Source of the DNA: a virus
Length of the DNA: 30,798 nt
Reading direction: 5' to 3' (one strand)
Virus record (IMG/VR): IMGVR_UViG_3300042455_002391
Coordinates: 1 to 30,798 of that record
In this document: piece by piece, positions 1 through 30,798 of the stretch
Layout: each line of letters starts with the position of its first letter
Numbering within the stretch: position 1 is the stretch's first letter
Notes under the pieces: generated by a model
Databases searched by the model: none
What the model was told of the DNA's origin: nothing
Seen by the model: only the letters and a program-made list of their open reading frames with translations
Program-made: the position numbers and the translations under genes

Positions 1-1833
1 CGTGGCTTGGTCTTCTTCAATCTTGCGCTCGCGCCATGCCATGAAGTTGTCAGCGCCGGGGATGTTGGCGGACTGGCTCAGGATCTCCACGGCCTTCTCG
101 GCGTGAATCTCTTGGAGTTTGGGGAAGGCTTCGAGTGCCTTAGCCTTGCCTTCTGGCGTGCCCTGGCTGGCGTCCACGGCCTTCTTGTAGGCATCGGCAT
201 CGCCCCACATGGTCGGGTTGACGGTCACGTTGCCGTCTGGAAGCGTGCGGACTTCTTCGGCGATGGGCTGGCCGGTCTTAGGGTCGCGGCGGGTGTTGCT
301 CCAGTCGAGCTGGCGGTAGGTCTGCAACGCCTCCTTGGCGCTTGCCACATCCAGGCCAGCCTTGGCGGCCTCCTGGGCTAGGCGTGGCGTTTCCTCTTCT
401 GTGCGCCAGTCATCGGAGTAAAGGCCTTTTGCCCACCCCTCATAGAGAGGCTTGGCCTTGGCGAGCGTCTCAGACTTGGCCTTTGCTGTGGCGGCGGCTT
501 TGGCCTGCTTGGCGGCCCGGCCTTCTAGCTCGGTGCCAGCCACGGCCAGCACGTCCCGGCGGTCTGCGGCGGCCTTCAAGGCGGCGTCTGACTCGGCCTT
601 GGCTTCGCCGTTGTGCTCGTCGTAGTCGGCAAGGGACTGCTCTAGGCGGGCCTTCTGGATGTCGAGGGCGGCCATTTCTTCGGCGGTCAAACCTTGCTCG
701 GCTTGACTCTGAAACTCTTCGTTGAAGGAATTGAGTTCGGCGACAATGGCGTTTCGGCCTTTAGTGATGGTGTCGAGGGTGCCAACGGCCTGTTCTTCCT
801 GCTCGTTGATGATGTCGGCCTGCGCCTTCACTTCGGCCACTAGGTCGTCGTCTGGCAGGGCGGCTAGGCTGGCGGTCTTGCCTGCCTTCCACTTTTGCGG
901 GTTGATGATCTGCTCTTTGATGTCGAGGGCGCGGAGCTTGAGTTCCTGCACCTTCTTTTCAGCCTCTTTGGCAGGCTTCACTTTATCCTTGTAGGCAAGG
1001 TAGTTTTCGGCGGCAGCCTTGGCCTGCTGGCTAGCCTCGTCGGTGGCGGGCGCGGCGGCATACTTGGCGGCTGCTTTTTCCATGTCCTGCCCGGCGGCGA
1101 ACTGACTCAGGGCGGACTCGGCGGCGTTGAATGCCTCCTCGTCTTCTTTAGCGGGTTTGGGGGCGGTGAGGCTGATACGGTCGGCTTCGAGGTCGATCAC
1201 GTCGGCCTGATCTTTGAGCCGCTTCACCCGCGCGCCCTCATCCAACTTCGCCTGCTTGGCCTGCTTGGCGGCTGCCCATTCCTCATCTGTCTGGAGTGGC
1301 ACGGGCTCGCCTGTAATTGCATCACGCAGATACTTGCGTTGTTCGCGAGCGAAAGCCTGCCGCTTGTCCTCGGCTGCCCGCTTGGCCTCTGCCTTGGCGG
1401 CGTCTTCGGCTGCCTTCGGGTCGGGGCCTAGCTCGCGCTCGCCTACGCCAGAGATGGTTTTAAACACCTTGCCGTCTTTTGTGACCTGCCGGGCATTGTT
1501 CCACGCGGAACGTAGCCCAGTTGGCTGGGTGGGGTCGGCGTTGTAGGGCTCGCCCGTGGTCGGGTCGAGATAAAGGTTTGACTTGCCGGGGGCCTTCACT
1601 AGACGGCCCGACTCCGTGGCTGGCTTCACAAGGCTGCCGTCGGGCAACTGAACCTGCTCAATGACTTCGCCCGTTTCTAGTGTGTTCGGCTCGTCCTCTT
1701 TGGCTTGGCTGGCGCGACTAGCGGGCCTGCGCCCCAATCGGGCCTGGCTGGCGTAGTCGAGGGCGTTGCCTGGAGTTTCCCTGAACTGTTGTAGGCGACG
1801 TGGGTTTTTGAGAAGATCGGCGAGTCCTGGCAT
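1..1833 (-). CDS. Long Ala/Lys/Glu-rich phage protein, 3' end beyond the window
   Basis: This reading frame is open for 611 codons from the ATG at 1833 to the window edge without a stop, so the C-terminus is missing. An in-frame TAG lies four codons upstream, which makes 1833 the first possible ATG. The protein is very rich in Ala, Lys, Glu, Asp and Gln, with long stretches predicted to be helical or coiled coil and no cysteine clusters or enzyme motif I recognise. A segment near residues 60-120 reads like a repeated template (DGSLVKPATES, then LYLDPTTGEPYNA). It is the last gene of the minus-strand virion block that starts with the terminase genes. By position and composition it could be an internal virion or ejected protein, a scaffold-like protein or a tape-measure analogue; this is inference only. 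Plus-strand ORFs over it are shadows. Confidence 0.8.
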   Translation of the reverse strand, partial: MPGLADLLKNPRRLQQFRETPGNALDYASQARLGRRPASRASQAKEDEPNTLETGEVIEQVQLPDGSLVKPATESGRLVKAPGKSNLYLDPTTGEPYNADPTQPTGLRSAWNNARQVTKDGKVFKTISGVGERELGPDPKAAEDAAKAEAKRAAEDKRQAFAREQRKYLRDAITGEPVPLQTDEEWAAAKQAKQAKLDEGARVKRLKDQADVIDLEADRISLTAPKPAKEDEEAFNAAESALSQFAAGQDMEKAAAKYAAAPATDEASQQAKAAAENYLAYKDKVKPAKEAEKKVQELKLRALDIKEQIINPQKWKAGKTASLAALPDDDLVAEVKAQADIINEQEEQAVGTLDTITKGRNAIVAELNSFNEEFQSQAEQGLTAEEMAALDIQKARLEQSLADYDEHNGEAKAESDAALKAAADRRDVLAVAGTELEGRAAKQAKAAATAKAKSETLAKAKPLYEGWAKGLYSDDWRTEEETPRLAQEAAKAGLDVASAKEALQTYRQLDWSNTRRDPKTGQPIAEEVRTLPDGNVTVNPTMWGDADAYKKAVDASQGTPEGKAKALEAFPKLQEIHAEKAVEILSQSANIPGADNFMAWRERKIEEDQAT

Positions 1834-1839
1834 TCTAAA

Positions 1840-1895
1840 GAACTAATAGACTTACGCCTATCTGTCAAACTAACGTCTCCTGTACACATACAGGA
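1840..1895 (-). promoter_or_regulatory. Possible promoter and 6-bp hairpin upstream of the long 3'-open gene
   Basis: On the minus strand a perfect TTGACA lies at 1868-1863. A -10 at the usual 17-bp spacing would be TAGTTC, which is weak, and TATTAG occurs only 14 bp away. Just upstream is a perfect 6-bp inverted repeat, TCCTGT (1878-1883) and ACAGGA (1890-1895) with a 6-nt loop. It could be an operator or the 3' hairpin of the endonuclease transcript. The segment separates the homing endonuclease from the next virion gene, where a local promoter would be useful. Confidence 0.3.
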
Positions 1896-1945
1896 ACCAT
1901 CCCAAAGCGAGCGGCCAGCGGACCAGCATTTTGGGCAAAGCGGCT

Positions 1946-2629
1946 TTATGGAACGTGTGCCCATGTTTGGCGGCGAATAATTGTGCTAATAACACATTGT
2001 TTTACTCCAAACTGCAAAGCTAACTGTTTCTGTGTAATACCACCAGCAGCGTAGCGGGCGCGAATGTCAATGACTTTGGCTGTAGTGAGTTTGGCGGCGG
2101 CGTTCGCCTCTCCTCTTGCTAAACTTTCTGGATGCAAGCGTGCACCACTCTTATCACCGCGTGCAAGTCTCTCAGGGTTGCGGCGGGCATGGTGATTATC
2201 TCCGCGTGGTATGCTTTCTGGTTTTGTGTATGCGCCGTTTTTATCGCCGCGAGCCGGGTTGCAACGGCCCTTAGCAATCATGTCCCGTATATTGTCCGTT
2301 TGGGTGCCAAGAAATAAATGTTCCGGGTTTACGCAGGATCTATTATCGCAGCGGTGACAAACGCAGATGCCGTGGTGGCTGCCGTCGTGGGGAATCTGAC
2401 CGTTTGCTAGCGTCCATGCAATGCGGTGAGCTAAAATCGCTTTTTTATTTACAGTCCATCTCCCGTATCCGCTTTTAATGAACCATGCTTTCCACTCCCA
2501 ACAAGGAGTGCTTATGCCAAGCATCATTGGCCCGTTTTTGTTCACCTTGCTCCAAAATTTTATCTCTTGGGCGGCAGTGAGCTTGATTTCGTTGCGCGTG
2601 CGTGGCACGGTTTGGGTAGCTTCGTTCAT
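1946..2629 (-). CDS. HNH homing endonuclease (HNH_3-like) with C-terminal RGD-type repeats and HTH
   Basis: Free-standing homing endonuclease that would nick or cut a phage target site and spread itself. From the ATG at 2629 it is 227 aa. The HNH core has a CWEW strand, then AHRIAW, then [11 protein letters not shown] with NPEHLFLGT, the Cys/His pattern of the zinc-containing HNH_3 family. This is followed by three 15-aa repeats beginning RGDK/RGDN/RGDK and a helix-turn-helix tail ([11 protein letters not shown]) that probably binds DNA. The frame is open upstream to an ATG at 2725, but those extra 32 residues look like read-through of spacer, and [17 protein letters not shown] is a more normal N-terminus. 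Base composition is clearly lower in GC than the flanking virion genes, as expected for a mobile insert. It sits between two virion genes and interrupts neither. Confidence 0.85.
2117..2251 (-). repeat. Three tandem 45-bp coding repeats in the homing endonuclease
   Basis: Three consecutive 15-residue units start with [30 protein letters not shown] and [16 protein letters not shown] partial fourth ([11 protein letters not shown]) leads into the C-terminal HTH. The period is exactly 45 bp at the DNA level, though the copies are diverged. In related HNH proteins this linker between nuclease and DNA-binding tail probably contacts DNA; copy number may vary between homologues. Confidence 0.8.
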
Positions 2630-2740
2630 AGCGATAATATGGATTGGAGTTAGCGCCGTCGTCCTGCTGAATACAGGCGGCGGCGTGTTCATGCATACAC
2701 CAATGCGCGGCTTAATCAAGCCCAAACAGCCGGGCCATGG

Positions 2741-3424
2741 CTACTTGGCGGCAGCTAGGCGGCGGCGGGCATCTGGATCACCTCCAAGCCAACGGCGGGC
2801 TCGACCAAGATAGCCTGCCTGCATATCAGCATAAGCTTTACCTGCCTTGGCTCCGGCCACGGTAGCTTGGCCCACGGCCTTTAGGGCTGGCTTCTCGATT
2901 TTATCAACGGCAGCATCGGCTTTTTCGAGGAAGTTCTTAGACTCCCATTCATCGCTCTCGCGCTGCTTTTTACGGCCAGCCTCGGCAGCCACTTTGGCGC
3001 GGGCTTCGGATTGGAGGCGGTGCAGGCTAGAACGCCCTTCATCCTCTGATCTGCGCACGATACTACGCACACGTCCGGCCTGCTTCGCGGCATCCCGCTT
3101 GGCGGTCCACTCGGCCTCCGAACCCTTGGCCTGCCCTGGCGCTGGGCGAGATGGCTTGGCAGGCTCGGCCTTCTTGGGGGCTTCTGGCGTGCGGGCCTTG
3201 GTGATCTGCTCTTGGGTGGAGCGTATCAGGGTGTCCAAGTCTTTCTTGGGCTCGGCAGCCTTCGCCGGGCTGGCATGGCTGGCAGGCTTGGGCATGGCTG
3301 CCGTTTGCCGGGCGGGCTCGGGCTTGGCTGGCTCCTCGTACTTGGCGTAGGCGTTGGAGCGTTTCTGGCGTTGGGCAGCGTCTTTGAACCATTCTGCGGA
3401 GGATTTGCCTTCAATAGTAGCCAT
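2741..3424 (-). CDS. Ala/Lys/Pro-rich protein of the virion block
   Basis: A 227-aa protein of unknown function, starting at ATG 3424 just after the leader CACACCACA and with no Shine-Dalgarno. Residues 1-40 (TIEGKSSAEWFKDAAQRQKR) are charged. Residues 40-110 are a Pro/Ala/Lys-rich low-complexity linker, and 110-227 form a basic helical region with a Gly-rich segment (GKAYADMQAGYLGRARRWLGG). It follows the 160-aa gene by 10 bp and is the third of three Ala-rich genes directly downstream of terL. A virion or ejected DNA-associated protein is possible, but no family is recognised. Confidence 0.75.
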   Translation of the reverse strand: MATIEGKSSAEWFKDAAQRQKRSNAYAKYEEPAKPEPARQTAAMPKPASHASPAKAAEPKKDLDTLIRSTQEQITKARTPEAPKKAEPAKPSRPAPGQAKGSEAEWTAKRDAAKQAGRVRSIVRRSEDEGRSSLHRLQSEARAKVAAEAGRKKQRESDEWESKNFLEKADAAVDKIEKPALKAVGQATVAGAKAGKAYADMQAGYLGRARRWLGGDPDARRRLAAAK

Positions 3425-3434
3425 TGTGGTGTGA

Positions 3435-3917
3435 TTAGCGGATTACGAGTGTTCCTTTGCGGCGGGCCTTCCGGGCCATGTCCAGCAGCCCGGCGGGCTC
3501 TGTCATGGCGACTGTCTCGGCCACCTTCTGCCCTGCCGGGCGGGCCATGCTCATGGGCGTGGAGCGGGCGGGCTTCTTGGGGGTGTAGGCGGTGGGGGCG
3601 GTGTAATCGGCGCGCTTTTTCCGAGTAATTGTTCCGGCATTATCCATAGCAACATCGGAGCCCATGTCTGCGGCCTCTTCGTTGTAGGTGTCCTTGGTTT
3701 CCTCAAAAGTGCCCTCATGCTTGGCTTTAGCAACACGCTGGGCGCGCTGCCGGGCGGCCTGAATGCTGCGACCATCCTCGTAAAGGTGCTCTTGGGATTC
3801 ATAAACGCGCTGGTTGGCGCGGGACCTAGCCTGATCTGCCCCGCCTTGGGCTAGGCGTGAGTAGCCTAGAATTTGGCGGCGGCCTTTGGAGTTGTAGCCT
3901 TCGGCGTCGTATTTCAT
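3435..3917 (-). CDS. Basic, Ala/Arg-rich protein of the virion block
   Basis: A 160-aa protein of unknown function. Its ATG at 3917 overlaps the stop of the upstream gene by one base (TAATG), a sign of coupled translation. The first 75 residues are helical and rich in Arg, Gln and Ala (RSRANQRVYESQEHLYEDGR). A linker with KKRADYTAPTAYTPKKPARS follows, and the C-terminus is basic (ARKARRKGTLVIR). There are no transmembrane segments and no catalytic motif. Composition resembles the neighbours on both sides, so the three genes may encode related minor virion or internal proteins. Confidence 0.75.
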   Translation of the reverse strand: MKYDAEGYNSKGRRQILGYSRLAQGGADQARSRANQRVYESQEHLYEDGRSIQAARQRAQRVAKAKHEGTFEETKDTYNEEAADMGSDVAMDNAGTITRKKRADYTAPTAYTPKKPARSTPMSMARPAGQKVAETVAMTEPAGLLDMARKARRKGTLVIR

Positions 3918-4477
3918 TAGCGTCCGATCTTGGGGGCTGAGATTGGTTTGCGGGCTGATCCTGCCGCCGGGTTGCGAGCAAGGCTGGCTTGGCTAGCGGC
4001 AATCTGCTGCTGTAGGCGGAGGTTTTCTGGATCGGCGGCAACGCGGGCCTGCGCCAAGCCCATCTGGGCCTTTTTGCGGGCGGCTGCATTGGCGGCGGCA
4101 AGGCCTCCTGTAGCCTGATTCAGCGTCATACCACGACGGCCAGAGCCTCCTCGGGCGATACCTCCGCCGGGCTGGCTCTTGCTTCCGGCTTGGCTGAGGG
4201 CGTACTGGAAGGCAGTTTGCCCGGCTGCCCGGTTCTGTTCGGCTTCGTAGTCCTGGGCGTCGGCCTCGACCTCGGCGGTAGCAAGGTTGGTCTGGGCGGT
4301 GAGTTGGCCTTTGAGTTGGGCGAGCCCCTGTTGCTGCAGCTGTGCCCAGAACCGCTTCCCCTCGGGGCTGGCTGAGTCCACCCACCTGCCTGAAACAGGG
4401 TTAAAAACCTTCGATCCGCTGCCGGAGCTGCCACGGTTGACGTTTGCTTGGTATCCGGTGCTGGTATAATCGGCCAT
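3917..4477 (-). CDS. Ala/Gln-rich protein downstream of the large terminase
   Basis: A 186-aa protein of unknown function. It starts at ATG 4477, seventeen bases after terL stops, with the leader CTAACCACA and no Shine-Dalgarno. The N-terminus is Gly/Ser-rich (STGYQANVNRGSSGSGS). Residues 40-110 look like a coiled coil rich in Gln and Ala, then comes a Gly-rich patch (GGGIARGGSGRRG) and another Ala/Gln helix. This resembles helical ejection or internal proteins of podoviruses in composition only. It shares a one-base stop/start overlap with the next gene. Confidence 0.75.
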   Translation of the reverse strand: MADYTSTGYQANVNRGSSGSGSKVFNPVSGRWVDSASPEGKRFWAQLQQQGLAQLKGQLTAQTNLATAEVEADAQDYEAEQNRAAGQTAFQYALSQAGSKSQPGGGIARGGSGRRGMTLNQATGGLAAANAAARKKAQMGLAQARVAADPENLRLQQQIAASQASLARNPAAGSARKPISAPKIGR

Positions 4478-4494
4478 TGTGGTTAGAGTGAGAG

Positions 4495-6924
4495 TTAGAA
4501 GAGTTTTCGCCTCTGCCTATCAAAAGGCAAGCCCGTATTTTCGTCCCCTCGATAACCTCCACCGCTGTGCTCTGGTGCCAGCCTGCCCGCCTGCATGGCT
4601 GGGGCGGCTAGGCCAAGCGTCCAGACGCCAAGGGCGGCCACGTCGAGCCAGTGCTGGGCGTAGCCTGACAGAACCTCAAAGCCGCCTTGCTCGGTGGCGG
4701 TAATGCCGCCCATCTGCCGGAGCACGGTCGGGCACCACATCTCAACGGCCCCATCGCGCCAAAGCTCCTGCAACACTGCGTAGGCCTGTGCCCGTTCCTC
4801 GGTCCCGAACTCATGGCCGGGCTTTCTGATGGCCGTTGCCTGCCCCACTCGGCGCTCGGCTAGGCTTTGCTGGCGGGCTGCCACGCCCACGCCCTGCTCG
4901 CGCAGCTTCTCCACTGCGCCGGGAATGCTAACCACGTCCACCACAACTGGCACCATGCCGTAATACGTCGATGCCATACTTGCCCACGACAAGAGTTTGT
5001 CTTGATTGATGCCCGCCTCATCCACGCAGGCAGCCACCAGCCGGGCTGGCCTCTCGGCTGAGGCGTTTCTGTCCCAGCCTGCCGCCCGCCACACGGCCAC
5101 GGCTCCGTTGATGACGGCCACGATGTAGCGCGGGCCTTGCAATGGCGTCTCCCACACTCTTAGCCAGCCGCCTGCATCGTGCCGAGATGCGACATGCGCC
5201 CAGGTCGTGCCTGCCCGGTCCAAGGCCATTATGGTAGGCGGGTGCTCGGGCAGGCTGGCCGTGGCGGTCTGGAGGCGGGTGGGGTCGAAGTAGAGATTAG
5301 CCATGATGCCGTTGCTTGTATGTGGTAAATGTCCTTCCATAAACGCCTCGGAAACATACCTAGCACAATCTGAGCAATGTGAACTCCAATCGGCCACGAT
5401 GTCATCCATGAACTTGTTTTCCTTCGTCGGGTCCGGCTTGCGGCGATAGGCGGCGATGGATTCGAGCATGAAAGCGCATTTCTTGTCGTCAATCCAGATG
5501 GATTTCTTGAGCAGGCCGGTGAAATGATTGATGCCTAGCCACTTGTTGCCGGTCTGCTTGAGCTGCACCACTCGGCCAGACACGCCTTGGACCTTCAACT
5601 CGGCCTCGAACTCCGAGAAGTAGGTCTTGCCATTCTTCTGCCTCTGCCCGGCGTCGTGTGGCAAGTAGTGGGTGCCGTAGCGGTAGCCCTTCTCTTTGAG
5701 TAGGCGCACGCGGTCGGCCACCTCGCCGCCTTCAATCTCGGCGTCTAAGTCAATGAACCGGCGTTGTTCGTGGTCGTGCTGGACGTAGAGGCAAGGCGAG
5801 TTCTCGGGCGCTCCCAAGTCCCAGAACGTGTCCACCTCCAAGTCTGGCCTGTAGGCCACCTCGCCCACGCGCCCGGCGGCCTTAGCCATGCCAAGAGCGG
5901 CTCCCCAGATAGAGCCCTCAATGTTGGCGTTCCAACACTCATGTATGTTTGTCGGGTAGATGAACTGTGCCTCATGGTGATAGATGTCCAAGGCCTCCTC
6001 CTGATACCAATACATTTGGTCGTCATCCAGCGTATCCTCTGCGCCTTCGAGAGCCTTGGCAAAGTAGGCCCGGACCTCTGGCCGGATCAGGTTAGGCTCG
6101 GCACATGGCAGGCGGCGGGCGGCGATGACATACCAGGGGAAGAATAGAACGCGGGGCGTGCGGGGCGTGCATTTCTCGCGTGCCAAGGGCAGGCCGGTGT
6201 GCGGGTCGAGGCCTTTCTTGGCGATGCCCCACACGTCACCGCTTTTTCCACCGAACCATGTACTTTCCACGATACGAATACCCTCGGCAGCGGCAGGCCA
6301 AGCGCCTCGCAGGTACTCGCCTGACATGGCCGGGTGCTTGGCGGCCAGCTCGGCCCATTCTGACATCCAGAGGATCTGGTTTGTGCCGCCTCGGGCCTTT
6401 TGGCCTGCGTAGAAGGTGCTTTTGCTGGTTGGATCGTCGCCGTGCTGGATAGTGAAGATGCCGGGCGAGAGGCTTTTCTTGATGGGCGTCCAGGCTCCTT
6501 TCAGGGCTTCTGGCAGGCGCTCGAAGGCAAAGAACACCTTTTCGTCTAGCTTGCGGTCAGCGTTTGGGATGTCGATGTCGCACAGGGAGCACTGCACCGA
6601 TGAACCAAAAAGGAGGGTGTCGAGAACGATCAAAGCAATGATCGTACTCATGCGAACTTGGCGGGCCTTTGGGATTACCAGTGTGCGGCTGCCATGGATG
6701 TAGATTTCCTCCAACACCACCAACTGCTGCGGAGTAGGATGGAAGTCGATGGGCTCGCCGTCCTCCGAACGGATTTTGTAAATACCGCCACAAGTCAGCC
6801 GCCAGAACGGATCACCAAAGTTAGCAAACACCACCGCCTCATCCAGCCCCAGGCCAGCCCCCAGCCCGGCGAGGTCTGGCCCGGCTGGGCAGGCAGGCTC
6901 AGGGCTTGGCGGGCGGGCGAGCAT
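4495..6924 (-). CDS. terL: Terminase large subunit with an extra C-terminal nuclease-like domain
   Basis: The ATP-driven DNA packaging motor and headful nuclease, 809 aa, starting at ATG 6924, which overlaps the upstream stop (TAATG). The ATPase domain has a Walker A-like PKARQVRMST at 85-94 and a Walker B-like ILWMSEW at 184-190. The nuclease domain shows the usual RNase H-like signatures: VDTFWDLG (Asp369), LPHDAG (Asp424) and ADWSSHCSDC (Asp519), ending near residue 530 where most TerL proteins end. A further 280 residues follow and look like a second RNase H-fold nuclease: TIMALDRAG (Asp569), AACVDEAG (Asp635), and YAQHWLDVAALG (Asp761) after a GGFEVLSG strand. Such a tandem arrangement is unusual. 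The first ATPase/nuclease assignment is secure; the second domain is by motif only. Confidence 0.93.
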   Translation of the reverse strand: MLARPPSPEPACPAGPDLAGLGAGLGLDEAVVFANFGDPFWRLTCGGIYKIRSEDGEPIDFHPTPQQLVVLEEIYIHGSRTLVIPKARQVRMSTIIALIVLDTLLFGSSVQCSLCDIDIPNADRKLDEKVFFAFERLPEALKGAWTPIKKSLSPGIFTIQHGDDPTSKSTFYAGQKARGGTNQILWMSEWAELAAKHPAMSGEYLRGAWPAAAEGIRIVESTWFGGKSGDVWGIAKKGLDPHTGLPLAREKCTPRTPRVLFFPWYVIAARRLPCAEPNLIRPEVRAYFAKALEGAEDTLDDDQMYWYQEEALDIYHHEAQFIYPTNIHECWNANIEGSIWGAALGMAKAAGRVGEVAYRPDLEVDTFWDLGAPENSPCLYVQHDHEQRRFIDLDAEIEGGEVADRVRLLKEKGYRYGTHYLPHDAGQRQKNGKTYFSEFEAELKVQGVSGRVVQLKQTGNKWLGINHFTGLLKKSIWIDDKKCAFMLESIAAYRRKPDPTKENKFMDDIVADWSSHCSDCARYVSEAFMEGHLPHTSNGIMANLYFDPTRLQTATASLPEHPPTIMALDRAGTTWAHVASRHDAGGWLRVWETPLQGPRYIVAVINGAVAVWRAAGWDRNASAERPARLVAACVDEAGINQDKLLSWASMASTYYGMVPVVVDVVSIPGAVEKLREQGVGVAARQQSLAERRVGQATAIRKPGHEFGTEERAQAYAVLQELWRDGAVEMWCPTVLRQMGGITATEQGGFEVLSGYAQHWLDVAALGVWTLGLAAPAMQAGRLAPEHSGGGYRGDENTGLPFDRQRRKLF

Positions 6925-7388
6925 TAGGCGTATTCGAGAGCGAGAATCAATTCAAGCTCATGGATGGCTTTGCGGATGTCTTCGGCCCCACCTTTGGCTC
7001 TGTGGCGGCATAGGCGCTTGATGACGCAGCCCTCTAGGAAAGTGAGCTTGTTGGCGGTGATGAACTCAACTGGCTGAATTGCCAGCGTGGCGTAGTGGCT
7101 GCCGCCCTCTTGCCTGCCTAGCGGCGGCTTGGCGGCCTGATCTGGCTGGCTGGCTGGCGGCTCGATGGGCAGGGCGTAGGCCCATCTGATCCTGTCGATA
7201 TTGGGCACAACACCGCCTTTGTCTCCGTATGCGGGTATCCAATGCCCATCTTGGCAAAGCACAGGCTTAGCAGGCAGGCAGTCCAGTCGGGCGTCATCGG
7301 CGGGCACGATGGCCCAGCCGGGCGGTGGGGGCGGGATGGCTGGCTTGGCGGGCTCTGGCACGGGCGGGGTGATGGGGTCGGATGTCAT
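6924..7388 (-). CDS. DUF3310 (SaV-like) phage protein
   Basis: The C-terminal third (GGSHYATLAIQPVEFITANK followed by LTFLEGCVIKRLCRHRAKGG and DIRKAIHEL) is a clear DUF3310 domain, a small helical domain common in phages and distantly tied to T7 gp1.7-like nucleotide metabolism proteins. The N-terminal half is a Pro-rich linker around a short domain (GWAIVPADDARLDCLPAKPV). I take ATG 7388, giving 154 aa. A GTG at 7412 overlaps the upstream stop as GTGA and would add eight residues, but the spacer is AT-rich and ends in TTTTTAACCCC before the ATG, like other leaders here. The gene runs into terL with a one-base overlap. Confidence 0.8.
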   Translation of the reverse strand: MTSDPITPPVPEPAKPAIPPPPPGWAIVPADDARLDCLPAKPVLCQDGHWIPAYGDKGGVVPNIDRIRWAYALPIEPPASQPDQAAKPPLGRQEGGSHYATLAIQPVEFITANKLTFLEGCVIKRLCRHRAKGGAEDIRKAIHELELILALEYA

Positions 7389-7408
7389 GGGGTTAAAAAG
7401 TAAAGCGT

Positions 7409-8248
7409 TCACGCGCCCGTTTCAAGCCCCATCGGCGTGGCGGCCAAGACAAAGAAGCCCGGCTTGTATGGATGCGGCCCATACTCGGCCAAGGCGGCGA
7501 AGTGCTCGGCAAAGGCCGCCTGGAACTTGCCCACGATCTCGGGCGCAAGCTGGCCGTCGAACTCCATGCCGTACACGCCTTTCTTGGCTAGCTCGGCCTG
7601 AATGAGCCCGGCGTGCTCCTCCAGCCCGGCCTCGATGGTGGCCCAGGCCAAGGCTGGGTCGTCTGGCAGGGCCTCCGGCTCTGACTGGGCGGCCATAACG
7701 AGTGGGCGGGCTCGGTCGTGCTGGCCCATGACGGCCTGGAATACGGGGGCCGGGTGACGCTTGGCGTGTTCGTGGCAAAAGGCCAGGATTCGGCGGGTGA
7801 GCTGGGGAATGCGTGCGCCCTCGCCCTTGTCCCAGAGCAGGCGGGAGAACGGGCAGGCGGCATAGACGGGGTGCTCCTCAAAGCCCTCGTTGGCGGCGTA
7901 GCGTGGCAGGGGCCGAGTCCAGGCGGCGGCCAGGGGCGAGGGTATGTCGATGGCGATCACGGGAATAGCCGGGCCGTCGGGCTCAACGGGCACGGCCATA
8001 AGCAGGGCTGGAATCCGTCCGTCAAGGCAGGCGCGGGCGAAGTCGTCCTCTACGATGGTCAGCTTGGCCTCGGCCCTTTCGCCAGCCAAAGGAAGCGCGA
8101 GCTTGCGGGGAATCGCCATGAAGGCGGCAGGCTTGCCGTGCTTGGCCCGGCACTGGCGGGCCATGTAGGCCAGGACTTCGAGCAGGGGCGTTTCTGGGGG
8201 CAGGGGGTGGAACTCTTCGGCGGGCTGGGTGTCTGGTGTGTCGGGCAT
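7409..8248 (-). CDS. Conserved-looking protein of unknown function (279 aa)
   Basis: I do not recognise this protein. It starts at ATG 8248 (PDTPDTQPAEEFHPL); an upstream in-frame ATG at 8266 is possible. The chain looks like a soluble globular mixed alpha/beta protein with Pro-rich loops and no signal peptide or membrane segment. Notable segments are PLLEVLAYMARQCRAKHGKP, DDFARACLDGRIPALLMAVP, VIAIDIPSP and, near the end, KPGFFVLAATPMGLETG. It is the first gene after the terminator at 8334-8371, so it probably needs its own promoter. It ends just before the DUF3310 and terL genes. Confidence 0.75.
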   Translation of the reverse strand: MPDTPDTQPAEEFHPLPPETPLLEVLAYMARQCRAKHGKPAAFMAIPRKLALPLAGERAEAKLTIVEDDFARACLDGRIPALLMAVPVEPDGPAIPVIAIDIPSPLAAAWTRPLPRYAANEGFEEHPVYAACPFSRLLWDKGEGARIPQLTRRILAFCHEHAKRHPAPVFQAVMGQHDRARPLVMAAQSEPEALPDDPALAWATIEAGLEEHAGLIQAELAKKGVYGMEFDGQLAPEIVGKFQAAFAEHFAALAEYGPHPYKPGFFVLAATPMGLETGA

Positions 8249-8333
8249 AGTGGTGGAAATAATCACCTACTACGACCAATACTGGCTTTCACAGGTTCGG
8301 CCTAGCCTAGACCAGCCTGCCCGTCTTGGCAAC

Positions 8334-8371
8334 AAAAAGCCCGCGCCAGTCGGGTTAGGCTGGGCGGGCTT
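8334..8371 (-). terminator. Rho-independent terminator, minus strand
   Basis: Read on the minus strand, AAGCCCGC (8371-8364) pairs perfectly with GCGGGCTT (8344-8337). An inner CCAG/CTGG pair stacks on top, with one bulged C, and five U residues follow (8338-8334). It would stop transcripts from the small operon at 10174-8543 and separate it from the terL unit. Confidence 0.75.
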
Positions 8372-8400
8372 GTGATCCAGGCTAGCCTTTGTCGGCGGCG

Positions 8401-8443
8401 CTGCCGTGGATCTCGGCAGTGAGTGAGGGCACATGCGAAGCCC
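8401..8443 (-). other. Two further hairpins ahead of the terminator; possible small RNA
   Basis: The space between the lipoprotein gene and the 279-aa gene (8249-8542) has no convincing ORF. It carries two perfect short hairpins before the terminator: CTGCCG/CGGCAG (8401-8406 and 8414-8419) and GGGC/GCCC (8427-8430 and 8440-8443). With the terminator this gives three stem-loops in about 110 nt. They could be the structured 3' end of the mRNA or a processed small RNA. A 75-codon GTG-start frame runs straight through the terminator and is not believed. Confidence 0.3.
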
Positions 8444-8542
8444 TTGCTACCTCCGGCGGACAAGGCTGGCTGGTCCTGGCCGCCGTCTTGGCTGGCCTGC
8501 CTGCTCAGAAACACAAAAAGAGCGGGCACCGTGGAGAGTGTG

Positions 8543-8800
8543 TTACTTCGTAGCCGTCTCAGCCACCGGGGCCGGGCTGGGCGTCAGGACGAGCGTGCCA
8601 GCCTCCCTAGCCAGGGCGGCGTCTTCGGGGCTGATCTTGCCGGTGCGCTCGGCGTAGGCCAGGGCCACGTCGCCGATGCGGGCAAGGCGGGTCTCGTCAA
8701 TCTGGCCGCCCGACTGGCAGGAGGGCAGGCACAGGGCGATGGCAAAGAAGGCGGCGTGGAAGCCGATAATGGAGAGTAGGGCGATGGAGCGGGTTTTCAT
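8543..8800 (-). CDS. Small predicted lipoprotein
   Basis: An 85-aa exported protein. Residues 1-28 form a signal sequence (MKTRSIALLSIIGFHAAFFA, then IALCLPSC) ending in LPSC, a lipobox-like site with Cys28 as the lipidated residue. The remaining 57 residues are hydrophilic and Ala-rich (LARIGDVALAYAERTGKIS). It is the last gene of the minus-strand unit ended by the terminator at 8334. Phage lipoproteins at such positions can serve in lysis (outer spanin) or superinfection exclusion, but nothing here distinguishes these roles and no inner-membrane spanin partner is adjacent. Confidence 0.75.
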   Translation of the reverse strand: MKTRSIALLSIIGFHAAFFAIALCLPSCQSGGQIDETRLARIGDVALAYAERTGKISPEDAALAREAGTLVLTPSPAPVAETATK

Positions 8801-8883
8801 AGCGGGGATCGGTTAGCGGCCCAAGCCTAGCCCAGCTTTGCCCGGCTGGCAAGGGCGGGCTGGCCTTTCTTGGCCGGGCTTGG

Positions 8884-9327
8884 CTATCGAAAGATAGCGT
8901 CAAACTCGGTATTGAGTTGTTCGTGCGTGCTCTTTGCCTTCTCCATGATTCCCATGCCATCATCGCGCTTTGCAGCCATGAAGGCCAGCCTGCTATTAGC
9001 CTGCCTCACATCAGTTTTCTTGCCTGAGCGCCATGTGAACTCGGCGGAGTGGTGGCAAGTGTCGCAAACGGCGTGCAGGAATTTGGTATTCTTCCCGGTA
9101 AGATCGTTTTTGTGGTAGCGGCTATGATGAACCTGCGTAGCCCATCCACGACAGCAACAGCAACGACCCTTTGATTTGCGCATAACCTTGGCTCTGACAG
9201 CCTGCCAGAGTGGCGAGGCTAAATACTCGGCATAACTGGCAAAGCCTAGCTGAGATAGCCAGAAGGCACGGCCCTTGTAGGTGTCTGCTTCTGCTTCTGG
9301 ATTGAATGGCCTGTCCGCCGTGCTCAC
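8884..9327 (-). CDS. HNH endonuclease of the packaging region
   Basis: A 147-aa HNH nuclease. Residues 54-100 hold the core: GRCCCCRGWATQVHHSRYHK with a CxxC pair and the HH of the first strand, then NTKFLHAVCDTCHHSAEF with the second CxxC and final His. HNH proteins encoded near terminase genes often take part in cos or packaging-related cleavage; this is a family-level inference. It starts with GTG at 9327 (protein starts STADRPFNPEA), overlapping the upstream stop as GTGA. It is unlike the two homing endonucleases in the window, because it matches its neighbours' composition and sits in an operon. Confidence 0.85.
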   Translation of the reverse strand: MSTADRPFNPEAEADTYKGRAFWLSQLGFASYAEYLASPLWQAVRAKVMRKSKGRCCCCRGWATQVHHSRYHKNDLTGKNTKFLHAVCDTCHHSAEFTWRSGKKTDVRQANSRLAFMAAKRDDGMGIMEKAKSTHEQLNTEFDAIFR

Positions 9328-9710
9328 GGCTTTACTTCCCTCCTTCCAAGGTACTGCGGATTAGTCACCACGCCCCCAGCCGCCAGCCACTCAGGCGAGC
9401 CACTGGCAGGCAGCCCGGCGGCCTTGCGTAGTTGGCGAATGCGCTCACGGCAGACGCCGTGGGCCTTGCCAAGGGCGGTGTCTTGGCGGGTCCAGTCCAG
9501 GGTGGCTGGGTCAAGGCGGCCTGCCCTGATCCAGCGGGTGCCTTTGGGCGTGCCTTTGGGCCGCACAGGCAGGCCGTTACGGCGCATCCATCGTATTACC
9601 GTAGTTGTAGTCACCCCACACTCCTTAGCGATGTGCATGGCTGGCCTAGCCGTGTCAATGCCCGCCGGAGCCTGCCAAGGGCTGCCTTTCTTGCCTTTGT
9701 GCTGGCTCAT
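9324..9710 (-). CDS. Small protein with two helix-turn-helix-like units
   Basis: A 128-aa protein starting at ATG 9710 (MSQHKGKKGSPWQ), which overlaps the upstream stop as ATGA. Residues 26-48 (AMHIAKECGVTTTTVIRWMR) fit a helix-turn-helix. A second unit (DTALGKAHGVCRERIRQLRK) around residues 80-105 has the same pattern and ends in GLPASG, echoing GLPVRPKG after the first. The duplication suggests a DNA-binding protein recognising a repeated site, either a regulator of the late unit or a packaging accessory. It lies between DUF2158-like and HNH genes. Confidence 0.75.
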   Translation of the reverse strand: MSQHKGKKGSPWQAPAGIDTARPAMHIAKECGVTTTTVIRWMRRNGLPVRPKGTPKGTRWIRAGRLDPATLDWTRQDTALGKAHGVCRERIRQLRKAAGLPASGSPEWLAAGGVVTNPQYLGRREVKP

Positions 9711-10174
9711 GGCTGGGCCTCCTTGGCTGGGGTGAGGCAGGCGGCTGGAACGCACACGTAGCAAGGGCATCCGCCAGTCAGTCCAACACAGCGCCATTGG
9801 TTTTTTTCGGCGTCGTATTCCGTCACCGTCAATGCGTCCCCGCCCGACGTGAGCCGCACCACGTCGCCCACTTTGGGAGTCCATGAGTCACCATTCCAAA
9901 CGGATTCAAGTTCTGCTTGAAATTCGGCGTGAGCTTTTGCATTTCCGAGTGGAGCAGGCGGGCTTGTTTTAGTGGGCTCTGGCAGGCGGGCGAGCAGGGC
10001 GCGGGCCAAGGCTAGGCGGGCTGGGGCCTCGTCCTCCCAATAGTCATTACCTGGCTTAAGGTCGAGTGCGTTGAGATAAATATCGTGTGTTGCTGCCACA
10101 TTTGCACAAGCCTTGTTCATAGCGGCTTGGATGATGTCGTCGGGGATTTGTCGGGTGTCTGGTTTGGTGCTCAT
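9707..10174 (-). CDS. Protein with DUF2158 (YodC)-like C-terminal domain
   Basis: A 155-aa protein starting at ATG 10174. The C-terminal part (VGDVVRLTSGGDALTVTEYD, then RCVGLTGGCPCYVCVP) matches the pattern of DUF2158/YodC, a small beta-barrel domain with a conserved GD-V-L-SGG core. It also holds a CPCYVC cluster. The N-terminal 70 residues are helical (QIPDDIIQAAMNKACANVAA). It is the first gene of a unit ending at the terminator at 8334. The promoter at 10184-10212 puts the predicted transcript start within a few bases of the ATG. Molecular function is unknown. Confidence 0.75.
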   Translation of the reverse strand: MSTKPDTRQIPDDIIQAAMNKACANVAATHDIYLNALDLKPGNDYWEDEAPARLALARALLARLPEPTKTSPPAPLGNAKAHAEFQAELESVWNGDSWTPKVGDVVRLTSGGDALTVTEYDAEKNQWRCVGLTGGCPCYVCVPAACLTPAKEAQP

Positions 10175-10183
10175 GGCGGGCCA

Positions 10184-10212
10184 AATATAACCCTTGACCG
10201 TCAAAACATCAA
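10184..10212 (-). promoter_or_regulatory. Sigma70-type promoter with palindromic operator, near-leaderless
   Basis: On the minus strand TTGATG (10212-10207) and TATATT (10189-10184) are separated by exactly 17 bp. Inside the spacer is the perfect palindrome TTGACGGTCAA (10204-10194), a likely repressor site. The -10 ends only nine bases before the ATG at 10174, so the mRNA would start at or within two or three bases of the start codon. Confidence 0.6.
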
Positions 10213-10282
10213 CCACTTGTCACTTTAATACGCTACTTTTTAGCTAAAGCCGATTTTCTGGCACTTCTACGCCATAAAAGTA

Positions 10283-10924
10283 TCACTCAGCCAGCCTGCC
10301 AGCCTCCAGCCGCCGGGCAATGGGTGAGCCGGGCCGGACCAAAGCCGCCATAAGGTCGCGCACCGTAGGCGTGCCTGCGCCCGGCTCCTGCCCTGCCTGG
10401 GCTGGCTTGGCCTCCAGCCCGGTCTGCTTGGCGATGGCCTGGAGCGTGGCGAGGGGACAGGGCTTTTCGACTTCGATGGTCGTTTTCGGGCCTGCATCTG
10501 TCATGGTTTCCGTGATCTTGTACTTCTTACAGAACCTCGATTCCGCGTCGATCTTGGCGAGCGGAGTCTCAAACATCTCCTTCATGTTGCCCACCAGCCA
10601 AGCCACGGTCACGCCATGCGCCTGCCCGGCTGCCTGGCTGGCGGCTTCTTTGAGGGCGGCGATCTCGGCGGCCATGTCGGCATCCCAGCGGGTGCCTTGG
10701 CTGGCGCAGCCGTCGCGGGTCGTCTCTGGCCTGACCATGCGGTAGGCCTCGGCGGCGGGCGTGCCTGTTGCCCTCAAGGCGCAGTACTGGGCCTTCTCGG
10801 CGGGCGTGGCCCATGCCTGCCGCCTGGGCATGATCTCGGCTTGGGCTGGTCTGCTAGGCGAGGCTGGGCGGCGTTTGGCCTTGGCTTTCTTGGCGGCAGG
10901 CTTGGACTTTGTGTCGGATTTCAT
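10283..10924 (-). CDS. terS: Terminase small subunit-like protein
   Basis: A 213-aa protein, most likely the DNA-recognition subunit of the terminase. After a basic N-terminus (KSDTKSKPAAKKAKAKRRP), residues 38-85 (TPAEKAQYCALRATGTPAAE, AYRMVRPETT) form the helix-turn-helix of Terminase_2-type small subunits. A helical oligomerisation region follows, and the segment FETPLAKIDAESRFCKKYKI with PLATLQAIAKQTGLEA is typical of TerS C-termini, where target DNA features are given per residue block. I use ATG 10924; an ATG at 10948 is also open. It is the first minus-strand gene of the packaging block, separated from terL by about 3.4 kb of accessory genes. Confidence 0.75.
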   Translation of the reverse strand: MKSDTKSKPAAKKAKAKRRPASPSRPAQAEIMPRRQAWATPAEKAQYCALRATGTPAAEAYRMVRPETTRDGCASQGTRWDADMAAEIAALKEAASQAAGQAHGVTVAWLVGNMKEMFETPLAKIDAESRFCKKYKITETMTDAGPKTTIEVEKPCPLATLQAIAKQTGLEAKPAQAGQEPGAGTPTVRDLMAALVRPGSPIARRLEAGRLAE

Positions 10925-10948
10925 GTATTGTTTGTAGTTAATGCCCAT

Positions 10949-11071
10949 TTACGCAGGGGAAAAGTGATCTTCGTGAAAATATTCGTTGATATATTTTAAT
11001 TCGTGTGCGTTTATAGAGGCGTCAGCGGGCGCGTTTGCCTGCTGCACTCTTCAAACTAAAGACATCCGATT
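10949..11071. promoter_or_regulatory. AT-rich divergent intergenic region
   Basis: This 123-bp gap separates the minus-strand terS from the plus-strand operon and is far richer in A/T than the genes around it. It contains a perfect 7-bp inverted repeat, AAAATAT (10976-10982) and ATATTTT (10991-10997), and three TTCGT copies at 10970, 10982 and 11000. Divergent promoters and a regulator site are expected here, but I cannot place a -35/-10 pair with confidence. The plus-strand gene follows the leader GACATCCGAT directly. Confidence 0.5.
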
Positions 11072-11449
11072 ATGAAACATCTCGAAACCATCGCGGCAGC
11101 AATCAAAACTGGCTACGAACTCATGGGCAGCAAATGGCAAAATTGCGAGGCTGAAACCATCGCTCTTCAAACCATCTGTGCCTGCTCTAACAACCTAAAA
11201 CGCAAAGGGGATGCCTTCTCTTGGCTCTCTGGCAGTTGCACAACAGGGTGGCAGCAATGCGGCACAAATAACGTGCGCGGCCTGCAAATGCTTTTAGATG
11301 ATGGGTCGCTCATCCGTGAAGACTACACGGGCGGACACAAGGCACCGCAAGGCACGGCTACCCACGATGGCAAGTTTCAGATTCTTCGAGTTACCAACAC
11401 CCTTTTGGGGTATGCGGCATCCAAAATGAAGATCGACCTTCTCGCCTAA
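11072..11449 (+). CDS. Unknown protein, first gene of the plus-strand operon (125 aa)
   Basis: Not recognised. It is a soluble 125-aa protein with helices at 1-20 (LETIAAAIKTGYELMGSK) and a mixed region with four cysteines (ICACSNNLKRKGDAFSWLSG, SCTTGWQQCG). The C-terminal part is beta-rich and ends KMKIDLLA. Codon usage is less GCC/GGC-heavy than the next genes, which may mean recent acquisition. No Shine-Dalgarno; the ATG follows GACATCCGATT, one of the recurrent leader motifs. As the first gene after the divergent promoter region it may be expressed early. Confidence 0.8.
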   Translation: MKHLETIAAAIKTGYELMGSKWQNCEAETIALQTICACSNNLKRKGDAFSWLSGSCTTGWQQCGTNNVRGLQMLLDDGSLIREDYTGGHKAPQGTATHDGKFQILRVTNTLLGYAASKMKIDLLA

Positions 11450-11477
11450 CCATTAAACCCTCAAACTACATCCGACT

Positions 11478-11819
11478 ATGACAGCAATATTTGATATGAT
11501 CTCCCCAGCCCGCGTGGCTGGCTTTGTGCGGGCCAACGGCCTGCTTGGCTTTGAGGCCCGGCAGTTCGGGCCGCGAGACTTCCGCGTTGTGGAGCACCGA
11601 TCTAACCCCATGGAGCGAATCGAAACGGCCTATCAGGCCCCCAGCCAAGCCGAGGCCTGCCAAGCTGCCCGGCGGTGGGCGCAAATCACGGATACTGAAG
11701 TCTTGGCTATCGGGGCGGCCCGGTGCCGTATGGCTGAGCTGGCCGAGGCCATCCGGGCCATGAGGCATGCCAAGCCTGTGGTGCAGGCGGAACTCTGCTT
11801 TGGGGAGGTGGTGGCGTGA
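11478..11819 (+). CDS. Unknown Ala/Arg-rich protein (113 aa)
   Basis: Not recognised. The ATG at 11478 is preceded by TCAAACTACATCCGACT, nearly identical to the leader of the previous gene. The protein looks like a small alpha/beta domain (ARVAGFVRANGLLGFEARQF, FRVVEHRSNPMERIETAYQA) followed by an Ala-rich helical region with two cysteines. It may bind nucleic acid, but no motif proves it. It overlaps the next gene by four bases (GTGA). Confidence 0.75.
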   Translation: MTAIFDMISPARVAGFVRANGLLGFEARQFGPRDFRVVEHRSNPMERIETAYQAPSQAEACQAARRWAQITDTEVLAIGAARCRMAELAEAIRAMRHAKPVVQAELCFGEVVA

Positions 11820-12061
11820 AATATCCTCGCACACATGCGGCTTTGGTGCCCGTCTCCAGCCTCAAGGCCGAGCTTGCCCGGCTGGCGCGCCTTGACTGGC
11901 AGCCGGTGGCGGCTGGGCTGCCTACGGAGGAGGACGCGGACGAGTTCGGTGACGTTGAGTGGTCGGACGGCCACGACATCTGGCAGGCTGGCTGGGCGCG
12001 CTCACCTCACCAGCCTACCCACTGGCGGCCTATCAGCCTGCCACCCATCATCAAACCATGA
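11816..12061 (+). CDS. Small acidic/Trp-containing protein (81 aa)
   Basis: Not recognised. It starts with GTG at 11816, overlapping the upstream stop. The chain (SSLKAELARLARLDWQPVAA, then acidic EEDADEFGDVEWSDGHD) ends in a Trp/Pro-rich tail (HWRPISLPPIIKP). It is soluble and small, and coupled by 4-bp overlaps on both sides. Confidence 0.7.
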   Translation: MKYPRTHAALVPVSSLKAELARLARLDWQPVAAGLPTEEDADEFGDVEWSDGHDIWQAGWARSPHQPTHWRPISLPPIIKP

Positions 12062-12222
12062 AACGCTCCCTCTCCTCCATCGACCCTCCCCCCACATGGC
12101 CCGAGGCATTGCGCCAGCCTGCCCGGCCTAGCTTGGCGGCCCTGGGCCTTGACTTGGCCTGCCTACTGGTGGGGCTGGCCCTATTCCTGTTCATCGTTTA
12201 CAATCTCAAAATGCACCCATGA
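12058..12222 (+). CDS. Tiny single-span membrane protein (54 aa)
   Basis: ATG 12058 overlaps the previous stop as ATGA. Residues 1-27 are polar and Pro-rich; residues 31-50 (LDLACLLVGLALFLFIVYNL) are one strong transmembrane helix; the tail is four residues. Such proteins can act as holins, antiholins or membrane-associated early phage factors. The next gene is another tiny membrane protein, so the pair may work together. Function is not known. Confidence 0.7.
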   Translation: MKRSLSSIDPPPTWPEALRQPARPSLAALGLDLACLLVGLALFLFIVYNLKMHP

Positions 12223-12392
12223 AAAATCCCCTTCTCCCAGACCCCGACACCCACCCCATGCTCTACGCCCGCGAATACCTCCGCCAACGCCCGCTCTACG
12301 ACGGCCTAGCCTTCCTGGCCTGCCTGTTCGTGGGCGTGCCGGTGGCCGGGCTGGCCTTGCTCTGGATCTGCCGCCTTGTCTTTGCGCTATGA
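12219..12392 (+). CDS. Tiny membrane protein (57 aa)
   Basis: The ATG at 12219 overlaps the previous stop (ATGA), and its own stop overlaps the next start (ATGA). The N-terminal 30 residues are polar (KNPLLPDPDTHPMLYAREYL). Residues 31-54 (AFLACLFVGVPVAGLALLWI) make one transmembrane span. It is supported by exact overlaps at both ends and by the same codon style as its neighbours. It resembles the preceding membrane protein in layout, not clearly in sequence. Confidence 0.65.
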   Translation: MKNPLLPDPDTHPMLYAREYLRQRPLYDGLAFLACLFVGVPVAGLALLWICRLVFAL

Positions 12393-12964
12393 GCCTGCCC
12401 CCAGAAGTCGTGGCCCAAATGCAAGACGACGCATCCTACCCTCGCCCCCACAAGCCCAAGCCGGGCCGCCCCCGTGGCAGGCCGCCTGGCTCCAGGCCCA
12501 AGAAGGGCGGGCAGGCCAAGCGTGCGTACATGAATGCGGCCCTTTTTGTCAGCCAGTCGGGCGAGCGTGTGCCTGTGTTGCGCCTGTTGGTGACGCTGCC
12601 GGTGTCCTCCGCCGCCAAGGCCGACGAGCTAGCCAAGCGGCTGGGCACCTCGGTATCTGGGCTGCTGTGCTGTTTGATAGACGAGTTGCCTGCCCCGGCC
12701 TCTGTGCCGCCTGCCCCGGCTGCCGTGCCTGCCGAGCCCGAGGGCGGCGTGGGGCTTTACCGCCCGCTTTGGCTGCCGTCGGCCCTGGGGGGCAAGCTGG
12801 CTAGGACGCTGGTCAGGCTCGGCTGGTCGCTGAATACGTTCGTGGCGCACATGATAGCCACTTTACCTGAGCCTGATTTGATGGCGAAGGCCAAGCCGAT
12901 GTTTGCGGGGTGGGAGGATGAAAGGCCTAGCCCTGCACCGCCTGCGCCAGCATCCGGGCAATAA
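12389..12964 (+). CDS. DNA-binding protein with AT-hook motif and two RHH-like units
   Basis: A 191-aa protein from ATG 12389. Residues 24-42 (KPKPGRPRGRPPGSRPKKGG) contain two overlapping GRP-type AT-hook cores, known to bind the minor groove of AT-rich DNA. Two similar strand-helix-helix units follow: VLRLLVTLPVSSAAKADELA with LGTSVSGLLCCLIDEL, and LYRPLWLPSALGGKLARTLV with LGWSLNTFVAHMIATL. Both read like ribbon-helix-helix folds, joined by a Pro/Ala linker, so one chain may mimic an RHH dimer. It could regulate the AT-rich intergenic regions. Its end overlaps the convergent minus-strand gene by 38 bp. Confidence 0.75.
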   Translation: MSLPPEVVAQMQDDASYPRPHKPKPGRPRGRPPGSRPKKGGQAKRAYMNAALFVSQSGERVPVLRLLVTLPVSSAAKADELAKRLGTSVSGLLCCLIDELPAPASVPPAPAAVPAEPEGGVGLYRPLWLPSALGGKLARTLVRLGWSLNTFVAHMIATLPEPDLMAKAKPMFAGWEDERPSPAPPAPASGQ

Positions 12965-13262
12965 CATCGTCCAGCATCACCTCACGGGCGGCGGCGATGT
13001 GCTTGCACCACCGCACGCTAGGCGCCTCGCCCTTTTCGCGGGCCGGGCCGATGCGGTAGCCCCATTGAGGGCAGGCGCATTGGCCGTGGCCGTTGTAGGC
13101 GAGCAAGTCCACCATGTACTTGCCTGCTTGGCTTTGGCTGGCGACGAGGTAGCGCCCCACCGCGTCGGCGGGCTCTATCAGCCATGTGTCCGGCTCAGGC
13201 GTGGACGATGCCGCCGGGCTTGAGTCTGATTTTGAAGATGGAGCCTTGGGCTCGGGCGGCAT
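12927..13262 (-). CDS. SWIM zinc-finger protein
   Basis: The C-terminal 70 residues hold a SWIM domain: AYNGHGQCACPQWGYRIGPA, with the C-x-C pair, and SVRWCKHIAAAREVML, with the C-x-H pair. This fold binds zinc and often DNA or protein partners. The start is uncertain. I use ATG 13262 (111 aa), which overlaps the upstream KH gene by 68 bp and gives a Pro/Ser-rich lead (PPEPKAPSSKSDSSPAASS); ATG 13298 is also open, and a shorter form from GTG near AVGRYLV is possible. It is the last gene of the minus-strand DNA-metabolism block. Confidence 0.75.
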   Translation of the reverse strand: MPPEPKAPSSKSDSSPAASSTPEPDTWLIEPADAVGRYLVASQSQAGKYMVDLLAYNGHGQCACPQWGYRIGPAREKGEAPSVRWCKHIAAAREVMLDDVIARMLAQAVQG

Positions 13263-13698
13263 TGTAGGCCCATGTTTCGAGTGCGGAGTGGTCGGCATGG
13301 TCGTAGTGGTCGGGGTGAACGTAGATTTCCCAGTGGCTGCCTTCGGCCTCGCCTGCCAGCCTGTAGGCCTCTTGCCCGTAGCGGGCATCCAGCCAGCCCA
13401 CGGCCAGCTCGCGCACCTCGGGCATAGGCTGGATTGGCGGCGTATTGAGGTCGTGGCGGGCTGTGCTCGGAACCTGAAGGCCCCAGCCGAACGGGCGCAG
13501 GAGCTGGCGTAAGGCTGCCACCATGGCACCGCCTTTGCCGATGATGCTCCCCATGTTACGGGCGGAGGCTAGCAGGATAATTTCGTTGGCGTTGACCTTG
13601 ATGCCGATGCCGGTCGGGTCGTGGGGGATGAGCGGCAAGACGAGCGCATGAATGAAGTCGTGGGCTGTGCTGGCGTCTTTATCGTTGTCTGGTGTCAT
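13195..13698 (-). CDS. KH-domain RNA-binding protein
   Basis: A 167-aa protein from ATG 13698 (GTG at 13707 is also in frame). Residues 30-75 (GIGIKVNANEIILLASARNM, then GSIIGKGGAMVAALRQLL) are a KH domain with the GxxG loop as IGKGG, similar to bacterial KhpA-type proteins that bind RNA. The C-terminal part (RELAVGWLDARYGQEAYRLA, HWEIYVHPDHYDHADHS) is unassigned and His-rich. A stable hairpin lies in the mRNA just upstream (13719-13742). It may act in RNA metabolism or feedback control; inference only. Confidence 0.7.
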   Translation of the reverse strand: MTPDNDKDASTAHDFIHALVLPLIPHDPTGIGIKVNANEIILLASARNMGSIIGKGGAMVAALRQLLRPFGWGLQVPSTARHDLNTPPIQPMPEVRELAVGWLDARYGQEAYRLAGEAEGSHWEIYVHPDHYDHADHSALETWAYNAARAQGSIFKIRLKPGGIVHA

Positions 13699-13718
13699 TA
13701 TCTCCACTTACGCGACAA

Positions 13719-13742
13719 GGCCGAGCCCGTCAAGGCCCGGCC
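13719..13742 (-). other. 9-bp hairpin between ssb and the KH gene
   Basis: In the minus-strand transcript, GGCCGGGCC and GGCTCGGCC pair over nine bases (one G-U) around a 6-nt loop. No U tract follows, so it is not a typical terminator. It lies about 20 nt upstream of the KH-domain gene start and may limit read-through or be a protein-binding site. Confidence 0.4.
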
Positions 13743-13768
13743 TGTGCTTGGCGGCTGGCTGGCGGCGA

Positions 13769-14302
13769 TCAATATAGAATACTGTCGTCGCCGTTGTCTG
13801 GTTGAGGCGCGGCATACTGGATCGTCCGGCTAGGCCTCTGGGCAGTCTGGCCCTGGGCAAACTGCCGGGCAGGGGCGGCCTGGGCTGGCCTCTGGGTAGG
13901 CGCTTGGCGCTGAGGCTGGGCGGGCTGTCTAGCGGGCTCGGGCTGGGCTTCTTGGCGGGTGCCGTCCTCGCGGAAATCAATAAAGGTCACTTTGTCAGCC
14001 ACGACTTTGACTTTGGATTTCTTCTGGCCGGTGGCTTTGTCCTCCCAAGTTTCTTGCTTGAGGCGGCCTTCGACATGCAGGCGGAGGCCTTTAGCGAGGA
14101 ACTTGCCGCAGTTTTCGGCGGTCTTGCCAAACACGGTTACGTCAATGAAGTCGCATTCCTCGTGCTTCTGGTTTTGATCGTCATACCACACCCGATTGAG
14201 TGCTAGGCTGATGTCGCAGACGGCGGAACCTTTGGGAGTGTAGCGGACTTCTGGGTCGCGGGTCAAGTTGCCGAGAATGTGGACTGAATTTATGGAGGCC
14301 AT
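13769..14302 (-). CDS. ssb: Single-stranded DNA-binding protein
   Basis: A 177-aa SSB that would coat single strands during replication and recombination. Residues 1-112 are a canonical OB fold: NSVHILGNLTRDPEVRYTPK, CDISLALNRVW, ECDFIDVTVFGKTAENCGKF and LHVEGRLKQETWEDKATGQK. Residues 113-165 are a Pro/Gln/Ala-rich linker. The tail ends DNGDDSILY, an acidic tip like the partner-binding tip of bacterial SSBs but ending SILY rather than DIPF. I start it at ATG 14302; the longer frame to 14395 covers the upstream gene's end. Confidence 0.95.
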   Translation of the reverse strand: MASINSVHILGNLTRDPEVRYTPKGSAVCDISLALNRVWYDDQNQKHEECDFIDVTVFGKTAENCGKFLAKGLRLHVEGRLKQETWEDKATGQKKSKVKVVADKVTFIDFREDGTRQEAQPEPARQPAQPQRQAPTQRPAQAAPARQFAQGQTAQRPSRTIQYAAPQPDNGDDSILY

Positions 14303-14334
14303 GGGTAGATTCTGAGGTGAGGGCGCTAGGCTAC

Positions 14335-14718
14335 TCAGCGCCGGAGGTTCTGCAAAGCCCAAATGAGTTCTTCGTGTTTTTTGTCGGCGTCCCATTTCTT
14401 GTGCAGCTCCGCATCCGCCCTCCGCCTCTGCTCCACGGCGGCCAAGCCTGCCTGCCTGCCCTGGGCTGCCGCGCCCTCAAGAATGGCGTAGAGGCTGGCG
14501 GAGATGGCCCGGCGCTCGGCATCGGTGGCGGACTTGGCTAGGGCGAACCTGAGCCGGATAACGTCGGGGCGCTGGCGGGCCTTGGCAATGGCGGCAGACT
14601 CGTAGGCCGCCACGGTCATGGCCTCAGTGGGGCGGCGGGTGTCTTGGGCCTGGGCGGGCAGGGCGGCAAAAAGGCGGAGCAGGGCGAAGGTCAGGAGAGC
14701 GTAGGCTAGCGTTTTCAT
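14335..14718 (-). CDS. Small secreted protein
   Basis: A 127-aa protein with a signal peptide at 1-24 (MKTLAYALLTFALLRLFAAL) and a probable signal peptidase I site after AQA. The mature part is helical and rich in Ala, Arg and Glu (VAAYESAAIAKARQRPDVIR, QAGLAAVEQRRRADAELHKK) and looks like a coiled coil. The start ATG 14718 follows ACCCCCACA. It lies within a DNA-metabolism block, which is unusual for an exported protein, and just downstream of an attC-like element. Function is unknown. Confidence 0.75.
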   Translation of the reverse strand: MKTLAYALLTFALLRLFAALPAQAQDTRRPTEAMTVAAYESAAIAKARQRPDVIRLRFALAKSATDAERRAISASLYAILEGAAAQGRQAGLAAVEQRRRADAELHKKWDADKKHEELIWALQNLRR

Positions 14719-14757
14719 TGTGGGGGTATTTTACTGGTTGGCGGGCGGTTGGCAAGT

Positions 14758-14822
14758 GCCGAACTGCCGCTGGAGCCGACAGACTCGCTGAGGCTCGCTA
14801 GCGGCTCAGCTCTTTGTTCGGC
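14758..14822 (-). repeat. attC-like recombination-site palindrome next to the helicase stop
   Basis: On the minus strand GCCGAAC (14822-14816) begins at the base after the helicase TAA and is matched by GTTCGGC (14764-14758). Each is followed inward by an 8-nt spacer, then GAGCCG and CGGCTC. The inner arms align as GCTGAGCCG against GCTGGAGCCG, so one G would be extrahelical. This R-spacer-L architecture with one extrahelical G is that of integron attC sites. The fourth R-box base departs from the consensus RYYYAAC/GTTRRRY. Confidence 0.5.
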
Positions 14823-16304
14823 TTAAAGTTTCCCCACAATACCCGCCATCTCGCTTTCCGTCCAGCCCCGGCCATGCAGGCTAGGCCGCCGCCGGGCTGC
14901 CGTGATGGTGAGGCTATCCCGTGCCCTTGTGACGGCAACGTAAAAGAGCCGCAACATCTCGGCAGTCTCCGGCCAGCTAGCCTGCTCGGCCCCGGCAATG
15001 AGAACATGGTCCCATTCGAGGCCTTTGGCTCCGTGAACCGTGCCAATATAAAGGCCGCCAAAGTCATAGCTAGCCTGTGCCTCCGCTTGGGCCAGGGCCT
15101 CGGCCATGGCGGGCAGCAGGGCCTCGGGCTCGGCTGAGCCGCAGGCCTCGGTGAAGTGGCGGACGTAGGGTAAGGCGTCGTGGTGGTCGTGCCATGTCTC
15201 GCCAGAGTGCTGGATGGCTGCCATGGCCTGCCTGATCATGGCCGGGTCAAGCGCCAAGGCCGGGCTGGGCGGCAAGGCGTCGGCCAGGGCCAGCCGGAGG
15301 CGGTCGGCCAGGGCGTTGTGGCGGCAGAGGATGGCGCAGGAGCCGGTAGGGTGAGCGGCCAGCCACTCGCGGATGCGGGCGAACTCGGCGGCCTCGGTGC
15401 CGTGGTTGGCGATTGTGGGCGGCGTCCAGTCGTCGGGGCGGATGTGGCGCATGGTGATAGCCCCAGCCTGCCCGGCTGTCAGGGCGTTGGCGGCGGCCAC
15501 GATGCCGGGGAGGCTCCGGTAGTTGTCGGCAAGCGTGCGTTGCTGCCAATCATGGCTGGCGGCCAAGTGGCGGAAGTAGTCGGGTGAGGAGCCACGGAAT
15601 CCAAAGATTGATTGCATTTCGTCGCCGACAACGGTTTTGGACTTGGACTCGATTTTTTCCAAAAGAACGTAGTCGGCAACGGCAGAATCTTGAAATTCGT
15701 CCATGTAAAAGGCATCCAACTCGCCGAGACATCCAGGAAGGTAGGCAACTGCTTCTCCAAGTAGAATATCCATTGAAGCCTGCCCAGCAGCAATCATGGC
15801 CCGGCGGACGGCGCGGGCGGGTGCGTAGGCTCGATTAGTTGAGATATAAACGCCACCACGGCCATTTTTGAGCGCGTGCGCTTGGTCAGTAGCTTGCCCA
15901 GCGGCCAGTGTGGCTGCCACGTCGCGAATAGACACGGCCTTGTCGAGGCGGAGGCGGGCCAGCTCGGCCTTGATGAGTGCGGCCTGCATGTCCTCGTCTA
16001 TGATGAGCGGGCGCTTGTAGCCCCAGGTGGGGAACTTGTGCGCCTCAGCCAAAGCCAAGGCGTGGATCGTGCCCACATGGCGGAGGCCGGTAATGCCAAG
16101 GGCGGCCAGCCGGTCGGCCAAGATGCGGCCAGCTTGGACGGTGAAGCTGATGGCGACGACTTTGGCTGGGTCGGCCCCGTTGGCGATGGCCTGGGCGATG
16201 CGGTGGACGAGCACGAAGGATTTCCCACTCCCTGCACCACTGCGAAGCAGGAGGCGTGGCGTGGGGCTATGTATTGCGGATGCTTGCTCTAGTGATGGAT
16301 TCAT
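14823..16304 (-). CDS. UvrD/PcrA-like superfamily 1A DNA helicase
   Basis: A 493-aa ATP-dependent 3'-5' helicase by family. The SF1A motifs appear in order: Q motif LEQASAI, Walker A SGAGSGKS (22-29), Ia VVAISFTVQAG, Ib GTIHALAL, Walker B FYMDEFQDS (199-207), III VVGDEMQSIFGFRG, IV LADNYRSLPGIV, V GTVHGAKGLEWDHVL, and VI RLFYVAVTRARDSL. It is shorter than cellular UvrD (about 720 aa), with reduced accessory subdomains. The ATG at 16304 overlaps the upstream homing-endonuclease stop (ATGA). It likely works in replication or recombination with the neighbouring SSB and Rad50-like ATPase. Confidence 0.93.
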   Translation of the reverse strand: MNPSLEQASAIHSPTPRLLLRSGAGSGKSFVLVHRIAQAIANGADPAKVVAISFTVQAGRILADRLAALGITGLRHVGTIHALALAEAHKFPTWGYKRPLIIDEDMQAALIKAELARLRLDKAVSIRDVAATLAAGQATDQAHALKNGRGGVYISTNRAYAPARAVRRAMIAAGQASMDILLGEAVAYLPGCLGELDAFYMDEFQDSAVADYVLLEKIESKSKTVVGDEMQSIFGFRGSSPDYFRHLAASHDWQQRTLADNYRSLPGIVAAANALTAGQAGAITMRHIRPDDWTPPTIANHGTEAAEFARIREWLAAHPTGSCAILCRHNALADRLRLALADALPPSPALALDPAMIRQAMAAIQHSGETWHDHHDALPYVRHFTEACGSAEPEALLPAMAEALAQAEAQASYDFGGLYIGTVHGAKGLEWDHVLIAGAEQASWPETAEMLRLFYVAVTRARDSLTITAARRRPSLHGRGWTESEMAGIVGKL

Positions 16305-16984
16305 ATTGTTTTCCAGTAATCTTTGCGTGCTGCTCGCCGGATAGTTGAGCCGTTTACATTAAACATTTTGGCTAAGTATTCAGAATTGCTTTTGCTTTTC
16401 GGCTTTCTAATAATGTTGTTTCTGATATAGCGAACATTTTCAGCGGTGAGTTTTGATGTCCCTATTTTTTCACCACTTACTCCCGACTCTCGCCGTTTAA
16501 GGCCGATATCGAAAGCGTGCTGATTGTTTGCCGAGTAAGTTGTCCACTCCAAGTTAGTTGGTCGGTTGTCTTTTTTGACGCCGTTTTTGTGGTTTACACA
16601 TTCGGCGTTAACTGGGCGTGAGTGGAAAGCGGAGCACACCAAAACATGAACTGTCACTTTCTTTACTCGCCCTAATTTTGACAGGCTTACATAGTAGTAT
16701 CCATAAGTGCTGGTTTGGAGTTTTAGAAGTCGCTCTTTCAAATGCCTTTGCGCTCCATAACAACCGTGAGGCTGCACTCGCTGCATAGAACGCACGCGCC
16801 CAAATGATGACACTTGGTATAAGCCTTCATAATCAACTATTTCTGCCCACTTTTCCGCTTCTCCTCCCGTGCCCTGACCATCGCCTTGGCCTGTTCCGGT
16901 GAAAGACTGCGCTTGGACTTTTTCCCGCCCTTCTTCCCGATCTGGGAAAGGTATTGCTTGATGTCTGGATTCATTGGAGTTCAT
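16301..16984 (-). CDS. NUMOD4-HNH homing endonuclease
   Basis: A 227-aa homing endonuclease. NUMOD4 starts at about residue 45 (EKWAEIVDYEGLYQVSSFGR). The HNH core is VHVLVCSAFHSRPVNAECVN then HKNGVKKDNRPTNLEWTTYS, and the tail (SNSEYLAKMFNVNGSTIRRA) is a DNA-binding HTH. Its composition is AT-richer than the neighbours, so it is a mobile gene. The first 43 residues are Gly/Glu-rich and unlike a normal NUMOD4 start; they overlap, in another frame, a complete 45-aa gene. No other standard start codon lies before NUMOD4, so either the overlap is used or a non-standard start is. The stop overlaps the helicase start by four bases. Confidence 0.85.
   Translation of the reverse strand: MNSNESRHQAIPFPDREEGREKVQAQSFTGTGQGDGQGTGGEAEKWAEIVDYEGLYQVSSFGRVRSMQRVQPHGCYGAQRHLKERLLKLQTSTYGYYYVSLSKLGRVKKVTVHVLVCSAFHSRPVNAECVNHKNGVKKDNRPTNLEWTTYSANNQHAFDIGLKRRESGVSGEKIGTSKLTAENVRYIRNNIIRKPKSKSNSEYLAKMFNVNGSTIRRAARKDYWKTI
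16837..16974 (-). CDS. Small basic GKKGG-type protein (45 aa), nested in the HNH gene's 5' end
   Basis: ATG 16974 to TAG 16837 encodes a 45-aa basic protein beginning NPDIKQYLSQIGKKGGKKSK and continuing with RSLSPEQAKAMVRAREEKRK. I recognise this type (GKKGG core plus SPEQAKAMV-R-E helix) as a recurring small protein in phages and bacterial genomes; it may bind nucleic acid. Its composition matches the phage genes, unlike the endonuclease that overlaps it completely in another frame. The homing gene probably inserted right behind it and borrowed its sequence. Confidence 0.7.
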   Translation of the reverse strand: MNPDIKQYLSQIGKKGGKKSKRSLSPEQAKAMVRAREEKRKSGQK

Positions 16985-17025
16985 CCCGGCTACTTTATCG
17001 TAGCCGGGTTTTGTTGCAAGTTATA

Positions 17026-19038
17026 TTACAGCCTGATCTGATTTACCTCGGCTGGCACGCCGTCGATGTCGCGATTGTCCATGACAATGACTTGATCCAC
17101 AAGGCCAGCCTCCACGGCGGAGGCCAGATTCGCCAAGACGGCAGGCTTGCGGCCTGGGTCAACCACACCGAACTCGTCAACAATGACGAGCTTAAAGCCC
17201 TGGTGATTGGCGGCCAAGGCGGCCTGGATGGCGGCGGTGGCAATTCGCTTGTCACTGCCTGAGAAGCTGTCAAAAGTCACCCAGACGTTGGATTCATACC
17301 TGCCAAGCTGCAAATCATGCACGGTAAGCGGGGCGGCAAACAAGCCAGCCGTGAAGGTCTGGCACACATCCAGCACGCCACGCAAGGCATGGTCCATGAT
17401 GGCTTTCACTCCCACATCCCAAGCCAGCCGGGCGGCTTTGAAGGCTGCCTCATCCGCCTCAAGACCTGCCAGCCTCTCCTCGGCCTGCCGCCGGGTGGCC
17501 TGCCTAGCCTCGGCTTGGGCCTGGGCGGCTTGGCTGGCGGCGGCGGTGGCGAGGGCACCACTGGCGGCGTCGAGTTGCTCGGTGAGTTCGGTGACGTGCT
17601 CGGCAATGCGGTCTGCGCGGAGGCTTGCCACAAGGCGGCCTTCGTCGGCTTTAGCATAGGCGTCCCAAGCCCGTGCCCGGCGGGCCTCGGCAGTGAGGGC
17701 GTCGGCGGACTCGGTGAGGTCGGCCAAGGCGTCTTGCTGGCCTTGGATGTCGGCCTCGGTGATGCCTGCGCCTTGGCCTGGGGCGGGCGCGTAATGATTC
17801 ATAACGTCTCTGTCGGCACGGAGCACGGCGTCAGCAGAGCGGGAGACGGCGGCGGCTTGGCGCATAAGGTTGTGAAGAGTTTGGAGGCGGTCGGCATTTT
17901 GCTTCATCGCTTCCTCCCATCCTGCAACGTCTGACTCTTCGGCTGCTTCGCGGTTCCAATGCACTGCCAAAGCTCCGCAACAAGGGCAAGTGCCTTTGCC
18001 GGTAAGCTCGTCGTTGTTGGCGGCGTTGAGCTTGGTTTGCAGGCGGTCAGACTGAATCAGCAACTCGTCAATGTCAGCCTTAATCTTCGCCTCGTCCACC
18101 GGCTCCCACCCATCCGCCACGACCTGATAGGCGGCCTGGGCTTCTGCCAGCTTGGCCTCAAGCCTGCCGTGCTCGGCCTGCCAGCGGTCCCATGCCTGCC
18201 GGTCGGCCTGGGCCTGGGCTAGGTCGGCCTGGGCGGTGCGGAGCTTGGCTTGCACGTCGGCTAGCTGGGCCTCGAATGCCTCCGCCGTGCCGTTGGGGCG
18301 CTCGCCTGGGGGCTGCACCGGGGCCGGGCGGGCGGCAATGGCGTTGGCCTCGCCGGTCAGGGTGGCAATCTCGCGCTCAAGCCGGGAGACGTTGGCGCGG
18401 AGTTCGGTCAAGGGCGGGCCGCTGGGGGCGGGGGCGGAGGCATCGAGGATCTCCATGCCCGCCAGCGTGCCGCGCATTTCGGTAATGGAGCGGGTGTAGC
18501 CGGAGGCCGTGGCCTTGGCGATCTCGTCCACGCTGGAGAGCCACTCTTGCACATCGTCAAAAGCCTTGATGGTGCCGGTGAGCTTTTCCAGTTCTGTCTC
18601 AGCCAGCAGGGCACGGAGCTTGGCGGGCACGTCGTCTCCGCAGGCTCCCAAGATCATGCTGGCGCGGGCCTTGGGGCTGGCGGCCAGGAAAGGCTCAAGG
18701 TCGAGCATGGTTGGTGGTAGTAGGTCGGCGGGGGCGGGCGATTTTGCCTCGCCTTTGACGGCCTTGCCGGAGCGGGTGAGGCTGCGGTCGTAGGTTTTGC
18801 CGCCGATGTCGAGGCTGGCCCCCATGCGCAGGCCGGAGCCGAGGGCGTCCATGATGCCCCCGTTGGTCTTAGGCAGGCCAGGCACCTTGCCGGAGAGGAC
18901 GAAGCTCACGGCGTTTGCCAGAGTTGTCTTCCCGGCCCCGTTTTGGCCGATTACGAGGTTGACGCTGGGGGCGAAGTCGTGGCTACGGGTGCGGCCAGCG
19001 AAGGAATTGAGAGATATGGAGGAGATGTAGGGTTTCAT
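17026..19038 (-). CDS. Rad50/SbcC-like SMC-type ATPase
   Basis: A 670-aa ATPase for DNA end or recombination processing. Walker A is GQNGAGKTT (31-39). Long coiled coils at about 205-345 and 375-530 flank a hook-like CPCC (351-354) within KGTCPCCGALAVH, similar to the Rad50 zinc hook CxxC. The second half has a signature-like FSGSDKR (592-598) and Walker B VIVDEFG (618-624). The switch region reads VIVMDNRD, where Rad50 usually has a His, so turnover may differ. No SbcD/Mre11 nuclease gene lies in the window. The start ATG 19038 follows AGACACCCGACACC, a recurring leader motif. Length fits phage gp46-like proteins. Confidence 0.9.
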   Translation of the reverse strand: MKPYISSISLNSFAGRTRSHDFAPSVNLVIGQNGAGKTTLANAVSFVLSGKVPGLPKTNGGIMDALGSGLRMGASLDIGGKTYDRSLTRSGKAVKGEAKSPAPADLLPPTMLDLEPFLAASPKARASMILGACGDDVPAKLRALLAETELEKLTGTIKAFDDVQEWLSSVDEIAKATASGYTRSITEMRGTLAGMEILDASAPAPSGPPLTELRANVSRLEREIATLTGEANAIAARPAPVQPPGERPNGTAEAFEAQLADVQAKLRTAQADLAQAQADRQAWDRWQAEHGRLEAKLAEAQAAYQVVADGWEPVDEAKIKADIDELLIQSDRLQTKLNAANNDELTGKGTCPCCGALAVHWNREAAEESDVAGWEEAMKQNADRLQTLHNLMRQAAAVSRSADAVLRADRDVMNHYAPAPGQGAGITEADIQGQQDALADLTESADALTAEARRARAWDAYAKADEGRLVASLRADRIAEHVTELTEQLDAASGALATAAASQAAQAQAEARQATRRQAEERLAGLEADEAAFKAARLAWDVGVKAIMDHALRGVLDVCQTFTAGLFAAPLTVHDLQLGRYESNVWVTFDSFSGSDKRIATAAIQAALAANHQGFKLVIVDEFGVVDPGRKPAVLANLASAVEAGLVDQVIVMDNRDIDGVPAEVNQIRL

Positions 19039-19061
19039 GGTGTCGGGTGTCTTTTGAGTGT

Positions 19062-19259
19062 TTACTGAATGAAAGGAATTTGGGGCACTTCACAACGCAT
19101 CCGCCTGTATTCAAGTTCGACACGGAGCGATGCAATGATTTTGCCGCTGGCGTTGCTGATGGCCTCGGCGGCATCTGGCGTCATGGCTTTTTCGCGTACA
19201 GCGGTGATAGTTTCACAGAGAATATCTCTAAGTTCGGTTGTTGTTTTGAGCGTGGTCAT
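19062..19259 (-). CDS. Small phage protein (65 aa)
   Basis: The ATG at 19259 overlaps the previous stop as ATGA. The chain (TTTELRDILCETITAVREKA, AISNASGKIIASLRVELEYR) is helical and ends MRCEVPQIPFIQ. I recognise the pattern: short phage proteins with a SGKI-S-ELEY core and an IPF-like end that often sit next to recombination genes. Function is unknown. It lies 24 bp upstream of the Rad50-like gene. Confidence 0.75.
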   Translation of the reverse strand: MTTLKTTTELRDILCETITAVREKAMTPDAAEAISNASGKIIASLRVELEYRRMRCEVPQIPFIQ

Positions 19260-19609
19260 TTGAGTTTAGTGAGTTCGGATTTGAGGGTTAAGTGTGCCCG
19301 GTTAAGAGTAATAAATTCCTGTGGGATGTCTGAGGGCGAGCATTGCAACTTGGCAGCCAACACGCGCCGAATGCCAGAATCCCTTTTTTTGTCGGGATTT
19401 GCTGCCACCCACCTTTTCACGCGGTCTTTATCGGATTGGCGAACATCTTCCCTTGTGTGGTATCTGCTTTTCTTGCTTTCCTGCTTTTGCTGGTAGTATC
19501 GGGCGTCGTATTCAGCCTGCTTTTCTGGCGTCATCCAAGCCTGGCGCTGAGCCGTGAGTTTGCTGCGGTTTTTGAGGCGATAAAGCCTCATGTATTCTTT
19601 GCGTTTCAT
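19256..19609 (-). CDS. Basic Lys/Arg-rich protein (117 aa)
   Basis: Not recognised. The ATG at 19609 overlaps the upstream stop (ATGA). The N-terminal half is Tyr/Arg/Lys/Gln-rich (KRKEYMRLYRLKNRSKLTAQ, EYDARYYQQKQESKKS). The C-terminal 45 residues (DSGIRRVLAAKLQCSPSDIP, QEFITLNRAHLTLKSELTKL) look like a compact helical domain. Strong positive charge suggests nucleic acid binding. Tight overlaps on both sides place it in the recombination operon. Confidence 0.75.
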   Translation of the reverse strand: MKRKEYMRLYRLKNRSKLTAQRQAWMTPEKQAEYDARYYQQKQESKKSRYHTREDVRQSDKDRVKRWVAANPDKKRDSGIRRVLAAKLQCSPSDIPQEFITLNRAHLTLKSELTKLK

Positions 19610-20019
19610 GGCTTGATGAATGTGAGAACCGCCGCCCCAGAATAAGCCGGGCAGCCCTCGGCCTTGGCCGTGAACTTGGCCTTGCCCCGCCTGACGACGG
19701 CGTGGCCCTGCAAGACATGGCGGCGGCCCCGCTTGCCGGGCTTGTGGCCGGGCAGGCTAAGCCAAGTGGCCGAGTCTTGGCGCTTGGCCTCGATCTGCCC
19801 GGCGGCCACCAAGGCGGCCAAGCGTGCGTAGATGTTCGGCGAGTGGGCGGGCCTGCCTGCCTCCTTGCGGCGGGCTACCATGGCGGCCACCAGCTCGGGC
19901 TTGGTCATCTGCCCGCTTTCCGCCAGCGTTGCCAAGGCTAGCTGGCTGAGGCTGGACTGGCGGCGGGCTGGCTTGGCCGGGCGGGGGCTGGCGGTGGGGG
20001 TGAGGTGGAAGTCATTCAT
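19606..20019 (-). CDS. Winged-helix DNA-binding protein
   Basis: From ATG 20019 (137 aa). Residues 21-85 (SLSQLALATLAESGQMTKPE, NIYARLAALVAAGQIEAKRQ) fit a winged helix-turn-helix with a recognition helix and wing ending TWLSLPG. The tail is basic (GHKPGKRGRRHVLQGHAVVR). The start overlaps the upstream HTH gene by eight bases (ATGAATGA). An upstream in-frame start at 20088 exists but would overlap that gene by 77 bp. It is probably a regulator or DNA-binding accessory of this block. Confidence 0.75.
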   Translation of the reverse strand: MNDFHLTPTASPRPAKPARRQSSLSQLALATLAESGQMTKPELVAAMVARRKEAGRPAHSPNIYARLAALVAAGQIEAKRQDSATWLSLPGHKPGKRGRRHVLQGHAVVRRGKAKFTAKAEGCPAYSGAAVLTFIKP

Positions 20020-20236
20020 GTTTTTGAAGGTGTTCTCCCCCGCTTGAGTGGGCTTCGAGGAAGGCTTTAAGCGATTCCGCGCTAACAAGCCTTGTGCCTT
20101 TTATTTGCCCGTCTTCTTTGAGAGAGCAGTTTTTAATCAGTCCACGATTCATCAGCGTGTACAGTTTAGGCTTTGATAGCCGGGAGTAGGCGCACGCTTC
20201 GGAGATGCGCAGCCATTCGGGTGTTGGTGTGCTCAT
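20012..20236 (-). CDS. Excisionase/MerR-like helix-turn-helix protein
   Basis: A 74-aa protein with one HTH_17-like domain: PEWLRISEACAYSRLSKPKL, then YTLMNRGLIKNCSLKEDGQI and VSAESLKAFLEAH. This is the shape of small winged-helix excisionases and MerR-type regulators. The ATG at 20236 follows AGACTGACCT. No integrase is in the window, so a regulator role is as likely as excision. It sits three bases after the OB-fold-like gene. Confidence 0.8.
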   Translation of the reverse strand: MSTPTPEWLRISEACAYSRLSKPKLYTLMNRGLIKNCSLKEDGQIKGTRLVSAESLKAFLEAHSSGGEHLQKHE

Positions 20237-20239
20237 AGG

Positions 20240-21067
20240 TCAGTCTTGGGGCCAAGGTTCCTCTGCCGCTTCAGCCTCAAGAGCCGGATAATCTGGCAAG
20301 GCGGCGGTGACGACGCTAGGGGCGATGTCGCCAGACTCCAGAGCCGCGCAGACATGCAGGATTTCGGAGGCGGCCTGGTGGACATCCTGCCAAAACACAC
20401 GGTTGCGCACCTCGTCGGCGATGGCCTCGGGCCTGACACCCTTAACAAGCGCGACGAAAGCCTCTTTTACCGCCATGCCTACCGTTGCGCCATGCGGCCC
20501 GGCAGGCACAGGCGGCCTGCTAGGCTGGGCTGGCGGCTGGCTCATTGCCTGCTGGATGGGCGAGGCGGGGCGGGGCGGTGGGCCTGACTGGCGCGGGGGC
20601 GGCCCCATGGCTGGCCGGGCGGGCTGCTGGGGGTGGTTATCATACACGATGTCCGTCCTGTGGGCTGGCGGGCCTTGGCGGGCAGGCTGGGCTGCCGCCT
20701 GGGCTGGGGCGGCGGGGACGCCTTCGAGCCATTCAATCACGGTGCGGGGGCGGCCATGCTGGTCGGCCCCTTTCGCATTGATGCGCTTCCTCCCATTATA
20801 CGAGTCAACGGTAAGGCCAGTGAGTTCGTTCTTGCCGTTGCGGGTGGCAGAAATGCGAGCCCACGGACCTACCCAATCTTGAGTCAACGGCTCGTAATCC
20901 ACAAAACGCAGGCTAGCCTTGTGGCCTGCGGCGTCTTCCGCGAACGCGCTTTGGATTGTGCCGTTGCCAAATGGCTTTTGTGGGTCCAGTTTGAGAAGCC
21001 TCACCTCGACGGCCTCTAAGTCGTTGTTGTCTGGGATAAGCTCCAGTGCGCTAAGTGGTGTGATCAT
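20240..21067 (-). CDS. OB-fold-like protein with Pro-rich linker and acidic tail
   Basis: A 275-aa protein from ATG 21067 (ITPLSALELIPDNNDL), which follows the AGACATCCT leader. Residues 15-95 (GTIQSAFAEDAAGHKASLRF, WARISATRNGKNELTGLTVD, SYNGRKRINAKG) alternate strands like an OB fold. Residues 105-190 are a Pro/Ala/Gln/Gly linker. Residues 195-255 are helical (GMAVKEAFVALVKGVRPEAI), and the tail is acidic (EAEAAEEPWPQD). The layout resembles an SSB-like protein, although a separate canonical SSB is encoded at 13769-14302. It is the first gene of the minus-strand metabolism block. The fold call is tentative. Confidence 0.6.
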   Translation of the reverse strand: MITPLSALELIPDNNDLEAVEVRLLKLDPQKPFGNGTIQSAFAEDAAGHKASLRFVDYEPLTQDWVGPWARISATRNGKNELTGLTVDSYNGRKRINAKGADQHGRPRTVIEWLEGVPAAPAQAAAQPARQGPPAHRTDIVYDNHPQQPARPAMGPPPRQSGPPPRPASPIQQAMSQPPAQPSRPPVPAGPHGATVGMAVKEAFVALVKGVRPEAIADEVRNRVFWQDVHQAASEILHVCAALESGDIAPSVVTAALPDYPALEAEAAEEPWPQD

Positions 21068-21161
21068 AGGATGTCTGGCCGCTGTTTGTTTTGCGGTTGA
21101 CACCAACTATAACGCATACTGTTTATGTTGCAAACCGTTTTGCGTTATTTTACATTACGCC
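21068..21161. promoter_or_regulatory. Divergent promoter-operator region
   Basis: This 94-bp gap drives the two DNA-metabolism blocks. On the minus strand TTGCAA (21133-21128) and TATAGT (21111-21106) are 16 bp apart. On the plus strand TTGACA is at 21097-21102 but no good -10 follows at 17 bp. A perfect 8-bp inverted repeat, ATAACGCA (21109-21116) and TGCGTTAT (21141-21148), with centres 32 bp (three helical turns) apart, overlaps the minus-strand -10. TTTTGCG occurs twice (21089 and 21138). Confidence 0.6.
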
Positions 21162-21530
21162 ATGGATTCAATCACGATAACTGTCCCCATTCCTTCACCC
21201 AAACTTGCCCACAACGGAAGAGTTTATTGGAGGCAGCGGGCCGCCCTCGTCAAAGCCTGCCGGGCCTCGGCCTGCTTGCTGGCAAAGGCCGCCTTGGCTG
21301 GCAAGCCTGCGCCGGTCTGGGGGAAGGCCAGCGTGAAGGTGGTGGCGTATTTCCCGACGCTCAGCTTTCCAGATCCGCTCAATTTGCTCGATAGGTGCAA
21401 GGCCGTGCTGGATGGCTTCGAGGATGCCAGAATCATCCTGGACGACAAAGACCTTTGGCCGGAAAGGCCAGAGATGCACAAAGACAAGGACCGCCCGCGA
21501 TTGGAGATCACAATCACGCCGGAGGAATAG
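21162..21530 (+). CDS. RusA-like Holliday junction resolvase
   Basis: A 122-aa nuclease of the RusA superfamily, which resolves branched DNA. Residues 69-97 (FPDPLNLLDRCKAVLDGFED, ARIILDDKDL) match the active-site region. Here the first Asp is in DPLNL (Asp71) and the last acidic pair is DD (94-95). The second Asp of the E. coli DxDN motif is Leu73; the DPxNL variant is known in phage RusA-like proteins. The N-terminus (ITITVPIPSPKLAHNGRVYW) is typical. The ATG at 21162 follows TTACGCC and has no Shine-Dalgarno. It is the first gene of the plus-strand block. Confidence 0.85.
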   Translation: MDSITITVPIPSPKLAHNGRVYWRQRAALVKACRASACLLAKAALAGKPAPVWGKASVKVVAYFPTLSFPDPLNLLDRCKAVLDGFEDARIILDDKDLWPERPEMHKDKDRPRLEITITPEE

Positions 21531-21585
21531 TGTTTGCGTGTTTAGAAGTTTGCCGTTATAATTGCATTCCAGACATCCCGACACC

Positions 21586-21834
21586 ATGACAACGCCCCAC
21601 CCATACCGGCTTCGCGCCTATCACAACCCAAGAAACGCGGATGAGTCGCTTGTTCCCACAGGCTGGCGGATGCTTTACGCCGACGAGTTCCCGCTTCCAA
21701 AGGGCCACCGCATTCCTTGCCGCTTGTTTGTCAAAGGCATCTACGACAACGCTCCAGCCCCTCACTTTGGAGCCAATAAGGGGCGCACTGGTTCCCTTTG
21801 GTTCATAACCTACATTATCCCCGTCACGCCATGA
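21586..21834 (+). CDS. Unknown small protein (82 aa)
   Basis: Not recognised. The ATG at 21586 is preceded by AGACATCCCGACACC, the recurring leader motif. The chain is polar and rich in aromatics and Pro (YRLRAYHNPRNADESLVPTG, LPKGHRIPCRLFVKGIYDNA) and ends WFITYIIPVTP, so it is beta-rich and compact. Its stop overlaps the next start as ATGA. Confidence 0.75.
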   Translation: MTTPHPYRLRAYHNPRNADESLVPTGWRMLYADEFPLPKGHRIPCRLFVKGIYDNAPAPHFGANKGRTGSLWFITYIIPVTP

Positions 21835-21995
21835 CCGCCCTCCCATTGAAAACCTGCCCGGCCTGCTTAGGCCGAGGCCAGCGGCTCGCCAACTCGGGCA
21901 CAGGCCTTTTGAAGCCCTGCCCGGCCAAGGGCTGCACAGCCAAGGCTAAGGCGGCGGAGATCAAACACAACGGCCATGAAGCGAAACTACCTTAA
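21831..21995 (+). CDS. Small zinc-ribbon protein (54 aa)
   Basis: ATG 21831 overlaps the previous stop. The chain contains KTCPACLGRGQRLANSGTGL followed by LKPCPAKGC: two CxxC-type knuckles, the first of DnaJ-like CxxCxGxG form. It probably binds one zinc ion. The rest is Lys/Ala-rich. Its 3' end overlaps the next gene by 20 bp. Function is unknown. Confidence 0.7.
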   Translation: MTALPLKTCPACLGRGQRLANSGTGLLKPCPAKGCTAKAKAAEIKHNGHEAKLP

Positions 21996-22338
21996 ACGCA
22001 AAGCCCGGCTGGCCCCGGCAAGCACGAAGCAGGCCGCCCGGCTGGCGCACTACCACGCTATGGTTGATTCGTGGGAGGGCAGGAGGGTTTGCGCCTTTTG
22101 TGGCCTCCATGCTGACTTTTGCAAGCTAGAGCCCCATCACCCGCATGGCCGGGGTGGTGATAACTTGTTCCGCGTAGTGCTCCTTTGCTCCAGCCATCAC
22201 CACTGGGTACACGCTTACCCTGATCGCGCCTATGAACTGGGCTGGCTCCAGCCTGAGTACCGAGGGACTATTCGCCCGCCAAACTTTCCTGTCCCGTGGC
22301 AGGCCCACCAAATGATAACCGACACCCAGACACCATGA
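21976..22338 (+). CDS. HNH nuclease-like protein (120 aa)
   Basis: Residues 38-80 form an HNH core: VCAFCGLHADFCKLEPHHPH, then GRGGDNLFRVVLLCSSHHHW with the second metal-binding Cys/His set. The order (CxxC, HH, DN, CxxHHH) is that of phage HNH nucleases used in recombination, like NinG-type proteins. It lies just downstream of the RusA-like resolvase, supporting a recombination role rather than homing. Composition matches neighbours. The start ATG 21976 lies within the previous gene's 3' end. Confidence 0.8.
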   Translation: MKRNYLKRKARLAPASTKQAARLAHYHAMVDSWEGRRVCAFCGLHADFCKLEPHHPHGRGGDNLFRVVLLCSSHHHWVHAYPDRAYELGWLQPEYRGTIRPPNFPVPWQAHQMITDTQTP

Positions 22339-22655
22339 CAACCGCCGCCGACCTCATCTCCGCCATCACCGCCGCCAAACAGGCCGAGGCCACGGCCCGC
22401 CTGAACCGCCTAGCCGCCGTCCGGGCCTTTGCAGGGCACATCAAGGGCAAGATGGCCCGCCACAAGCTCGACCGGGGCACGCTTCGCCGCCGCCTTGGCT
22501 GGCCTGATAGCCGCCTTGGCAATTTTCTTCACTTGGATTACTGCCTCACCCCCGAGTGGATGGCCCAGCTTGCCGAGGCCGTGGGGCCGATGACGGCAGC
22601 CGAAAAGAAGGCGGCCAAGCGCCAGCCTAAACGCACCAAAGCACTCAACTCCTAA
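22335..22655 (+). CDS. Small protein with HTH-like region (106 aa)
   Basis: ATG 22335 overlaps the previous stop as ATGA and is preceded by GACACCCAGACACC. The N-terminal half is an Ala-rich helix (ISAITAAKQAEATARLNRLA). Residues 45-85 (DRGTLRRRLGWPDSRLGNFL, HLDYCLTPEWMAQLAEAVGP) resemble a XRE-type HTH. The tail is basic. It may bind DNA. Confidence 0.65.
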   Translation: MTTAADLISAITAAKQAEATARLNRLAAVRAFAGHIKGKMARHKLDRGTLRRRLGWPDSRLGNFLHLDYCLTPEWMAQLAEAVGPMTAAEKKAAKRQPKRTKALNS

Positions 22656-22661
22656 ACACCC

Positions 22662-23180
22662 ATGAGCGACACCCCACGCACAAACAAATTTAAACGTACT
22701 GTCGGAGTCCCTTGGTGGGAGTTTGCGGGCCAACTCGAACGCGAGCTAGCTGCCAGTCAAGCCAAACTCTTCACCGTCTTCCAATGGATCAACCGTAACT
22801 ATTCGGATGGTTTCATTGACTCCCTCACGCACCTACAAAACCTTGAACGGGTAAGCGACCTGCACCATGACCGCTTGGACTCATTGGAGGCCAGCCTGAC
22901 CGCCAGCCAAGCCGCCCAGGCCGAGCTACTGGCCCGGCTCGAAGAGGCCCGTAAGTCGCACCTTCACGCAGCCGCCAGAGATGTGCAGACGATCCAGCGG
23001 CAGGCGGTGGAGCTTGCCAAGTGGCAGGCCTTGGCGGAGGGGCTGGCAGTGGCAGCAAACGAATATATGGATAAATGCCCTGCGGACGCTGACGAAACAA
23101 CTGCATTCTACGCGGCTGGCCTCGGCTTGAGCCAAGCCCTCGCCGCCTACGAGGCAGCCAAATCCGCAAACCATGACTAA
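22662..23180 (+). CDS. Coiled-coil phage protein (172 aa)
   Basis: The N-terminus SDTPRT together with EFAGQLERELAASQ is a pattern I recognise in many phage proteins of unknown function. The middle (residues 50-130) is a coiled coil (RLDSLEASLTASQAAQAELL, ARDVQTIQRQAVELAKWQAL), and the C-terminal part is helical and Ala-rich. No enzymatic motif is present. Start ATG 22662 follows CTAAACACCC without a Shine-Dalgarno. Confidence 0.8.
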   Translation: MSDTPRTNKFKRTVGVPWWEFAGQLERELAASQAKLFTVFQWINRNYSDGFIDSLTHLQNLERVSDLHHDRLDSLEASLTASQAAQAELLARLEEARKSHLHAAARDVQTIQRQAVELAKWQALAEGLAVAANEYMDKCPADADETTAFYAAGLGLSQALAAYEAAKSANHD

Positions 23181-23194
23181 CGAAGCTCAACGCT

Positions 23195-23815
23195 ATGCCT
23201 TTCATTCTCTCCGACACTCCACAAGTCATCCGGTGCCTTGTCCGCGCCGAGTTTACTCAGAACCACCAACGCCACCAAGGCCAGTATCTCCGCGCCCACA
23301 TTCTCGGGGTGCGCTGCCAGGAAGCGGCAAGCCTTCAATTTCAGGTAAGGTTTGACGAGCCCAAGATGGCTGGGGCCATGTTTTGCCTGCCGATTCAGGC
23401 TTTGTGCTGGAAGCCTTGCCCGGTGCCAGACGCCGAGCTTGTCCAGCCGTGGGACACGTTTTCGGCCACGTTTGCCGTGCATGAGTTTGCCTTGTGGCGG
23501 CGGGGTAATGCCCAGCTTCTTAACGTGCGAGGGATTGATGGCCACCCCGAACGCCTGCCCGCCCGCTACCTATTCACACTCGATTTTGCCGGTAACGCCT
23601 TGGCGGATGACTTCGAGCAGCACAAACAGCTCCACGTTTTGCAGATTGAGGCGGGCTGGTTTGCCGCCGTGCCCAACAACCGCGTCTTGAGCGTGGATGC
23701 CGCCTTTGCCCAGCCCTGCGAAGCTCTGCCGCGCTTTCAATCGCTGGATTACCTCTATACCGCAGAATGCAGAATAGGCGAGCCCAGCCTTGACGCCGGG
23801 CCGGGCTTGGCGTAG
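23195..23815 (+). CDS. Unknown beta-rich protein (206 aa)
   Basis: Not assigned to a family. The chain alternates strands: FILSDTPQVIRCLVRAEFTQ, YLRAHILGVRC, MAGAMFCLPIQALCWKPCPV, LPARYLFTLDFAGNALADDF with EQHKQLHVLQIEAGWFAAVP. Its tidy beta pattern and HKQLHVL-IEAGWFAAVPNNRVL segment suggest a single soluble domain. ATG 23195 is used; a frame starting at 23173 in another register is a shadow. It is the last gene before the hairpin at 23863. Confidence 0.75.
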   Translation: MPFILSDTPQVIRCLVRAEFTQNHQRHQGQYLRAHILGVRCQEAASLQFQVRFDEPKMAGAMFCLPIQALCWKPCPVPDAELVQPWDTFSATFAVHEFALWRRGNAQLLNVRGIDGHPERLPARYLFTLDFAGNALADDFEQHKQLHVLQIEAGWFAAVPNNRVLSVDAAFAQPCEALPRFQSLDYLYTAECRIGEPSLDAGPGLA

Positions 23816-23862
23816 GCTTGCCCTGCCGCCTGTTCTTCCCAGGCCGTAGCGATAAAACTTTC

Positions 23863-23912
23863 CCCTCTCTGTGCCAGTCGCCTTCGGGCTTCTGGGGAAG
23901 ACACAGAGAGGG
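23863..23912 (+). promoter_or_regulatory. Strong RNA hairpin sequestering the RBS of the replication operon
   Basis: CCCTCTCTGTG (23863-23873) pairs perfectly with CACAGAGAGGG (23902-23912). Inside, CCAG/CTGG and GCC/GGC stems end in a UUCG tetraloop (23883-23886), and UUUUU follows at 23914-23918. The right arm contains the Shine-Dalgarno-like AGAGAGG of the next ATG (23919). It can act as an intrinsic terminator/attenuator or block translation initiation. Confidence 0.75.
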
Positions 23913-23918
23913 ATTTTT

Positions 23919-24586
<668 letters not shown>

Positions 24587-24596
<10 letters not shown>

Positions 24597-25984
24597 ACGA
24601 CACGCCCAAGCCCCAGCAGGGCAAGTCTGCCGAAGACATCCTAGCCGAACTTTCAAAGGCTAAGATGCCAAGCGATGCCGAAACAGAGATTGCAGTGCTT
24701 TCCTGCGCCATCCAAGCCCCAGGCTGGGCGGCCAAGCACGCGCCAAACATCCCGATTGGCGCTTTCTCCAAAGACGCTCACCGCCACATCTGGGGGGCTA
24801 TCTCGTTTCTCCTGATCCAAGACACGCCGGTTGATGTCCATACTGTCTGCCACCGTTTGAAGGATATTGGCAAACTTGACCTAGCTGGCGGCTACTCGAA
24901 TGTAACGGATATTGCCGTTACTGTTCTGGGGGCTTACAACGCCGACGCCTACCTCCGCCCCCTGGTGGACATGCACATTCAGCGCCAGCACATCCTAGCC
25001 CACGCTCGTAGCCTAGAACTCCTTCTCCGCACGCAGGTATCCGAGGCCACCGCCCTAGCCGATGCCGTCGAGGCCAACAAGCAGGCCGTCGAGGATGCAG
25101 GCAAGGTGTCGGGCCGCAGCCTCGCCCGGCTCACCATGTCGCAGGCGATTGATGCCACTGTGAACGAGATCAACGAGCGCGTCCAGCGTGGCGGAGCCTT
25201 GCCGGGCTGGCCGAGCGGGTTCCCGTCCATGGATCAGCGCACAGGCGGGCTACAAAAGGGCCGTGTGACCATCTTTGCCGGGCTTCCGAGCGATGGAAAG
25301 AGCGCCATTATGCAGAACTGCGCCCGTAACGCCCTCATGGCCGGAGCTAAAGTTGGCTGGTATTCGCTAGAAATGCCCATTCCTGAGCAGACGTTGCGCA
25401 TTCTGGCCGAGCAGTCGGGCGTGGATAACGGCGACCTTTACAGCGGGCTACTATCCCGAGCACAGCAAGATTTGCTAACGCGGGCTGTTCGTGAGTTGCG
25501 CGACAAGGGCGCGGTGATGGTGGATACTGAGAATGCCACCTCCGCCGACATCTTGGCCGATATTGAGCGGTCGGGCTTTGATGTTGCCGTGATTGACTAC
25601 CTCCAACTTTTGGAGCCCGGCGACGTTCGCAAGGGGGCGAGCCGTGAAGAGGTGATTTCCAGCATCTCCCGCCGCATTAAGGCCGTAGCAAGGCGGACAG
25701 GCTGCCACATCCTAAGCGCCAGCCAGCTTAACGACCAAGGCCGCCTCCGTGAGAGCCGGGCCATCGGCCAAGATGCTGATAGCGTGTACTTGGTCAACAA
25801 GTGCCCCATGGAGCGCAAAGACGGCAAAGCCACCGACGCCGACGACCAACTAGAGTTCGACGACACCCGCCGCCTTCTTTGGTGCGAGAAAAACCGTGGA
25901 GGCAAACGGCATTGGGAATTGCCTTTGTGGTTTTTTGGATCTACATTTACCTTTAAAGAAATACAGGCCACTGACAGCATGTAA
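24587..25984 (+). CDS. dnaB: Replicative DNA helicase, DnaB type
   Basis: A 465-aa hexameric helicase that unwinds the replication fork. The N-terminal DnaB domain is at 30-130 (DAETEIAVLSCAIQAPGWAA, VDVHTVCHRLKDIGKLDLAG). The RecA-like C-terminal domain has Walker A GLPSDGKS (232-239), SLEM with the catalytic Glu (260-263), Walker B VAVIDYLQLL (333-342), SASQLN (377-382) and LRESRAIGQDADSVYLV (387-403). The ATG at 24587 has GGGAGG eight bases upstream. It overlaps the DUF1376 gene by 10 bp. Confidence 0.97.
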
Positions 25985-26002
25985 CCCCAGACATCCGACA
26001 CC

Positions 26003-26281
26003 ATGACCACCGAAGACGCCCTCTTTACCCTCCCAGCCAGCCCGCCGCCAGCCCTGGCCCGCCTCCGGGCAGAATACGCCGAGTCCGTGGCGGCATGGCA
26101 CGCCGCAGACGAGCACGAAGACGAAAGTGGGGAGGCTGTGCCCCGTGAGGTCACTCGCCGAATGCACCGCGCCGAATGCTGCCTCCGCGCCGAAGAAGCC
26201 CGGCTGGCTGCCCTGGCCGACACTAGCCACTGCGCCGAGCTTGGCGTGGCTTTTGCTGAACTTCCACACGCGCTGCCATGA
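26003..26281 (+). CDS. Small Ala/Glu-rich protein (92 aa)
   Basis: Not recognised. ATG 26003 is preceded by AGACATCCGACACC. The chain is helical, rich in Ala, Glu and Arg (ALARLRAEYAESVAAWHAAD, RRMHRAECCLRAEEARLAAL), probably a coiled coil. It overlaps the next gene by 4 bp (ATGA). Confidence 0.75.
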   Translation: MTTEDALFTLPASPPPALARLRAEYAESVAAWHAADEHEDESGEAVPREVTRRMHRAECCLRAEEARLAALADTSHCAELGVAFAELPHALP

Positions 26282-26496
26282 CTGCCACCCAAGCCTGCCC
26301 CATCGCCCGAGCCGAGGCCAGCCTAGCCGCCATCTTCGCCGCCTGCCAAGCCTACAAGGCCCGCCACGCCCAGGCCCGGCAGGCCAAGGCCGACGCCCGG
26401 CTCGCCCAGGGCGGGCTATGGTGGCGGAAGGAGGGGAACGAAATAGGTCAGCCACCGCCGCCGGGAGCGAGCGAGGCCGACACGAAAAATCTATGA
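26278..26496 (+). CDS. Small Ala-rich protein with tail encoded by attC-like sequence (72 aa)
   Basis: ATG 26278 overlaps the previous stop. Residues 1-51 (RAEASLAAIFAACQAYKARH, ARQAKADARLAQGGLWWRKE) share the composition and codon style of the preceding gene. Residues 52-72 (GNEIGQPPPPGASEADTKNL) are encoded by the attC-like element at 26433. The native C-terminus may have been replaced by an insertion here. Function is unknown. Confidence 0.65.
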   Translation: MTATQACPIARAEASLAAIFAACQAYKARHAQARQAKADARLAQGGLWWRKEGNEIGQPPPPGASEADTKNL

Positions 26497-26558
26497 GACA
26501 CAACAGGGCAACGAAACGGAAACGCGGGCGGGTGTTGGCTGCACCGCCATTGTTAGGC
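26433..26558 (+). repeat. attC-like site 1 (left end of cassette-like array)
   Basis: It runs from GGGGAACGA (26433) to TTGTTAGGC (ending 26558). The right box GTTAGGC fits the integron R' consensus; the left GGGGAAC is degenerate. Inner arms GGTCAGCCA (26446-26454) and TGGCTGCACC pair as GGT + CAGCCA with one extrahelical G, the mark of attC. It contains the ATG of the next ORF (26493). Confidence 0.5.
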
Positions 26559-26750
26559 ACGTTTGGCGAGCAATACGAAGTCAGCCTCGACTACCGGAAG
26601 CCGGATGGATACTGGGTGTGCTCGCACAAAGAACACGTCACCGTGCCGGTGGTGCATGGAGTGAATGAGAAGAAAAACCACGCAGCGGCGGAAGCCATCG
26701 CAAAACAACGATACCCAAAATGCAGAATCAACAGCGTGACATACTGCTAG
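26493..26750 (+). CDS. Cassette-like ORF 1 (85 aa)
   Basis: Not recognised. ATG 26493 overlaps the previous stop (ATGA) and lies inside attC-like site 1; the stop TAG ends one base before site 2. The first 20 residues are basic and encoded by the site (RHNRATKRKRGRVLAAPPLL). The rest is a small beta-rich domain (EQYEVSLDYRKPDGYWVCSH, KEHVTVPVVHG) followed by a helix with NHAAAEAIAKQRYPKCRINS, reminiscent of double-stranded-RNA-binding or DUF-type small folds. Codon use is less GCC/GGC-rich than the flanking phage genes. Confidence 0.65.
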   Translation: MRHNRATKRKRGRVLAAPPLLGTFGEQYEVSLDYRKPDGYWVCSHKEHVTVPVVHGVNEKKNHAAAEAIAKQRYPKCRINSVTYC

Positions 26751-26751
26751 T

Positions 26752-26850
26752 GCCTAACGACAAGCTGACCCACGGAGGCCCGACTAATGAGCATTGAATC
26801 CACAAAAGACGAGCAACGGGACTCCGTTGCGGTCCAGCGCCTTGTTCGGC
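26752..26850 (+). repeat. attC-like site 2
   Basis: GCCTAAC (26752-26758) fits the R'' consensus RYYYAAC and pairs at six of seven positions with GTTCGGC (26844-26850). The inner arms GCTGACC (26764-26770) and GGTCCAGC (26831-26838) pair with one extrahelical G, and ACGGAG/CTCCGT (26772-26777, 26822-26827) is a perfect inner stem. The site starts one base after the upstream stop and contains the next ATG (26787). Confidence 0.6.
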
Positions 26851-27023
26851 AGGTTGAATGCCTGACCGAAGCTGTGGCGTCTCTCGCCTACTGCCTTCAG
26901 CGCGGCCCATGCTGGGGGTCAACTGGCGAGGTAAACAACGCACTCCAGAAAGCGTGGCGGCTGGTGGAGCAAGCCCGAAGCAATCCGCCGAACGCCAAGG
27001 ATCACGCGACCGATGGGGCTTAG
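26787..27023 (+). CDS. Cassette-like ORF 2 (78 aa)
   Basis: Not recognised. It starts within attC-like site 2 and stops 19 bases before the left box of site 3. The chain is helical (DSVAVQRLVRQVECLTEAVA, SLAYCLQRGPC) with an amphipathic segment (EVNNALQKAWRLVEQARSNP). It is soluble, with no signal peptide. Small helical ORFs of this kind are common in integron cassettes. Confidence 0.6.
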   Translation: MSIESTKDEQRDSVAVQRLVRQVECLTEAVASLAYCLQRGPCWGSTGEVNNALQKAWRLVEQARSNPPNAKDHATDGA

Positions 27024-27042
27024 CCACAAATGAATCTCAACC

Positions 27043-27122
27043 GCCAAACGATATGACCGAAGCTGTAAACCCCGAAGTAAAAGAGCAGGCCCCATCTGGT
27101 CGCGTGCATCCTCTTGTTCGCC
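27043..27122 (+). repeat. attC-like site 3
   Basis: It runs from GCCAAACGA (27043) to TTGTTCGCC (ending 27122). It shares the AACGA left flank and CTTGTT right flank with sites 1 and 2. The inner arms pair poorly, so this is the weakest site. The DUF4326 start codon (27053) lies inside it. After that gene, ATCCAACGA (27417-27425) looks like the left half of a fourth site without its right half. Confidence 0.35.
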
Positions 27123-27430
27123 ATTCGTTGTCGCGCAAGGCTGGATGGCGGATGCCTGCGAATACCGTGAAGGTGTCGCGCCCTGGCAAATGGGGGAATC
27201 CGTTTCTCGTCGGGCCGGAACGCACGCAAGTCGAGGCAGTGGGAGCGTTCCGAATCTGGCTCACGACTGAGGGCGTGACGGCTGGAATCCACGAACGCAA
27301 ACAGTGGATGCTCGACCACTTGCACGAACTGCGCGGGAAAAATCTGGCGTGCTGGTGCAAGGCAGGCACGCCGTGCCATGCCGATGTGCTGCTCGATATG
27401 GCGAACAGTACGGATCATCCAACGAATTGA
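27053..27430 (+). CDS. DUF4326 protein, cassette-like ORF 3
   Basis: A 125-aa protein. Residues 38-115 match DUF4326: ANTVKVSRPGKWGNPFLVGP, then AVGAFRIWL, and the hallmark LRGKNLACWCKAGTPCHADV near the C-terminus with its three cysteines and His. DUF4326 is a small domain of unknown function found in phages and bacteria, probably nucleotide- or nucleic-acid-related. The gene starts in attC-like site 3 and ends by a half site. Its codon use is less GCC-biased than the phage genes around it. Confidence 0.85.
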   Translation: MTEAVNPEVKEQAPSGRVHPLVRHSLSRKAGWRMPANTVKVSRPGKWGNPFLVGPERTQVEAVGAFRIWLTTEGVTAGIHERKQWMLDHLHELRGKNLACWCKAGTPCHADVLLDMANSTDHPTN

Positions 27431-27473
27431 CGACATATCACGCATCCGTATGGTGCAAACCCACACCAACCCC

Positions 27474-27713
27474 ATGACTGACCTCACCCTATCCGAACAA
27501 GCCTTCTCTGCCGTAGCCGCCGCCCTAGCCCCGCTCCCGCCCGCCGAGGCCGAGGCCCTGCTAGCCTTCATGTTGGCCTCCGTGGCCGTGAAGTACCGCA
27601 CCGGCCTCCCCGCCTCCGGCATCAAGGCCGAGCTGGCCGCCAAGCTCGCCGTGGCCGTGGACGGGCTGGCTGGGCCTGCCCAGGCTTACGATGCCGCGCA
27701 GGTGGCGGGCTAG
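27474..27713 (+). CDS. Small Ala-rich helical protein (79 aa)
   Basis: Not recognised. ATG 27474 follows CACACCAACCCC. The chain (TLSEQAFSAVAAALAPLPPA, EAEALLAFMLASVAVKYRTG, IKAELAAKLAVAVDGLAGPA) is all helix, with one moderately hydrophobic stretch that might touch a membrane. Strong GCC bias shows that the phage's own composition resumes after the cassette-like insert. Confidence 0.7.
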   Translation: MTDLTLSEQAFSAVAAALAPLPPAEAEALLAFMLASVAVKYRTGLPASGIKAELAAKLAVAVDGLAGPAQAYDAAQVAG

Positions 27714-27716
27714 GCT

Positions 27717-27947
27717 ATGAATGCGCTCGTCCATCACTACACGCCAGTAAATCGGGATGCGGCGTTCATCCTGCGCCCATCCACTCTGCAAGGCCAGCCA
27801 AGCGTGCCGATTGAACGGCAAGGCGCTATCAGCAAATGCCCGTACTGCGGCGGGCGGGCCTACCGGGGCGGATGGTGCTTTGGCTGTGGGGCCTCTCTGC
27901 CTAGAGTTGCCCTGCGCTGCGGTAAAGCAGGGACAGATTGCGAATAA
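27717..27947 (+). CDS. Zinc-ribbon protein (76 aa)
   Basis: The C-terminal half has two knuckles, KCPYCGGRAYRGGWCFGCGA, a compact CxxC-x(n)-CxxC zinc ribbon. The N-terminal half (NALVHHYTPVNRDAAFILRP) is unassigned. It starts three bases after the previous stop. The last 47 bp overlap the convergent tail-protein gene, and the final residues (RVALRCGKAGTDCE) come from that overlap. Confidence 0.7.
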   Translation: MNALVHHYTPVNRDAAFILRPSTLQGQPSVPIERQGAISKCPYCGGRAYRGGWCFGCGASLPRVALRCGKAGTDCE

Positions 27948-30798
27948 CCCACGGGCTTTGTTCTGCGGAGGTGATGGTAAAGCGGATCTTGACTGCTTCT
28001 CCGCCAAGTTGGCACATTATTTTTCTAAGTTGCTGTGTCCCTGTGCTGTAAAGGTCATCTATAGTGCGCGTGACGCTAAAACCGGATTTGTTGACTAGCT
28101 CAATATCCACCCAGGCTCTGCTGTTTTTGATCGTGGAAAACAGCAGGCCGGTAAATTGTTTGAAACTCGAAAGCCTACCCAGGTCAATAAAGCCCGTTTC
28201 GATTACTGCCTGATAGGCTTGATAATATCTAAAACCTCCTCGGTCAACGTAGCCATATCCGGCATATTGAACCGGAATCGGGTCAATGATGGCGTGCGGA
28301 GTGTAAGCAGAGCTAGAGCTAAGCTCATCTCCGCTGTCATTTTGTTGGCGCGAGTCCATGAAAAACAAGTTTCCGTCCTCATCGCAAAAAACAGTTTCAG
28401 GGCGCTCCGCCTCCATCTTTGCCACGCAAAAGACTTTAGGGTATGTGAACTCACCGACGACTCCATTGTTTTGGAAGTCAAAAGCAAAGCTCGTAAGTGT
28501 GTTGTCTTGTCCAGGGAACGAATACCAGTAAAGCTCAGAGCGAAGGTCAATATATGTGTTCACACGGTCAGGCTGCTGGCCGATGCGGTCAATGTTGGCG
28601 ATGTCGAGGATGTACTCAATGGCGTCTTTGGTGCTGGCGGCAATGTTGCGGCGTCCATAGCGAGCGCCACTAAACTCGTAGATTTGCAGGTCGGAGCCCA
28701 AAAAGAAGATTTTAGAGTTTTCGTAGTCTGTAATGCAGGCTGGGTTCAGCGCACCTACCGTAACCTGTGGGATGTGCTTGTCTGCTGTCGGATCGGAAGG
28801 GTTGAGCAAAATGACGCCGTTGTTGGTGTGTACATGCAATCGGTAGTCATCCGTATAAAGCGCCGTCACTCGCAGGCGACTGGTTTGCCGGGCGAGGCTG
28901 ACAAGCTCTGGTTCCTGCGAATATGCGCCTTCTGGGCAAATCTCATCGTCAGTCGCAGTCTTGGAGACATAAAGCAGGTCGGGATTATCAAGACCGCCAC
29001 CGAACCAAGTCTGTCCGCCCACCATGACGACATCCTTGTATGGCAAAGGCCGGTTTTGGTCAACTGACATAGCGGAACCGATTTCTGTATTCGTGCCGAC
29101 CTGCAATGTCTTTGTGCCAGACGTATTCGCCACCTCGCCTACAAATGACCACACGGCAGCCGTGCCCTCTCCAAACTGGAAGTACACCCGGATCAAATCA
29201 AACCGCCCGCCCTCTGCCGCCGGGTCTGGCGTGATGGTGACAAGGATGTCTGAGCGGGTGGACTCGTCCAGTATAATCGTGTTGGAGATGTCTGAGGAGA
29301 TGCCCTCGTAGCCAAGCCGCTCCGTGCCGCTATCGAAGTAGCGCAGATACACCGTGCAGGTCTGCGAAGTCAGCCCCTCCGAAGTGCCCGCCCCCAGGCC
29401 GCCCGACAAGAAGGCCGGGCCGTAGCTGCCCGTGTCGCTTGTGGCATCGGCGGCGGACTTGGCGGCCTCCAGAATGCCCACAACGCGGGTATCGGCGTTG
29501 ACGTAGGCAACCACGGCGTCGGTGGAGTTGATGGGCGCGGTGCTGCCCGTGATGATGGTGTAGAGGTACGGGTTGCTGGTCGTGCCTGTGCCGGAAAGCG
29601 TGGAGCTAATCGAGGTCGCGTAGGCCGACTGCTGGATGGCGACTTGGATACGGTTGTTGCCGCCGGAGCCGGGGAAGTTCGTGGCATTTGCCGTGAACGT
29701 GAGCGTGGCCGTGCCAGCCCTGACCGCCGTTCCTGTGGGCACAATGTTTTGCGTGCCACTGCCAGCCGTCGTGAGATTGATCGCCGCACCGCCAGCCGAG
29801 GCCGCCAGCTTGAAGAAAAAGACGTTCGTGGACACGTCCCGCATGTAGTATGTCGTGGCGACGAGAAGCGGGCTTGGCAGCGTGCCCGAAGTTGTGAGCG
29901 TGACGGCCTGGGCGTCGCTGTAGCCGTGGCCGAAAAGCTGGTAAAGCACCACGCCAGAGCCCGCCGTCGTGATGTCGATGGCCGCCCCGCCAGCCGTGGC
30001 GGCTAGGCTTGTCGTCGTGCCGGAAACGGACTTGCAGTAGTAGAGCGTGTTATTGGTGAGGCCGCCGGGGGCCGAGGTCGCCACCAGCAGGACGGCCATG
30101 CCCTCCGTGGGCAGGAAGCCCGACACAGCCAGCGTATTAGCCGAGGCCGAGACAACGCACGTTGCTGACGCTGAGTAGCTGTAAACGTAATCCGTCGCCA
30201 CCACGGGCAGGAACATGAAGGCCGCCGAGCCAGCCGAGCCCGGCAAGGCCCATCTGGCCTGCACATTGCTGGTGCCCGCAGGCGTGGCCCGGCTGATGAC
30301 CGGCGTGGCGGGCTGGGCATTGCTGCCTGCCGAGCGCCACTTGCCCGGCGTGGCCGTGCGGCCTAGCTGGAAGATGCCGGGCGTGTCTGTGCTGGCGTTG
30401 TTGCTCAGCATAAGCTGGGTGGCCGTGCGCTTGCCATACCAGCGGGCGTTGGCGTCAAAGCCTACGGCCAATACTTCCCAGGTGGGCGTGCCTGCGGAGA
30501 AATCGTAGTCGCCGGAGGTGAAACTGCCGTCATCGCCGCCATAAAAGAGGCCGCGTGCCTTGCTCTGGGTGAGGTCGTAGAAGAGGATAAAGTTCTTGCC
30601 CTGGCGATAGACGCGCACCAGCACTGTCTTATTGGCCGTCCTGGCCGCCCCGTCCACGCCCACGCCGGACGGGTAGCCAGTGAAGGGCAGGCTGCGGATC
30701 TTGGTGGCGGCGGTTTCGCTGGAGAACGTGGCCCAGAGTCGGGTGTACTTGGGAATGCCTTTTATTGCGCCAGTTGGCCGCAAAAGAGTATTGATGGC
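27901..30798 (-). CDS. Tail nozzle-like beta-propeller structural protein, 5' end beyond the window
   Basis: The frame is open to the right edge (965 codons visible), so the N-terminus is missing. The C-terminal 450 residues (VMVGGQTWFGGGLDNPDLLY, VTALYTDDYRLHVHTNNGVI, KIFFLGSDLQIYEFSGARYG, FDFQNNGVVGEFTY) show the repeated beta strands of tail-hub or nozzle proteins like podovirus gp12/gp10-type head-tail stabilisation proteins. Near the visible N-terminus, two Gly/Ala/Thr-rich repeat units (SATAGGAAIDITTAGSG-type) are inserted. No catalytic motif. It converges on the plus-strand operon with a 47-bp overlap. Tail-component identity is likely; the exact position in the tail is inferred. Confidence 0.75.
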   Translation of the reverse strand, partial: AINTLLRPTGAIKGIPKYTRLWATFSSETAATKIRSLPFTGYPSGVGVDGAARTANKTVLVRVYRQGKNFILFYDLTQSKARGLFYGGDDGSFTSGDYDFSAGTPTWEVLAVGFDANARWYGKRTATQLMLSNNASTDTPGIFQLGRTATPGKWRSAGSNAQPATPVISRATPAGTSNVQARWALPGSAGSAAFMFLPVVATDYVYSYSASATCVVSASANTLAVSGFLPTEGMAVLLVATSAPGGLTNNTLYYCKSVSGTTTSLAATAGGAAIDITTAGSGVVLYQLFGHGYSDAQAVTLTTSGTLPSPLLVATTYYMRDVSTNVFFFKLAASAGGAAINLTTAGSGTQNIVPTGTAVRAGTATLTFTANATNFPGSGGNNRIQVAIQQSAYATSISSTLSGTGTTSNPYLYTIITGSTAPINSTDAVVAYVNADTRVVGILEAAKSAADATSDTGSYGPAFLSGGLGAGTSEGLTSQTCTVYLRYFDSGTERLGYEGISSDISNTIILDESTRSDILVTITPDPAAEGGRFDLIRVYFQFGEGTAAVWSFVGEVANTSGTKTLQVGTNTEIGSAMSVDQNRPLPYKDVVMVGGQTWFGGGLDNPDLLYVSKTATDDEICPEGAYSQEPELVSLARQTSRLRVTALYTDDYRLHVHTNNGVILLNPSDPTADKHIPQVTVGALNPACITDYENSKIFFLGSDLQIYEFSGARYGRRNIAASTKDAIEYILDIANIDRIGQQPDRVNTYIDLRSELYWYSFPGQDNTLTSFAFDFQNNGVVGEFTYPKVFCVAKMEAERPETVFCDEDGNLFFMDSRQQNDSGDELSSSSAYTPHAIIDPIPVQYAGYGYVDRGGFRYYQAYQAVIETGFIDLGRLSSFKQFTGLLFSTIKNSRAWVDIELVNKSGFSVTRTIDDLYSTGTQQLRKIMCQLGGEAVKIRFTITSAEQSPWVIRNLSLLYRSAGQL
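29749..30144 (-). repeat. Two repeated units within the nozzle-like protein
   Basis: Counting from the TTG at 30783, residues about 214-279 and 286-345 each contain a TLYY/TYYM-(5-9)-LAATAGGAAIDITTAGSG type block (first AATAGGAAIDITTAGSG, then AASAGGAAINLTTAGSG). Such blocks are frequent in phage tail proteins and probably decorate the exposed surface. Confidence 0.8.

Follow-up and report, generated by a model that had tools for sequence, protein, structure and literature searches.

Small genes separated by palindromes, lying within the operon of a phage, raise the question of whether these palindromes are integron attC sites and, if so, how the cassettes between them are oriented and moved. 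Such an array is found in a 30.8-kb virus record (the window, i.e., the whole stretch of 30,798 nucleotides analyzed here), which encodes a terminase-like protein, a DnaB-like helicase, a primosomal-type protein, and a UvrD-like helicase. A first-pass annotation had read three consecutive palindromes and their ORFs as host integron cassettes captured by the phage; the attC identity of the sites withstood our analysis, their ordinary orientation did not, and capture from the host was not supported. The closest kin of the window are IMG/VR contigs, isolate phages matching distantly only, and a host call from the terminase and DnaB was dropped because both find only distant isolate relatives. Over its whole length the window gave no match in Rfam, and its array segment gave only short DUF4326 matches among isolate phages.

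Some genes outside the array are also found in other records. An HNH-endonuclease-like ORF (1946–2725, minus strand, judged by eye) has a resembling ORF in L132 (6672–7217), placed after the filled locus described below. A gene of ~200 aa (MPFILSDTPQVIRCLVRAEF...), which in the window (23195–23815) is upstream of the primosomal gene, lies downstream of DnaB and directly before the array locus in L005 (~1840–2440) and L006 (~3400–4000); it is a relocated gene.

The array and its sites

The features discussed, with attC and cassette assignments as read from the DNA, are the following.

14758–14822, plus strand: lone resident attC, between the UvrD-like gene (14823–16304, minus) and the gene at 14335–14718 (minus)
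26278–26496, plus strand: 72-aa phage gene, with the array inserted into its last codons
26433–26558, minus strand: attC site 1, of cassette A (R'' GCCTAAC, L'' GGT[G]CAGCCA, L' TGGCTGACC, R' GTTCCCC)
26439–26757, minus strand: cassette A, between AA/C crossovers, with end cores GTTAGGCAC and GTGCCTAAC matching over 9 nt
26493–26496: ATGA overlap of the TGA stop of the 72-aa gene and the ATG of ORF A
26493–26750, plus strand: ORF A, 85 aa, antisense to the attC of its own cassette
26752–26850, minus strand: attC site 2, of cassette B (GCCGAAC-AAGGC-GCT[G]GACC ... GGTCAGC-TTGTC-GTTAGGC)
26758–26992, minus strand: cassette B, with end cores matching over 7 nt
26787–27023, plus strand: ORF B, 78 aa
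26987–27122, minus strand: attC site 3, of cassette C, with 15-bp arm pairing around an extrahelical G
26993–27405, minus strand: cassette C, with end cores GTTCGCCAT and ATGGCGAAC matching over 9 nt
27053–27430, plus strand: ORF C, DUF4326, 125 aa (PF14216, E 2e-26)
27406–27462, unstranded: attI-like flanking element (CAGTACGGATCATCCAACGAATTGACGACATATCACGCATCCGTATGGTGCAAAC...), constant beside varying cassettes

ORF A has no family match and ORF B no convincing one. On the left side the array alters the tail of the 72-aa gene, as had been proposed: with the flanks joined across the array this gene would end in ...WWRKEGNSTDHPTN and a stop, its homologue in L006, where the array is missing, ends in ...WWQDNDSK and a stop, and the R' sequence GTTCCCC of site 1 comes from the phage gene itself. 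On the right side the boundary of cassette C falls between GGCGAA and C at 27405/27406, and the last codons of ORF C (NSTDHPTN and a stop) belong to the flanking element, outside the cassette; L002 has a different C-terminus. The element, which gives the last ORF this tail, contains ATCCAACGA, which had been taken for a half-site after ORF C, a reading that we reject, since ATCCAACGA is part of a ~60-bp flank conserved in other phages. The reported shift in composition was also seen, GC going from ~0.69 to 0.55 within the segment and up again after about 27500.

ORFs A, B, and C each begin inside a site, just as first described. The AACGA and TTGTT flanks and the paired inner arms hold for sites 1 and 2, but the left arm of site 3 had been placed at 27043 and was moved to 26987 by the covariance model placement and by arm pairing, the arms pairing as GAGGAT[G]CACGCGACC and GGTCGCGTGATCCTT. 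ORF A does stop one base before site 2; because of the new left arm, however, the stop of ORF B, put at 19 bases before site 3, lies inside that site. The single extrahelical base is present too, although on the plus strand it is a C on the right arm.

For an independent view of the sites, we used two covariance models (R1 and R2) trained only on 14 chromosomal bacterial attC sites, from arrays located in bacterial chromosomes by DNA pattern, and a third (R3) made from nine phage sites. The training sites align to the attC consensus (invariant AAC, extra G in the L'' arm, GTT), and two of the four genomes supplying these arrays have an integron integrase above the curated cut-off. Site 2 reached 28.4 bits with R1 and, in a scan of 0.82 Mb of viral DNA, 27.3 bits with R2 (E 1e-3), and the site at 14758–14822, a textbook attC that had been overlooked, 25.4 and 29.6 bits (E 2.5e-4), these E-values being rough because the calibration was short. 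Site 3 scored 29.5 bits with R1 and 23.9 bits with R3, while site 1 was weak (15.1 bits with R3) and had no match with R1 or R2. The scores in the window (25–30 bits) are below those of canonical arrays; three sites in L132 match the bacterial-trained models at up to 45 bits, and the covariance model of each set, phage or bacterial, matches the other. The first-pass annotation had named two findings that would tell against integron sites, the lack of any covariance-model match and relatives bearing the ORFs with no palindromes between them; this pair of findings did not arise, a bacterial-trained model matching sites 2, 3, and 14758–14822.

The stems point in the same direction. Across 16 phage sites there are 47 compensatory cells in the stem, and the observed pairing was reached by none of 500 shuffles, the stems having been trimmed by hand, so that the percentage paired leans toward structure. 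AAC and GTT cores are seen in every tabulated site (R'' RYYYAAC, R' GTTRRRY), with outer core bases that often fit loosely (GTTCGGC, GTTCCCC), L'' and L' pair fully across the tabulated sites, and the extrahelical G is found 8–10 nt past the core, on the L'' arm when the attC is read antisense to the genes.

Polarity and frame of the phage cassettes

The attC sites run antisense to the phage ORFs. All 13 R2 matches of at least 19.5 bits (some in near-identical contigs) are antisense to the local operon, including 14758–14822, on the plus strand amid genes on the minus strand. The extra base of the window's array takes its canonical place, the L'' arm, only when the minus strand is taken for the attC. 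The breakpoints fall in the left AAC arm, which is where those of an integron integrase are expected if the attC is antisense. A canonical (plus) orientation of the array is ruled out by the strand of the covariance model matches, the extrahelical arm, and the breakpoints. Every ORF of known family in the phage cassettes (DUF4326, methyltransferases) is antisense to the attC; by longest ORF, a crude measure, phage arrays are antisense in 13/22 only. An ORF that shares the orientation of its attC is typical of integron cassettes but no strict requirement.

This polarity bears on the reading of the array as ordinary host cassettes, in normal orientation, captured once by the phage. That the sites are attC, and match those in the chromosomes of Verrucomicrobiota and of other phyla, fits such a capture; an attC polarity opposite to the ORFs does not, the longest ORF running with the attC in 104/119 cassettes of bacterial arrays. 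The antisense format, moreover, recurs together with its frame phasing in several phage lineages, and the bacterial DUF4326 copies that we found are not beside attC (see below), and we consider a single capture of this kind unlikely.

R3 found further arrays in other phages, among them L054, L056, and L042, nearly all antisense; in L056 the order, with gene names given by eye, is DnaB, array, TerS-like, and TerL-like. An antisense ORF of at least 50 aa begins within 26/28 long phage sites versus 36/138 sites of Verrucomicrobiota arrays (Fisher p 2.7e-11, with sites related by descent). These bacterial starts were discarded as a true counterpart of the phage ones, many of the frames looking spurious and most being unconvincing.

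The frame itself is also kept. Considering the phage sites entered by an ORF of at least 45 codons, 24/24 junctions have the core AAC in frame, as an Asn codon, and in 23 of them this frame is the longest; canonical bacterial cassettes have it in frame in 24/43. In 16/24 long phage sites this frame first meets a stop at the TGA within the ATGA that starts the next ORF, compared to 3/135 and 0/136 bacterial sites and to a mean of 0.76 (maximum 5 in 2000) when the site interiors were shuffled; the other 8/24 phage sites make no use of ATGA. In L160 (site 8033) and L056 (site 3169) the register is kept though the upstream ORF has already ended, and thus it belongs to the cassette itself. The frame tests were devised after inspection of the data, on sites that share descent, and their p-values therefore overstate the case. 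With this reservation, frame phasing and the overlap of stop and start are regular traits of these sequences, and the layout as a whole (antisense, start in loop, core in frame) is new here for several phage lineages.

Cassette gain and the conserved flank

The comparison with related phages that the first-pass annotation had suggested, looking for an empty site, was rewarding: L006 and L007 are without array, and at the second locus L130 is unfilled and L132 filled. As far as 27406, L002 and L004 are 100% or almost 100% identical to the window; they then contain an extra unit of ~700 bp (a stem-loop and an ORF for an N6/N4 DNA methyltransferase), after which the flank continues. Leaving this unit aside, L002 and the window are identical along 24000–27406 and again along 27403–27644, with the junctions of the unit falling after GGCGAAC and after GGAGAAC. 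In L005 and L117 the flanks of the window's array enclose one other cassette each.

The second locus, at 14758–14822, lies next to a gene (14335–14718, minus strand) that encodes a small secreted-protein-like ORF. L130 has only the lone attC, kept with compensatory changes in its arms; in L132 three cassettes, 1631 bp in all, are inserted at that very site, and the flank downstream is identical in 1359/1359 bases. The third cassette of L132 (5473–6153) carries an ORF (VLVACEYSGAVRDAFRALGHDAMSCDLLP...) that by eye resembles a phage DNA-modification protein. Like 14758–14822, which contains no start codon, the short attC sites that close other arrays (L034 4168–4219, L042 4343–4390, L026 4873–4933, and L044 4165–4216) are without one and resemble it; in those that were tested, the upstream ORF terminates in frame inside the site.

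Discrete cassettes have been gained precisely (L002 versus the window, L130 versus L132), with the crossover resolved to the shared GAAC only. The two end cores of each cassette (one end being the reverse complement of the other) agree over 7–9 nt in 10/10 cassettes, as an excised circle would need; mismatched pairs of end cores agree over a mean of 3.9, and none of 20,000 permutations was as good as the observed set.

These data also weigh on a quite different explanation, in which the palindromes act as RNA hairpins between cistrons, coupling their translation, and gene turnover is due to homologous or microhomology recombination from one palindrome to another. Stop/start overlaps in the loops would suit coupling at the RNA level, and since the breakpoints of gain and loss share GAAC, microhomology recombination could in principle yield the same junctions. 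However, a model of bacterial recombination sites matches the palindromes, the site at 14758, where nothing starts, is nonetheless kept with compensation in L130 and precisely filled in L132, and each cassette has its own core shared by both ends, which coupling alone does not need. We find this explanation improbable. Taking together the independent covariance model, the position of the extrahelical base, the matched end cores, and the precise cassette gain, we conclude from sequence comparison that the sites are attC.

The ~60-bp flank to the right of the array is common to the window, L002, L117, L005, L054, and L019, while the phages and the adjoining cassettes differ, and the methyltransferase cassette of L002 adjoins it exactly. 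In integrons, new cassettes enter at attI. We call this element attI-like because it is at the attI position, with the extra cassette of L002 next to it, although it could alternatively be a conserved gene tail or an RNA element. It was not found in 289 Verrucomicrobiota genomes, barring one match with three mismatches (in a TonB-receptor-like frame), dismissed as chance, a reversed control pattern also giving one. Within the element there is a hairpin at 27440–27456 (GCACC-CGTAT-GGTGC), also present in L005, L117, and L054, apparently kept by paired changes, which could be an RNA element.

Source, enzyme, and relation to known systems

A search of verrucomicrobial chromosomes for the same sites and ORFs, another suggestion made at the outset, gave a mixed result: attC sites of the same type are present, but the sampled DUF4326 genes, found in 3/289 Verrucomicrobiota genomes, are not near attC. 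R3 matches were obtained in 54/289 Verrucomicrobiota genomes and in 10/149 and 12/149 genomes of two other phylum samples, and the best one (70.7 bits) lies outside the Verrucomicrobiota sample, in a locus where the attC and the neighboring ORFs are mostly on the same strand. Verrucomicrobiota are therefore one candidate host phylum, given the matches in other phyla, the best one included. The immediate source of the cassettes may be other phages, as the antisense format recurs in several of their lineages.

Regarding the enzyme, no match to PF00589 was found in 28 phage records (the window and 27 relatives, some of them fragments), and hence no intI integrase gene by this profile; an integrase may still lie elsewhere, many of the viral contigs being incomplete. 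One could think of a recombinase unrelated to IntI, encoded by the phages or by a satellite, that shuffles genes through attC-like palindromes, and the phage-specific format and the failure to find the flanking element in the 289 Verrucomicrobiota genomes would agree with it; but the same searched records show no tyrosine recombinase, and the cores, the extrahelical base, and the G/TT crossover are those of integrons, which makes such an enzyme very improbable.

We consider it quite probable that the locus is a CALIN-type array of antisense, frame-phased cassettes that owe their movement to a host integrase working in trans; that an integron integrase is the enzyme, that it comes from the host, and that the layout serves to couple translation are inferred. 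Cassettes A, B, and C would have entered the final codons of the 72-aa gene at an AAC, which reads GTT on the opposite strand, and would form an integrase-less (CALIN-type) array where this small gene of a phage operon ends. The insertion would adjoin the attI-like flank, where new units such as the methyltransferase of L002 would enter, and the crossover would be between G and TT on the minus strand. The most likely agent would be a host integron integrase acting in trans on the folded single strands of the sites, because no tyrosine recombinase appears in any phage record searched. An upstream ORF reads through the core AAC and ends in the loop, mostly at the TGA of the next ATGA; with the core in frame and the stop in the loop, any cassette placed after any other would keep register in the operon. 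The in-frame core and the overlap of stop and start suggest translational coupling of each cassette to the gene that precedes it. As a guess, the cargo (DUF4326, DNA methyltransferases) could act against host restriction. There is perhaps an even chance that several phage lineages share a gene-swapping system of their own, with an integrase-free attI-like dock and a pool of antisense, frame-phased cassettes, coupled whatever their order and moved by host integrases.

Integron cassettes in phages have been known so far as uncommon finds. Here they seem to be a working format common to several lineages, with before/after pairs that show recent gain, and one that would answer the problem of expression without a promoter, any cassette being in register with its neighbors. 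If integrases do act on these sites, phages would be customers of bacterial integrons as well as vehicles for them, and single cassettes may be the unit in which they trade genes such as methyltransferases.

Chromosomal (sedentary) arrays of Verrucomicrobiota and other bacteria have the same attC architecture and length as the phage sites, but differ in that their ORFs are mostly attC-sense, rarely start in the attC, and less often have the core in frame. Integration of cassettes at secondary genomic sites (attG), at GTT outside attI, was reportedly described by Loot and colleagues in 2024. The cassettes of the window resemble it in being at a non-attI GTT, at the 3' end of a phage gene; unlike attG, the ~60-bp conserved flank recurs in diverged phages, more in the style of an attI dock than of a random target.

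The nearest likeness is to the phage-borne CALINs of Qi et al. (2023; PMC9892861), attC arrays without integrase and with methyltransferase cargo, whose attC sites IntI1 was shown to recombine into attI1. In their phage TJE1 the attC run in the direction of the genes (canonical), unlike in the window, and the portion of their article consulted contains no antisense attC, loop starts, in-frame cores, or precise gain between relatives. Antisense cassettes in phages were likewise not found in the open literature, within a limited library. One published CALIN, that of ctTUS972 (L163, MW202573), has covariance model matches at 2069–2132 and 3670–3738 opposite to its genes, a polarity that goes without mention in the same portion of the article, and because of these matches the antisense layout may be wider than recognized.
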